Assembly: GCF_016107285.1 (NCBI RefSeq)
Contig: NZ_RCVQ01000003.1
Coordinates: 496,001 to 560,000 of the forward strand
DNA length: 64,000 nucleotides
Direction of reading: 5' to 3'
DNA from: Roseomonas sp. KE0001
Lineage (GTDB): Bacteria; Pseudomonadota; Alphaproteobacteria; Acetobacterales; Acetobacteraceae
The notes beneath the pieces were generated by a model. That model did no database searches, was not told where the DNA came from, and was given only the letters and a program-made list of their open reading frames with translations. Position 1 is the first letter of the stretch, and each line of letters opens with the position of its first letter. This document shows, in pieces, positions 1 to 64,000 of the stretch. The translations under genes were made by a program, and so were the position numbers.

Positions 1-728
1 AACTCCAGCACGTTGTGGCCGCCGATGAAGCGGGCGACGAAGGCGCTGGCCGGGCGCTCGAAGATCTCGCGCGGCGGCGCGGCCTGGGCAATGCGGCCAT
101 GATCCATCACCACGGCGAGGTCGGAGAGCGCCATGGCCTCCTCCTGCCCGTGCGTGACATGGATGAAGGTGATGCCGAGCTCGCGCTGCAGCCGCTTCAG
201 CTCCTCGCGCATCTGGCCGCGCAGGAAGGGGTCGAGGGCGGAGAGCGGTTCGTCGAGCAGCAGCACCTTGGGGCGGGTGATCAGGGCGCGGGCCAGGGCG
301 ACGCGCTGCTGCTGGCCGCCGGAGAGCTGCGCGGGCAGACGGTCCGCCATCGTCTCGAGCTGCACCAGGCGGAGGAACTCCCGCGCCCGCGCCAGGCGCT
401 CCGCCTTGCCCACCCCGCGCATGCGCGGCCCGAAGGCGATGTTCTCGAGCGCCGAGAGGTGCGGGAACAGGGCGTAGCTCTGGAACATCATCGCCGTGCC
501 GCGCTCGGCCGGCTTCAGGTCCGTGACGTTGCGCCCGGCCAGGAGGATGTCTCCCGCGCTGATGCTCTCATGGCCGGCGATCATCCGCAGGGTGCTGGTC
601 TTGCCGCAGCCGGAGGGGCCGAGCAGGCAGCAGTAGCTGCCGCCGGGGATCAGGAGGGAGAGGCCGTCCACCGCGACGGTGGCGCCATAACGCTTGGTGA
701 CGCCGATCAGCTCCACATCCGGCCGCAA
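1..728 (-). CDS. ABC transporter ATP-binding protein, PotA-like (3' end outside window)
   Basis: Nucleotide-binding subunit of an import ABC transporter. Translation of the minus strand shows Walker A GPSGCGKT, a Q-loop region with FQSYALFPHLSALENI, the signature LSGGQQQRVALARAL and Walker B LLLDEPLSALDP, followed by a switch histidine (THGQEEAMALSD). The order and the segment FVARFIGGHNVLEF resemble the spermidine/putrescine-type family (PotA/PhnT group), but the C-terminal regulatory TOBE part lies beyond the window and the partner permeases are not visible, so the substrate is unknown. No ATG is in frame. A TTG at 728 follows AGGAGGAGG by about six bases and is the best start; a GTG at 716 is the alternative. 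Confidence 0.9.
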   Translation of the reverse strand, partial: MRPDVELIGVTKRYGATVAVDGLSLLIPGGSYCCLLGPSGCGKTSTLRMIAGHESISAGDILLAGRNVTDLKPAERGTAMMFQSYALFPHLSALENIAFGPRMRGVGKAERLARAREFLRLVQLETMADRLPAQLSGGQQQRVALARALITRPKVLLLDEPLSALDPFLRGQMREELKRLQRELGITFIHVTHGQEEAMALSDLAVVMDHGRIAQAAPPREIFERPASAFVARFIGGHNVLE

Positions 729-959
729 GCCCGTCCTCCTCCTGCCATCCGCCGCCCCCATGCAAGCGCCGCACCAGGGTGACGCCCGCCGGCGCGCCGG
801 CGATCGGCACCACGGTCGGAAGGGCGGATTGCCCAGGATGAAGGCAGATGCTCCCGCCACCGGCCGGGGCTCTGCCGGCCTCCTGGGCACCTCCTTCATT
901 CTGAGGATGCGAGGAGGACTTGTGTCTCTTAATCTGGAAGGACAGGACAAAGGACCTTC

Positions 960-1937
960 ATGCCGGACACCACCTCCACGATCTGCGGGACCTGCCCGTC
1001 CCTGGCGGACATGGCCTGTTTGGTGCCGACGCTGAATGCGGTGGTGGACGCAGCCTGGCATCCCGGCTGGGCGCCCGCCGCCCTGGTGCGCCTGGTCCAG
1101 TTCTGCGGAGCGCTGCGCGAGGGGACCGATCCCGAGAAATGGGCGATGCTTCGGCACAGCCTGCGGGAGCATCCCGTGCGCCGCCTGGTGATGGAGGACC
1201 CGCTGGCCCGGCTGGCGCTGGAGCATCCTGGCGACACGGCCGGCCATCCCCTCCTGCGCGACCTGCTGCTGGGCCTGGGCGAAGGGCCGCGGATGCTGGA
1301 GCAGGCCTCGCGGGCCGGGCGGGATCTTTTCGCGGTCTCCTCGCAGATCGGCCTGCCAGCCGGGTTGAGGGGCCAGGCCGCCTTCCTGGCCAGCGTGGTC
1401 GAGGGGATGCTGGAGCGGCAGCCGGGGGCGGAAATCCTCACGCTCGGCGCGGGCCATCTGCGCGAGGCCGCCCTGGTGCGGCAGCGCGGCGCCATCGGCC
1501 GCTGGGTGGCGCAGGCCACGGAGCAGGACGTCCTGACGCGGATGCGGGACAGCCTGCCGTCTGGTCTGCCGGTGCGGAGCCTGCGCTGCAGCCTCGGCGG
1601 CTTCGTGCGCCGGCCCTACATGCGCGGCTGCTTCGACCTCATCCTGCTGCCCCTGCTGCCGGATGCGCTGGATGCCAACGGGCTGCGGAACCTGGCCGAT
1701 GCCGCCTTCGCGGCGCTCAAGCCCGGCGGGATGCTGCTGATCGGCAGTCCCGCCGGTCCGGCGCCGGAAGCGGCCTGGATGGAGGCCTTCCTGCACTGGC
1801 GCCCGGCCTGGCGCACAACGCAGGACCTGCTGGCGGCTTTCGCGGTGCTGCCGCCGGCCCAGCTCACGACCTGCCGCGCCTTCAGCAGCCCGGAAGGCCG
1901 GCTGGTCTATGCGGTGGCGGAGCGCCGGCGGCGCTGA
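960..1937 (+). CDS. SAM-dependent methyltransferase-like protein
   Basis: 325-residue protein with a helical N-terminal half (residues 1-150) and a Rossmann-type methyltransferase core. Motif I is at residues 158-170 (EILTLGAGHLREAAL), a strand-4-like FDLILLPLLPDAL follows near 225 and a motif-III-like GGMLLIGSPAG near 260. The N-terminal pattern EDPLARLALEHPGD together with GAGHLREA recalls the PhcB-type 3-hydroxypalmitate methyl ester group of methyltransferases, where it reads roughly eDPf..rar.KPrGYaGD and GhlRE. The acidic residue normally ending motif II is not obvious, so activity is uncertain. It is a lone gene, divergent from the ABC gene, with an AGGA sequence about five bases before its ATG. 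Function is inferred only at family level. Confidence 0.6.
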   Translation: MPDTTSTICGTCPSLADMACLVPTLNAVVDAAWHPGWAPAALVRLVQFCGALREGTDPEKWAMLRHSLREHPVRRLVMEDPLARLALEHPGDTAGHPLLRDLLLGLGEGPRMLEQASRAGRDLFAVSSQIGLPAGLRGQAAFLASVVEGMLERQPGAEILTLGAGHLREAALVRQRGAIGRWVAQATEQDVLTRMRDSLPSGLPVRSLRCSLGGFVRRPYMRGCFDLILLPLLPDALDANGLRNLADAAFAALKPGGMLLIGSPAGPAPEAAWMEAFLHWRPAWRTTQDLLAAFAVLPPAQLTTCRAFSSPEGRLVYAVAERRRR

Positions 1938-1940
1938 GGA

Positions 1941-2588
1941 TCAGCGCCCTTCGCGCGCCGCCAGGGCGGCGATCTGCCGCCGCATGGCGTCGAGCAGGGC
2001 GGAGACCTGCCCGCCATTGCGGCTGATCACCGCCGAGTACTCGCTGCGCTGGGTCAGGCGGAGCGACGTGCCCTCGGCGATCACGTCCACCACGCGCGGC
2101 TGGCCGCCGACCTCGCTGACCCGCCAGTCGAGGCTGAAGGGGGCGCTGTTGGGTCGCTCGATCACGGTGTTCACCAGCGCGTCATCCTCCGTGCGCTGCT
2201 GGCTGCGGCCCAGGCTGAAGCGCACCCCCTGATACTCGCCGAAGCGCGCCGAGAGGTTGCGGATCAGGGTCTCCTCGAAGAGCCGCATGTATTCCTGCTG
2301 CTCGGCGGGCGTGGCCACGCGCCACCACCGGCCGAGCACGAAGCGGCCCACGCCCTCGACATCCACGGCGCGGCGCAGGATCGCGGCCACCTGCTGGCGC
2401 CGCGTGGCGATGTCCTGTTGCGCGTTGATCGCGCTCACGAGATCCCGGCCGGTGGTCTCGATGAAGCTGCCGGCCCGGCCGATATCGACCTGCGCGCGCG
2501 CGGCGCCGGCGGCCAGGAACTGCGCGGTGAAGGGAAGGGCCAGCGCGCTGGCCAGGAGAAGGCGGCGGTTCATCCGGTTCGATCTCAT
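1941..2588 (-). CDS. mlaC: MlaC/Ttg2D-family phospholipid-binding periplasmic protein
   Basis: 215 residues with an N-terminal signal peptide (residues 1-33, twin arginine then a hydrophobic stretch, Ala-rich cleavage region). The mature part matches the Tol_Tol_Ttg2/MlaC family: FIETTGRDLVSAIN, the helix VEGVGRFVLGRWWR and the strand block FSLDWRVSEVGGQPRVVDV. MlaC ferries phospholipids through the periplasm between the outer membrane MlaA complex and the inner membrane Mla ABC transporter; some alphaproteobacterial members (HpnM) are tied to hopanoids. The start overlaps the mlaA stop by four bases, so the two are translationally coupled. No Mla permease or ATPase gene is in the window. Confidence 0.85.
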   Translation of the reverse strand: MRSNRMNRRLLLASALALPFTAQFLAAGAARAQVDIGRAGSFIETTGRDLVSAINAQQDIATRRQQVAAILRRAVDVEGVGRFVLGRWWRVATPAEQQEYMRLFEETLIRNLSARFGEYQGVRFSLGRSQQRTEDDALVNTVIERPNSAPFSLDWRVSEVGGQPRVVDVIAEGTSLRLTQRSEYSAVISRNGGQVSALLDAMRRQIAALAAREGR

Positions 2589-3400
2589 TCCTTGCCGAGC
2601 GGAGCGGGGGAGGGGCGCGTGTCCAGCGGCCCGCCGATGCCGAAGCCGGTGGCCCGGGCCTCCGGCGCGGTGCCGCCTCCGTTGCGGATCTCGTAATTGC
2701 GGCCCTGGCGGTAGGCGCTGCGGATGGTGCTGTAGGGGTCGAGACTGGTCGCCCTGACGTCCGCGATGGTGTCCAGCAGCCCCTCACGCGTATCCAGGAT
2801 GGTCAGCCCGGTCTGCACCCAACCCAGTGTCTCCGCCGTGTTGTCCCCATTGGCCACCACCCAGGTGATCGGGTTGGCGGCGATGTCGACTCCAAACCCC
2901 ACAAGGTCGCGCGGGTTGCTGGGGCCGAGCACGGGGATGAACAGATAGGGGCCTTCGCCCAGGCCCCAGACGGCGAGGGTCTGACCGAAATCCTCGCCAT
3001 GGCCGGGCAGGCCGACCTCCTTCGCCACGTCGAACAACCCGCCGATGCCGAAGCTGCTGTTCATCAGGAAGCGGGCCAGGGTGGTGGCGCTGCGCTCCAC
3101 GCTGCCCTGCAGCACGTCGTTCATGAAGATCACCGGGCTGCGCAGGTTGGTCAGCACATTGCGCACGCCGCCCCGCACCGGCTGCGGCAGGACGAAGCGG
3201 TAGACCCGCGCCGCGGGCTCCAGCACGACGGTATCGATGCCCTCGTGCACCGCGTACATGCCGCGGTTGAAGGGCTCCAGCGGGTCGTTGTTCTGCTCGA
3301 ACTCCGCCAGCGCCTCGGGATCGCTGGCCGGCGGCCGCGTGGCGCAGGCGGACAGGGCGAGCAGGCCGAGCAGCAGGAGAAGCGGGCGGCGGACGGGCAT
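2585..3400 (-). CDS. mlaA: MlaA/VacJ outer membrane lipoprotein
   Basis: 271 residues starting with a lipoprotein signal peptide with lipobox LSAC near residue 18. The VacJ core follows: DPLEPFNRGMYAVHEGID, then NVLTNLRSPVIFMNDVLQG, then RFLMNSSFGIGGLFDVA, and EDFGQTLAVWGLGEGPYL with the PxLGPSNPRDLVG block. MlaA sits in the inner leaflet of the outer membrane beside porins and removes mislocalised phospholipids, handing them to MlaC. It is the first gene of the mlaA-mlaC pair. The region upstream contains a 9-base inverted repeat listed separately. Confidence 0.93.
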   Translation of the reverse strand: MPVRRPLLLLLGLLALSACATRPPASDPEALAEFEQNNDPLEPFNRGMYAVHEGIDTVVLEPAARVYRFVLPQPVRGGVRNVLTNLRSPVIFMNDVLQGSVERSATTLARFLMNSSFGIGGLFDVAKEVGLPGHGEDFGQTLAVWGLGEGPYLFIPVLGPSNPRDLVGFGVDIAANPITWVVANGDNTAETLGWVQTGLTILDTREGLLDTIADVRATSLDPYSTIRSAYRQGRNYEIRNGGGTAPEARATGFGIGGPLDTRPSPAPLGKE

Positions 3401-3448
3401 GGTGGGCAGGGTTCCTGACGGCGCGCGGCACGGCGCTGGCTACGGGTA

Positions 3449-3472
3449 CATACATCCGCGGATGGATGTATG
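3449..3472. promoter_or_regulatory. Perfect inverted repeat between mlaA and metF
   Basis: CATACATCC (3449-3457) and GGATGTATG (3464-3472) are exact reverse complements separated by six bases; the inner CATCCGCGGATG is itself palindromic. It lies about 49 bases upstream of the mlaA start and 146 before metF. It could be an operator for mlaA or a small hairpin. No U-tract follows, so terminator function is unlikely. Confidence 0.4.
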
Positions 3473-3526
3473 GAACAGGCTATGGCCAAGTCTCAGTGAA
3501 CAACGTTCCGCGACGACGAGGGATAG

Positions 3527-3597
3527 CATTCTCCCGGCCGCGGGGACGCAATTTCTCCCGGATGTTCCATTTTCCCTGGACGTTCAATTTCTCCCGG
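3527..3597 (+). repeat. Short repeats of period 18 in the metF leader
   Basis: Copies of the motif ATTTCTCCCGG occur at 3551-3561 (exact), 3569-3579 (ATTTTCCCTGG) and 3587-3597 (exact), with starts exactly 18 bases apart. A more distant copy CATTCTCCCGG lies at 3527-3537. The last copy ends about 20 bases before the metF ATG. A GAAC-AAC-GTTC half-palindrome lies just upstream at 3498-3508. The position suggests cis-regulation of metF, but no known motif was recognised. Confidence 0.45.
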
Positions 3598-3617
3598 GTC
3601 TGCGGTAGAGAGGAGGC

Positions 3618-4619
3618 ATGAGCCATCTCCCCGACCACGCCAATGTTGCCCCTGCCGCCGCGGATCTCTCCGCCGGCGCGAGTCCCGGGACCCTGCAACG
3701 CTGGCTGACGGGACCCCGGGTCGCCGGCCTGCCCCTGCCGACCGAGCTGCCGCCGCCGGCGCTCTCCTTCGAGTTCTTCCCGCCGCGCACCGAGAGCCTG
3801 GAGCAGCAGCTCTGGGCCTGCGTGCGGCGGCTCGAGCCGCTGGCGCCGCGCTTCGTCTCCGTCACCTACGGCGCGGGCGGCACCACGCAGGAGCGCACCC
3901 ATGCCACGGTGGCGCGGCTCGTGCGGGAGACCTCGCTGACCCCGGCGGCGCACCTGACCTGCGTCGGTGCCAGCCGGGCCGAGGTGGACGAGGTGGCGCA
4001 CCGCTACTGGGCGGCGGGCGTGCGCCATATCGTCGCCCTGCGCGGCGACGCGCCGGCCGGGCAGGAGAGCTATGTGCCGCACCCGCAGGGCTATGCCTAT
4101 GCCGCCGACCTGGTGGCCGGGCTGCGGCGCGCGGGCGAATTCGAGATCTCGGTCGCCGCCTATCCCGAGACGCATCCCTCCGCCCGGTCGGCGCAGGAGG
4201 ACCTCGACAACCTCAAGCGCAAGATCGATGCCGGGGCGACCCGCGCCATCACCCAGTACTTCTTCGACACCGAGGTCTATCTGCGCTTCCTCGACCGGGC
4301 GCACGCCGCCGGCATCACCGTGCCGATCGTGCCGGGCATCCTGCCGGTCTCCAACTTCACCCAGGTGGCCAAGTTCTCGGCCATGTGCGGCGCCAGCGTG
4401 CCGGCCTGGATGGGCCGCCTGTTCGAGGGGCTGGACGATGATCCCGAGACCCGCCGCATGGTGGCGGCCGCCCTCGCCGCCGAGCAGGTGCGGCTGCTGC
4501 AGGCCAACGGGGTGGACGAGTTCCACTTCTACACCCTGAACCGCGCCGACCTGACCTATGCCATCGCCCATATCCTGGGCGCCCGGCCGATGCGGCAGGC
4601 GCCGGCCGACCCGGCCTAG
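3618..4619 (+). CDS. metF: 5,10-methylenetetrahydrofolate reductase
   Basis: 333-residue MTHFR. It reduces methylene-THF to methyl-THF with FAD and NAD(P)H, supplying methionine synthase. Visible family features are SFEFFPPRTESLEQQL with the catalytic Glu near residue 52, SVTYGAGGTTQERTH, HLTCVGASR, the FAD-contact segment IVALRGDAP, AAYPETHPSA, and FNFD-equivalent ITQYFFDTEVYLRF followed by VPGILPVSN. The N-terminal ~45 residues before SFEFF are longer than in E. coli MetF. GAGAGGAGG ends only two bases before the ATG at 3618, so the site is close but strong. It converges on the next gene; the two stop codons overlap. Confidence 0.95.
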   Translation: MSHLPDHANVAPAAADLSAGASPGTLQRWLTGPRVAGLPLPTELPPPALSFEFFPPRTESLEQQLWACVRRLEPLAPRFVSVTYGAGGTTQERTHATVARLVRETSLTPAAHLTCVGASRAEVDEVAHRYWAAGVRHIVALRGDAPAGQESYVPHPQGYAYAADLVAGLRRAGEFEISVAAYPETHPSARSAQEDLDNLKRKIDAGATRAITQYFFDTEVYLRFLDRAHAAGITVPIVPGILPVSNFTQVAKFSAMCGASVPAWMGRLFEGLDDDPETRRMVAAALAAEQVRLLQANGVDEFHFYTLNRADLTYAIAHILGARPMRQAPADPA

Positions 4620-5437
4620 GCCGGCCGCGCCGGGCTCTCCGGCGCCAGCCGGCGATAGACCGGGCGCAGCAGGAAGGGGCTGAGGAAGAGCGGGAACTGG
4701 CAGAGCGCGCAGAAGATCAGGATGCGCGCATCCGCCGTCGCCGGCAGCACCGCGAGGTAGAGCGCCATGTTGCGGTTGCCGGAGAGCAGCCCGGCCGACA
4801 GGCCGAGCCGCCATCCGGCCGGGCGGAAGGCCAGGGCGGTCAGGGCGTTCAGTCCGAAGCAGGTGGCGAAGGCCAGCAGCAGCCCGCCCAGCATCATCGC
4901 CGGCGCCTGCAGCATCCGCCCCAGCATGCCGTCCATCACCCCGAAGCCGTAGACCACCACCAGCAGCACCGAGGCGCCATCCACCGCCCGGCCCCAGCGG
5001 GCCAGCCGCGCCGGCCCGGCCAGGGCGCGGATGGCGAGCGAGACCAGCAGCGGCAGCCCCACCACCAGCAGCAGGCGGGCCGTCAGCCCGCCGACCGTCA
5101 GCGCCAGGTCGATGCCGAGCAGGCCGAGCGCCAGCGGCGGCGCGGTGAAGGGCAGCAGCAGGGTGGAGAGCAGGGCCACCACCAGCGCGATCTCGCCATC
5201 CAGCCCGACCAGGCGGGCGAAGGCGGGGGAGGAGGTCGCGGCGCAGCCGGTCGCCATCACCACCATGCCGGCGCCGAATCCCGCCTCCAGCCCGGCCGTC
5301 CGCACCACCGCGTAGGTGACCAGCGGGCAGGCCAGGAGCAGCCAGGCCAGCAGGGCGGCGACCAGCAGCGGGCGGCGCAGATAGGCCAGCACCTGCGCCG
5401 GATCGACCCGCAGCAGCACCAGCGTCATCAGCACCAC
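4616..5437 (-). CDS. Bile acid:sodium symporter-like membrane protein (5' end unresolved)
   Basis: A very hydrophobic protein of at least 273 residues with about eight or nine membrane segments; GCAATSSPAFARLVG and LSGNRNMALYLAVLP match the SBF/BASS-type transporter fold (unwound helices with GN and SP motifs). The substrate is unknown. The first in-frame start codon is GTG 5437, but the same frame continues upstream without a stop to about 5575 and encodes a plausible first helix (PLLALAIFAGLFLPPLA). No ATG, GTG or TTG is in that extension. The true start is either a rare codon, or the gene carries an indel in a run of seven C at 5522-5528, which would join an ATG at 5543. Confidence 0.65.
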   Translation of the reverse strand: MVLMTLVLLRVDPAQVLAYLRRPLLVAALLAWLLLACPLVTYAVVRTAGLEAGFGAGMVVMATGCAATSSPAFARLVGLDGEIALVVALLSTLLLPFTAPPLALGLLGIDLALTVGGLTARLLLVVGLPLLVSLAIRALAGPARLARWGRAVDGASVLLVVVYGFGVMDGMLGRMLQAPAMMLGGLLLAFATCFGLNALTALAFRPAGWRLGLSAGLLSGNRNMALYLAVLPATADARILIFCALCQFPLFLSPFLLRPVYRRLAPESPARPA

Positions 5438-5600
5438 GACCGAGGGGGTGAGCAGCGGCCGCGCGGCGCTGGCGAGCGGCGGCAGGAAGAGGCCCGCGAA
5501 GATGGCCAGGGCGAGCAGCGGCCCCCCCTGGCGCGCGGACCATTCCAGGGCACGAATCAGGCTGGCGATGGAAAGCGCTCCGGCTGCGGGCGGCCGGTGG

Positions 5601-5629
5601 TTGGCCGCGTTCGCTCCCCGTTCTATATC
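5601..5629 (+). promoter_or_regulatory. Putative sigma-70-type promoter of the pentapeptide gene
   Basis: TTGGCC (5601-5606) and TATATC (5624-5629) are separated by exactly 17 bases. The expected start of transcription falls near 5636, which is the first base of the proposed GTG start, so the transcript would be leaderless or nearly so. Confidence 0.4.
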
Positions 5630-5635
5630 CAGGGC

Positions 5636-6154
5636 GTGCCCAGGCCAATCCCGCTTCCCCTCCGCCGCATTCTCCCGGTCCTGCTGACCCTTCCGCTCCT
5701 CGGCACGCCCGCCCAGGCGGCCTGTTCCGACGCGGCGGCGCCGGGGGTGGACTGGCGCCGCTGCCTGCAGGACGGCAAGGACCTGCGCGGCGCCGATCTC
5801 AGCGGGGCCGTGCTGCGCGACGCCAGCTTCGCCCGCGGCCGCCTGCAGGATGCCGTGCTGGACCGGGCGGAGGCGCCCGATGCCCGCTTCACCTCGGCCG
5901 AGATGAGCGGGGCGAGCCTGGCCGGGGCGGTGCTGCGCGGCGCCGACTTCACCCGCGCCGACCTGAGCCGCGCCGTCCTGCGCCAGGCCGACCTGCGCGG
6001 CGCCCGCTTCTTCCGCGCCGATCTCAGCGAGGCCGACCTGACCGGCGCCATCATCGCCGGCGCCGATCTCTCCACCGCCCGACTCGGCGGCGCCCTCTGG
6101 GTCGACGGGGAGACCCGTTGCGCCGCGGCCTCCGTGGGGTCCTGCCAGCGATGA
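5636..6154 (+). CDS. Secreted pentapeptide-repeat protein
   Basis: 172 residues: a signal peptide (residues 1-30, LRRILPVLLTLPLLGTPAQA then A), a short Cys-bearing segment (CSDAAAPGVDWRRC), then about twenty A(D/N)LXX-type pentapeptides from LRGADLSGAVLRDASF to GADLSTARLGGALW, and a C-terminal tail with two more Cys. Such repeats fold into a right-handed quadrilateral helix. The Cys-xx-W-x-x-C start (often annotated as a periplasmic pentapeptide protein) suggests export; it is not a Qnr-like cytoplasmic gyrase binder. A GTG at 5597 in the same frame would add 13 residues but lies upstream of the apparent promoter. Its stop overlaps the uvrD start (ATGA). Confidence 0.8.
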   Translation: MPRPIPLPLRRILPVLLTLPLLGTPAQAACSDAAAPGVDWRRCLQDGKDLRGADLSGAVLRDASFARGRLQDAVLDRAEAPDARFTSAEMSGASLAGAVLRGADFTRADLSRAVLRQADLRGARFFRADLSEADLTGAIIAGADLSTARLGGALWVDGETRCAAASVGSCQR

Positions 6155-8361
6155 GCGACGCCGGTTATCTGAGCCGCCTCAACCCCGAGCAGCGCGCCGC
6201 CGTCGAGACGGTGGATGGGCCGCTGCTGGTGCTCGCCGGCGCCGGCACCGGCAAGACCCGGGTGCTGACCACCCGCTTCGCGCATATCCTGATGACCCGC
6301 CGTGCCTTCCCCAACCAGGTGCTGGCCGTCACCTTCACCAACAAGGCGGCGCGGGAGATGCGCGAGCGTGTCGCCGCCATGCTGGGCCAGCCGGCCGAGG
6401 GCCTCTGGCTCGGCACCTTCCATGCCCTCTGCGCGCGCATGCTGCGCCGCCATGCCGGGCTGGTCGGGCTGGAGAGCAGCTTCACCATCCTCGACACCGA
6501 CGACCAGATGCGTCTGCTCAAGCAGGTGATGGAGGCGGCCGGCATCGACCTCAAGCGCTGGCCGGCGCAGGGGATGATGGCCATCATCCAGCGCTGGAAG
6601 GATCGCGGGCTGATGCCGGCGCGCATCACCGCCGCCGAGGACACCGACTATGCCGGCGGCCGCGGCCGCGGCCTCTATGCCGCCTACCAGGAGCGGCTGC
6701 GCCAGCTCAACGCCTGCGACTTCGGCGACCTGCTGCTGCACGTCACGGAGATCCTGCGCACCCAGCCGGACGTGCTGGCCGACTACCACCGCCGCTTCCG
6801 CTACATCCTGGTCGACGAGTACCAGGATACCAATACGGTGCAGTACCTGTGGCTGCGGCTGCTGGCGCAGCGGGAGAACCCGGCCGAGCGCAACATCTGC
6901 TGCGTCGGCGACGACGACCAGTCGATCTATTCCTGGCGCGGCGCCGAGATCGAGAACATCCTCCGCTTCGAGAAGGATTTCCCCGGTGCCACCATCGTGC
7001 GCCTGGAATCCAACTACCGCTCCACCGCGCCGATCCTGGCCGCCGCCGCCGGGCTGATCGCCCGGAACAGCGGCCGCCTCGGCAAGACCCTGCGCCCGGG
7101 CCGCGACGACGCGGCGGGGGAGAAGGTGCGCGTCGTCTCGCTCTGGGATTCGGAGGAGGAGGCGCGGATGGTGGGCTCCCGCATCGAGGCGGCGCGGCGG
7201 GGCGGCCACGACCTCTCCGAGATCGCCATCCTGGTCCGCGCCGGCTTCCAGACCCGCGCCTTCGAGGAGCGGCTGATCACCCTCGGCATCCCCTACCGCG
7301 TCGTCGGCGGGCAGAAGTTCTATGAGCGCGCCGAGATCCGCGACGCCATGGCCTATCTACGGGTGCTGAGCCAGCCGGCCGACGACCTCGCCTTCGAGCG
7401 GATCGTCAACACGCCCAAGCGCGGCCTGGGCGACACGGCGCTGCGCGCCATGCATGACCTGGCCCGGGCGGAGGGGCGGCCCCTGGTGGTCGCCGCCTGG
7501 CGGCTGATCGAGACCGGGGCGCTGCGGCCCAAGCCGCGCCAGGCGCTGCGCGAGCTGCTGGAGGGCTTCGCCCGCTGGCGCGAGATGCTGCCGCGCGAGG
7601 GCCATGTGGTGGTCGCCGCCACCCTGCTCGACGAGAGCGGCTACACGGAGATGTGGAAGCAGGACAAGTCGCCGGAGGCGCCGGGGCGGCTCGACAACCT
7701 GAAGGAGCTGCTGCGCGCGCTCGGCGAGTTCGAGAGCCTGGCCGGCTTCCTGGAGCATGTCGCGCTGGTGATGGAGAATGACGAGCAGTCGGAGGATGGC
7801 CGGGTCAATCTGATGACCCTGCATGCCGCCAAGGGGCTGGAGTTCGACAGCGTCTTCCTGCCGGGCTGGGAGGAGGGGCTGTTCCCGCACCAGCGCGCGC
7901 TGGACGAGGGCGGCGACAAGGGGCTCGAGGAGGAGCGGCGCCTCGCCTATGTCGGCATCACCCGCGCCCGGCGGCACTGCGTCATCAGCCATGCCGCCAA
8001 CCGGCGCATCTACGCCAACTGGACCAGCGCCATCCCGAGCCGCTTCCTCGACGAGCTGCCGCCCGACCAGATCGAGCAGGAGGGGGCCGCCGGCGGCGCC
8101 CGCGCCCGCATGGCCGCGCAGCCCTCGGCCTTCTCCGGCCAGTTCCCGCTGGTGGCGCGGCGCCCCCGCGTCATCGAGGCCGGCGCCTGGGAGGTGGCGG
8201 AGCGCCCGGCGCGCGCGGCGGCCATTCCGGCGGGGCAGCGGGTCTTCCACCAGAAATTCGGCTATGGCCGCGTGGTGGCGGCCGAGGACAACAAGCTCGA
8301 TGTCGAGTTCGACAAGGCCGGCCGCAAGCGCGTGCTCGATACCTTCGTGGAAAAGGCCTGA
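6151..8361 (+). CDS. uvrD: ATP-dependent DNA helicase UvrD/PcrA
   Basis: 736-residue superfamily 1A 3'-5' helicase for nucleotide excision and mismatch repair. Motifs in order: Q motif LNPEQRAAV, motif I GAGTGKTRVL, Ia TFTNKAAREM, II LVDEYQDTN, III GDDDQSIYSWRGA, IV VRLESNYRST, V LMTLHAAKGLEFD and VI YVGITRARR. A C-terminal Tudor-like segment (HQKFGYGRVVAAEDNKLDVEFD) that binds RNA polymerase in PcrA is present. The ATG at 6151 overlaps the upstream stop and gives MSDAGYLSRLNPEQ, the usual beginning; a start at 6118 is less likely. Confidence 0.96.
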   Translation: MSDAGYLSRLNPEQRAAVETVDGPLLVLAGAGTGKTRVLTTRFAHILMTRRAFPNQVLAVTFTNKAAREMRERVAAMLGQPAEGLWLGTFHALCARMLRRHAGLVGLESSFTILDTDDQMRLLKQVMEAAGIDLKRWPAQGMMAIIQRWKDRGLMPARITAAEDTDYAGGRGRGLYAAYQERLRQLNACDFGDLLLHVTEILRTQPDVLADYHRRFRYILVDEYQDTNTVQYLWLRLLAQRENPAERNICCVGDDDQSIYSWRGAEIENILRFEKDFPGATIVRLESNYRSTAPILAAAAGLIARNSGRLGKTLRPGRDDAAGEKVRVVSLWDSEEEARMVGSRIEAARRGGHDLSEIAILVRAGFQTRAFEERLITLGIPYRVVGGQKFYERAEIRDAMAYLRVLSQPADDLAFERIVNTPKRGLGDTALRAMHDLARAEGRPLVVAAWRLIETGALRPKPRQALRELLEGFARWREMLPREGHVVVAATLLDESGYTEMWKQDKSPEAPGRLDNLKELLRALGEFESLAGFLEHVALVMENDEQSEDGRVNLMTLHAAKGLEFDSVFLPGWEEGLFPHQRALDEGGDKGLEEERRLAYVGITRARRHCVISHAANRRIYANWTSAIPSRFLDELPPDQIEQEGAAGGARARMAAQPSAFSGQFPLVARRPRVIEAGAWEVAERPARAAAIPAGQRVFHQKFGYGRVVAAEDNKLDVEFDKAGRKRVLDTFVEKA

Positions 8362-8363
8362 CC

Positions 8364-9248
8364 GTGAACCGTCACCCTCCGACGCTCGAGACCCTGACCC
8401 TGGACGGCCTGCCGGAGGAGGCGGTGCCGGCCTTCGAGGCGGCCCTGCAGACGGTCTGCCCCAGCGTCGGCTACTTCAAGGACGACGCCACCGACACCTG
8501 GCGGCTCGAGGCGGTGCGCGAGACGGGATCGGGGGATGACGAGCTGCTGCCGGCCCTGGTCCTGGCCGCGGCGCTCTCCGGCATCGAGCCGCCCGAACTG
8601 CAGCGCGCCCCGGTCGAGGCGGAGGGCTGGCTGGCGCGCACGCTGCAATCCTTCCCCGAGCAGGAGATCGGCGCCCGGGTGCTGATCCGGCCGACGCACC
8701 TGCCCAACCCGCCGACCTATGGCCGCATCGTGCTGCGGCTTGACGCCGGTCTGGCCTTCGGCTCCGGCGAGCACGGCTCGACGCGCGGCTGCCTGATCGG
8801 CTTCGAGCGCATGGCCCACCGTCGGCCGCGCCGCATCCTCGATCTCGGCACCGGCTCAGGCATCCTGGCCATGGCGGCGGCGAAGCGGCTGCGGCGGCCG
8901 GTGCTGGCCACCGATATCGAGCCCTGGAGCGTGCGGATCACCGAGGAGAACGCGCGGATGAACGGGCTGCGCAACCGGGTCCGCTCCCGCCTGGCCGATG
9001 GCTGGCGCCACCGGGCGGTGCGCGCCGGGCGGTATGACCTCGTCTTCGCCAATATCCTCGCCCGCCCGCTCTGCGCCATGGCGAAGAGCCTGTCGGACCA
9101 TCTGGCGCCCGGCGGCACGGCGATCCTGGCCGGCCTGCTAGGCACGCAGGTGCGGATGGTGCTGGCGGCGCACCGCCGCGCCGGGATGGTGCTGGAGCGC
9201 CGCATCGACCAGGGCGCCTGGTCGGCCCTGGTGCTGCGTCGGCGCTGA
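8364..9248 (+). CDS. prmA: Ribosomal protein L11 methyltransferase
   Basis: 294 residues. PrmA trimethylates lysines and the N-terminus of ribosomal protein L11. The N-terminal substrate-recognition domain is followed by RLDAGLAFGSGEHGSTRG (residues ~127-144) and the SAM site ILDLGTGSGILAMAAAK, then TDIEPWSVRITEENARMN and the NPPY-equivalent LVFANILARPL. The GTG start lies two bases after the uvrD stop, so the pair is probably cotranscribed. The N-terminal domain is divergent, as is common in alphaproteobacteria. Confidence 0.93.
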   Translation: MNRHPPTLETLTLDGLPEEAVPAFEAALQTVCPSVGYFKDDATDTWRLEAVRETGSGDDELLPALVLAAALSGIEPPELQRAPVEAEGWLARTLQSFPEQEIGARVLIRPTHLPNPPTYGRIVLRLDAGLAFGSGEHGSTRGCLIGFERMAHRRPRRILDLGTGSGILAMAAAKRLRRPVLATDIEPWSVRITEENARMNGLRNRVRSRLADGWRHRAVRAGRYDLVFANILARPLCAMAKSLSDHLAPGGTAILAGLLGTQVRMVLAAHRRAGMVLERRIDQGAWSALVLRRR

Positions 9249-9256
9249 ATGCGAAA

Positions 9257-9286
9257 CCGCCCCGCATCTGGGGGGATGCGGGGCGG
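9257..9286 (+). terminator. GC-rich hairpin after prmA
   Basis: CCGCCCCGCATC (9257-9268) and GATGCGGGGCGG (9275-9286) pair perfectly over 12 bases with a six-base loop. It sits eight bases after the prmA stop and before the convergent DUF1127 gene. There is no U-tract on the plus strand. Confidence 0.7.
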
Positions 9287-9407
9287 CCTGGCTCGATCCG
9301 GCGGGGGGAGGGGGGGAGGAACCGGATCGTTGGTCTCTGCCCTGTCTAACGAAGGTCCGGCGGCGTGGTTGCGGGCCGGCTCCGGTTTTTCAGGACATAT
9401 TCTCCGC

Positions 9408-9788
9408 TCAGGCGGCCAGGCGGTCCTGCGCCTGGGTGTTGGAATTGGCCGCCGGGCGGACGGTCATGGCGGGGGCCATCGCCGCCACCGGGGCCTCGCC
9501 GCGGCTCACAGCCTCGCCGCGCAGCACGCGGGGGATATCGGCGCGGGTCAGGCCGATATCGGCCAGCTCACGGTCGGTGAGGCTGGTCAGCTCGTCATGG
9601 GCGCGGCGGCGGGCCGGATAGTCGGCCACGGCGCGGAAGGCGGCGACCACGGCGTTGCGGATCCAGCTGCCGACCGCCTCGTCGCGCTTCTTCATGGCGG
9701 CGAGGGCAATGGCCTGGGCCTCGTTCAGCTTCATGGCGGGAAGCAGGGCGTCGGCGTCGAGCTGCGGCTTGGAGATGCGGGCGTTCAT
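9408..9788 (-). CDS. DUF1127 domain protein
   Basis: 126 residues. The central region AHDELTSLTDRELADIGLTRADI (about 66-88) is the DUF1127 (YjiS) signature, a small Arg-rich motif found widely in alphaproteobacteria and linked in some species to RNA binding and phosphate or carbon metabolism. Most family members are 45-75 residues; this one has a long N-terminal helical part with AIALAAMKKRDEAVGSWIRNAVV and a C-terminal Ala-rich tail. It is monocistronic and divergent from the peptidase gene. The exact role is unknown. Confidence 0.8.
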   Translation of the reverse strand: MNARISKPQLDADALLPAMKLNEAQAIALAAMKKRDEAVGSWIRNAVVAAFRAVADYPARRRAHDELTSLTDRELADIGLTRADIPRVLRGEAVSRGEAPVAAMAPAMTVRPAANSNTQAQDRLAA

Positions 9789-11718
9789 TGTCTAGCGTTC
9801 CGTCTCTTGCGCGGGGGCGGTCCGCGGGATCGGCTCCTGCCGTCAACCGCCCGCTCCAACTGCGTGGCCATGATGTAATATTGTGCGGGCGCGAAGAGGA
9901 GTGCTGGTGCTGAAGCTGAGATATGCGGTTCGCGCATCGATACGTGAGGAAACATGTTCTTAATGGGATGCTCATCAAAGTGAAACAAGCTGATCGCCTG
10001 GCCGCCCTCCGCGCCGAGCTCGCCCGCCTCGGGGTGGACGGTTTCCTGATCCCGCGGGGCGACGAATATCTGGGGGAATACGTGCCGCCCAGCGGCGAGC
10101 GGCTGGCCTGGATCAGCGGCTTCACCGGCAGCGCCGGGCTCGCGGTGGTGCTGCCGGATCGCGCGCTGCTCTTCACCGACGGGCGCTACACCACCCAGGC
10201 CCGGGCGCAGACCGATCCGTCGTGCTGGACTCTGCTGCACATCACCGAGCAGCCACCTCATGAATACCTGTCCAGCCATGCGCCTGACGCAAGGCTGGGT
10301 TATGATCCCTGGCTGCATCCGCAGGCGGCGGTGGAGCGTCTCGCCGCCGCCGGCCTCACCCTGGTGCCGCTGGCGGTCAATCCGCTGGACGCCATCTGGC
10401 GCGACCGCCCCGCGCCGCCGCGCGCCCCGGCGGTGCCGCAGCCGGCCGAGTATGCCGGGCAGGACGCGGCCTCGAAGCGGGCGGCGGCGGCGGAGCGGCT
10501 GCGCGAGGCGGGCGAGGATGCCGTGGTCCTGACCGACCCGCATTCGGTCGCGTGGCTGCTCAACATCCGCGGCGGCGACCTGGAGCACACGCCGCTGGCC
10601 CTGGGCTTCGCCCTGCTGCGCGCCGATGGCAGCGTCGACCTGTTCATGGAGCCGGCCAAGCTCGGCGAGCCGGTGCGCGCGCATCTCGGCAATGCCGTGA
10701 CCTGCCTGCCGCCCGCCGCCCTGCCCGCGACGCTGGCCGGAATGGCCGGGCAGGTGGTGCGGATCGACCCCGACATCACCCCCGCCTGGTTCGCCGCCAG
10801 CCTGCGGGACGCCGGCGCCACGCTGCGGACGGGCGAGGACCCGGTGCGCCTGCCCCGCGCGCGCAAGAATCCGGTGGAGCAGCGGGGCAGCCGCGCGGCG
10901 CATCATCGCGACGCCCTGGCGCTCGCCCGCTTCCTGCACTGGTTCTCGGTGTCGGCGCCGCAGGGAGGGGAGACGGAGATGAGCGCCGCCGCCCGGCTCC
11001 TGGCCTTCCGCCGCGACCTGCCGCTGTTCCGCGCCGAGAGCTTTCCGGCCATTTCCGGCGCGGGCGAGAACGGCGCCATCGTGCATTACCGCGCGACCGA
11101 GGCGACCAACCGGCCGATCCACGCCAATGAGGCCTATCTGATCGACAGCGGTGGCCAGTTCACCGATGGCACCACGGATGTCACCCGCACCCTCTGGACC
11201 GGCCCCGGCACCCCGCCCGCCGATCTGGTCGAGCGCTACACGCGCGTGCTGAAGGGGCATATCGCCCTGGCCGGACTGCGCTTCCCGCAGGGCGTCGGCG
11301 GCGCGCATATCGACGCCGTGGCCCGCGCGCCCCTCTGGGCGGCGGGGCTCGACTTCGACCACGGCACCGGCCATGGCATCGGCAGCTTCCTCTCGGTGCA
11401 TGAGGGGCCGGTCAGTATCAGCCGGGCGGCGAAGCCGGTGCCGATCGAGGCCGGGATGATCCTTTCAGACGAGCCGGGCTTTTATCTGCCGGGCGCCTAT
11501 GGCATCCGCATCGAGAACCTGCTGCTGGTCCGGCCCGCGCCGGAGCGGCCGGGGCAGGTGAAGCCCTTCCTGGAGTTCGAGACCCTGACCCTCGCCCCCT
11601 ATGAGCGCCGGCTGATCGATCCTGCCCTGCTGACGCCCGGGGAGCGGGCCTGGGTCGATGCCTATCATGCCCGCGTGCTGGCCGAGCTCGGCGGCGAGCT
11701 GGAGGCCCCCGTGGCGGA

Positions 11719-14752
<3,034 letters not shown>

Positions 14753-14819
14753 CTAACCCAGCCCGGCCCCGGCGGGAAGCCGGCGGGCGCGCCGAGGCCT
14801 CCGGCGCCCTTGCCGTCCG

Positions 14820-16499
14820 TCAGGCCGGCCCGCCCAGCAGCGAATCCGCCGCCGCCCGCGCCGCCTCCGTCACCGTCTCGCCGGCCAGCATCCGCGCCAG
14901 CTCCTCGCGCCGGGCGGCGACGTCCAGCGGTTCCACCCGCGTCTCGGCGCGGTCGGCGCGCACGCCCTTGGACACCCGCCAGTGCTGGTCGCCGCGCGCC
15001 GCCACCTGCGGGCTGTGCGTCACCACCAGCACCTGCAGCCGCTCGGCCACGCGGGCGAGGCGCTCGCCCACCGCCGCCGCCGTGGCGCCGCCGATGCCGC
15101 TGTCCACCTCGTCGAAGACCAGGGTCGGCACCGGCGAGCCGCGGGCCAGCACCACCTTCAGCGCCAGCATCAGCCGCGACAGCTCGCCGCCCGAGGCGAT
15201 CTTCTCCAGCTGGCCCGGCTTCTGGCCCGGATTGGTGGTGACCAGGAAGGTGACGCGATCCTGCCCGTCGGCGGCCCAGGCGCGCTCCTCGCGCGGGGCC
15301 AGCTCGATATGCAGCCGGGCGCGGTCGAGCTTCAGCGGCGCCAGCTCCTGCGCCACGGCCTTCTCCAGCCGCCGGGCGGCGGCGGCGCGCGCGGCGGACA
15401 GCGCGCCGGCGGCCTCGGCATAGGCGGCGCGGGCGGCGCCGGCGGCGGCCTCCAGCGCGGCGGCGCGCTCCGCCCCGGCATCCAGCGCGGCCAGCCGGGC
15501 GCTGAGGTCCTGCAACAGGCCGGGCAGCTCCACCACGGCCACGGCATGCTTGCGGGCGGCGGCGCGCAGCGCGAAGAGCCGCTCCTCCACCTGCTCGAGC
15601 CGGCGCGGATCGGGGCCGAGATCGGCGCCCAGCCGCTCCAGCAGGGCCTCCGCCTCGGCCAGCGCGTCCTGCGCCTGGCCGATGGCCGCCAGCACCGGCG
15701 CCGCCTCCTCGTTGGGCGGCGGCAGGCGCTCCAGGGCGCGCGCGGCGTTGCGCAGCGCCGCGGCCGGGCCGGTGCCGCCGCGCCGGTCGCGCGGCTGCAA
15801 CTCCGAGAGGGCGGAGGAGACCGCCTCGGCCCGGCGCTCGCCCTGCTGCATGGCCTGGCGCTCATCGGCCAGGACATCCTCCTCGCCTTCGACCGGGGCC
15901 AGGCCCGACAGCTCCTCCACGGCGTGGCGCAGCCATTCCTCGTCGCGCTGCGCCTGGGCGATGGCCTCGCGCGCCTCGGCCAGCACCCGCTCGGCGCCGC
16001 GCCAGGCGCGCCAGGCGGCGCCGACCGCCTCGCGCCGGCCCTCCAGCCCGCCGAAGGCATCGAGCAGGCCGGCATGGGTGGCCGGATCGGCGAGGCCCAC
16101 CTGATCGTGCTGGCCCTGCACCTCGACCAGCAGGGCGCCGAGCCGGCGCAGCAGGCCGACGCCGACCGGCTCGTCGTTGACGAAGGCGCGCGAGCGGCCA
16201 TCGGCCTGCACCACGCGGCGCAGCACCAGATCCTCCTCCGCCTCGATGCCCTGCTCGGCGAGCAGGAGCTGGGCCGGGTGCTCGGCGGCGAGATGGAAGC
16301 AGGCGGCGACGGAGGCGTGCGGCTGGCCGGCGCGCACCATGCCGGCCTCGGCGCGCTGGCCCAGGGCGAGGCCCAGGCTGTCGAGCAGGATGGACTTGCC
16401 GGCGCCGGTCTCGCCGGTCAGCACGGTCAGGCCGGCACCGAGCGACAGGTCGAGTCGCTCGATCAGCACCACATCACGGATGGCGAGGGAGGTCAGCAT
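14820..16499 (-). CDS. recN: DNA repair protein RecN
   Basis: 559-residue SMC-like ATPase for double-strand break repair. Walker A is GETGAGKSILLDSL; the middle is two Ala/Glu/Arg-rich coiled-coil arms; the ABC-like signature is ASGGELSRLMLALKVV and Walker B is LVFDEVDSGIGG, followed by the His switch VTHSPQVAARGD. The ATG at 16499 gives MLTSLAIRDVVLIERL, the canonical RecN beginning; an in-frame TTG at 16514 would add five residues. It starts 21 bases after the bamD stop. Confidence 0.95.
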   Translation of the reverse strand: MLTSLAIRDVVLIERLDLSLGAGLTVLTGETGAGKSILLDSLGLALGQRAEAGMVRAGQPHASVAACFHLAAEHPAQLLLAEQGIEAEEDLVLRRVVQADGRSRAFVNDEPVGVGLLRRLGALLVEVQGQHDQVGLADPATHAGLLDAFGGLEGRREAVGAAWRAWRGAERVLAEAREAIAQAQRDEEWLRHAVEELSGLAPVEGEEDVLADERQAMQQGERRAEAVSSALSELQPRDRRGGTGPAAALRNAARALERLPPPNEEAAPVLAAIGQAQDALAEAEALLERLGADLGPDPRRLEQVEERLFALRAAARKHAVAVVELPGLLQDLSARLAALDAGAERAAALEAAAGAARAAYAEAAGALSAARAAAARRLEKAVAQELAPLKLDRARLHIELAPREERAWAADGQDRVTFLVTTNPGQKPGQLEKIASGGELSRLMLALKVVLARGSPVPTLVFDEVDSGIGGATAAAVGERLARVAERLQVLVVTHSPQVAARGDQHWRVSKGVRADRAETRVEPLDVAARREELARMLAGETVTEAARAAADSLLGGPA

Positions 16500-16520
16500 G
16501 GGCCGCCCCGGCAACGCGGC

Positions 16521-17366
16521 TCAGAAGACAGAGTTCCAGGCGCGGCTCAGCAGGCCCGGACGCTCGGCATCCGCCGCGGGGGCGCCTTCCACCAGGAGGG
16601 CGTAGGAATCCTGGTACCAGCGGCTGCCGGGGTAGTTGTGGCCGAGCACGCTGGCGGTCTTGCGCGCCTCGTCGGTCAGGCCGAGGGAGAGGTAGATCTC
16701 GGTCAGCCGGTGCAGCGCCTCGGGCACGTGGTTGGTGGTCTGGAACTCGTCCACCACGCGGCGGAAGCGGCCGATGGCCGCCGCGTAGAGCCCGCGCGAC
16801 TGGTAGAAGCGGCCGATGTTCATCTCGCGCCCGGCCAGATGGTCACGCGCCAGATCCATCTTGAGCCGCGCGTCGCGGGCATAGGCGGTGTCGGGGAAGC
16901 GGTTCACCACCTCCTGCAACTGGGCCAGGGCGGTCTCGGTGGTCTGCTGGTCGCGCTGCGCGTCGACGATCTGTTCGTAGTAGCAGAGCGAGCGCAGGTA
17001 GTAGGCATAGGCGATGTCGCGATGCGCGGGGTGGAGCTGGATGAAGCGGTCCAGCGCGCCGATCGCCTCGGTGTAGCGGTTGCGCATGTAGTCGGAATAG
17101 GCCGACATCAGCCGCGCGCTGGTGGACCAGGTGGAATAGGGGTGTTCCCGCTCCACCGCGTCGAAGAATTCCTGGGCCTGCTGGTAGCGCTCCTGCCGCA
17201 GCGCGTCGATGCCGGCGGCATAGAGGGCCTCCGGCGTTTCCGCGGCGAGATTGGCACGGGCCTGCAGCGAGGAGCTGCGGCCGTCCCAGGAGCTGCACCC
17301 GACCGCGAGGAGCGGCGTGGCCAGCAGGAGAGAGAGGCGGAGGGTCCGGTTCAGGCGGCTGCGCAT
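16521..17366 (-). CDS. bamD: Outer membrane assembly lipoprotein BamD
   Basis: 281 residues with a lipoprotein signal (lipobox LAVGC near residue 24) and five TPR-like repeats: ALYAAGIDALRQERYQQAQ, FDAVEREHPYSTW, AIGALDRFIQLHPAH, VVNRFPDTAYARDARLK, RGLYAAAIGRFRRVV. BamD is the essential TPR lipoprotein of the BAM complex that folds outer membrane proteins. The ATG at 17366 has GGAG upstream. It follows lpxC closely, placing two envelope biogenesis genes in tandem. Confidence 0.94.
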   Translation of the reverse strand: MRSRLNRTLRLSLLLATPLLAVGCSSWDGRSSSLQARANLAAETPEALYAAGIDALRQERYQQAQEFFDAVEREHPYSTWSTSARLMSAYSDYMRNRYTEAIGALDRFIQLHPAHRDIAYAYYLRSLCYYEQIVDAQRDQQTTETALAQLQEVVNRFPDTAYARDARLKMDLARDHLAGREMNIGRFYQSRGLYAAAIGRFRRVVDEFQTTNHVPEALHRLTEIYLSLGLTDEARKTASVLGHNYPGSRWYQDSYALLVEGAPAADAERPGLLSRAWNSVF

Positions 17367-17428
17367 GGCGCTCGCTCCATACCACGCCTGCCCGATGAAG
17401 GCGATGGGGGGCAGGTCGGTGGCCGCCC

Positions 17429-18367
17429 TCAGGCCGCCACCGGCTCCGCGTAGGACGGCGCCAGGGCGCCATCCTGCTGCCAGCGCCAGGCCTGCTCGTC
17501 GGCGAAGAGGGCGCGCAGCAGGCGGTTGTTCAGCGCATGGCCGGAGCGGCTGCCGGAGAAGCGGCCGGACAGCGGCGCGCCCGCCAGGGCCAGATCGCCC
17601 ACCACGTCCAGCAGCTTGTGCCGCACGCATTCATCGGCATGGCGCAGGCCGCCCGGGTTCAGCACCAGCGGCCCGTCCACCACCACGGCATTGGCGAGGC
17701 TGCCGCCCTGGGCCAGGCCGGCGGCCCGCAGGCGGGCGACATCCTCGGCCAGGGTGAAGGTGCGGGCATCGGCCAGAAGCTGGCGGAAGCTCGACTCGGT
17801 CACGCGCAGGGAGAGGCTCTGGCGGCCGATGGCGGTGGAGGGAAAGTCGATCTCAAGGGCGGCCTCGAAACCGGGGGTGGCGGAGGGCTCGAGCATGGCC
17901 CAGGCGGCGCCGGGGCCCTCGCCCTCCTGCACGCGGATGGTCTTGAGCACCTCGATGCCATGGCGGGGCATCAGGCTGGTCACGGTGCCGGCGCAGTCGA
18001 TCAGGAAGACGAAGGGCGCGGCGGAACCGTCGAGGATCGGCACCTCCGGCCCGTCCACCTCGATCACGGCATCGTCGATGCCGCAGGCGGAGAGGGCGGC
18101 CATGACATGCTCGATGGTGCCGATGCGCGCATGCGGCTGGCCGGGCAGGGCGATGGCGGTGCAGAGGCGGGTGTCGAAGACGAGGTCGTAGCGCGCCGGG
18201 ATCTCGAGGCCGAGATCGGTGCGGCGGAAGACGATGCCTTCGCCGGCCGCGGCCGGGTGCAGCGTCATCGAGGCGCGACGTCCGGAGTGCAGGCCAATGC
18301 CGACGCAGCCGATGGACGCCTTGAGCGTCCTGCGCCGTCCCATGCCTGCCACGAAGAATCCGTCCAT
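17429..18367 (-). CDS. lpxC: UDP-3-O-acyl-N-acetylglucosamine deacetylase
   Basis: 312 residues. LpxC performs the committed deacetylation step of lipid A synthesis. Visible are TLKASIGCVGIGLHSG, zinc ligands His87 in TIEHVMAALS and the pair His250/Asp254 in RHKLLDVVGD, the VDGPEVPILDGSA segment and the catalytic His in SGSRSGHALNN. The ATG at 18367 with GAGG upstream gives MDGFFVAGMGRRRTLKAS; a further start ten codons upstream is less likely. The upstream region to the ftsZ terminator is AT-rich relative to the surroundings and probably holds the promoter. Confidence 0.96.
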   Translation of the reverse strand: MDGFFVAGMGRRRTLKASIGCVGIGLHSGRRASMTLHPAAAGEGIVFRRTDLGLEIPARYDLVFDTRLCTAIALPGQPHARIGTIEHVMAALSACGIDDAVIEVDGPEVPILDGSAAPFVFLIDCAGTVTSLMPRHGIEVLKTIRVQEGEGPGAAWAMLEPSATPGFEAALEIDFPSTAIGRQSLSLRVTESSFRQLLADARTFTLAEDVARLRAAGLAQGGSLANAVVVDGPLVLNPGGLRHADECVRHKLLDVVGDLALAGAPLSGRFSGSRSGHALNNRLLRALFADEQAWRWQQDGALAPSYAEPVAA

Positions 18368-18560
18368 CACTGCCTCTGGGTCACTCGGTCGATACAAGGG
18401 TCACGAAGGGGTCACTGGTCACGTCGGGCAAGCCCGAGAAGCTGCCTGCCTGAGTGTCTAGATGGCACCGGGACGCGTCACGGGCGAATAAACCCTTGTT
18501 TCCGTATATTTCTGTCGAGGTTACGCAGGGAAGCTTTTGTTTCTAATCGGTTTTTGCGAT

Positions 18561-18600
18561 GCAAAAAGAGCCCCGCATCCAGGATGCGAGGCCCTCTTGT
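18561..18600 (-). terminator. Intrinsic terminator of the dcw cluster, after ftsZ
   Basis: On the minus strand an AGAGGGCCTCGCATCC arm pairs with GGATGCGGGGCTCT across a short loop, followed by TTTTTG. A near-perfect GC-rich stem with a U-tract about 50 bases after the ftsZ stop makes this the clearest intrinsic terminator in the window. Confidence 0.88.
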
Positions 18601-18644
18601 TACGTCAGGAACGGTCAGGCTGGCGCCTGTCCGTCGCGCCGGCG

Positions 18645-20237
18645 TCAGTTGCTCTGGCGACGAAGGAAGGTCGGGATGTCGAGCCCCATCTCCTCGGCCG
18701 GCTGGGCGGCGCGCGGCGCGGCAGGCTGCGGCGCCTGCGGCTGGGGCGCCATCGGCTGCGGGGCGACCGGGCGGGGCGCAGGCGGCACTTCGGCATCCCC
18801 AACCAGGTTGCGGCGCATCAGCCCGGTGGCCTTGCGGAAGAGATTGAAGCCGCCACCCGCCGGCGGAGCCGAGACCGGCGTCGGCGCCATGCGCGGCTGC
18901 ATCGCGCGGCCCTGCTCCGGCTGACCCACGGCGGCCGGCATCTCCTCGGGCGAGGGGGCCTCGACCGGCACCGCCGGGGCCTCATAGGCCGTCGGCTGCG
19001 GCGCCACGGCGGGGGTCACGGTCGCCGGTGTCGCCATGCCGGCCGGGCGGCGCGGCGCGCCGAAGGTGGGCGCGGCCTGCAGCGGCGCGCCGGGCGGGCC
19101 GACGCGGACCGGCGCGGCCGCCTGCGGCATGGCCGGGCGCGGCGCGGTCGGCGCCCCGATCACACCGCGCGAGACCGGCGGCACCGTGGCGGTGCCGACC
19201 GCGGCGACCGGCGCGCCGCCGCCGATGGCGACGACCTTCACCGGCTTCTCCGCCGCAACGTCCTTCACCGCATCGATGCCGGTGGCGACGACGGAGACCC
19301 GCAGGCGGCCATTCATCTCCTCGTCGACGGAGGAGCCGAAGATGATGTTCGCTTCCTCGTCCACCTCGCGGCGGATGCGGTTCGCGGCCTCGTCGACCTC
19401 GAACAGCGTCATGTCGTAGCCGCCGGTGATGTTGATCAGCACGCCGCGCGCGCCGAGCATCGAGGTGTCCTCGAGCAGCGGGTTGCTGATGGCGGCCTCG
19501 GCGGCCTTCACCGCCCGGTCCTCGCCCTCGGCCTCGCCGGTGCCCATCATCGCCTTGCCCATCTCCGCCATGACGGTGCGGATATCGGCGAAATCGAGAT
19601 TCACCAGGCCGGGATTGACCATCAGGTCGGTGACGCCGCGCACGCCCATGTGCAGCACGTCGTCGGCCATCTTGAAGGCCTCGGCGAAGGTCGTGCGCTC
19701 ATTCGCCTTGCGGAAGAGATTCTGGTTCGGGATGACGATCAGCGTGTCGACATAGGTCTGCAGTTCGTCGAGCCCCGCCTCCGCCGCGCGCCGCCGCTTC
19801 GGTCCCTCGAAGTCGAAGGGCCGGGTCACGACGCCGACCGTCAGGATGCCACGCTCGCGCGCCATGCGCGCGATGACCGGCGCCGCGCCGGTGCCCGTGC
19901 CGCCGCCCATGCCGGCGGTGATGAAGACCATGTGCATGCCTTCGAGATGGCGCGCCAGATCCTCCGTCGCCTCTTCCGCCGCCGCGCGGCCGATCTCCGG
20001 CTTGGCACCGGCGCCCAGGCCCTGGGTCAGGTGCGGGCCGAGCTGCACGCGGCGCTCGGCGCGGCTGTTCACCAGCGCCTGCGCGTCCGTGTTGGCCACG
20101 AGGAACTCGACGCCGTCGAGACCCATCGCGATCATGTTGTTCACGGCGTTGCAGCCGGCACCGCCGACACCGACGACGGTGATGCGCGGACTGAAGTCCG
20201 TGTGCTGCTGGCGCGGGATCGTCAGGTTCAGCGTCAT
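18645..20237 (-). CDS. ftsZ: Cell division GTPase FtsZ
   Basis: 530 residues. The tubulin-like core shows [25 protein letters not shown], the G-box [12 protein letters not shown], the RRRAAEAG loop and T7 synergy loop [13 protein letters not shown]. An intrinsically disordered linker of about 190 residues rich in Ala, Pro and Gly follows residue ~325 and ends with the conserved membrane-anchor-binding peptide [11 protein letters not shown]. Long linkers are usual in alphaproteobacteria. The ATG at 20237 has GAGGAG upstream. FtsZ polymerises into the division ring at mid-cell. Confidence 0.97.
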
Positions 20238-20310
20238 TGCAGCGAATCTCCTCGGGTAGCGGGCGTGTGGCGTGACGGATGAAGCGAATCGTGACCGCGT
20301 ACAGATTGCA

Positions 20311-21606
20311 TCAGACGCGCTCGCGAAGCCAGTTGACGAGACGAATAAATCGACCGTTTCCACGCTCGGGACCGGGGTCGATATCCAGGAGCGGACGGCC
20401 CTCTCCGGTGCCCCATGCGACTAGTCCCAAAGTTGTGGCAAAGTCGGGTCCTTGCGCGGATTCTGGAACGCCGCGCATCGGTTGCGGCCGCCCGATGCGC
20501 ACCGGGCGATCCAGGATTCTCGCCGCCATCTCGCGCACGCCGACCAGCTGACTCGCGCCGCCGGTGAGAACGACGCGCGAACCGGCGTCGCGGCCGAGCG
20601 CGGCGGCGTCGAGACGGTCGCGCACCAGCTCCAGCGTCTCCTCGATTCGCGGGCGGATGATGCTGCCGAGCTGGCTGCGCGGGATCTGCACCAGATGATC
20701 CTCGTCCTCGCCGACGCGCGAGACGCCGATCATCGCCTTGGCGTCGTCGGCGCTGTCGAGCGCGCTGCCCTCCAGGATCTTGATGCGCTCGGCATGCGCG
20801 ATGGGCGTCGCCAGACCGCGGGCGATGTCGTTGGTCACCTGCCAGCCACCGACCGGGATCTGCGCGGTGTGCAGCAGATGACCCTCGCCATAGACGGCGA
20901 GGCTGGTGGTGCCGCCGCCCATGTCCACCACGGTCGCGCCCAGCTGACGCTCATCCTCCACCAGGACAGAAAGAGCGGATGCGAAGGGCGCCGAAACAAG
21001 CTCCTCCACCTCCAGGTCGCAACCGGCGAGGCAGACGCCAAGATTGCGCAGCGAGGCGGAGGCCGCGTCGACAAGGTGCAATTGCGCGGCCAGCGTCTCG
21101 CACACCATGCCGCGCGGATCCTCGACGCCGGGCGTGGCGTCGATGGTGAAGCCGAGTGTGGTGGCGTGCACCGTCTCGCGCCCCTCATCGGCGGCGCGGC
21201 GGCGGCCCTCGCCCAGCACGGCGCGCAGATCCGCCTCGGTCACGGCGCGGCCGCCGATCGGCCATTGAATGCTCATCAGCCGCGAACTCGGCTGGCCGCA
21301 GGAGAGGTTGACGATGGCGCCGGACAGCTTGATCTCCGCCGCCTCCTCGGCCTGGGCGACCGCGGCGCGGATGCAGAGCTCGGCTTCCTGCAGATCGACG
21401 ATGTTGCCGCCCTTGATGCCGCGCGCGCGCTGCCATCCGCAGCCCAGGACGCGGGCATGGCCGTCGCCTTCGACGCGGGCGATCAGGCAGACGATCTTGC
21501 TGCTGCCGATATCGATCACGCCATAGGGGCCGCCGCGCGCGCGGCGCCGCTTGGGCGGCGGGGCGGGCGGCTCGCCCGGGCCGATGATGCGGGCCATCCG
21601 GCTCAT
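20311..21606 (-). CDS. ftsA: Cell division protein FtsA
   Basis: 431 residues, actin-like ATPase that anchors FtsZ to the membrane. Phosphate loops [15 protein letters not shown] and [17 protein letters not shown] and the adenosine loop [12 protein letters not shown] are clear, with the SHS2/1C domain between. The C-terminus [12 protein letters not shown] forms the amphipathic membrane-targeting helix. A basic N-terminal extension of about 27 residues ([11 protein letters not shown]) precedes the core. It overlaps ftsQ by four bases. Confidence 0.96.
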
Positions 21607-22508
21607 CCGCGTCCGCTCCTTCGCCCCTTGGGCGGTTCGGCGATCGGTTCGGGCTGCGGGTTCTGCCGCACGACGAGCCGGTCGGGCAGGCGCATGTCGA
21701 TGGCGACCAGCGGCCGGTCCATCAGCGCGCTGCTCCGCTGCAACTCGCCGAGGCGGTGGATCGCGGCGGCCTCGTGGGATTCCGGCAGCAGCACGTCGGT
21801 GCCGTTGTGCAGCCTGAGGTTCCAGCGCCGCTCGCTGACCAGCACCAGCGCCTGGGTGCGGCGGCGCACCTCGGGCTCGGTGGAGAGCGCGTCGTAGAGC
21901 GCCGCGCCGCGGTGGTGCGCGCCCTCGCCGACCAGCAGCGGCAGCGGGCCGAAGGCATCCAGCGTGTCGGCCGAGACCACGCGGCCGTCACGGTCGACCA
22001 CGGCGAACTCGCCCTGGTGCTGCCAGATCGCGAAGGGCCGGCGCTCATGGATCTCGATGACGATGCTGCCGTTGAGCAGGCGCTGCACCTCGGCGCTCTC
22101 GATCCAGGCGATGCTCTCCAGCCGGGCCTTGGCCTGCTCGGGCGAGAAGCCCAGCAGCGGATCGCCGACGCGCGTGCCGATGGCGGCGCGGATCAGCTCG
22201 CGCGGCGTGTTCTGCTGGCCGCGCACGATGATCTCGCCCACCACCATGCCGGCCCCGCCGGTGGCCTCGGCCAGGTTCTCGGACAGCCAGGAGAAGCGCC
22301 CGGCGGGGTCCAGGGCCGAGACCAGCACGGCCCCGCCGCCCAGCAGCCCGAGGCCGAGCGCGACGTAGAACGCCGGCCGCAGCATCGGCCGGCGGCGGCG
22401 CAGCCAGAGGCGCACGCCGCTCGGCCGCCGCGACGTCGCCTGGGCGCGGCCCTCCGCCGCCAGCCGGGCGCGGTCCTCGGTGCGCAGGCGGGTCGGGCTA
22501 TGGGCCAT
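21603..22508 (-). CDS. ftsQ: Cell division protein FtsQ
   Basis: 301 residues: basic cytoplasmic N-terminus (1-42), one membrane helix ([20 protein letters not shown]), POTRA domain ([18 protein letters not shown] to [14 protein letters not shown]) and the beta domain ([16 protein letters not shown]). It links early and late divisome proteins through FtsB and FtsL. It overlaps ddl by 11 bases. The C-terminal ~20 residues are Pro/Arg-rich. Confidence 0.94.
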
Positions 22509-23409
22509 GGCGCGCCTCCCGCACCAGCCAGGCGCAGAGCTCGGGGAAGCTGATGCCGCAATGCGCCGCCTGCTCCGGCACCAGGCTGGTCGGCGTCATG
22601 CCCGGCTGGGTGTTCACCTCGAGCAGGACCAGCCGGCCGGTGGCATCGTCGTAGCGGAAGTCGGAGCGGCTGATGCCGCGGCAGCCCAGCGCCTCATGGG
22701 CGCGGAGCGCGACCGACTTCGCCGCCGTGGCGATGGCGTCCGGCACCTCGGCGGGGATGCGGTGGCGGCTGCCGCCCTCGGCATACTTGGCGTCGTAGTC
22801 GTAGAAGACACGGCCGGTGTCGATCTCGGTGACGGCCAGCGCGCGGCCGCCCATGACGGCGACGGTCAGCTCGCGGCCGGGGATGTATTCCTCGACCATG
22901 ATGGCCGGGCCGAAGCGCCAGCCGCGCGCGATCTCGGCGCGGCGGTTGTCGCCCTCGCGCAGGATGTGCACGCCGACCGAGGAGCCCTCGTTCACCGGCT
23001 TCGCGACATAGGGGCGCGGCATCGGATCGGCCGATTCCAGCTCGGCCGGCGTCACCACGCGGTGTTCGGCCAGCGGCAGCCCGTGCGCGGCGAAGACCGC
23101 CTTGGACGCCGCCTTGTCCATGGCGACCGACGAGGCGCGCACGCCGGAATGCGTGTAGGGCAGGCCGAGCCAGTCCAGCACCCCCTGCACGCAGCCATCC
23201 TCGCCGAAGCGCCCGTGCAGCGCGTTGAACACCGCGTCGGGCCGCGCCGCCTGCAGCGCCGCGATCAGGCCCGGCAGGTCCCGCGTCACCTCGATGGGCG
23301 TGACGGCGAAGCCCGCCTCGCGCAGCGCCGCGACCACCTGCGCCCCCGTCGAGAGCGAAACCTCGCGCTCCGCCGAGATGCCGCCGAACAGAACGGCGAT
23401 GTGGTTCAT
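22498..23409 (-). CDS. ddl: D-alanine--D-alanine ligase
   Basis: 303-residue ATP-grasp enzyme. It makes the D-Ala-D-Ala dipeptide for MurF. Visible are the N-terminal [53 protein letters not shown], the grasp residues [16 protein letters not shown], and the metal site RSDFRYDD with [20 protein letters not shown]. It is DdlB-type by position between murB and ftsQ. Confidence 0.96.
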
Positions 23410-24320
23410 GCCGAGACCTCCCCGATGCGGCGGATCTCCCAGTCCAGCGCCATGCCGGACCGCGCGGCGACGCGCGCGCGCACCTCTTCGCCGAGATCCT
23501 CAAGATCGGCGGCCGTGGCGGCACCGAGGTTGAGCAGGAAATTGCAATGCTTCTCCGAAACCTGGGCATCGCCCCGCCGCAGCCCGCGGCAGCCGGCGGC
23601 GTCGATCAGCGCCCAGGCCTTGTGCCCCTCGGGGTTCTTGAAGGTCGAGCCGCCGGTGCGCGCGCGGACCGGCTGCGCCGCCTCGCGCGCCGCGCGGATC
23701 TCGTGCATCCGCGCGGCGATGGCGCCGGCCTCTCCCGGCGCGGCGCGGAACCGGGCGCGGGTGACGATGCCGCCCTCGGGCAGGACGGCCCGGCGATAGG
23801 CGAAACCGAGCTCGGCGGCGGTGAGGCGCAGCAGGCCGGAGGGTGTCGCGACCTCGGCCCAGTCCAGCACGTCCTTCACCTCCGCGCCGTAGGCGCCGGC
23901 GTTCATCGCCACCGCGCCGCCGATGGTGCCCGGAATGCCGCAAAGGAATTCGAGGCCGGCGAGGCCCGCCGCCGCGGCATGCTCGGCCACGGTCACGTCC
24001 AGCGCGGCGGCGCCGGCGACGAGGCCGTCCGCCTCGACGGCGACCTCCGAGAAGCCGCGCGCCAGCTTGACGACGATGCCGCGCACGCCGCCGTCGCGCA
24101 CCAGGAGGTTGGAGGCGGCGCCGATCGCCGTGACCGGGCAATCCCGCGGGCGGTCGCGCAGCAGCAGCAGAAGGTCCTCCGCGTCGGCGGGGCGGACCAG
24201 CCATTGCGCCGGGCCGCCGGTGCGGAACCACGTCAGCGGCGCGAGCGGCGCCGCCTCCTGCACGCGGCCGCGCAGCGGCGGCAGGGCGGGGAGGGTGTCC
24301 TGCGGCATGGCGCGGCTCAC
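23406..24320 (-). CDS. murB: UDP-N-acetylenolpyruvoylglucosamine reductase
   Basis: 304-residue FAD enzyme reducing enolpyruvyl-UDP-GlcNAc to UDP-MurNAc with NADPH. The FAD domain shows [20 protein letters not shown] and [35 protein letters not shown] is the signature; the proton donor Ser lies in [11 protein letters not shown], and a Glu in the [19 protein letters not shown] region completes the site. This is type II (short) MurB. It overlaps both neighbours by four bases. Confidence 0.96.
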
Positions 24321-25756
24321 CGGCTGCCTCCGGCCAGGCGCGGACCGCGCGGCTGCAGCGCGGCCAGCTGCTCCGGCAGGCCATGCGCCCAGCCGGTGAT
24401 ATTGCCGGCGCCGAGGCAGATCACGTAGTCGCCCGGCTTGGCGATGGCGTTCACCATCTCCGGCAGGCTGTCGGGGCCGGGCAGGGGGACGACGCTGCGG
24501 TGGCCGTGGGCGCGCAGCCCGTCCACCAGCGCATCACGGTCGAAGCCCGGGATCGGCGCCTCGCCGGCGGCATAGACGTCGGCCACGATGACGGTGCCGG
24601 CATCGTTCATGCACTGGCAGAAGTCCTCGAACAGCGCCTGCAGGCGGCTGTAGCGGTGCGGCTGCACCACGGCGATGACGTCGCGCGCCCCGGCCTGCCG
24701 CGCCGCCTTCAGCACGGCGGCGATCTCGACCGGGTGATGGCCGTAATCGTCGATGATCTGGATGCCGTTGGCCTCGCCGACGCGGGTGAAGCGCCGCTTC
24801 ACCCCCTTGAAGCCGGCCAGGGCCGAGCGGATGGTGCCCTCATCGATGTCCATCTCCATGCCGACGGCGATGGCGGCCAGCGCGTTCTGCACATTGTGCT
24901 GGCCGAGCATCGGCAGGCGCATCGGCTTCAGGCTGCGGCTGCGGCCCGTCGCGCGGTCCTGCACCGTGACCTCGAAGGTGGCGCCCATGCGGTCGGTGAT
25001 CAGCCGTTCGGCCCGCACATCGGCCTGTGGCGAGAAGCCGTAGGTGATCAGGCGGCGGTCGATCTGCGGGATCATCGCCTGCACGTTTGGGTGGTCGGCG
25101 CACAGCACCGCGAAGCCGTAGAAGGGGATGTTGCCGACGAACTGGGCATAGCCCTGCTTCATCGCCTCCTCGGTGCCCCAGTGGTCGAGGTGCTCCGGGT
25201 CCATGTTGGTGACCACGGCGGCGACGGCGGGCAGGCGCAGGAAGGAGCCGTCGCTCTCATCCGCCTCCACCACCATCCAGTCGCCCTCGCCGAGGCGGGT
25301 GTTGGTGCCGTAGGCGTTGATGATGCCGCCATTGATCACGGTGGGGTCGAGCCTGGCCGCCTCCAGCACGGTCGCGACCAGCGAGGTCGTCGTCGTCTTG
25401 CCGTGCGTGCCGCCGATGGCGATGCCCCATTTCAGCCGCATCAGCTCGGCCAGCATCTCGGCCCGGCGCACCACCGGGATCAGCCGCTGGCGCGCCGCCA
25501 CCACCTCGGGGTTGTCGCGCTTCACCGCCGTCGAGGTGACGACGACCTGGGCGGCGCCCAGATTGGCCACGTCATGCCCGACCATGACCGAGATGCCGGC
25601 GGCGCGCAGCCGCTCGACATTGTAGCCCTCGGCGATGTCGCTGCCCTGCACCTGGTAGCCGAGATTGTGCAGCACCTCGGCGATGCCCGACATGCCGATG
25701 CCGCCGATGCCGACGAAATGAATGGGACCGATATTGAGCGGCAGGGCGCGCATCAC
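24317..25756 (-). CDS. murC: UDP-N-acetylmuramate--L-alanine ligase
   Basis: 479 residues. The Rossmann start [19 protein letters not shown]-loop [15 protein letters not shown], Mg site [12 protein letters not shown] and [14 protein letters not shown] of the C-terminal domain identify MurC, which adds the first peptide residue to UDP-MurNAc. The start overlaps the murG stop by four bases. Confidence 0.97.
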
Positions 25757-26871
25757 GAAGCATCCTGGGACTGGCGCGCATCCGCGCGGGAGAGAACGAG
25801 ATCGGCGAGGCGGGCGGCCGCGTCCGGGGCGGCCAGCCGCGCGGCGGCGGCGGCGGCCGCGGCCAGGCCGCCCGGCGCTTCGATCAGCCGCGTCAGCTCG
25901 GCGGCCAGCGCCGCGGGCGTGAAGCCCGGCTGCGGCATCACCGTGGCGCCGCCGGCGGCGGCCAGGGCGCGCGCATTGGCGGTCTGGTGGTCGTCGATCG
26001 CGTGCGGCAGCGGCACCAGGATGGCGCCGCGCCCGGCGCAGGCGAGCTCCGCGATGGTCGAGGCGCCGGACCGCGCCACCACGAGATGCGCCGTGTCGTA
26101 GAGCCGCGCGACATCGCCGAAGAACGGCGCGAGCTCGGCCGGCACGCCCATCTCCTCGTAGGCGGCGCGGACGCGCGGCAGGTCCTCGGTGCGCGTCTGC
26201 TGCACCACGGCGAGGCGCGCGCGCAGCGCCGGCGGCAGCAGCGCGACGGCGGCGGGCACGATGTCGGAGAAGACGCGCGCGCCCAGGCTGCCGCCCAGCA
26301 CCAGCAGCCGCACCGGACCCTGTGGCGGGTGGAACTCCCGCCCGGCCAGCGCGGCCAGGGCCGGGCGCACCGGATTGCCGACCACCGCGGTGCGGGCGCC
26401 GCGCGGCACCCGGCTCGTCGCCTCGAAGGACAGGGCCAGCGCGTCGACCCCGGCGGAGAGCAGGCGGTTGGCGCGGCCGAGCACGGCATTCTGCTCGTGC
26501 AGGATGGTGGCCGGGCGGCGGGCGCCCCCCAGGCTGCGCGCGGCCAGCAGCGGCGGCACGCAGGGGTAGCCGCCGAAGCCTACGACGGCGCTGGGGCGCA
26601 GGCCCTGCAGCAGCCGCCGCGCCTGCACCATGCCGGCCGCCATCGCCACGGCCCCGGCCGCGGCGCGCCGGAGGCCGCGGCCCGCGAGGCCCGCGCCCTT
26701 CAGCACGTAGCGCTCGCCCTGCGCGAAGGAGGGGGTGACGTAATCGGCGCTGCGCGCATCGGTCATCAGCGCGATGCGGTGGCCGCGCCGCAGCAACTCC
26801 GCCGCCAGCGCCTCGGCGGGGAAGAAGTGTCCGCCGGTTCCGCCGGCGGCGATGACGATGGGAGCGCTCAC
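25753..26871 (-). CDS. murG: UDP-GlcNAc:lipid I N-acetylglucosamine transferase MurG
   Basis: 372-residue GT28 glycosyltransferase at the cytoplasmic membrane face that converts lipid I to lipid II. G-loops are [16 protein letters not shown] and [28 protein letters not shown] and the sugar-nucleotide site [30 protein letters not shown] are clear. The GTG at 26871 overlaps the ftsW stop by four bases and gives the canonical N-terminus. Confidence 0.96.
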
Positions 26872-27992
26872 GCGCCCTCCGCCATGCGGGCGATGCGCCG
26901 CCGCGTCAGGGCCAGCAGCATGCCCATGCCGGCGGCCACCGCGACGACGGAGGAGCCGCCGTAGGAGATGAAGGGCAGGGTCATGCCCTTGGTCGGGATC
27001 AGGTGCAGCGCCGAGCCCATGTTGATGAAGGCCTGCAGGCCGAACTGCGTCAGCAGCCCGGTGGCGGCCAGGATGATGAACATGTCCTTCTCGCCCAGCA
27101 GCCGCAGCAGGCCGCGCAGCACGATGAAGCCGAAGACGCCGAGGATCAGCAGCAGGATGACCAGGCCGAACTCCTCGCCGGCGACGGCATAGACGAAGTC
27201 GGCATGCGCGTCGGGCAGCAGGCCCTTGAGCCGGCCCTCGCCGGGGCCGACGCCGAGCAGCCCGCCATGACCGAAAGCCTCCATGGCGATGGTCACCTGG
27301 TAGGTGTCGCCCGAGGCGGGATCGAGGAAGCGGTCGATGCGTGACTGGAAGTGCGGCAGGGTGAAATAGGCGGCGATGGCGCCCAGCACGCCGGCCACGC
27401 CGCAGACGCCCACCAGCATCATGTTGATGCCGACGATGAAGAGCTGCGCGCAGAACACCGAGGCGACGACCAGCAGCATGCCGATGTCCGGCTGCTTGGC
27501 CAGCACCGCCACCACCATCAGGAACATCACGATGGCGGCCGCCGGCGCCCAGCGTCCCAGCGTCCTGGCCTCGGCCAGCAGCCAGGCGGCGACCACGGCG
27601 AAGCAGGGCTTCAGGAACTCGGAGGGCTGGATGGTCATGCCGGGAAGATGGATCCAGCGCCGCGCGCCCTTGATCTCGACGCCGATCGACAGCGTCGCGG
27701 CGGTCAGCAGCAGCGCGCCCAGGAAGCCCAGCAGCGCCACGCGCCGCACCTGCTTCACCGACATGAGCGAGATGGCGACCATGACGCCGGTGGCGGCGGC
27801 CAGGAAGAAGACCTGCTTCAGGATGAAGATGTCGCGCGAGGAGGCGCCGATGCGCTGCGCCACGCCCGGGCTCGCCGCCAGCAGCATGACATAGCCGAAG
27901 CCTACCAGCATCAGCAGGGCCGCGAGCGTCCAGCGGTCCACCGTCCACCACCAGCGCCCGACGACGGAGGTATCGGCACGGGAGAGGGCCAT
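26868..27992 (-). CDS. ftsW: Lipid II polymerase / division protein FtsW
   Basis: 374-residue SEDS glycosyltransferase with about ten membrane helices. Conserved parts seen are [20 protein letters not shown], the loop [19 protein letters not shown] with the catalytic acidic residue, AVAGEEFG, and the C-terminal [10 protein letters not shown]. It polymerises lipid II at the septum with FtsI. The ATG overlaps the murD stop by one base. Confidence 0.95.
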
Positions 27993-29386
27993 CACACGGT
28001 CTCCGGCAAGGCGGCGACGAGGGCGCGGAAGGCGTCGCCCCGCGCGTCGAAGCCGCTGAACTGATCGAAACTGGCGCAGGCCGGCGAGAGCAGCACCACG
28101 CCGGCGCCGAGCGCGCGCGCGGCGGCCAGCGCCGCCGGCACCGCCGCCTCCAGCGTGCCGGCGATCTCCACCGGCACGCCGGCGGCGGAGAGGGTGGCGG
28201 CGAAGTCCGCCGCGCTCTGGCCGATCAGCAGGGCGCGGGCGATACGCGGGAAACACGGCGCCAGGCTGTCGATGCCGCCCGCCTTCGGCACGCCGCCGGC
28301 GATCCAGACGACGCGGTCGTAGCTGGCCAGGGCCCGCTCCGCGCTGTCGGCATTGGTCGCCTTGCTGTCGTTGATGAAGACGACGCCGTCGCGCGCGCCG
28401 ACGCGCTCCTGCCGGTGCGGCAGGCCGGGAAAGCTGGCGAGGCCGGCGGCGAGGCCCTCGCGCGGCAGGCCGAGGGCGAGCGCCGTGGCGGCGGCGGCGG
28501 CGGCATTCTGCGCGTTGTGGCGGCCGGGCAGGGCGGCGGCCTCGTCGAGATCGGCCAGGATGCCGCCGTCGTCGCGCAGCAGGCGACCCTCGGCCCAGAC
28601 GCCGCCCGGCTGCGGCGTGCCGCCCGAGACGGGGATCACGCGCGCGGCGGTGGCGTGGGCGAAGCGCGGGCCGCTGGCATCGTCCATGCCGATCACCGCG
28701 GCATCGCCCTCGCCCTGGCGGTTGAAGATGCGCGCCTTGGCGGCCGCGTAGCCCTCCATGCCGCCATGGCGGTCGAGATGGTCGGGCGTCAGGTTCAGCT
28801 GCACGGCCACGTCGAAGCGCAGCGTCTCGACGCGCTCCAGCATGTAGCTCGACATCTCCAGCACGTAGGTGCCGTCCCCCGGCAGCAGCGGCAGGCCGAG
28901 GGCGGCCGGGCCGAGATTGCCACCCACGGCCGAGATCCGCCCGGCCTGCCGCAGCAGGTGGTGGATCAGCGCGGTGGTGGTGGACTTTCCGTTGGTGCCG
29001 GTGATGCCGACAAGGCGCGCCGTGCTGCCCGCGGTGCGCAGGGCGCGATGGAGCAGCTCGGCGTCGCAGAGCACGGGCACGCCGGCGGCCGCGGCCGCCG
29101 CGGCGGCGGGATGCGCCCGCGGCAGGCGGTGCGGGATGCCGGGCGAGAGCAGCAGCGCGTCGAAGGGAAAGCCCGGCCGTGCGGCGGGGTCGCCCACGGG
29201 CAGGCCCTCGGCCTCGGCCGCCGCGCGGCCGGCCGGCTGGTCGTCCCAGCACAGCAGCCCGGCGCCCCAGCCCCGCAGCCGCAGCGCCGCCGGCAGGCCG
29301 GCGCGGCCGAGCCCGACCACGGCGATGCGCTGCCCGGCGAAGGGCGCGAAATCCGTGCGTTCGGCGAGGGCGAGGGGCGCGGTCAT
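27992..29386 (-). CDS. murD: UDP-MurNAc-L-alanine--D-glutamate ligase
   Basis: 464 residues. N-terminal Rossmann loop VVGLGRAGLPAALRL, P-loop LVGITGTNGKSTTTALI, LEMSSYMLE, NLTPDHLDRHGGMEGY and the INDSKATNADS motif identify MurD. It adds D-Glu to UDP-MurNAc-Ala. It is Ala-rich between residues 85 and 100. The start overlaps the mraY stop by one base. Confidence 0.96.
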   Translation of the reverse strand: MTAPLALAERTDFAPFAGQRIAVVGLGRAGLPAALRLRGWGAGLLCWDDQPAGRAAAEAEGLPVGDPAARPGFPFDALLLSPGIPHRLPRAHPAAAAAAAAGVPVLCDAELLHRALRTAGSTARLVGITGTNGKSTTTALIHHLLRQAGRISAVGGNLGPAALGLPLLPGDGTYVLEMSSYMLERVETLRFDVAVQLNLTPDHLDRHGGMEGYAAAKARIFNRQGEGDAAVIGMDDASGPRFAHATAARVIPVSGGTPQPGGVWAEGRLLRDDGGILADLDEAAALPGRHNAQNAAAAAATALALGLPREGLAAGLASFPGLPHRQERVGARDGVVFINDSKATNADSAERALASYDRVVWIAGGVPKAGGIDSLAPCFPRIARALLIGQSAADFAATLSAAGVPVEIAGTLEAAVPAALAAARALGAGVVLLSPACASFDQFSGFDARGDAFRALVAALPETV

Positions 29387-30474
29387 CAGCGGATCTTCAG
29401 CGTGCTGAGGCCGACGAGGGCCAGGATCATGGCGATGATCCAGAAGCGGATGACGATGGTCGGCTCGGCCCAGCCCTTCTTCTCGAAGTGGTGGTGCAGG
29501 GGCGCCATCAGGAAGACGCGGCGGCCGGTGCGCTTGTACCAGAAGACCTGGATGATGACCGAGACCGTCTCCACCACGAACAGGCCGCCGACGATGGCCA
29601 GCACGATCTCGTGCTTCGTCGCCACCGCCACCGCGCCGAGCGCGCCGCCGAGGGCGAGGCTGCCGGTGTCGCCCATGAAGACCTTGGCCGGCGGGGCGTT
29701 GAACCACAGGAAGCCGAGGCCGGCGCCGATCAGCGCCGAGCAGAACACCGCCAGCTCGGAGGTGCCGGGAACGCCGTTGAGCTGCAGGTAGTCGGCGAAG
29801 ACGCGGTTGCCGACGAGATAGGCGATGAGCGCGAAGACGGCGGCGGCCAGCATCACCGGCACGGTGGCCAGCCCGTCCAGCCCGTCGGTCAGGTTCACCG
29901 CGTTGGAGGCACCCATCATCACCAGCATCGCCAGCACGGGGAAGAAGATGCCGAAGTTGATCATGGCCTCCTTGAAGAAGGGCATGGTCAGGTGCGTCGA
30001 CAGCTCGGCCGGCATCAGCAGGGTGATCCAGATGGCGGTGAGCAGGCCGACGCCCGCCTGCACCACCAGCTTCATCCGGCCCGAGACGCCCTTGGTGTTG
30101 CGCTTGGTGACCTTCAGCCAGTCGTCCCAGAAGCCCAGCAGGCCATAGCCCAGCGTGACCAGCAGCACCGCCCAGACCAGGCCGTTGCGCAGATCGGCCC
30201 AGAGCAGGGTGGAGGAGACCAGGCCGAGCAGGATCAGCACGCCGCCCATGGTGGGCGTGCCCTTCTTGGTCAGCAGATGGCCCTCCGGCCCGTCGGTGCG
30301 GATCGGCTGGCCGCCGTTCTGGAAGCTGCGCAGCCAGCCGATCACCCAGGGCCCCAGGAACAGGCAGATGAACAGCGCCGTCATGCAGGCCGCGCCGGCC
30401 CGGAAGGTGACGTAGCGAAACAGGTTGAAGAGGATGAGCCCGTCCCCGAGGGGGGACAGGAGATTGAAAATCAT
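29386..30474 (-). CDS. mraY: Phospho-N-acetylmuramoyl-pentapeptide transferase
   Basis: 362-residue membrane enzyme with ten helices that forms lipid I from UDP-MurNAc-pentapeptide and undecaprenyl phosphate. Seen are [13 protein letters not shown], the Asp pair [36 protein letters not shown] and the histidine cluster [13 protein letters not shown]. It overlaps murF by four bases. Confidence 0.97.
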
Positions 30475-31868
30475 GAATGCGCCCCTTCGCGCGCTTCCCC
30501 GCGCGCGGATGTCAGGGCCTTCACGACCGCCGCCATGCGGCTGCCGAGGGACCCCTTCACCAGAATGACATCGCCCGGACGCACGGCCCCCACGACCAGC
30601 GGGGCCAGTTCTTCGCTGCTCTCCCGATGCGCGCCGCGCCGGCAGGCCGGCAGGGCGTCGTACAGGCCGCGCATCAGTGCACCGCAGCAAAATACCAGAT
30701 CGGCGGCGGCCAGAACATCCGGCAGCAGGGATGCGTGCAATGCGGGTCCGTGCTCGCCCAGCTCCCGCATGTCGCCCAGCACGGCGATGCGCCGCCCCGC
30801 CTGGGCGGCCAGCACGCCGAGCCCGGCGCGCATGGCCGGCGGCTGGCCGTTGTAGCTGTCGTCGATCAGCAGGGCGGTGCCGCCGGCCAGGACCAGGGTG
30901 GCGCGGCCACCACGTCCGGCGCCGGGGCGGAAGCCCGCCAGCGCCGCCAGGAAGTCGGCCGGATCGGCGCCGAGCGCCGCCGCCGTGGCCAGCGCGGCCA
31001 GGGCGTTGAGGGCGAGGTGGCGGCCGGGGGCGGCGAGCGGGAGGTGGTGGCGGGTGCCGCGGAAGGCGATCGCGGCCTCGCCCGATTCGGCGCCGCCGTG
31101 ATAGTCGAGCAGCCGCGCCTCGGCCGCCGCATCCAGACCGAAGCCGGTCACGGCGAGGCCCGCGCGGGCGGCGCGCCGGGCCAGCAGCGGGTACATCGCG
31201 GAATCGCGCGGCAGGACGACCGGCGCGCCGGGCGCCAGCCCTTCCATGATATCGGCCTTCTCCTCGGCGATCTCCTCGAGGGAGCCGAGATGGCCGATAT
31301 GCGCCGCCTCCACCGTGGTGATCGCCGCCACATGCGGCCGCGCCAGCCGGGCGAGGGGGGCGATCTCGCCCCGGTGGTTCATGCCGATCTCGATGACGCC
31401 GTAGGCCGCCCCGCGCGGCATGCGCGCCAGGGTCAGCGGCACGCCCCACTGGTTGTTGTAGCTGGCGACGGCGGCATGGGTCGGCGCCAGGGCGGAGAGG
31501 CCGTGGCGCAGCATCTCCTTGGTCGTCGTCTTGCCGACGCTGCCGGTGATGGCGGCGATGCGGGCCTGGCTGCGCGCGCGGCCGGCGGCGCCGAGGGCGG
31601 TGAGGCCGGCCAGCGTCTCGCGCACGCGAAGCAGCGGCGCGCCCGCCGCCACGCCCGGCGGATCCCGGTCCACCATGGCGCCGGCGGCGCCGCGCGCCAG
31701 CGCATCGGCCACGAAGTCGTGCCCGTCCCGCGCGTCGCGCAGCGCGACGAAAAGCTCGCCCGGGCCGGCCGCGCGACTGTCGATGCCGATGCCGCGGATG
31801 TCGAGCCCGTCGGGCGCCGTCCCGCCGGTCGCCTCGCGCAGCTCGCCAGAGGTCCAGAGCGGGCTCAT
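30471..31868 (-). CDS. murF: UDP-MurNAc-tripeptide--D-Ala-D-Ala ligase
   Basis: 465 residues with P-loop [27 protein letters not shown], the [11 protein letters not shown] motif and the C-terminal [10 protein letters not shown]. It completes the cytoplasmic pentapeptide precursor. The protein is unusually rich in Ala and Arg (for example the segment around [14 protein letters not shown]), in keeping with the base composition. Overlaps murE by four bases. Confidence 0.96.
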
Positions 31869-33346
31869 GCGCCGCCGCCGGCGAGGCGGCGCACCGTCCC
31901 GGCATCGTCGAAGGGCAGGGTCTCGGTGCCGATGGTCTGGCCGGATTCGTGCCCCTTGCCGGCGATGGCCAGCACATCCCCCGGCCCCAGCGCGGCCAGG
32001 CCGGCGGCGATGGCGGCGGCGCGGTCGCCGATCTCGGTCACCTCGGCCTCGCCCGTCATGCCGGCGCGCACGGCGGCGCGGATCGCCGCCGGGTCCTCGG
32101 TGCGCGGATTGTCATCGGTCAGGATGGCGTGGTCGGCCAGCCGGGCGCAGACCGCGCCCATCAGCGGCCGCTTGCCCGGGTCGCGGTCGCCGCCGGCGCC
32201 GAAGACCACGTGCAACCGGCCAAGCGCATGCGGACGCAGCGCGGTGAGCAGCCGCTCCAGCGCGTCCGGCGTATGGGCGTAGTCGACATAGACGGCGGCG
32301 CCGTGGGACAGCCGCGCCGCCAGCTCCATCCGCCCGCGCACGCCGACGAGGCGCGGCAGCAGGGCGAGCACCCGGTCGGCCGGCAGGCCGCAGGCGACGG
32401 CCAGGCCGGCGGCGAGCATCACGTTGTCGGCCTGGAAGCGGCCGGGCAGCGCCAGGATCAGATCGGCGCGGCGGCCGAAGGCGTCCAGCGCGATCTCCTG
32501 CCCCTCGGGGCGCGGCGCGTGGCGCAGCAGGCGGATCTGCTCGCCGGCCTCGCCCACGGTGTGGAACTTCAGGTGCCGCCGCCGGGCGATGCGGCGCAGC
32601 GCCTCCAGCAGCTCAGGCGCCATGTCGGCATTGGCGACCGCGTGGTCGCCCTGGTCCAGCAGGGTGTCGAAGAGGCGCAGCTTGGCCGCGGCATAGGCGG
32701 CCATGTCGCCGTGATAGTCGAGATGGTCCCGCGTCAGGTTGCTGAAGCCGGCGGCGGTCAGCATCAGCCCGTCCAGCCGCCGCTGCTCCAGCCCGTGCGA
32801 GGAGGCCTCGAGCGCGGCGTGCTGCACGCCGGCGCGGGCCAGCCCGGCCAGGGTCTGGTGCAGCACCACCGGATCGGGCGTGGTCAGCGACGGCGTCTCG
32901 GGAAAGCCGGGCGCGCGCAGGCCGAGCGTGCCGAGCGAGGCCGCCTTGCTGCCGGCCAGGGTCCAGATCTGTCGCAGGAAATCGACCGTGCTGGTCTTGC
33001 CGTTGGTGCCGGTGACGGCGACGACCTTCGCCGGCTGCTGGCCGAAGAAGCTTGCGGCCAGGCGGGCCAGGGCGCGCCGCGGGTCGGCCACCGCCAGCAG
33101 CGGCCGCGGCGGCACCCCGGCGGGCCATTCGGTTCCCTCCGGCGCCAGCACCGCGCCGGCGCCACGGGCCACCGCCTCCTCGATGAAGGCACGGCCATCG
33201 GCCCGCGCGCCGGGCAGGGCGGCGAAGAGATAGCCGGGGCGGACGGCGCGGCTGTCGGCGGTCAGGCCGAGGATCTCGGCATTGCCGCCGGGCCAGCCCT
33301 GGGTGGATGCCGGAACCGCCTGCCGCATCAGGTCACCGAGCCGCAA
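31865..33346 (-). CDS. murE: UDP-MurNAc-L-Ala-D-Glu--meso-DAP ligase
   Basis: 493 residues. It has [18 protein letters not shown]-loop [56 protein letters not shown] and DNPRTEDP, the last being the meso-diaminopimelate selectivity motif, so the cell wall is A1-gamma. No ATG fits the usual N-terminus; TTG at 33346, preceded by GGGAG with good spacing, gives MRLGDLMRQ, whereas the first ATG (33328) would remove six residues. It overlaps the ftsI 3' end by 14 bases. Confidence 0.94.
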
Positions 33347-35372
33347 GGCCCGCTCCCTGGTTGGAGGTGAGGCGCAGCGGCACAGGCGGCGGCAGCGCCC
33401 CCGGCGCGGCGCGGCCGGGCAGGGTCGGCATCGGCACGGCGCGCGGCAGCACGGGCGGCGCGGCGTCATCGCGCGGCGTGGCGGCGGGGCGGGGCGCCGC
33501 CGCGCGGGGCGGCTCGGCGGCGCGGCTGGCGGCCGGGGTGGCGGCGCCGGCCGCCACCGAGGCGCGCGGCCGACCCGGCTGCAGCGGGATGGAGGTGGCG
33601 GCGACGATCTGGGGATTGCCCGGATCCTCGGGCACCAGGCCGAGGATCGGCGCGATGCGCGCGATCACCGAGCCCGCCGCCGGCGCCGCCACCCAGCCGG
33701 CGGTGGCGTAGCCGTAGCTCTTGGCGTTCGGCTTCGGCTCGTCGACCATGACATAGAGCGCGTAGCGCGGCGCGTTCATCGGGAAGGCGCCGACGAAGGC
33801 GGCGATGCGCTTGTTCATCAGGTAGCCGCCGCGCGGGCCGGTCTTCTGCGCCGTGCCCGTCTTGCCGCCGACGAAATAGCCCGCGACATCGGCGTTCTTG
33901 CCCGAGCCGTCGGTGACGACCAGGCGCATCAGCCGGCGCATCGTCTCGCTGGTGCGCTCGCCGATCAGCCGCACGCCCTCGCGCTGCGCGCCGGGCGGCT
34001 GCGCCAGCAGCGTCGGCTGGCGCAGGATGCCGCCATTGGCGATCGCCGAGACACCGGTCACCACATGCAGCGGCGTCACGCTGATGCCGTGGCCGAAGGC
34101 GATGGTGAACATGTTGATGTCGCGCCAGCTGTTGGCCGGCGGGGCGAGCGGCAGCGCGGCCTCGGGCAGCTCGATCTGCTGCCGCGCCAACATGCCGGCG
34201 GCCTTCATGAACTCGCGCTGGCGCTGCGGACCGAAGGTCTGCGCCATGTGCGCGGCGCCGAGGTTGGACGAATAGGCCAGGACCTCAGGGAAGGTGATCC
34301 AGCGGTTCTTGCCCTTGTAGTCACTGATGGTGAAGCGGCCGAAGCGGATCGGGCGCGAGGCGTCGAAGCTCGAGGTGTTGACGTTGGCGGTGCCGTATTC
34401 GAGGGCGGCGGCGGCGGTCAGCAGCTTGAAGGTCGAGCCCGGCTCGTAGACGCCGACGGTGACGCGGTTGAAACGCTCGTCGGGTGTCGCGCCGCCGATG
34501 TCGCCGGCATCGTAGTCCGGCAGGCTGACCATCGAGATCACCTCGCCGGTGTTGATGTCGAGCACCACCCCCGCGCCGCCGATGCCGTTGAAGTCGGCGA
34601 TGGCCTTGCTCACCGCGTCGCGCAGCGCGAGCTGCACGCGCACGTCGATCGACAGCCGCAGCGGCGTCTCGCGGTCGGTGGAGAGGCGCTCGTCGAAGCG
34701 CCGCTCGATGCCGGAGACGCCCTTGCCATCGACATCGACATTGCCGAGCACGTGCACGGCGGCGCGGCCCTGCGGATAGTAGCGGCGCTCCGCCTCCTCG
34801 AAGTCGAGCCCGGCGATGCCGAGGTTGATGACGCCCTGCTGCTCGCGCGGGGTCAGGGCGCGGGAGATGTAGACGAAGCCGCGGTCGCCGGAGAGCCGCT
34901 CGATCAGGCGCTCGCGTTCCAGCTGCGGCATCACCGTGCGCAGGCGGTCGGCCACTTCGGTCGGATTGTGGATGACGCGCGGATTGGCGATCAGCGCCGT
35001 GACGGGGAGGGAGATGGCCAGCATCTCGCCGTTGCGGTCGGTGATCGGCGCGCGGCTCGCGACATGCAGCGAGGGCGGCTGCAGGGCGCGCACGGCGGCG
35101 TTCAGCCGCTTCGGCTCGGCCGGGGCGATCACGGTGGACCAGGTGGCCTTCATCGCCACCGCGAGGAAGAGCGCGCCGAAGCCCAGCGCCGCCACCACCA
35201 GCCGCCCGCGACTCCGCTCCAGCTGGGCCCGGCGCTGCAGGTCCGGGCCGGTGACGCGCACGGTCACGCCGGGCAGCGACTCCTCATGCGGCGCCGGCCC
35301 GTCGCCGGTGGCGGACAGGACCGGGCGGCGCAGTGGCGGGGAATCGGGCGAGGGCGGCTGGATGGGCATCAT
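33333..35372 (-). CDS. ftsI: Peptidoglycan transpeptidase FtsI (PBP3)
   Basis: 679 residues: long cytoplasmic N-terminus (1-56), a membrane helix (VVAALGFGALFLAVAMK), a PBP dimerisation region (SRAPITDRNGEMLA) and the transpeptidase domain with SxxK motif PGSTFKLL, SxN motif YSSNLGAAH and KTG motif GGKTGTAQKTG. A C-terminal Ala/Pro-rich tail of roughly 90 residues after the domain is unlike E. coli FtsI. It crosslinks septal peptidoglycan with FtsW. Confidence 0.95.
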   Translation of the reverse strand: MMPIQPPSPDSPPLRRPVLSATGDGPAPHEESLPGVTVRVTGPDLQRRAQLERSRGRLVVAALGFGALFLAVAMKATWSTVIAPAEPKRLNAAVRALQPPSLHVASRAPITDRNGEMLAISLPVTALIANPRVIHNPTEVADRLRTVMPQLERERLIERLSGDRGFVYISRALTPREQQGVINLGIAGLDFEEAERRYYPQGRAAVHVLGNVDVDGKGVSGIERRFDERLSTDRETPLRLSIDVRVQLALRDAVSKAIADFNGIGGAGVVLDINTGEVISMVSLPDYDAGDIGGATPDERFNRVTVGVYEPGSTFKLLTAAAALEYGTANVNTSSFDASRPIRFGRFTISDYKGKNRWITFPEVLAYSSNLGAAHMAQTFGPQRQREFMKAAGMLARQQIELPEAALPLAPPANSWRDINMFTIAFGHGISVTPLHVVTGVSAIANGGILRQPTLLAQPPGAQREGVRLIGERTSETMRRLMRLVVTDGSGKNADVAGYFVGGKTGTAQKTGPRGGYLMNKRIAAFVGAFPMNAPRYALYVMVDEPKPNAKSYGYATAGWVAAPAAGSVIARIAPILGLVPEDPGNPQIVAATSIPLQPGRPRASVAAGAATPAASRAAEPPRAAAPRPAATPRDDAAPPVLPRAVPMPTLPGRAAPGALPPPVPLRLTSNQGAGLAAR

Positions 35373-35378
35373 GGCGGC

Positions 35379-36266
35379 CTACTGCCAGGTGCCGGGGCGA
35401 ACGGGGACCGGCGCGGCCATCGGCACCGGCGGGGCCAGGCTGCTGCCGCCGACCATGCCGAGCGAGGAACCGCCCGGCGCGGCATTGCCGGGTGCGGCGA
35501 CGGCGCGGGCGGCGGAGACATGGGCGGCGGTCCGCAGCAGGTCGGGGCGCGGCGCCGGGCGGGTGTCGGCGACCAGCGGGCCGCGCGGGACGGCGCGGAC
35601 GGCCGGCGCCGCCACGACGGCCGCCGGGGCCTCGCGGGCGCTGTCCACCGCCGGCACCGGGCGGCGCGGCGCCGGCGCGGCGCGGGCGGCGGCGAGCTGG
35701 CTGGCGGCGTGCGGCGCCTCCCGGACGGTCTCCACGGCGCGGGGCGCGGGACGCGGGGCGGGCTCGGCGGCGCGGCTGTCCTGCGGCCGGGACTCGGCAC
35801 GGGCCGGGCGGGCCTCCGGCATCCGCGCCGCCGCGGCGGCGACGGTGATCGGCGCCGGGCGCGGCGCCTCGGCCAGGGCGGGGGCCTCCGCCGGCGGCTC
35901 GGGCGGCACCGGCAGCGCCGCCTCGGCGAGGGCGGTCTCCGGCGCCGGCCCGAACAGGCTCACCGGGCCGGCGAAGGCCACGGCCACCGGCAGGCGGCGC
36001 TCCAGCTCGGTCATGCGGACGAACTGGGACGGCGTCATGGTGTCCAGCGCCAGATGCTTCTGCGCCACCTGGCGCAGCCGCTCCGGCTGGTTCAGCAGGG
36101 CCCATTCGGCGCGCAGCACCTGGCTGCGCTCGCGCGCCGCCTCGATGCGCCTGCTGACGTCACGCAGCTCGCGGTCGAGCTGCGCCGCCGCCTCCTCCGC
36201 GCGGTAGACGTGCCAGCCCACGGCGCTGAAGGCGAGGATGGCAACCACGGTCAGGGGGCGGAACAT
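35379..36266 (-). CDS. ftsL: FtsL-like division protein with a long Ala/Pro tail
   Basis: 295 residues. Residues 1-20 form a membrane helix (LTVVAILAFSAVGWHVY), followed by a coiled coil (AAAQLDRELRDVSRRIEAARERSQ) and LRAEWALLNQPERLRQVAQKHLAL, the FtsL signature in which the last part recalls the alphaproteobacterial family. Position between rsmH and ftsI supports FtsL. After residue ~100 come about 190 residues rich in Ala, Pro and Arg without a recognisable domain, where most FtsL proteins of E. coli size end near 120 residues. Confidence 0.82.
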   Translation of the reverse strand: MFRPLTVVAILAFSAVGWHVYRAEEAAAQLDRELRDVSRRIEAARERSQVLRAEWALLNQPERLRQVAQKHLALDTMTPSQFVRMTELERRLPVAVAFAGPVSLFGPAPETALAEAALPVPPEPPAEAPALAEAPRPAPITVAAAAARMPEARPARAESRPQDSRAAEPAPRPAPRAVETVREAPHAASQLAAARAAPAPRRPVPAVDSAREAPAAVVAAPAVRAVPRGPLVADTRPAPRPDLLRTAAHVSAARAVAAPGNAAPGGSSLGMVGGSSLAPPVPMAAPVPVRPGTWQ

Positions 36267-37201
36267 CAGGCCTCCTCCAGCTTCTCGAGAGCCCGCAGGC
36301 GGGCGGAACGGGCGCGCGGATTAGCCGAGACCTCGGCTTCCCCGGGACGCAGGGCATTGTTGGTGACGAGCCGGAACTCCGGCCGGCGCCCGGCCGCCAG
36401 CATGGCGGAGGGCGCATGGCGCGAAGCGCCTGGGGCGCGGCCCGCGGCGCTCTGCATGAAACGCTTGACGATGCGGTCCTCCAGCGAGTGGAAGGCCACC
36501 ACCACCAGCCGCCCGCCGGGCGCGAGCAGCCTGGCGGCGGCGGCGAGGCCACGCTCCACCTCGCCCAGCTCGTCGTTCACCTTCAGCCGCAGCGCCTGGA
36601 AGGAGCGCGTCGCGCTGTCGATCCCGGAGGGATCGCGCGGCATCACCGAATGGATGATGCGCACCAGCTGGCCGGTGGTCTCGATCGGCGATTCGCGGCG
36701 GGCGGCCAGGATGGCGCGGGCGATGCGGCGGGAATGCCGCTCCTCGCCGAGCTGCCAGAGGATGTCGGCCAGCTCCGCCTCGGGCAGGCGGTTCACCAGA
36801 TCGGCCGCCGAGGGGCCGCTCTTCTCCATCCGCATGTCGAGCGGGCCGTCGCCGCGGAAGGAGAAGCCGCGCTCCGCCTGGTCGAGCTGGAAGGAGGAGA
36901 CGCCGAGGTCGAGCACCACGCCGTCGAGCGCCGCCACGCCGTGGCCGGCCATCAGCTCCAGCATGTCGCCGAAGCGGCCCTCGACCAGCTTCAGCCGCTC
37001 GGGGAAGGCGGCGAGCAGGCTGGCGCCACGGGCGATGGCGTCCGGGTCGCGGTCGATGGCGTAGAGGGTGCAGGCGGCGCGCTCCAGGATGGCGCGCGCG
37101 TAGCCGCCGCCGCCGAAGGTGCCGTCGAGGTAGGTGGCGCCGTCGCGCGGGGCGAGGCTGTCCAGGACCTCGGTCAGCATCACCGGACGATGCCCGCTCA
37201 T
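36266..37201 (-). CDS. rsmH: 16S rRNA (cytosine-1402-N4)-methyltransferase
   Basis: 311 residues. SAM site [53 protein letters not shown], the helical insertion and the C-terminal [18 protein letters not shown] identify RsmH (MraW). The ATG at 37201 overlaps the mraZ stop by four bases, the standard mraZ-rsmH coupling. Confidence 0.96.
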
Positions 37202-37671
37202 GCCGTGCCCTCCGGCGCGCGCGGGCCGCGCGGCGGCAGGGTCAGGCCGCGCTCGCGCGCCTGGAGTCGGCTCTGGGCGACACGCTGCTTCGCGCCTTCC
37301 GGCTCCCAGATCTCGAAGATGCGGCCGCGGCCCATGAAGACGATGTTCTCCTGCAGGCCGGCGAAGGCGATGAGGTGTTCGGGCAGCATGATCCGGCCAT
37401 CGGCGTCGGGGCGAAGCGGGCATGCCTCGGCATAGAGCGCGGCGGAGAGGTCGTCCTGGTCCTCGGAGAAGACATCGAAGCCTTCCAGCCGGTCCGCCAG
37501 CTCGTCGAAGACGGTGGCCGGCCAGCCCTCCAGGCAGCTGTGCTGGTGCGACGGGCGGAGGATCAGGTCCTCGCTCTGCAGCTGGGTCAGGACGGCACGA
37601 AACGGCGCCGGGACGGAGACCCGTCCCTTCTTGTCCAGCCGATTCGTGTGCATCCCCATGAAGCGGGTCAT
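37198..37671 (-). CDS. mraZ: Transcriptional regulator MraZ
   Basis: 157 residues with two SpoVT/AbrB-like halves: [19 protein letters not shown] (6-24) and [18 protein letters not shown] (84-101), with the DxKGR and DxxGR signatures. MraZ forms a ring that binds spaced TGGG-type boxes in front of its own gene and represses or tunes the dcw operon. The boxes are seen at 37804-37839. It is the first protein-coding gene of the cluster. Confidence 0.95.
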
Positions 37672-37803
37672 GAAGCCGCCCTGTCCCCCTGCGGCGGTAA
37701 GCCTGACCGGCCGGGGAAGCGGCTGGCGGGGCCCCCCGACCCCGCCAGCTACCCGACCATCCCCTTCATCGGCCCCTCGCCCCCCCGAGCTCCGAGCCGT
37801 TCA

Positions 37804-37839
37804 TGGGATAATCTGGATTATCATGGGTTAACTCTGGGC
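37804..37839. promoter_or_regulatory. Putative MraZ-box operator and 16-base palindrome before mraZ
   Basis: On the plus strand TGGGA (37804), TGGAT (37814), TGGGT (37824) and TGGGC (37835) start 10, 10 and 11 bases apart, as in known MraZ operators of TGGGN repeats separated by five bases. A perfect palindrome GATAATC-TG-GATTATC covers 37807-37822. The array lies about 135-170 bases upstream of mraZ and reads on the strand opposite to it. Confidence 0.6.
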
Positions 37840-37959
37840 AGCAAGCTTAAAACCCGCGTCGGTGCTTGTATAAAATTACGGAAAACATGCGCTTAGACGG
37901 CGCAGCGCCGAATCGACGTGAATCGGTAAATAAACGTGATGGGTGGGAGTCAAGAGCGT

Positions 37960-38369
37960 CAGACGGCCTGTAAGCCGGGTTCTGTCCAGAGCCTGGCGCA
38001 AGCCTGACCCTGGGGCGACCATTCCTCTGGGACATGCCTCGCGGCATGCCTCTCGCGGCCAACCCGGGTGGCGGGGCGGGAATGCCCCTGCGGCCGAGAC
38101 CCTCGCGGATCTCCCGCCGGCCACCCCTATTCGGCCTTGCTCCCGGTGGGGTTTACCCTGCCGCCCCTGTTGCCAGGGGCGCGGTGCGCTCTTACCGCAC
38201 CGTTTCACCCTTGCCGGGGCGGCAAGCCGGCCCGGCGGTTTGATTTCTGTGGCACTGTCCCTGGGGTCGCCCCCGCCGGCCGTTGACCGGCACCGTATTC
38301 CCGTGGAGCCCGGACTTTCCTCCAGCCCCGGAACCTGTCCGGGACCAGCGGCCGCCCGGCCGTCTGACG
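37960..38369 (-). ncRNA. rnpB: RNase P RNA (bacterial class A)
   Basis: About 410 bases. The minus strand shows the conserved core: GAGGAAAGTCCGGGCTCC near the 5' end, ACAGAAATCAAACCGCC, GGTGAAACGGTGCGGTAAGA, GGGTAAACCCCACC, GAATAGGGGTGGCC, and the 3' GGACAGAACCCGGCTTACAG. Terminal helix P1 pairs AGACGGCC at 38358-38365 with GGCCGTCT at 37961-37968. It removes 5' leaders of tRNA precursors. It is transcribed toward mraZ, which begins about 290 bases later. Ends are placed by P1 and are good to a few bases. Confidence 0.96.
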
Positions 38370-38376
38370 CGGTGTG

Positions 38377-38405
38377 CATGTGCGCCGGGGCCCGGCGGGT
38401 GTCAA
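38377..38405 (-). promoter_or_regulatory. Putative rnpB promoter
   Basis: A perfect TTGACA (38405-38400) is followed after 17 bases by CACATG (38382-38377), which is a poor -10. The predicted start, about 38370, coincides with the folded 5' end of rnpB. Confidence 0.5.
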
Positions 38406-38448
38406 TGCGCCCGGTGCCCCGCGCCCGCCGGTGGAACGCTTTTCTGGA

Positions 38449-38528
38449 ATAAGGTGTATTATTGCTACGCTTCTACCCGCGACAGCCGCGAATGCCTGGA
38501 AGCTATATATTATAAGGTGTGGCGTTGC
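38449..38528 (+). repeat. Pair of 17-base imperfect direct repeats in an AT-rich pocket
   Basis: ATAAGGTGTATTATTGC (38449-38465) and ATAAGGTGTGGCGTTGC (38512-38528) match at 14 of 17 positions. Between them is the AT-rich stretch AGCTATATATTATAAGG, strongly different from the surrounding base composition. The second copy overlaps the 3' end of the amidase gene. No open frame or hairpin with a U-tract is evident. Confidence 0.45.
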
Positions 38529-39270
38529 CGGGTTCTTCCATCAGGGCGGCAAGCGATTCCAGGCGACGCAGCGTTCCGCTGCCGGCCCGGCCATCCACCC
38601 CTTCCGGGTACCAGTGGCGCTGGAAGGCGGTGAGCGCCAGGTGCGGCGCGGCGGGATCGACGGCATAGCCGATCCGCCGCAGCAGCGTGGCGGCCGCCAC
38701 CAGGTCCTCGCCGCTTCCATCCCCGGTGTCATCCCCGGCCGCATCGGGCCACAGGCCGATGCCATTGGCCGCCAGGCCGCGCCAGTCGAACAGCTCGCCG
38801 GGGTCCTGCTTGCGGTCCGGCGCGATGTCGCTGTGCGCCACCACGTGTCCGGGCGGGATCGGATGCCGGGACAGGATGTCGAGGCAAAGCTCGGCCACGG
38901 CCGCCATCTGCAGCGCGGGGAAGGGCCGATAGCCCCATTCATGGCCCGGATTGACGATCTCGATGCCGATGCTGGTGGCGTTCAGCAGGCTGCGGCCGCG
39001 CCAGAAGGACAGGCCGGCATGCCAGGCGCGGCGCGATTCGGGCACCAGGCGCCAGATCGCGCCATCCTCCTCCACCAGATAGTGGCAGGAGACGCGCGGC
39101 AGCGGGGCCGGGGGTGCCGGGTCGCAGAGGCGGTCCAGCGCCGCGCGGCCCGTCGGCATGCCGGTGTAGTGCAGCACCAGCATATCGACCGGCGCGCCAC
39201 CGGGCCGCTCGTCGTGGTTGGGGCTGGGCCGGTCGCGGCAGGGCAGGGCGGTCTCCGCCGCCTGCCTCAC
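38503..39270 (-). CDS. N-acetylmuramoyl-L-alanine amidase with peptidoglycan-binding domain
   Basis: 255 residues. Amidase_2 domain with zinc ligands His in MLVLHYTGM and HVVAHSDIAPDRKQDPG (second His and Asp), plus SIGIEIVNPGHEW; the C-terminal part VAAATLLRRIGYAVD and ALTAFQRHWYPEGVDGRAG is a PG_binding_1 fold. No signal peptide is seen, so it is AmpD-like (cleaving 1,6-anhydro-muropeptides in the cytoplasm) or AmiD-like. The GTG at 39270 overlaps the djlA stop by four bases. Confidence 0.88.
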   Translation of the reverse strand: MRQAAETALPCRDRPSPNHDERPGGAPVDMLVLHYTGMPTGRAALDRLCDPAPPAPLPRVSCHYLVEEDGAIWRLVPESRRAWHAGLSFWRGRSLLNATSIGIEIVNPGHEWGYRPFPALQMAAVAELCLDILSRHPIPPGHVVAHSDIAPDRKQDPGELFDWRGLAANGIGLWPDAAGDDTGDGSGEDLVAAATLLRRIGYAVDPAAPHLALTAFQRHWYPEGVDGRAGSGTLRRLESLAALMEEPGNATPYNI

Positions 39271-40022
39271 AAGCCGCGTTCCCGCTTCACCTTGTCCCAG
39301 GCGGCATTGATCTCGGCCACGCGCTGGGAGGCCTGCCGCACCCCCTCGGCCGGGACGCCGCGCGCCGCCAGGCTGTCCGGGTGGTGCTCCTGCATCAGCC
39401 GGCGCCAGGCGAGGCGCACCTCCCGGTCGCTCGCCGTGGCGGAGACGCCGAGCACGGCATAGGCGTCGGTGACCGGGGGCGGCGCCAGGGTGGACCGGTC
39501 GTAGCCGGTGCGGAAGCTGCCGGCGGCATCGTTCAGCCGGAAGGACTGGCGCACGCGGGCGAGGAAGATCGCCTCCCCCCGCGTCATCGGCCCATCGGCG
39601 CGGGCGATATGGTGCAGCGCGGTCAGCACTTCCTCGAGCACGGTCGGGTTGTCGGCGAAGACCTCGCCGAGCCGCCGGGCGAAGGGCTCGTAGCCGCCGG
39701 CCTCGTCGCGTGCCTTGTCGAAGAGCAGGCCGACCTGCCGCTGGTTCTCGGGCGGGATGCGGAAGACGCGCTTGAAGGCGTCGATCTCCTCCCGCTTCAC
39801 CGGCCCGTCGGCCTTGGCCAGCTTGGCGGAGAGCACGATGACGCTGACCGAGAAGATCTGGTCGCGGTTGGTCAGGCGGGACAGGGATTCCGGGCGGGCA
39901 TCCAGCTCGTCCCGCGTGCCCTCGTCCGCGGCATGGCCGAGCGCCGCGCCGACGACGGCGCCGAACGGCCCGCCCATGGCGAAGCCGGTCATGCCGCCGA
40001 GGATCTTCCCCCACAAACTCAA
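39267..40022 (-). CDS. djlA: DjlA-like TerB/DnaJ-domain protein
   Basis: 251 residues: a Gly-rich N-terminal membrane segment ([21 protein letters not shown]), a TerB-like helical domain ([23 protein letters not shown] and [14 protein letters not shown]), and a C-terminal J domain ([24 protein letters not shown]) with the HPD tripeptide in [11 protein letters not shown]. The layout is that of DjlA, a membrane co-chaperone of DnaK. No ATG is close; TTG at 40022, ten bases after GGAGG, is the likely start. It is cotranscribed with the downstream amidase. Confidence 0.85.
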
Positions 40023-40210
40023 GACTGGTCTGCCTCCATGCCCTGTCCTTCCCCTACCATGCGTCGGGCGAGGCTGCCATGCCATGTGGTGGCGAACGGG
40101 GTGGTGGCGAACGGGCTTGCATGCGCGGCGGGACGGCGGCACAGGACAGGCGGAAACGGGCGGGTGGGCGGCGCGGGCGTCGATGCGCTGGCCGCCGGGA
40201 AGGAGCAGGG

Positions 40211-43200
40211 ATGAGCGGAGCGGGCTGGGAGTTCTGGATCGACCGGGGCGGCACCTTCACCGACATCGTGGCGCGCGATCCGGCGGGGCGGCTCTCCACC
40301 CGCAAGCTGCTTTCGGAGAATCCGGGCCGCTACCGCGACGCCGCCGTGGCCGGCATCCGCGCCTGCCTGGGCCTCGAGGAAGGCCAGCCGGTGCCGCCCG
40401 GCACCGTCGCCGCCGTCCGGATGGGCACCACCGTCGCCACCAACGCCCTGCTGGAGCGCAAGGGCGAGCGGGTCCTGCTGCTGGTCAATCGCGGCTTCGC
40501 CGACGCGCTCCGCATCGGCAACCAGGCCCGGCCGCGCCTGTTCGACCTCGACATCCGCCTGCCCGAGCTGCTGCATGAGCGCGCGGTCGAGGTCGGCGGC
40601 CGCATCGCCGCCGACGGCCAGGAGATCGAGGCGCTCGACGAGGCGGCCGCGCGCGCCGCGCTGGAGGCGGGCCTCGCGGAGGGCTTCCGGGCCGTCGCCA
40701 TCGTGCTGATGCATGCCTGGACCAACCCGGAGCACGAGCTGCGCCTGGGCGCGATGGCGCGCGGGATGGGCTATACGCAGGTCAGCCTGAGCCACCAGGC
40801 CTCGCCGCTGCCGCGCATCGTGCCGCGCGGCGACACCACCGTGGTCGATGCCTACCTCTCTCCCATCCTGCGCCGCTACGTGGAGCAGGTGGCCGGGCAG
40901 CTTCCCGGCGTGCCGCTCTACTTCATGCAATCCTCCGGCGGGCTGATCCTGGCCGAGCGGTTCCAGGGCAAGGACGCCATCCTCTCCGGCCCGGCGGGCG
41001 GCATCGTCGGCGCCGCCCGCACCGCCGGCATGGCTGGCTTCGACCGGATCATCGGCTTCGACATGGGCGGCACCTCGACCGATGTCGCCCTCTATGCCGG
41101 GCAGTTCGAGCGCGCCTTCGAGACGGTGGTGGCCGGCGTCCGGATGCGGGCGCCGATGATGGCGATCAACACGGTGGCGGCCGGTGGTGGCTCGATCCTG
41201 GCCTTCGACGGCGCCCGGCTGCGCGTCGGCCCGGAGAGCGCCGGCGCCGTGCCGGGCCCGGCCTGCTACCGCCGCGGCGGGCCGCTGACCGTGACCGACG
41301 CCAATGTCATGACCGGCAAGATCCAGCCGGCGCATTTCCCGCCGATCTTCGGGCCGGAGGGGAATGCGCCGCTGGATGCCGCGGTGGTGCGCGAGAAGTT
41401 CGTGGCCCTGGCGCGCGAGATCGCCGCCGCCACCGGCCAGCCGGAGCAGGACCCGCGCGCGGTGGCCGAGGGCTTCCTGCGCATCGCCGTCGCCAACATG
41501 GCGCAGGCCATCAAGCAGGTCTCGATCCAGAAGGGGCATGACGCCGCCCGCCATGTCCTGACCTGCTTCGGCGGCGCCGGCGGCCAGCACGCCTGCCTGG
41601 TGGCCGACGCGCTGGGCATGGACACGGTCTTCCTCCACCCCTTCGCCGGCGTGCTCTCGGCCTATGGCATGGGCCTCGCCGACCAGAGCGTGATCGAGGA
41701 GGCGGCGGTCGAGGCGCCGCTCTCGCCCGAGGGCATGGCGGATCTGGTCGCCACGGCGGAGGCGCTGGGCGGGAAGGGCCGTGCCGCCCTGGCGGCGCAG
41801 GGCGCCGATCCCGCGCGGCTGCGCTCCGAGCCGCGCCTGCACCTGCGCTATGCCGGCACCGACAGCTTCCTGCCCGTTCCCCTCGATGACCACGAGACGG
41901 TGCTGGAGGCCTTCACGGAGGCGCATCGCCGCCGCTTCGGCTTCGCCACCCCGGAGCGGCCGGTGCTGGTCGAGGCCTGCGTGGTGGAAAGCATCGCGCC
42001 GGGCGAGGCGATCGACGAGCCGGCCCTGCCGCCGCGCGCGGCGGGCCGGGGGCCGGCGCCGATCGACACGATCAGCCTCTTCACCGCTGGCGCCGAGCAG
42101 GCCGCGCCGGTCTTCGACCGCGAGGCGCTGCGCGCCGGGGACCGCCTGCCGGGCCCGGCGCTGATCCGCGAGAGCACCGCGACCACGGTGGTCGAGCCCG
42201 GCTGGACGGCCGAGGTGACGGCGGCCAACCACATGATCCTGCGCCGCTCCGAGGCGCGGGCGGCGGCCGGCGCCGCGCCGGCGGAGGGCGAGGCGGCGCG
42301 GCCGGACCCGGTGCTGCTGGAGCTGTTCAACAACCTGTTCATGAGCATCGCCGAGCAGACCGGCACGGTGCTGCAGAACACCTCGCTCAGCGTCAACATC
42401 AAGGAACGGCTCGACTTCTCCTGCGCCATCTTCGACGCGCAGGGCCGGCTGGTGGCCAATGCGCCGCATGTGCCCGTGCATCTGGGCGCCATGGGCGAGA
42501 GCGTGCGCACCGTCATCCGCAGCCGCGGCCGGACGCTGAAGCCGGGCGACGTGGTGGCGCTGAACAATCCCTCCAACGGCGGCAACCACCTGCCGGACAT
42601 CACCGTCATCACCCCCGTCTTCGACGAGGCGGGACGGGAGATCCTGTTCTTCACCGGCTCGCGCGGGCATCACGCCGATATCGGCGGGCTGACCCCCGGC
42701 TCGACGCCGCCGCAATCCCGCACCCTGGAGGAGGAGGGCGTCGTCATCGACGACTTCCTGCTGGTCGATGGCGGGCATTTCCGCGAGGCCGAGTTCCGCG
42801 CCCTGCTGGGCGGCGCGAGGTATCCCGCCCGCAGCCCGGATGTGAACGTGGCGGATGTGAAGGCCCAGGTCGCCGCCAACGAGACCGGCGCGCAGGAGAT
42901 GCGCCGCGCCGTCCGCGCCTTCGGGCTGGAGACGGTGCGGGCCTATATGCGCCACGTCATGGACAATGCCGAGGCCAGCGTCCGCGCCGCCATCGACCGT
43001 CTGTCCGATGGCGCGTTCCACTACACCATGGACGACGGCAGGCCGCTGCATATCGCGGTGCGGGTGAACCGGGCCGAGCGGTCCGCCGTCATCGACTTCA
43101 CCGGCACCGGCGAGCAGAGCCCCGGCAACTTCAACGCGCCGCCGCAGGTGCTGCATTCCGTGGTGCTGTACTGCTTCCGCTGTCTCGCGGGCGGCGACAT

Positions 43201-43837
43201 CCCGCTGAACGACGGCTGCCTGGTGCCGCTCACCATCGTCCTGCCGGAGGGCACCTTCCTCTCGCCGCGCCCCGGCGCCGCCGTGGTCGCCGGCAATACC
43301 GAGGTGTCGCAGGCCGTCTGCAACGCCCTGCTGGCGGCGCTGGATGCCTGCGCCTCCGCCCAGGCGACGATGAACAACCTGCTCTTCGGCGACGACACCT
43401 ACCAGTACTACGAGACGGTCTGCGGCGGCGTCGGCGCCGGCCCGGGCTTCGACGGCGCCTCGGCGGTGCAGACGCACATGACCAACACGCGCATGACCGA
43501 CCCCGAGATCCTGGAACTGCGCTACCCCGTCCGGCTGGAGGAGTTCTCGATCCGGCGCGGCTCGGGCGGCGCCGGGCAATGGCGGGGCGGCGACGGCGCG
43601 CGGCGGCGCATCCGCTTCCTGCGGCCGATGCAGGCCATCATCGTCGCCTCGCGGCGCGAGGTGCCGCCGCACGGGCTGCACGGCGGTGCCGATGGCGCGC
43701 CCGGCCGGCAATGGGTGGAGCGGGTCGATGGCAGCATCGAGCCGCTCGGCGGCCGTGACAGCGCCGAGCTGGTGGCGGGCGAGGTGCTCGGCCTGGAGAC
43801 GCCGGGCGGTGGCGGCTGGGGACGGCCCGCCCCCTGA
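40211..43837 (+). CDS. 5-oxoprolinase / hydantoinase, fused HyuA-HyuB type
   Basis: 1208 residues joining the two subunits of ATP-dependent hydantoinase/oxoprolinase. The HyuA half has the ASKHA-type [45 protein letters not shown] and [12 protein letters not shown]; the HyuB half starts near residue 700 ([20 protein letters not shown]) with [32 protein letters not shown] and the C-terminal [15 protein letters not shown]. The length fits eukaryote-like OPLAH, which opens 5-oxoproline to glutamate. Substrate could also be another cyclic amide. AGGAG precedes the ATG. Two copies of GTGGTGGCGAACGGG lie upstream at about 40086-40115. Confidence 0.93.
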
Positions 43838-46761
43838 TGCGACAATGGCCCCGCCTTCGCCGGACCGGCTGGATCGCCCTCGCGTTGCTGCCCCTGCTGG
43901 TGCTGGCCGCCGCCTGGTTCGGCCCGCGCCTGACCAACTGGGACCAGCACCGCGACCGGCTGGCCATCCTGGCGGCCGGGCGGCTGGGCCAGCCGGTGGC
44001 GCTGGCGGGGCCGGTCAGCCTGACCCTGCTGCCGCAGCCGATGCTGGAGGCCGGCGGCGTGACGGTGGGCGGGCCGGACGCGCAGATCTCGGTCACCGCG
44101 CGCGCGCTGCGCCTGCGGCTCGACTGGCTGGCCCTGCTCGGCCTGCGGCTGGAGCCGCGCGAGGTCGCGCTGGTCGGCGCCGAGATCCGCCTGCCCTGGC
44201 CGCCGGCGCCGGGCCAGGCCTTCCGCCCGCCACCCTGGCTGACCGAGCTGCAGGGCCGCATCCAGGATTCCCGCGTCATGCTGGGCGGCATCACGCTGGA
44301 GCAGGTGCAGGCCAGCCTGGTCGCCGCCGGCCCGTCCGACGCGCTCGGCCTGCGCGGGCATTTCCGCTTCCGCCAGACCGAGTTCGACTTCGAGACGGTA
44401 CTCGGCCGCGCCGGGCCGGACGGGGTGGCGCCGCTGAACCTGACGCTCAGCGGCGCCAAGGCCTCGCTGTCCGCCAGCGGCGTGCTGCTGCCGGAGGGCG
44501 GCTTCGAAGGGGTGGCGCAGGGGGGCGGCAGCGACCTCGCCGCCCTGCTGCCCGCGCCCCCCGGCAGCTTCCGCCTGCGCGGCCGGCTCAGCCTGACCGC
44601 CGAGCTGCTCACCGCCGACGAGCTCAACCTCGACATCGGCGGCAGCCCGGCGCGCGGCGCGGCGACACTGCGCCTGGCGCCCTCGCCACGCCTCGATCTC
44701 GCCCTGGCGACCGGGCGGGTCGACCTCGACCCCTGGATCGCGGCCCTGCGGAGCGCCGGGCCGCTGCCGCTGCCCTTCGGCGTCGATCTGTCGGCCGAGG
44801 CTGCCAGCTACCGCGGCCTGACCCTGCGTCGCCTGCGGGGCGCCGCCCTGCTGGAGAACGACCGGCTGACGCTGCGCGATGTCGGCGCCCTGCTGCCCGG
44901 CGACACCGAGGTGTCGCTGAACGGCGCCACCACCACGCGGCCGGGCCCCGGGCGCCCGGCGCGGCTGGAGGGGTGGCTGCGGTTCCAGGGCACCGCCCTG
45001 CGCACCACGCTGCTGGCGCTCGGCCTGCCGCTGGAGGGGACCGACCCGGCCCGCCTGCGCGAGGGGGAGGGCCAGCTGAAGCTGCTGCTCGACGAGGCGC
45101 AGCTGGCGGTCTCCGATTTCACCGGGACGCTGGATGGCGGCCGGGTGTCCGGGGCGGGCGTCTGGCGCTTCGGCGGCCGCCCGGCGCTCGGCCTCGGACT
45201 GACCTTCGAGGATCTGCGGCTGGACGGCTGGTGGCCGGAGGGCGCCGGCTGGGCCGGCGCGCGTCAGCGGCTCGCCGCGATCGACCTCAACCTGCGCCTC
45301 AACGCCGAGCATGCCCGCTACGGCGCCCTGGTGCTGGAGGGGCTCAGCGCCGACGCCTCGCTGGAGAACGGCCGGCTGACGGCGCGGCGCATCGGCGCCC
45401 GGATGGCGGAAAGCGACCTGGCGCTCTCCGGCGTGGTCCAGCTTGGCGAGGCGCCCCGCTTCACCGATCTGGCCTTCGAGGTCACCGCGCCGCGCGCCGC
45501 GCCGTTGATGGCGCTGCTGCCCGGCCCGTGGCCCGACGGGGTGGCGCTGGGCCAGGGCGCGCTGGCGCTCCGCCTCGCTGCCAGCGGGGCCTTCGAGGCG
45601 CTGGCCGTGCGGGGCAACCTGGAACTCGGCGACCTGCGGGGCGAGGTGAATGGTACGCTGGACCTCCGCCAGCCGCGCTATGCCGGCGCGCTCACCCTGC
45701 GCCATCCGGGCGCGCCGCGCCTGCTCGAGGAGATGGGCCTGTCCGCCCCCGCCTGGCTGGGCCAGGGCTCCTTCTCGCTGATCGCCAATCTCGCCGCCGC
45801 GCCGCGGGAGCTGCGGGCCGAAGGCCTCGACGTCGTCGCGGCCGGGCTGCGCCTCGGTGGCCAGCTGGGGCTCGACCTGGCGGCGCTGCGACCCCTGCTG
45901 ACCGGCCGCCTGGCCGCCGAGCGCCTGCCGCTGCCCGATCCCGACTGGCGCTCGCGCGAGCCGCTGCCGCTCGAGATGCTGGGATGGCTGGATGCCGAGC
46001 TGGCCCTCTCGGCGCAAAGGCTGGAGCCCGCCACGCTGCCGCCGCTGGAACAGGCCTCGGCCCGGCTGCTGCTGCGCGACCGCGTGCTGCGGCTCGAGGA
46101 GATGCAGGCGCTGCTGACCGGCGGCCGGCTGGCCGGGGCGCTGGAGCTGAACGCCGCCGCGATGCCCCGGGCGCTGGACCTGCGGCTGGACGTCTCCGAC
46201 CTGGCGCTGACCGGACCGCTCACCGGCCTGCCCATCGATCTCACGGCCGGGCAGATGGAGGCCGGGCTGCGGCTCCACGCCACCGGCCACAGCCCGGCGG
46301 CGATGCTGGCGACCTTGTCGGGGGAGGGGCAGGTGGCGGTGCGCGATGGCGTCCTCCGCGGCGCCGACCTGCGGGCCGCGGCGATGGCGGCCGAGCTTCC
46401 GGCGCTGGATCAGGCCGAGGCGGGCCTCCGGGCCGCGCTGCTCGGCGGCGCCACCGCCTTCGAGGCGCTGGAGGCCGGGGTACGGCTGGAAGCCGGCCGC
46501 ATCCTTCTGCAGGATGGCCGGCTGGCGGTGGGCGATGCCGCCGAGGCGGTGCCGGGCGGAGCCGCGCTGGCGGCGACCCTGTCGGGCGAGTTCGATCCGG
46601 CGCGCGGCGGCATGGAACTGCTGCTGGCCACCCGGCCGGCCGATCCGCCGGGTGGATCCCCGGGCGGGCCAGGCTTCGGCCTGCGGCTGACCGGTCCGCT
46701 GAACCAGTTGCGGCGCGTGCCGGAACTGGCCGACTGGCTGCGCTGGCGCGCCACGCGCTGA
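43837..46761 (+). CDS. AsmA family protein
   Basis: 974 residues. An N-terminal membrane helix (IALALLPLLVLAAAWF) precedes the AsmA start VALAGPVSLTLLPQPMLEAGGV, then long beta-strand repeats with LDGGRVSGAGVWRFGGRPAL and a C-terminal AsmA_2 part (MEAGLRLHATGHSPAAMLAT, LSGEGQVAVRDGVLRGADL). AsmA-like proteins form hydrophobic grooves that move phospholipids toward the outer membrane. The start overlaps the preceding stop by one base, an unexpected operon partner for an oxoprolinase. Confidence 0.9.
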   Translation: MRQWPRLRRTGWIALALLPLLVLAAAWFGPRLTNWDQHRDRLAILAAGRLGQPVALAGPVSLTLLPQPMLEAGGVTVGGPDAQISVTARALRLRLDWLALLGLRLEPREVALVGAEIRLPWPPAPGQAFRPPPWLTELQGRIQDSRVMLGGITLEQVQASLVAAGPSDALGLRGHFRFRQTEFDFETVLGRAGPDGVAPLNLTLSGAKASLSASGVLLPEGGFEGVAQGGGSDLAALLPAPPGSFRLRGRLSLTAELLTADELNLDIGGSPARGAATLRLAPSPRLDLALATGRVDLDPWIAALRSAGPLPLPFGVDLSAEAASYRGLTLRRLRGAALLENDRLTLRDVGALLPGDTEVSLNGATTTRPGPGRPARLEGWLRFQGTALRTTLLALGLPLEGTDPARLREGEGQLKLLLDEAQLAVSDFTGTLDGGRVSGAGVWRFGGRPALGLGLTFEDLRLDGWWPEGAGWAGARQRLAAIDLNLRLNAEHARYGALVLEGLSADASLENGRLTARRIGARMAESDLALSGVVQLGEAPRFTDLAFEVTAPRAAPLMALLPGPWPDGVALGQGALALRLAASGAFEALAVRGNLELGDLRGEVNGTLDLRQPRYAGALTLRHPGAPRLLEEMGLSAPAWLGQGSFSLIANLAAAPRELRAEGLDVVAAGLRLGGQLGLDLAALRPLLTGRLAAERLPLPDPDWRSREPLPLEMLGWLDAELALSAQRLEPATLPPLEQASARLLLRDRVLRLEEMQALLTGGRLAGALELNAAAMPRALDLRLDVSDLALTGPLTGLPIDLTAGQMEAGLRLHATGHSPAAMLATLSGEGQVAVRDGVLRGADLRAAAMAAELPALDQAEAGLRAALLGGATAFEALEAGVRLEAGRILLQDGRLAVGDAAEAVPGGAALAATLSGEFDPARGGMELLLATRPADPPGGSPGGPGFGLRLTGPLNQLRRVPELADWLRWRATR

Positions 46762-46780
46762 GCCCCGGCCTTCGCCCGGC

Positions 46781-47062
46781 TCAGCGGGCCGGCAGCATGA
46801 CCTCCCCCTCGCCGGGGGCCGCCTCCGCCGCCTCCGCCTCCGGCCCGATGACCTGCTGCAGCGCATGCACGCGCAGCGCGCTCGCCAGCGGCAGGTCCGG
46901 GTCGGCGCGCCCGGCATCCACGCCCTGGACCAGGGCCGAGAGGGTCTGGGCCCGGCGGGCGGCGATCAGCTCCAGCGCCGTCCAGAAGGGCGCCTCCAGG
47001 GCCACGCTGGTGCGGTGGCCGGCCAGGGTGAAGGACCGCTTCAGCAGATGGCGCCCCGTCAT
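46781..47062 (-). CDS. Ribbon-helix-helix domain protein
   Basis: 93 residues. LLKRSFTLAGHRTSVALEAPFW followed by ALELIAARRAQTLSALVQGVDAG is the RHH_4 family pattern common in alphaproteobacteria, a likely small DNA-binding protein of unknown targets. The C-terminal 25 residues are Glu/Ala-rich. It is 10 bases after the fumC stop on the same strand, so likely cotranscribed with it. Confidence 0.78.
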   Translation of the reverse strand: MTGRHLLKRSFTLAGHRTSVALEAPFWTALELIAARRAQTLSALVQGVDAGRADPDLPLASALRVHALQQVIGPEAEAAEAAPGEGEVMLPAR

Positions 47063-47072
47063 CCCCGCCGCC

Positions 47073-48515
47073 TCAGCCCGCCCCGTCCAGCGAGGCGCCG
47101 GGGGAGACCATCAGCTCCGGCTTCACCCAGGCGTCGAAATCCTCGGGCTTCACATAGCCGAGCTGCTCCGCGGCGTCGCGCAGCGTCAGGTTCTCGGCCA
47201 GGGCCTTCTTGCCGATCTGCACCGCCTTGTCATAGCCGATGCGGGGGTTCAGCACCGTCACCAGCATCAGCGACTTGGCCAGGTTCTCGGCGATGCGGGG
47301 ACGGTTGGGCTCCAGCTTGTCCACCATGTTGTGGGCGAAGCTCTCGGCGACATCGGCCAGCAGCGCGACCGACTGCAGGGTGGCGTTGATGATCACCGGC
47401 TTGAAGACGTTCAGCTCCAGATGCCCCTGTGCGCCGCCCACGGTGATGGTGACGTGGTTGCCCATGACCTGGGCGGCGACCATGGTCATCGCCTCCGACT
47501 GGGTCGGGTTGGTCTTGCCCGGCATGATGGAGGAGGAGAGGCCGTCGGCCGGGATGAACAGCTCGGAGAAACCCGAGCGCGGGCCGCTGCCGAGCAGCCG
47601 GATGTCGTTGGCGATCTTGTTCAGCGAGACGGCCAGGGTGTTCAGCACGCCTGACAACTCGACGAAGGCATCCTCCGCCCCCATGCCCTCGAACTTGTTG
47701 GGGTTGGGCTGGAAGTCGAGCCCGGTCAGCGCCCGCGCCCGCTCGCAGAAGACCGTGTCGAAATCCTTGTGGCGGTTCAGCCCGGTGCCGACGGCGGTGC
47801 CGCCCTGCGGCAGCAGCAGCAGGCGCGGCATGGCGCCCCGCAGCCGGTCCTGGCCATGCGCCACCTGCGCCGCCCAGGCGGCGAATTCCTGCCCCAGCGT
47901 CACCGGCACGGCGTCCATCAGGTGGGTGCGGCCGACCTTGACGATGTCGCCCCATTCCCCAGCGCGCTTCTCCAGCGCCGCCCGCAGCACGCCGAGCGCC
48001 GGGATCAGGCGCTGCTCCACCGCCTCGGCGGCGGCGATGTGCATCATGGTCGGGAAGCTGTCGTTGGAGGACTGGCCGCGGTTGACGTGGTCGTTCGGAT
48101 GCACCGGCTTGCGGGTGCCGAGCGGCTGGCCCAGCATCTCGTTGGCGCGGTTCGAGATGACCTCGTTGGCGTTCATGTTGGTCTGGGTGCCGGAGCCGGT
48201 CTGCCAGACGGGCAGGGGAAAGTCGGCGTCGCGCCGGCCCTCGGCGATCTCGGCGGCGGCGGCGATGATCGGATCGGCGATCTCGGCCGGCAATTCGCCC
48301 AGCGCCTTGTTGGCCTCGGCGGAAGCCTGCTTCTGCAGGCCGACGGCGCGGATCAGGCCGCGCGGGAAACGCTCGGTGCCGATCCGGAAGAGCCGCCGCG
48401 CCCGCTCCGTCTGCGGGCCCCAGTAGCGGCCGGCCTCGATCTCGATGGTGCCCAGGCTGTCGGTTTCCGTGCGGACGGTTTCCGGGCGGGCGGTCTCGGT
48501 GCGGGTCTCGGCCAC
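47073..48515 (-). CDS. fumC: Class II fumarate hydratase
   Basis: 480 residues, an iron-independent TCA enzyme interconverting fumarate and malate. QTGSGTQTNMNANEVISNRA, GQSSNDSFPTMMHIAA, KVGRTHLMDAVPVTLGQE and the superfamily signature GSSIMPGKTNPTQSE are intact. The first 17 residues contain ETARPETVRTET, not part of the fold. The start is GTG at 48515 with AGGAG eight bases before. A perfect 21-base palindrome directly precedes that ribosome binding site. A second, class I fumarase lies 1.4 kb away. Confidence 0.96.
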   Translation of the reverse strand: MAETRTETARPETVRTETDSLGTIEIEAGRYWGPQTERARRLFRIGTERFPRGLIRAVGLQKQASAEANKALGELPAEIADPIIAAAAEIAEGRRDADFPLPVWQTGSGTQTNMNANEVISNRANEMLGQPLGTRKPVHPNDHVNRGQSSNDSFPTMMHIAAAEAVEQRLIPALGVLRAALEKRAGEWGDIVKVGRTHLMDAVPVTLGQEFAAWAAQVAHGQDRLRGAMPRLLLLPQGGTAVGTGLNRHKDFDTVFCERARALTGLDFQPNPNKFEGMGAEDAFVELSGVLNTLAVSLNKIANDIRLLGSGPRSGFSELFIPADGLSSSIMPGKTNPTQSEAMTMVAAQVMGNHVTITVGGAQGHLELNVFKPVIINATLQSVALLADVAESFAHNMVDKLEPNRPRIAENLAKSLMLVTVLNPRIGYDKAVQIGKKALAENLTLRDAAEQLGYVKPEDFDAWVKPELMVSPGASLDGAG

Positions 48516-48527
48516 GGCGGCGCTCCT

Positions 48528-48548
48528 AATTGAGAGTAGTTCTCAATT
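48528..48548. promoter_or_regulatory. Perfect 21-base palindrome, Fur/RirA-type iron box, before fumC
   Basis: AATTGAGA (48528-48535) and TCTCAATT (48541-48548) are exact reverse complements around GTAGT. The core TGAGA-N5-TCTCA is close to the Fur consensus core and also fits the RirA pattern TGA-N9-TCA. It lies immediately upstream of the fumC ribosome binding site (AGGAG, 48527-48523), where a bound repressor would block transcription. Confidence 0.6.
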
Positions 48549-48600
48549 GGTCCCGTCTGACGCCGTGACAAGGGGGCCGGTCCGGAAAGTGACCGCGCCC

Positions 48601-48969
48601 CTACCAGCCGCGATAGGGGCGCGGCGGCGGCGCGTAATAGGCGACCGGCGGCGGGGCGTAATAGGTCGGCGGCGGTGCATAGTAGGCGACCGGGGGCGGG
48701 GCGTAATAGGCCGGGGGCGGCGCGTAGTAGGCGACCGGCGGTGGCGCGTAATAGGCCGGCGGCGGCTCGCGATAGACCACCGCCGGAGGGGCGGCGACGG
48801 CGCCGCCGATCAGCGCGCCGACGGCCAGCCCGCCGATGATGCCGGCGGCGACGGCGCCACCGCCGGGGCCGCGCCGGTGCCAGTCCCCGGCCTCCGCCGG
48901 CGGGGTGGCGAGGAGCAGGGCGGAGCCGGCGGCGGCGGCCAGGGCCAGGGTGCGGAAACGGGACTTCAT
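48601..48969 (-). CDS. Secreted Tyr/Pro-repeat protein
   Basis: 122 residues: a signal peptide (residues 1-28, ALAAAAGSALLLATPPAEA), a Gly-zipper hydrophobic segment (AVAAGIIGGLAVGALIGGAVAA) and a repeat domain with six to seven copies of YYAPPP separated by Ala or Val-Ala, ending in RPYRGW. It resembles small envelope proteins with Gly-zipper and PxY repeats seen in alphaproteobacteria; function unknown. The ATG at 48969 has GGAGGG close upstream; an in-frame start ten codons earlier is less likely. Confidence 0.8.
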   Translation of the reverse strand: MKSRFRTLALAAAAGSALLLATPPAEAGDWHRRGPGGGAVAAGIIGGLAVGALIGGAVAAPPAVVYREPPPAYYAPPPVAYYAPPPAYYAPPPVAYYAPPPTYYAPPPVAYYAPPPRPYRGW

Positions 48970-49059
48970 GACGCCCTCCAGGGCTTGGACAGCGGCCATT
49001 CTATCCCGGATCCGAGCCAGATTGTGGCAGGCCCGGTAAAGGAATGTTTCCGCAGCCGC

Positions 49060-49464
49060 TCAGGCGCGCGGGCCGTAGGTGGCGATCTCGATCAGGTTGC
49101 GGTCCGGGTCGCGGCAATAGACCGAGGTGATCGGCCCCAGCGCTCCGGCCTTGGGCACCGGCCCCTTCTCGATGGTGACGCCGCATTCGTGCAGATGCGC
49201 GACCACGTCCTGCGCCGTCACCGCCACGACGAAGCAGAGATCCTGCGTCCCCGGTGCCGCGGCCTCGCCGCTGAACCAGGCCTCCTGCGTCGCCGTCTCC
49301 GGGCGCAGGTTGAGCTTCTGCCCGCCGAAGCGCAGCGCCGTCCGCCGCTCCTCGCCGAAGGCCTCGCGGTCCATGCCCAGCACGCGCTGGTACCAGGAGG
49401 CGCTGACCTCCACGTCGCGGCAGGTGATGACCAGATGGTCCAGCCGGTCCACCGAGAAACGCAT
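49060..49464 (-). CDS. VOC family (glyoxalase/dioxygenase-like) protein
   Basis: 134 residues with one vicinal-oxygen-chelate fold: RLDHLVITCRDVEVSASWYQRVLGM at the N-terminus, LNLRPETATQEAWFSG, LCFVVAVTAQDVVAHLHECGV and the C-terminal ITSVYCRDPDRNLIEIATY. Metal ligands would be His10 and a Glu in NLIEI. It could be a virulence-type VOC or an isomerase; substrate unknown. It overlaps the ridA stop by one base and is the last gene of the fumarase operon. Confidence 0.85.
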   Translation of the reverse strand: MRFSVDRLDHLVITCRDVEVSASWYQRVLGMDREAFGEERRTALRFGGQKLNLRPETATQEAWFSGEAAAPGTQDLCFVVAVTAQDVVAHLHECGVTIEKGPVPKAGALGPITSVYCRDPDRNLIEIATYGPRA

Positions 49465-49871
49465 CAGCCTTCCTTTCCTGGCGGCAGGGCGCTGCCGATC
49501 CGCGCCATGACCTCGATCTCGATCCGCATCGCATCCGTCTGCAGCCCGGCATGGAGCAGGGTGGAGGCGGGGCGCGCCCGGCCGAGCCACTTCCGCGTCA
49601 CCGGCCAGCAGGGCTCCCAATCCTCGCGCCGCGGCACGATGAAGGTGGCGCGCACCACTTCGTCCAGGCTGGAGCCGGCCTCGGCCAGCGCCGCCTGGAT
49701 GTTGCGGAAGCACTGCTCGGCCTGCTCCACCACGCCCTCCGCGATGGTCATGGTCGCGTAGTCGTAGCCGGTGGTGCCGGAGACATAGACGGTATCGCCC
49801 ACGACCACGGCGCGGGAATAGCCGATGTCCTCCTCGAAGCGGCTGCCGGAGGAGATCAGGCGGCGTGGCAT
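49464..49871 (-). CDS. RidA family enamine/imine deaminase
   Basis: 135 residues. The family core is visible: [52 protein letters not shown] and a C-terminal [12 protein letters not shown] with the Glu near the expected catalytic area; the usual Arg is in the VRATF segment. RidA proteins hydrolyse reactive enamines/imines, but this may be one of the Rid6/7-type subfamilies. It begins five bases after the class I fumarase stop. Confidence 0.85.
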
Positions 49872-49875
49872 GGGC

Positions 49876-51582
49876 CTATTCCAGCCCGTCGTAGAAGTCG
49901 TTGCCCTTGTCGTCCACGACGATGAAGGCCGGGAAGTCCTCCACCTCGATCTTCCAGATCGCCTCCATGCCGAGCTCCGGATATTCCAGCACCTCGACCT
50001 TGCGGATGCAGTCCTGCGCCAGCCGGGCGGCGGGACCGCCGACCGAGCCCAGGTAGAAGCCGCCATGCTCCTGGCAGGACCGGGTCACCGCCTTGGAGCG
50101 GTTGCCCTTGGCCAGCATCACCAGCGAGCCGCCGGCGGCCTGGAAGCCGGCGACATAGCTGTCCATGCGGCCGGCCGTGGTCGGGCCGAAGGAGCCGGTG
50201 GGCAGGCCCTGCGGCGTCTTGGCCGGGCCGGCGTAGTAGACGGGGTGGTCCTTGATGTACTGCGGCAGGCCTTCGCCACGGTCCAGCCGCTCCTGCAGCT
50301 TGGCATGGGCGATGTCGCGCGCCACCACGATGGTGCCGGTCAGCGAGACGCGGGTCTTGACCGGGTGGCGGCTCAGCTCGGCGCGGATCTCGTCCATCGG
50401 CCGGTTGAGGTCGATGCGGACCACTTCCCCGCCCAGGATCTCGTCGGTCGCCTCCGGCAGGAAGCGGGCCGGATCGTGCTCCAGCGCCTCCAGGAACACG
50501 CCCTCCGGCGTGATCTTGGCCTTGATCTGCCGGTCCGCCGAGCAGGAGACGCCGATGCCGATGGGCAGGGACGCGCCGTGGCGCGGCAGCCGGATGACGC
50601 GGACGTCGTGGCAGAAGTACTTGCCGCCGAACTGCGCGCCGATGCCGAGGTTCTGCGTCAGCTTGTGCACCTCCGCCTCGAGCTCGGGGTCGCGCAGGCC
50701 GTGGCCGGACCTGTCGCCCGTGGTCGGCAGCGCGTCGAGGTAGCGGGTGGAGGCGAGCTTGACGGTCTTCAGCGTCGTCTCGGCCGAGGTGCCGCCGATG
50801 ACGATGGCCAGGTGGTAGGGCGGGCAGGCCGAGGTGCCGAGCGTCTTGATCTTCTCCTCCAGGAAGGCCAGCAGCTTCGGCTTGTTCAGCACCGCGCGGG
50901 TCTGCTGGTAGAGGAAGGTCTTGTTGGCCGATCCGCCGCCCTTCAGCACGAACATCATGTGGAACTCGTCCGCATGGTGGTCACCGGGGGAGGCGTAGAT
51001 GTCGAACTGGACGGGGAGGTTGTTGCCGGTGTTCACCTCCTCGAACATCGAGAGCGGCGCCATCTGCGAGTAGCGCAGGTTGGTCTCGGTATAGGTGCGG
51101 TGCACGCCGTAGGAGAGCGCCTCCTCCTCGTCACCCTCGATCCAGACCCGCTGGCCCTTCTTGCCGAAGACGATCGCGGTGCCGGTGTCCTGGCACATCG
51201 GCAGCACGCCACCGGCCGCGATCGAGGCGTTCTTCAGCAGGTCGAGCGCCACGAAGCGGTCATTGGCGCTGGCCTCGGGATCCTTCAGGATCCGCGCCAG
51301 CTGCTCCAGGTGGCCGGGGCGGAGGAAGTGGCTGACTTCCCTGCAGGCGGTGAAGGCCAGTTCCTCCAGCGCCTGCGGGCTCACCTTCAGGACCTTGCGG
51401 CCCTCGACCTCGATGACCCGCACGCCCTCGATCGGCAGCTTGCGGTAGGCGGTCCTGTCCTCGCCCAGCGGCAGCATCGGGCTGTAGCGGAAGCTCTCCG
51501 GGCGCTGCGAGACCGGCATCCCGGCATCGGTGTCCTTGATCGGCGTGTCCGCGAGGGGGGCGGCGGGATCGGCAGGGGGCAT
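49876..51582 (-). CDS. Class I fumarate hydratase (Fe-S)
   Basis: 568 residues with the long two-domain class I architecture. Three Cys ligands of the [4Fe-4S] cluster are expected at C130 ([11 protein letters not shown]), C253 ([12 protein letters not shown]) and C347 ([10 protein letters not shown]). The C-terminal domain has [19 protein letters not shown] and the N-terminal [13 protein letters not shown]. It does the same fumarate-malate reaction as fumC but depends on iron and is oxygen-sensitive. The ATG at 51582 has GGAG upstream. It heads the operon with ridA and the VOC gene. Confidence 0.95.
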
Positions 51583-51825
51583 GACGGCGCTCCGGCAGGA
51601 GGGCGGGGGGGAGACCGGTGGGCCGGGCAGGGTCCCGGGCGCCACCGGCGGGTGGTGGACTCCGGGCTGGAGGTAGCGCAGCCGGGCGGGCAAGCCAACA
51701 GGCGAGCCCCCGGGCCGCGGCCCGGACCGCGCGGCGGAGGGGCGGGAGGGCGCGGCTTCGCTGGACAGGCGGCACGGCGCATGGCTGCATGGACGTCCCC
51801 GGCCCGCCCGAGCGAGAGACGACCG
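51583..51825. other. GC-rich divergent intergenic region
   Basis: 243 bases between the class I fumarase and the HerA-like gene. It is extremely G+C-rich with palindromes such as GGGCCGCGGCCC around 51713-51724. No convincing promoter, RNA gene or small open frame was found. It must contain two divergent promoters, but I cannot locate them. Confidence 0.4.
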
Positions 51826-53508
51826 ATGGACCAAGCGATTCTCCTGGGCGCCAGCGACACGCCGCAATGGCTGCACCTGGCGCTCGCCAACCGGCACGGG
51901 CTGGTGGCCGGCGCCACCGGAACCGGCAAGACCATCACGCTCCAGGTCATGGCCGAGGCCTTCTCGCGCGCCGGCGTCCCGGTCTTCTGCGCCGACATCA
52001 AGGGCGACCTCTCGGGCATCAGCCAGCCCGGCCGGCCGAACCCCAAGGTGGAGCAGCGGGCGGCGGCGACCGGCGTCGCCGACTTCGCCTATGAGGGCGC
52101 GCCCGTCGTCTTCTGGGACGTCTTCGGCCGCCAGGGCCACCCGATCCGCGCCACGGTGGCGGAGATGGGGCCGCTCCTGCTCGCCCGCCTGCTGGAGCTG
52201 AACGACACCCAGGAGGGCGTGCTCAACATCGCCTTCGCCCTGGCCGACGATGACGGCCTGCTGCTGCTCGACTTCAAGGATCTGCGCGCCATCCTGGGCC
52301 ATGTGGCGGAGCGCGCCGCGGAGCTTTCCGCCGAGTACGGCAATGTCAGCAAGGCGACCATCGGCACCATCCAGCGCCGCCTGCTGGTGCTGGAGCAGCA
52401 GGGCGCCGAGCATTTCTTCGGCGAGCCGGCCCTGGCGCTGACCGACCTGATGCTGCTGGCCCCGGACGGGCGCGGCGCGGTCAACGTGCTGGCGGCGGAC
52501 GAGCTGGTGCAGCGGCCGCGCCTCTACGCCACCTTCCTGCTCTGGCTGCTCTCCGAGCTGTTCGAGGAGCTGCCGGAGGTGGGCGACCTGGAGAAGCCAA
52601 AGCTGGTCTTCTTCTTCGACGAGGCGCACCTGCTGTTCAAGGACGCGCCCCGGGCGCTTCTGGAGAAGGTGGAGCAGGTGGTGCGGCTGATCCGCTCCAA
52701 GGGCGTCGGCGTCTATTTCGTCACGCAGAACCCGCTCGACGTGCCGCAGGGCGTGCTGGGCCAGCTCGGCAACCGGGTGCAGCACGCGCTGCGCGCCTTC
52801 ACGCCGGCCGACCAGAAGGCGGTGCGCGCCGCCGCCCAGACCTTCCGCGCCAATCCCGGATTCGACACCGAGGCGGCGATCACCGAGCTCGGCGTCGGCG
52901 AGGCGCTGCTCTCCACCCTGCAGCCGGGCGGCGCGCCCGGGCCGGTGCAGCGGACGAGGATCCGCCCGCCGCAGTCCCGCATGGGCACCATCACGCCGGA
53001 GGAGCGGCAGGCCCTGATCGGGCACAGCCCGCTGGGCGGCAAGTACGACACGCCGGTGGACCGCGCCTCGGCCTATGAGCTGCTGCAGCAGCGGGCCGCC
53101 ACCGTGCCGGAGGAGGCCGGGCCGCACGCCTCTCCCTGGGGCGGGCCGGCGCCGGTGCGGGGCGGCAGCGCCTGGGGCAATGGTCAGGCAGGCGGCGCGG
53201 CGGAGGCGGGCGGGGAGGGCCAGGCCGGCGGCTGGAGCCCGGAGGCCTGGGGCCGTGGCGCCGGCACGCCGGCCCCGGGGCCCGCGCCGCGCCCTTCCGG
53301 CCGGCGGGCGCCGGCCCAAGCCGCGCCGCCGCAGGGCGCCGGCGGCGGGTTGTTGCAGGACATCCTCTTCGGCAGCGGCGGCGGGCGGCGCGACAGCCCG
53401 GTCGGCGCCCTGGCCAAGTCGGTGGCGCGCAGTGTGGGATCCCAGGTCGGCGGCCAGATCGGACGTGCCCTGGTACGCGGCATCCTGGGATCGATCAGCA
53501 AGCGCTGA
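51826..53508 (+). CDS. HerA/FtsK-like ATPase, DUF853 (helicase HerA-like C-terminal)
   Basis: 560 residues. Walker [19 protein letters not shown] near residue 30, ADIKGDLSG, Walker [17 protein letters not shown] and [22 protein letters not shown], an Arg-finger region [15 protein letters not shown]. This is the common DUF853 family of HerA-like ATPases, without a NurA-type nuclease gene nearby. After residue ~420 the protein is Gly/Ala/Pro-rich and ends with [19 protein letters not shown], a predicted amphipathic or Gly-zipper tail. Its biological role is not established. Confidence 0.88.
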
Positions 53509-53533
53509 GGCCCGCCGCCGTCGCGGGCGGGCC
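53509..53533 (+). terminator. Hairpin after the HerA-like gene
   Basis: GGCCCGCC (53509-53516) pairs with GGCGGGCC (53526-53533) directly after the stop codon and is followed by TTCC. It lies between converging genes. Confidence 0.6.
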
Positions 53534-53542
53534 TTCCGGCGC

Positions 53543-54082
53543 TCAGGCGCCGTCGCGTCCCGGGCGGCGGCGGAAGGCGTCCAGGCTGACCACCTGGGCG
53601 GGACTCTCGGCCTCCTCGGCCGGGGCGGCGGCGGGCAGCTCCTCGGCCTGCTCGGCCATGGGGGCGGGCTGCGCCGCCTGCGCCGGCTCCCGCGCGCTGG
53701 ACTCCGCCGAGGGGAAGCGAAGCCCGACCCGGACATGGGGATCCCAGAAGGCGGTGAGCGCCGCGATCGGGATGACCAGCGTGGCCGGCACACCGCCGAA
53801 GGACAGGCCGGCGGTGACGAAGCCCTGGCTCCGGTCCACCTTCAGGTCCCAGAACTGGTGCTGGAGGACGATGGTCATCTCCTCCGGATAGCGGGCCTTG
53901 AGATGCGCGGGGATGGAGACACCGGGAAGATCGGTGCGGAAGGTCAGGTAGAAGTGATGCTCGCCGGGTAGGCCGTGCTCGCTCGCATGGTCGAGCGCGC
54001 GCAGCGCGACCTCGCGCATCGCGTCCTCGGTCCAGCTGTCATAGGGGAGCAGACTCTCGGTCTGCCTCGTCTCTTCGGTCAT
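53543..54082 (-). CDS. sspB: ClpXP protease specificity-enhancing factor SspB (alpha type)
   Basis: 179 residues. SspB fold: [89 protein letters not shown] flexible Ala/Glu/Pro linker leads to [12 protein letters not shown], the C-terminal ClpX-binding peptide. SspB delivers ssrA-tagged polypeptides to ClpXP. Its gene directly follows the tmRNA gene on the same strand, whose tag it should bind. Confidence 0.92.
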
Positions 54083-54129
54083 CGGTCATATCCCGGCAGA
54101 CGCTTCAAGGTAGACCCCCATACCGGAAG

Positions 54130-54478
54130 TCTCGGGCGGCCGGGAAGTGGGCCCCCGGCAAGAATCGCCTGACAGGAATCGAGAGGACCCGGGCGGGGTT
54201 GCCTCGTCTGCGCGGAAGTGGGGGGATTCTGTTGCCCGGTTCCCCCCGGACCGCGCTTACCTATGGTTAGGCAGCGAGCGCCATGGTCTCGCGACCATTA
54301 TCGTTGGCACTTGTGATATAGCCCGATAACGGCGGTACAATGCCGGGCAAAAGACATGGCTTTACCACGCGCGTCGAGCCTGTTTCGCCCCCCTATGGTG
54401 GAGGCGCCGGGCACTGCCCCCGGGTCCGCAACGCTTATTCCACATGCCGTTTATCGCCATAGCCACCCGAAGGTGAGC
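54130..54478 (-). ncRNA. ssrA: tmRNA, circularly permuted two-piece form
   Basis: The acceptor piece comes first: T-arm CCGGG-GGCAGTG-CCCGG (54423-54407) and CGCCTCC-ACCA ending at 54396. Only three bases (TAG) follow before the coding piece starts GGGGGCGAAACAGGCTCGAC at 54392. CGCCTCC pairs with GGGGGCG and includes the G3-U70 pair that marks alanine charging. The reading frame 54308-54267 encodes ANDNGRETMALAA then TAA. GGGGGGA and TCCCCCC further on form a pseudoknot stem. It rescues stalled ribosomes. The outer ends are approximate; the 5' end is set from a TATATG at 54490-54485. Confidence 0.93.
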
Positions 54479-54484
54479 AAAGCG

Positions 54485-54490
54485 CATATA
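54485..54490 (-). promoter_or_regulatory. Putative -10 box of the tmRNA gene
   Basis: TATATG on the minus strand, about seven bases before the hairpin-bearing 5' leader (CACC-TTCG-GGTG). The matching -35 (TCGCAA at 54513-54508, spacing 17) is weak. Confidence 0.4.
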
Positions 54491-54642
54491 GGACATTCCT
54501 CTGCCGATTGCGAGAGGGGTGGCGCCTCCGCCGGTGCCCTGTTCCCGGGCATGCTCTGTTCCCTTGGGGCGCCCGACGGGCTATGGGCAGGCGCCGGGCC
54601 GGTCCGCCGGCCCGCCACACCCTGGCTCAGCAAGGCGGTTCC

Positions 54643-55581
54643 ATGGCGCTCACCCCATCCCAGCTTCAGGACCTCGCCGAGGCCAAGGCCTTCCGCGCCG
54701 AGACCCGCCGCCCCACCGTGCCGGCGCTGGAGGCCATGCTCTTCGAGCCCGTGCCGGTGCTCGACCACGGCTTCGTCCGCGTCATCGACTACATGGGCGA
54801 CGACGCGGCGGTGGTGCAGGCGGCGCGCGTCTCCTACGGGCGCGGGACGCGGGCGGCGAATGAGGACCGGGGGCTGATCCGCTACCTGATGCGGCACCGC
54901 CACTCGACCCCCTTCGAGATGTGCGAGATCAAGTATCACGTGAAGCTGCCGATCTTCATCGCGCGGCAGTGGATCCGCCATCGCACCGCCAATGTGAACG
55001 AGTATTCGGCGCGCTACTCGATCCTGGACCGGGAGTTCTACCTGCCGGCGCCGGAGCAGCTCGCCGCGCAGTCGGCCAGCAACCGCCAGGGCCGCGGCAC
55101 GGTGCTGCAGGGCGCCGAGGCCGAGCATGTGCTGCGCCTGCTGCGGCAGGACGCCATGACGACCTACGATCACTATGCCGAGATGCTGAACGAGGACGAG
55201 GCCGGTCAGCCGGCCGACCCCGCCCGCCAGGGGCTGGCGCGCGAGCTGGCGCGGATGAACCTGACGCTCAACACCTATACCCAGTGGTACTGGAAGACGG
55301 ACCTGCACAACCTGCTGCATTTCCTGAGCCTGCGCGCCGATGCCCATGCCCAGTACGAGATCCGGGCCTATGCCGAGGCGATGATGCGCTCGCTGGAGGC
55401 CTGGGTGCCGGCGGTGGCCGAGGCCTTCCGCGACTACCGGCTCGGCGCGGTGACGCTGTCGGCGCAGATGCTGGCGGTGGTGCGGCGACTGCTGGCGGGC
55501 GAGGCGGTGGAGCAGGGCGGCAGCGGGCTCTCGAAGCGGGAATGGCGGGAGCTGATGGAGCAACTGGGCCGTCCCGCCTGA
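54643..55581 (+). CDS. thyX: Flavin-dependent thymidylate synthase
   Basis: 312 residues. ThyX signature RHRxxSxxE is seen as RHRHSTPFE near residue 90, with [22 protein letters not shown] and the C-terminal [21 protein letters not shown]. It methylates dUMP using FAD, NADPH and methylene-THF. It shares that folate substrate with MetF. The ATG at 54643 gives [15 protein letters not shown]; an in-frame open region upstream runs antisense to the tmRNA promoter and is unlikely to be coding. Confidence 0.96.
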
Positions 55582-55590
55582 TCCGCCGCC

Positions 55591-55935
55591 ATGGCACCCG
55601 CCCCGCGCAACGGCACCGGTGGTGCCTCCACGCCGCGCCGCGTCCCGGGCCGCCCCTCTGGCCGCCCCCGGACGGCGCCGGCCCGGCGCGGGGCGCGCCG
55701 CCTGCGGGCGCCCTTCGCCGCCCTCTCCGGCTTCCTGCGCGATTTTCCCTGGCGCCGCTGGATGGCCGTGCTCATCTGCGTGGGCGTGCTGCTGATCGGC
55801 GTGCCGCTGGCGCATGCCCTGGTGGGCGATCTCGGGGCCCTGCTGCTGCTGACCGGGCTGGGGGGCTTCGCTCTCGGCCGGGCCACCGCGCGGCGGCCGT
55901 CGCCCCCGGCCCGCAAGCCGCGCGGCCGTGCCTGA
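55591..55935 (+). CDS. Small membrane protein, uncharacterised
   Basis: 114 residues: a basic Arg/Pro-rich N-terminus (1-45), two hydrophobic helices (WMAVLICVGVLLIGVPLAHAL and LGALLLLTGLGGFALG) and a basic C-terminus. No family is recognised. It follows thyX by nine bases and may be cotranscribed with it. Confidence 0.55.
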   Translation: MAPAPRNGTGGASTPRRVPGRPSGRPRTAPARRGARRLRAPFAALSGFLRDFPWRRWMAVLICVGVLLIGVPLAHALVGDLGALLLLTGLGGFALGRATARRPSPPARKPRGRA

Positions 55936-55962
55936 CGCCGCTTTGACGAGAAGGAGAACCCG

Positions 55963-56208
55963 ATGGGTTGGGTGGTGCTCTTGCTGCTGCTGATCGGCTT
56001 CCCGCTGATGCTGGTCTTCGCCGCGCTGTCGCTCAGCCTCTGGCTGGTCTGGGCGGTGCTGGGCCTGGTCTGGGCGGTGCTGACCTTCCTCTTCCACGAT
56101 CCGGCCACGGCGCTGCTGATCGTGGCGGCGCTGTTCATCGGCTACCGCTACGGCCGCCGGCGGCAGGATGGGGTCCCCCGGGACGGGAGACTGCCGCGCG
56201 GCCACTGA
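55963..56208 (+). CDS. Small two-helix membrane protein, uncharacterised
   Basis: 81 residues with two long hydrophobic stretches (VVLLLLLIGFPLMLVFAALS and the Trp/Val-rich segment to FLFHDP) and a third helix (ALLIVAALFIGY) followed by a basic tail. AAGGAGA lies seven bases before the ATG, a strong ribosome binding site that supports it being real. Function unknown. Confidence 0.6.
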   Translation: MGWVVLLLLLIGFPLMLVFAALSLSLWLVWAVLGLVWAVLTFLFHDPATALLIVAALFIGYRYGRRRQDGVPRDGRLPRGH

Positions 56209-56225
56209 GCCGCGCGGCGCCGCCG

Positions 56226-57428
56226 TCACTCCACGATGATGCGCGGCCCGGCGGGCGCGGCGGTCAGCTTGGCCGACAGCCGCCGGGCGATGGCGCGGTA
56301 GCTCTCCGCCTCGTGGCTCTCGGGGCGCGCCATGACGATGGGCGTGCCGGCATCGGCGAGCTGGCGGATCTCCAGCTTGAGCGGCAGCTCGCCGAGGAAC
56401 TCGACGCCCATCCGCTCCGCCTCCGCCCGCGCCCCGCCATGGCCGAAGAGATCGGCGCGGTGGCCGCATTGCGGGCAGCAGTAGTAGGACATGTTCTCGA
56501 TCAGCCCGAGCACCGGCACGTTCACCTTCTGGAACATGCGGACGCCGCGGCGGGCATCGATCAGCGCCACGTCCTGCGGCGTCGAGACGATCACGGCGCC
56601 GGCCAGCGGCACGCGCTGGCTCATGGTGAGCTGGGCGTCGCCGGTGCCGGGCGGCATGTCCACCACCAGCACGTCGAGCGGCCCCCAGTCCACCTGGCCC
56701 AGCATCTGCTCCAGCGCGCCCATCACCATCGGGCCACGCCAGATCATCGCCGTCTCCGGCTCGACCAGCAGGCCGATCGACATGGCCCGGAGCCCCCAGC
56801 GCTCCACCGGCTCCAGCCGGCCGGCCGCGGCGCGGGGCCTCTCCCGCAGGCCCAGCATCTGCGGCAGGGAGGGGCCGTAGATATCGGCGTCCAGCAGGCC
56901 GACCCGCTTGCCGTCGGCGGCCAGGGCGACGGCCAGGTTAACCGCCGTCGTGGACTTGCCGACGCCGCCCTTGCCCGAGGCGATGGCGACGATGGCGCGG
57001 ACATCCGGCAACAGCATCTGCCCCTGTCCGGGGGGCGGGCGGCTGGAGCGCGCCGGGCCGGCGGGGGCGGCCGCCGGGCGCGGCGGAACGCCCTGGCCTG
57101 CCTCCTGGCCCCCCTCCCGACCGCGGCCCGGCGTCGGCGCGTCGCGATGCGCGGTCAGCACGCAGGTGGCCGAAAGGACGCCGGGCACCGCCGCGGCGAC
57201 CCGCTCGGCGGCGGCGCGGAGAGGCTCCATCTGCCGCGCCCGCTCCCGCGGCACCGTCAGCGTGAACTGCACCATCCCGTCCCGCGCCGAGAGGCCCTGC
57301 AGCATGCCCGAGGCCACCACGTCCTGCCCCGTCTCCGGATCGTGCACCACGCGGAGCGCCGCCCGTACCGCCCGCGCCAGGGGAGGTTCCGAAGGATCTG
57401 CCGCGGGAGTCGCGACGGCGTCAGGCAT
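56226..57428 (-). CDS. apbC: Mrp/NBP35-family Fe-S cluster carrier ATPase
   Basis: 400 residues: N-terminal DUF59/MIP18 domain (VVHDPETGQDVVASGML), Pro/Ala linker, then the P-loop AIASGKGGVGKSTTAVNLA, LLDADIYGPSLPQMLG, LVVDMPPGTGDAQLT and the cluster-binding CPQC in YYCCPQCGHRADLFG. It carries and transfers Fe-S clusters to target enzymes. It is divergent from hflK, as in many alphaproteobacteria. Confidence 0.94.
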   Translation of the reverse strand: MPDAVATPAADPSEPPLARAVRAALRVVHDPETGQDVVASGMLQGLSARDGMVQFTLTVPRERARQMEPLRAAAERVAAAVPGVLSATCVLTAHRDAPTPGRGREGGQEAGQGVPPRPAAAPAGPARSSRPPPGQGQMLLPDVRAIVAIASGKGGVGKSTTAVNLAVALAADGKRVGLLDADIYGPSLPQMLGLRERPRAAAGRLEPVERWGLRAMSIGLLVEPETAMIWRGPMVMGALEQMLGQVDWGPLDVLVVDMPPGTGDAQLTMSQRVPLAGAVIVSTPQDVALIDARRGVRMFQKVNVPVLGLIENMSYYCCPQCGHRADLFGHGGARAEAERMGVEFLGELPLKLEIRQLADAGTPIVMARPESHEAESYRAIARRLSAKLTAAPAGPRIIVE

Positions 57429-57430
57429 TG

Positions 57431-57459
57431 CTTGAAAACCCCTCTTCTGCGGACAATAT
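57431..57459 (+). promoter_or_regulatory. Putative sigma-32-like promoter upstream of hflK
   Basis: CTTGAAA (57431-57437) matches the heat-shock -35 consensus; after 14 bases GACAATAT (57452-57459) is a partial match to the -10 (CCCCATNT). It would give a leader of about 140 bases before hflK. Confidence 0.3.
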
Positions 57460-57606
57460 CGGCCCGGCCCTCGCCATTACGTGATGTTCATGCATTGCGC
57501 CATGGCCCGGACAGGGCGACATATGGGCCGGCCCTGTCGCGCATGCATCCGCCGTGCGCAAGTACCGGGCGCCAGGACACGGATGCTGAGGGAGTAGAGC
57601 CAGTTT

Positions 57607-58812
57607 ATGCCATGGAACAGTAGCGGCGGATCCGGCCAGGGCGGCAGTCCCTGGGGCAATCCTCGCCCCGGCGGTCCCTGGGGTCAGCCGCCCCAGGGCG
57701 GTGGCTCCGGTGGCCGGGGCCCTGGCGGCGGGCCCGATCTGGACGAGGCCATCCGCCAGGCGCAGGAGGCGCTGCGCCGCATTCTGCCGCGCGGCGGCCG
57801 TGGCAGCGGCAAGTGGATCGGGATCGGCCTGGCCGCGCTGCTGGCGGTCTGGGCGGCGAGCGGGCTCTACCGGGTGCAGCCGGACGAACAGGGCGTGGTC
57901 ATGCGCTTCGGCGCTTTCAACCGCACCACCGCTCCGGGCCTGAACTACCGCATCCCCTGGCCCGTCGAGAGCGTCACCACGCCGCGCGTGACCCGCATCA
58001 ACCGCATCGACGTCGGCTTCCGCGCCGCCAACGACTCGCCCCTGACCCGTCCCGTCTCCGCCCGCGACGTGCTGGAGGAGAGCCTGATGCTGACCGGTGA
58101 CGAGAACATCATCGACATCGACTTCGCGGTGTTCTGGCGCATCCGCGATGCGGGGGAATACCTCTTCAACACCCGCAACCCCGACCAGACGGTCAAGCTG
58201 GCGGCGGAGAGCGTGATGCGCGAGGTTGTCGGCCGCACCCCGATCCAGCCCGCCCTGACCGAGGCGCGGGCGCAGATCGAGCAGGCGGTCCGCACCGGCA
58301 CGCAGTTCATCCTGGACCAGTACGGCTCCGGCATCGAGCTGACGCAGATCCAGCTCCTCAAGGTCGAGCCGCCGTCCGAGGTCATCGACACCTTCCGCGA
58401 CGTGCAGCGCGCCAATGCCGACCGCGAGCGGATGCGCAACGAGGCCGAGGCCTACCGCAACGACATCATCCCCCGCGCCCGCGGCGAGGGGCAGCGCATG
58501 ATCCAGGAGGCCGAGGGCTACCGGGAGAGCCAGGTGGCCCGGGCGCGCGGTGAGGCGGCGCGCTTCGTCAGCGTGCTGAGCGCCTATCAGACCGCCAAGG
58601 ATGTCACCATCCGCCGGCTGTACCTGGAGACCATGGAGGAGATCCTGCGCCGCAATCCGACGCTGGTGGTGGATGACCGCCTGCAGGGCGTGGTGCCCTA
58701 CCTGCCGCTGGACGGCTCGACCCCGGCCGCGCCGCGCCAGCAGCAGACGCCGCCCGCTCCGCCCTCGGCGCTCAGCGTGCCGCAGGCCCGCCCGCAGGGA
58801 GGCGCCCGATGA
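57607..58812 (+). CDS. hflK: Membrane protease modulator HflK
   Basis: 401 residues: Gly/Pro-rich cytoplasmic N-terminus (1-68), one membrane helix (WIGIGLAALLAVWAASGLY, 70-88), then the SPFH/band-7 domain (VRMF-type EQGVVMRFGAFNRTTAPGLN, SLMLTGDENIIDIDFAVFWR), coiled coil with ANADRERMRNEAEAYRNDI and a Pro-rich C-terminus. With HflC it forms a large cage around FtsH and controls its proteolysis. The ATG follows GGGAG. It overlaps hflC by four bases. Confidence 0.95.
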   Translation: MPWNSSGGSGQGGSPWGNPRPGGPWGQPPQGGGSGGRGPGGGPDLDEAIRQAQEALRRILPRGGRGSGKWIGIGLAALLAVWAASGLYRVQPDEQGVVMRFGAFNRTTAPGLNYRIPWPVESVTTPRVTRINRIDVGFRAANDSPLTRPVSARDVLEESLMLTGDENIIDIDFAVFWRIRDAGEYLFNTRNPDQTVKLAAESVMREVVGRTPIQPALTEARAQIEQAVRTGTQFILDQYGSGIELTQIQLLKVEPPSEVIDTFRDVQRANADRERMRNEAEAYRNDIIPRARGEGQRMIQEAEGYRESQVARARGEAARFVSVLSAYQTAKDVTIRRLYLETMEEILRRNPTLVVDDRLQGVVPYLPLDGSTPAAPRQQQTPPAPPSALSVPQARPQGGAR

Positions 58813-59735
58813 ACCGCATGATGCTGCTCGGCGGCGTCGTCGTCGTCGGCCTGGCCGCCGCCGCCTCGGCGCTGTTCACCGTGCACCAGACCGAGCAGGT
58901 GCTGATCACCCAGTTCGGCGAGCCGATCCGGGTCATCGAGAAGCCCGGCCTGCACGCCAAGCTGCCCTTCATCCAGTCGGTGATCAGCTTCGACCGCCGC
59001 CTGCTGGACTTCGACGCACCGGGCGAGGAGGTCATCCTCGGGGACCAGCGGCGCCTGATCGTGGACAGCTTCACCCGCTTCCGCATCACCGATCCGCTGG
59101 TCTTCTTCCAGACCTCGGGCGCGCAGGAGGCGGGCATCCGCGGCCGGCTCTCCTCGATCGTGGTCTCGTCGCTGCGCCGGGTGCTGGGCAACGAGCCGCT
59201 GCTCGCCGTGCTCTCCTCCGACCGCGCGCGGATCATGAGCGAGATCCAGCGGCAGGTGAACGAGGAGGCGCGCCGCTTCGGCGTGGCCGTGGAGGATGTC
59301 CGCATCCGCCGCGCCGACCTGCCGGAGGAGAACACCCAGGCGATCCTGTCGCGCATGAAGTCGGAGCGCGAGCGGGTGGCGCGCGAGGCGCGCGCCGAGG
59401 GTGCGGAGGTGGCGGCGCGGGTGCGCGCCGGCGCCGACCGCGAGCGCACCGTCATCCTGGCCGAGAGCCAGGCCCAGGCGGACACGCTGCGCGGCCAGGG
59501 CGACGAGGAGGCGATCCGCATCTTCGCCGGCGCGTTCCAGCGGGATCCGGAGTTCTATGGCTTCTACCGCACCATGCAGGCCTACCGGGACGCCTTCTCG
59601 GAGGGTGAGGCGCGGCTGGTGCTGACCCCGGATTCGGAGTTCTTCCGCTACTTCCGGCAGAGCCAGCCCGGCATGCCGACACCCGGCCTGACCCGGCCGG
59701 AGACTCTGGGGGCGCAGCCCGCGCCGGCCGACTGA
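58809..59735 (+). CDS. hflC: Membrane protease modulator HflC
   Basis: 308 residues with an N-terminal membrane helix (MLLGGVVVVGLAAAASALF) and band-7 domain: VHQTEQVLITQFGEPIRVI, GLHAKLPFIQSVI, DQRRLIVDSFTRFRITD, the coiled coil with KSERERVAREARAEGAEVAARV and the C-terminal MQAYRDAFSEGEARLVLTPDSEFFRYF. Partner of HflK. Confidence 0.96.
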   Translation: MNRMMLLGGVVVVGLAAAASALFTVHQTEQVLITQFGEPIRVIEKPGLHAKLPFIQSVISFDRRLLDFDAPGEEVILGDQRRLIVDSFTRFRITDPLVFFQTSGAQEAGIRGRLSSIVVSSLRRVLGNEPLLAVLSSDRARIMSEIQRQVNEEARRFGVAVEDVRIRRADLPEENTQAILSRMKSERERVAREARAEGAEVAARVRAGADRERTVILAESQAQADTLRGQGDEEAIRIFAGAFQRDPEFYGFYRTMQAYRDAFSEGEARLVLTPDSEFFRYFRQSQPGMPTPGLTRPETLGAQPAPAD

Positions 59736-59748
59736 GCCGGCCAGCGGC

Positions 59749-59943
59749 ATGACGCTGACCGAGCTGATCGCCGGGGTCGCGGTGGTCGTGGCGCTGGAGG
59801 GGCTGCTCTACGCGGCCTTTCCGGACGCCATGCGCCGCGCCCTGGCGGGCATCCTGGCCGTGCCGCCCGAGCGGCTACGGATGACCGGCCTGCTGGTGGC
59901 CGTGGCCGGCGTCGCACTGGCCAGCTTCCTGGTCGGCGGATAA
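59749..59943 (+). CDS. DUF2065 (YjeT-like) small membrane protein
   Basis: 64 residues with two hydrophobic helices (LTELIAGVAVVVALEGLLYAAF and MTGLLVAVAGVALASFLVGG) and the DUF2065 pattern PDAMRRALAGILAVPPERLRM between them. In alphaproteobacteria this small protein sits regularly after hflC and before degP, as here. Function unknown. Confidence 0.82.
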   Translation: MTLTELIAGVAVVVALEGLLYAAFPDAMRRALAGILAVPPERLRMTGLLVAVAGVALASFLVGG

Positions 59944-60135
59944 CCGATCCGTTACACGGACCGGCCTTACTGGTGCTTCGTTACCCCGGTGCGGCGGGGG
60001 ACGCTCTTTGTAACAGCTTTTCCCGCCTTTGGGGTGGCCTGCCACCTTCCTGATCTCTCTCCGGCGCCCCATTCTCCAGGTCATGCCGGGCAGCCGCCCG
60101 GACACCGTCCTTTCGCCGCACAGCGAGGAATGCCG

Positions 60136-61680
<1,545 letters not shown>

Positions 61681-61687
61681 CGATGCG

Positions 61688-61718
61688 GGCCGGGAAGGGA
61701 CCAAGCCTCTTCCCGGCC
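61688..61718. terminator. Bidirectional hairpin between degP and serB
   Basis: GGCCGGGAAG (61688-61697) and CTTCCCGGCC (61709-61718) form a perfect ten-base stem with an 11-base loop just after the degP stop, in the gap between two convergent genes. Confidence 0.75.
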
Positions 61719-61746
61719 GCCTTCTCCGCGGGGCCGGGACCCTGCG

Positions 61747-62655
61747 TCAGCGCTGCCCGGAGCCCGCCGTAACGAACTCGGCGGCGCGGTAGCCCTGGAC
61801 GAAGAGCAGGGCGCGCAGATCCGCGTGATCCACCCGCGCCCGCGCCGCCGCCGCCACCACCGGCTTGGCGCGGAAGGCGATGCCGAGGCCCGCCGCGCCC
61901 AGCATGGCGAGGTCGTTGGCGCCATCGCCCACCGCCAGGGTGTCGGAGAGCGGCAGGCCGAGATCGGCCGCGAGGCGCTTCAGCGTGGCGAGCTTGGATT
62001 CGCGGTCGAAGACCGGCTCCTCGACGCCGCCGGTCAGGGCCTGGCCGTCATCCAGCAGGATATTGGCGTGGTGGCTGGTGAAGCCGAGCTGCGCCGCCAC
62101 GCGGCCGGTGAACCAGGTGAAGCCGCCGGAGGCGAGGGCGCAATGCGCGCCGTGCGCGACCATCGTGCCGACCAGCTCGGCGGCGCCGGGCATCGGGTGG
62201 GTCTGCCGCCAGGTGGCCTCCAGCGCGGAGAGGTCGAGCCCCTTCAGCATGGCTACGCGCTGGCGGAGCGCGGCGGCGAAGTCGATCTCGCCGTTCATGC
62301 TGCGGCGCGTGATCTCGGCCACCCGCTCCTTCACCCCCGCATAGGCCGAGAGTTCGTCGAGCGTCTCGCTCTGCACGATCGTGCTGTCCATGTCGGCGAT
62401 CAGCAGCCGCTTGCGGCGCCCCGCCGCCGGCTGGGCGATGGCATCGGCGGGGGCGCCGTCCAGCGCGCCGCGGGCGGCGGCGACGGCCTGCTCCGGCGCC
62501 AGCCCGTCGAAGGGAAGGTCCAGCGCCTCGGCCTCCGAGAGCCAGTCCGGCGTGCCGGTATCGGCGCCGAGCGCCATCAGCGCGGAGCGGACCCGCGCGG
62601 CGAGGGGCGCCGGCAGCTGGCCTGCGGGCGCGATCAGGGTCAGAACATTCTGCAT
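61747..62655 (-). CDS. serB: Phosphoserine phosphatase
   Basis: 302-residue HAD enzyme, last step of serine synthesis. Motif I is LIADMDSTIVQSE, motif II ALASGGFTWFTG, and motif III/IV KLATLKRL with LAVGDGANDLAMLGAAGLG. The N-terminal ~85 residues form the divergent regulatory part. It is divergent from miaA and converges with degP. Confidence 0.95.
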   Translation of the reverse strand: MQNVLTLIAPAGQLPAPLAARVRSALMALGADTGTPDWLSEAEALDLPFDGLAPEQAVAAARGALDGAPADAIAQPAAGRRKRLLIADMDSTIVQSETLDELSAYAGVKERVAEITRRSMNGEIDFAAALRQRVAMLKGLDLSALEATWRQTHPMPGAAELVGTMVAHGAHCALASGGFTWFTGRVAAQLGFTSHHANILLDDGQALTGGVEEPVFDRESKLATLKRLAADLGLPLSDTLAVGDGANDLAMLGAAGLGIAFRAKPVVAAAARARVDHADLRALLFVQGYRAAEFVTAGSGQR

Positions 62656-62699
62656 GCGCGGCGGACCATGCCGCCCGGACGGGACGGGATCAACAGGCG

Positions 62700-63692
62700 A
62701 TGCGTGACGCTTTGGCGGTGCTGGTGGCGGGACCGACGGCGAGCGGCAAATCGGCGCTCGCCCTGGCCCTGGCGGAGCGCCTCGGCGGCGTGGTGATCAA
62801 CGCCGACAGCATGCAGCTCTATGCCGGGCTGGCGGTGCTGACGGCGCAGCCCGCGCCGCAGGAGAGGGCGCGCGCGTCGCACCGGCTCTACGGCGTGCGC
62901 GACCCGGCGCTGGCCGGCAACCTCGCCGAATGGCGCGGCCTGGCGCTGGCCGAGATGGCGGCGGCGCGCGACGCCGGCCGCCTGCCCATCCTCTGCGGCG
63001 GCACCGGCCTCTACCTGCGCGGGCTGATCGAGGGCATCGTGGACATCCCGCCCATCCCGCCCGAGGCGCGGGCGGCGGCACGGGCGCTGCTGGCCGAGAT
63101 CGGCCCCGCCGCGCTGCATGCCCGGCTGACGGCGGCGGACCCGGAGACGGCGGCGCGGCTGCGGCCGACGGACAGCCAGCGGATCGCCCGCGCCTGGGAG
63201 GTCCGGCAGGGTACCGGGCGCGGGCTCGCGGCCTGGCAGGCGGCGGCCGGGGAGGGGCTGGCCGGGGACGCTGCATCCTGGCGCTTCGCCGCCCTGCGGC
63301 TCGACCCGCCGCGCGACGCGCTGCGCGCGGCGATCGGGCGACGCTGGCAGGCGATGCTGGCGGCGGGGGCGATGGAGGAGGTGCGCGCCCTGCTCGCGCG
63401 GCGGCTCGATCCCGCCCTGCCGGCCATGCGGGCGCATGGCGTGCCGGAACTCTCGGCCGTGCTGCGTGGGGAGGCCGGGCTGGAGGAGGCGGGGCGGCGC
63501 GCCTGCCTCGCCATCGGCCAGTACACCAAGCGGCAGGCCACCTGGTTCCGCCATCAGGCGCTGGCCGACCCCAGCGAAACGCATACGATCCATGCGCGAG
63601 TGACGGATATTGAGCAATTTTCGGAAAGAGAAAGTGAGGAAATTTTCTCGTTTGTTCGACGACGCGTTGACGCGACGGGGCAGGGGGCTTAG
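62700..63692 (+). CDS. miaA: tRNA dimethylallyltransferase
   Basis: 330 residues. P-loop VAGPTASGKSALALALA, VINADSMQLYAGL, GGTGLYLRGLIEGI, the TDSQRIARAWEV motif and the C-terminal RQATWFRHQ identify MiaA, which isopentenylates A37 of tRNAs reading U-starting codons. The 3' end of the gene (63600-63660) is markedly AT-rich and codes for EQFSERESEEIFSFVRRRV. Confidence 0.95.
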   Translation: MRDALAVLVAGPTASGKSALALALAERLGGVVINADSMQLYAGLAVLTAQPAPQERARASHRLYGVRDPALAGNLAEWRGLALAEMAAARDAGRLPILCGGTGLYLRGLIEGIVDIPPIPPEARAAARALLAEIGPAALHARLTAADPETAARLRPTDSQRIARAWEVRQGTGRGLAAWQAAAGEGLAGDAASWRFAALRLDPPRDALRAAIGRRWQAMLAAGAMEEVRALLARRLDPALPAMRAHGVPELSAVLRGEAGLEEAGRRACLAIGQYTKRQATWFRHQALADPSETHTIHARVTDIEQFSERESEEIFSFVRRRVDATGQGA

Positions 63693-63697
63693 ATCGG

Positions 63698-63724
63698 GGC
63701 CCCCGGCACGGCTGCCGCCGGGCC
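63698..63724 (+). terminator. Hairpin between miaA and ilvB
   Basis: GGCCCCCGGC (63698-63707) can pair, with one bulge, with GCCGCCGGGCC (63714-63724). It ends 25 bases before the ilvB start. It could be a terminator of miaA or an attenuator of ilvB; no leader peptide rich in Val/Leu/Ile was found. Confidence 0.4.
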
Positions 63725-63749
63725 GAACCAAGGAAAGCCAGTACCCATC

Positions 63750-64000
63750 ATGTCCTCCGCCACCCTTCCCGCCGGATCCGAGGCCCAGTCGATGACGGGT
63801 GCCGAGATCGTCCTCCGCGCGCTGAAGGATCAGGGCGTAGAGGTCATCTTCGGCTATCCGGGCGGCGCCGTGCTGCCGATCTATGACGCGATCTTCAACC
63901 AGAACGCCATCCGCCACATCCTGGTGCGGCACGAGCAGGCGGCGGTGCACGCGGCCGAGGGCTATGCCCGCTCCACCGGCAAGGTGGGCTGCGTGCTCGT
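63750..64000 (+). CDS. ilvB: Acetolactate synthase large subunit (partial, 5' end)
   Basis: First 83 codons, continuing past the window. After a short N-terminus the ThDP-enzyme PYR domain begins: [34 protein letters not shown] (residues ~15-48) and the catalytic Glu region [21 protein letters not shown]. It makes acetolactate or acetohydroxybutyrate for branched-chain amino acids. An AAGGAAAG ribosome binding site lies about 12 bases before the ATG at 63750. Confidence 0.95.

Follow-up and report, generated by a model that had tools for sequence, protein, structure and literature searches.

The ribosome-rescue RNA, tmRNA, tags proteins that SspB then hands to ClpXP. In alphaproteobacteria its gene (ssrA) is permuted, with the acceptor piece placed before the coding piece and an intervening segment, or spacer, between the two. 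Published spacer lengths are 75–125 bp (PMC2704228, which cites tmRDB) and, for Hodgkinia, 129 nt (PMC6581868). RNase P can cut in a single-stranded loop region of a pseudoknot bearing a 3' RCCA motif (PMC12710915), and cryo-EM work summarised in PMC11143913 has the enzyme contacting N-1 and N-2, in addition to an RCC–GGU pairing. A tmRNA database published in 2025 lists 11,946 permuted sequences, and its description comments on the longest gene; in the passages covered we found no mention of a shortest spacer (PMC11915505). Spacers of only a few bases may have been described earlier, in older key literature.

Here we analyse an ssrA gene from Roseomonas sp. KE0001 in which the spacer has three bases, using 'the window' for the whole 64,000-nucleotide stretch of DNA that was examined. 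Our best explanation, to which we would attach a probability of roughly three in four, is that this gene for a functional two-piece tmRNA has undergone spacer contraction and that one RNase P cut and 3' trimming would mature its transcript; the order of these steps, the enzymes and the two-piece product are predictions from sequence.

Results

A complete tmRNA gene with a three-base junction

The gene lies on the minus strand (54217–54517), where RF01849 (alpha_tmRNA) is matched at full length, over model positions 1–355, with 230.9 bits against a cut-off of 50 (E-value 5.5e-67 in a 3 kb search and 1.2e-65 across the whole window), and RF04321 with 142.3 bits. ARAGORN independently called a permuted tmRNA at 54176–54490, and a genome-wide search returned this gene as the only RF01849 match. 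Direct reading, Rfam and ARAGORN all place the acceptor segment 5' of the coding segment. The acceptor piece's share of the tRNA-like domain (54396–54458, minus strand), as delimited by the RF04321 alignment and the sequence, comprises the T arm, the 3' strand of the acceptor stem (CGCCTCC, 54400–54406) and an ACCA end, that is, the discriminator A and an encoded CCA (54396–54399). The tag reading frame (54267–54308, minus strand; positions 183–224 of the ARAGORN gene, 54490–54176) encodes ANDNGRETMALAA and a stop, the tag ending in hydrophobic residues and AA. The partner protein SmpB is also encoded in the genome (TIGR00086, 159.6 bits against a cut-off of 119.1). We read this ssrA as a functional tmRNA gene of the ordinary bacterial type, with a product predicted to be in two pieces.

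Two divergent genes flank ssrA, thyX (54640–55581, plus strand; PF02511) and sspB (53543–54082, minus strand; PF04386), followed by a fumarase gene, the neighbourhood occupying 49876–55581 of the window. The order thyX–ssrA–sspB(–fumarase) is found again in many loci of the family and in several other alphaproteobacterial loci.

The minus-strand junction reads CGCCTCC-ACCA-TAG-GGGGGCG (54406–54386), so that TAG alone (54393–54395), delimited by direct reading and by comparison with relatives, stands between the acceptor CCA and the 5' strand of the acceptor stem, GGGGGCG (54386–54392), with which the coding piece is predicted to begin at 54392 from the sequence and the RF01849 alignment. One base here replaces 26 positions of the RF01849 model. 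All seven acceptor-stem pairs form between 54400–54406 and 54392–54386, G3–U70 included, and the 21-mer junction folds into exactly this stem with ACCAUAG as its loop (-11.4 kcal/mol, z -2.7). The initial annotation had proposed a permuted tmRNA with a three-base TAG spacer and an acceptor stem closed by the seven-base loop ACCATAG; the former is borne out, coordinates included, by direct reading, both Rfam models and ARAGORN, and the latter by the fold. Six Gs follow the TA, and the mature 5' end could therefore sit one base upstream, giving a spacer of 2 nt.

A single cut could free both pieces

It had further been supposed that maturation must cut twice inside this loop. Two cuts are not required, because a single RNase P cut would leave the acceptor piece with a UAG tail short enough for exonucleases to trim. 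In the maturation that we propose, the transcript would fold with its acceptor stem closed by ACCAUAG, and RNase P would dock on the T arm and acceptor stem with its GGU loop holding ACC. One cut before GGGGGCG would give the coding piece its 5' end; exonucleases working from the 3' end, RNase PH or RNase D for instance, would take the acceptor piece back from CCA-UAG to CCA; and the two pieces would remain paired and be charged with alanine. The presumed processing enzyme is represented in the window by a class A RNase P RNA (37955–38367, minus strand; RF00010, 287.3 bits, with alignment), in which the stretch CCCGGGUUGG, judged by its likeness to the consensus of the model, holds the GGU predicted to pair with RCC. 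The genome also encodes RNase PH and RNase D, both of which score over their cut-offs. A demonstration of RNase P acting on so tightly closed a CCA loop was not found in the literature consulted.

A rather improbable alternative is that an endonuclease other than RNase P cuts 3' of the CCA first, opening the loop, and that a 3-nt leader is afterwards taken off the coding piece by RNase P. Precursors that carry CCA are normally left alone by tRNase Z, which counts against such a course. In its favour, the pair that reviews consider probable for permuted tmRNA is RNase P with tRNase Z (PMC3985003), and a loop once opened would present RNase P with a normal substrate. However, no RNase Z exceeds the curated cut-off in this genome (a score below the cut-off is not proof of absence), and the sole RNase Z hit above 30 bits is a metallo-hydrolase with far higher scores against other models of such enzymes.

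Spacer length in the genus and family

Spacers of eleven other genomes of the genus, measured by script, are 18, 18, 32, 33, 33, 33, 34, 34, 36, 36 and 46 nt long, and at two more loci of the genus, L048 and L049, whose sequences were read directly, the spacers are likewise long and hairpin-bearing. The expectation that relatives would have longer spacers was thus correct: in the genus they are of 18–46 nt or more and usually bear a hairpin. The longer ones (loci L036–L049) often have in common a hairpin whose loop resembles GGAUCGU, for example CCAGGGATCGTCTGG, which suggests that the window genome has lost an element formerly conserved. One genome of the genus (G402), with a reported contamination of 5%, yields two equally scoring tmRNA matches, each on its own contig (L040 and L052); the double match may be a duplication or an assembly duplication.

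Across the family sample, RF01849 is matched in 374 of 398 genomes. A pattern allowing spacers of up to 30 nt matches 193 genomes, and among the matches listed (131 genomes parsed) spacers are mostly of 21–29 nt, with 2–4 nt in 12; the best 30 family loci by score have spacers of 5–95 nt. Nearly all unique spacers of at least 12 nt (103 of 105) fold into a hairpin of their own.

The protein of the neighbouring gene, ThyX, places the window inside its own genus, among genomes with spacers of 18–46 nt, and because of this nesting the 3-nt state is most simply a derived contraction in the window lineage, from about 30 nt with a hairpin. The tree, of 70 rows, implies about ten changes between short and long spacers, at least three of which are forced by well-supported branches alone. 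The initial annotation had named a longer segment in the same clade, aligning across these bases, as evidence against its reading; such segments exist, but the comparison shows the 3-nt state to be derived, and the reading of the gene stands.

Spacers of two to four bases recur

One genome from each of 84,980 species was scanned with a pattern allowing a spacer of 0–4 nt. This returned 64 loci, a number that, like the counts that follow, is a lower bound because the pattern fixes the acceptor sequence, and that includes related species which are not independent. Stem and tmRNA context are present in 62 loci, 36 with 4 nt, 16 with 3 nt and 10 with 2 nt; the two dropped were L063, without a stem, and L087, in which ARAGORN finds no tmRNA. 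No spacer of 0 or 1 nt was returned by the scan, and the 34 distinct sequence contexts comprise 8 with 2 nt, 11 with 3 nt and 15 with 4 nt, and none with 0–1 nt. ARAGORN or Rfam confirms 60 of the 62 loci as tmRNA. ARAGORN made no call at the other two, L079 and L099, the latter closely resembling the confirmed L070. The coding piece of L079 (166–191), from a marine single-cell genome, differs past the acceptor stem from that of its relatives (GGTTTGGGAAAG against GGTTTGACGG), and this is perhaps a chimeric or broken copy.

Holders of short spacers include Belnapia, Acidicaldus, Acidisphaera, Devosia, Odyssella, Commensalibacter, rumen genomes and marine single-cell genomes. A low-GC marine single-cell group of 26 loci has 4-nt spacers, ATAT or TTAT, and all but one of these loci (25/26) are called as tmRNA by ARAGORN, with the tag ANDNRLALAA or a near-identical one. 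An identical TAG spacer occurs in five scan loci (L059, L067, L075, L077 and L112), as well as in two genomes of the family sample (G002 and G043). At L101 (4448–4752), in a genome labelled Ectothiorhodospiraceae, the permuted tmRNA is of beta type (RF01850) and its spacer has 4 nt, which reflects either lateral spread or misbinning. With 62 other loci at 2–4 nt, five of them with TAG, the 3-nt spacer of the window cannot be considered unique. Judging from the genes compared, extreme spacer shrinkage has happened repeatedly among alphaproteobacterial groups unrelated to one another, with one case in a beta-type tmRNA, and databases of tmRNA sequences probably include the 2–4 nt class already, unremarked.

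Loss of the hairpin through an assembly error would also produce a 3-nt spacer, and the genus relatives do carry spacers of 18–46 nt with GC-rich hairpins. We consider such an artefact very unlikely: the acceptor stem has C–G where the measured genus relatives have U–A, and because both strands of the stem carry the replacement the junction sequence is coherent; furthermore, the identical TAG recurs in the independent records named above. That the RNA is never cut is an alternative that the initial annotation raised and the tiny loop invites; the transcript would then be a one-piece tmRNA closed by its hairpin, or the product of a dead gene. This deserves almost no credence, since an uncut hairpin has no free 3' CCA to be charged with alanine, the acceptor pairs, tag frame and SmpB are all intact, 4-nt spacers persist in functional genes such as those of the low-GC group, and two pieces are documented in Sinorhizobium (PMC2245857).

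A possible floor at two bases

Versions of the junction with 0 or 1 nt fold as well as the real one (RNAfold, -11.9 and -12.2 against -11.4 kcal/mol). Hairpin closure was therefore rejected as the cause of a 2-nt floor, which is more likely to lie in processing than in folding. Shrinkage seems to stop at 2 nt, and this hints at a minimal need of RNase P, a floor and a link that the sequence comparisons suggest.

In the unique spacers of the family that have 12 nt or more, the end next to the predicted cut has A at -2 in 62% and T at -1 in 70%, against 23% and 19% of 31 tRNA leaders of the window genome, with Fisher p-values (1.7e-4 and 8e-7 respectively) that overstate the significance, the comparison being between kin-related spacers of many genomes and the leaders of one GC-rich genome. 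The A at -2 is kept in 85% of short-spacer contexts; the window spacer has G at -1, not U. Taking the A(-2) bias together with the N-1 and N-2 contacts, we infer that the bases surviving contraction may be those that RNase P touches.

Discussion

A functional two-piece tmRNA gene with a contracted spacer, opened by RNase P and trimmed at the 3' end, is the reading that we prefer for this locus. A broader model can be offered tentatively, in which repeated shrinkage would bring spacers down to 2 nt and no further, these two bases being the N-2 and N-1 contacted by RNase P, the enzyme would cut inside the closed CCA loop, and one cut with 3' trimming would mature both pieces. In the 2–4 nt class, RNase P may grip the CCA and the cut site of one closed loop simultaneously. 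Such spacers, recurring at 2–4 nt and never found at 0–1 nt in the scan, would be natural minimal substrates for RNase P in which leader and CCA are tied together, and they show that the hairpin of longer spacers is dispensable. Cleavage with leader and CCA so tied was left open by a review for the permuted tRNA of Thermofilum with its 1-nt spacer (PMC3978253).

The window gene resembles the permuted alphaproteobacterial tmRNA of RF01849 and RF04321 in its acceptor-then-coding order, T arm, 7-bp acceptor stem with G3–U70, ANDN tag start and encoded CCA, and differs from it in having a spacer of 3 nt where roughly 20–40 nt are common in the family. The other tmRNA genes with 2–4 nt spacers share its anatomy, and the five TAG loci of the scan its very spacer, although they belong to independent lineages and the low-GC marine group has ATAT or TTAT instead. 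Outside tmRNA, the permuted tRNA-Tyr of Thermofilum pendens likewise has, next to an encoded CCA, a very short spacer of 1 nt that closes the acceptor loop (PMC3978253); that gene, however, is archaeal, and the splicing machinery rejoins its halves into a single tRNA, whereas the pieces of tmRNA are not joined.
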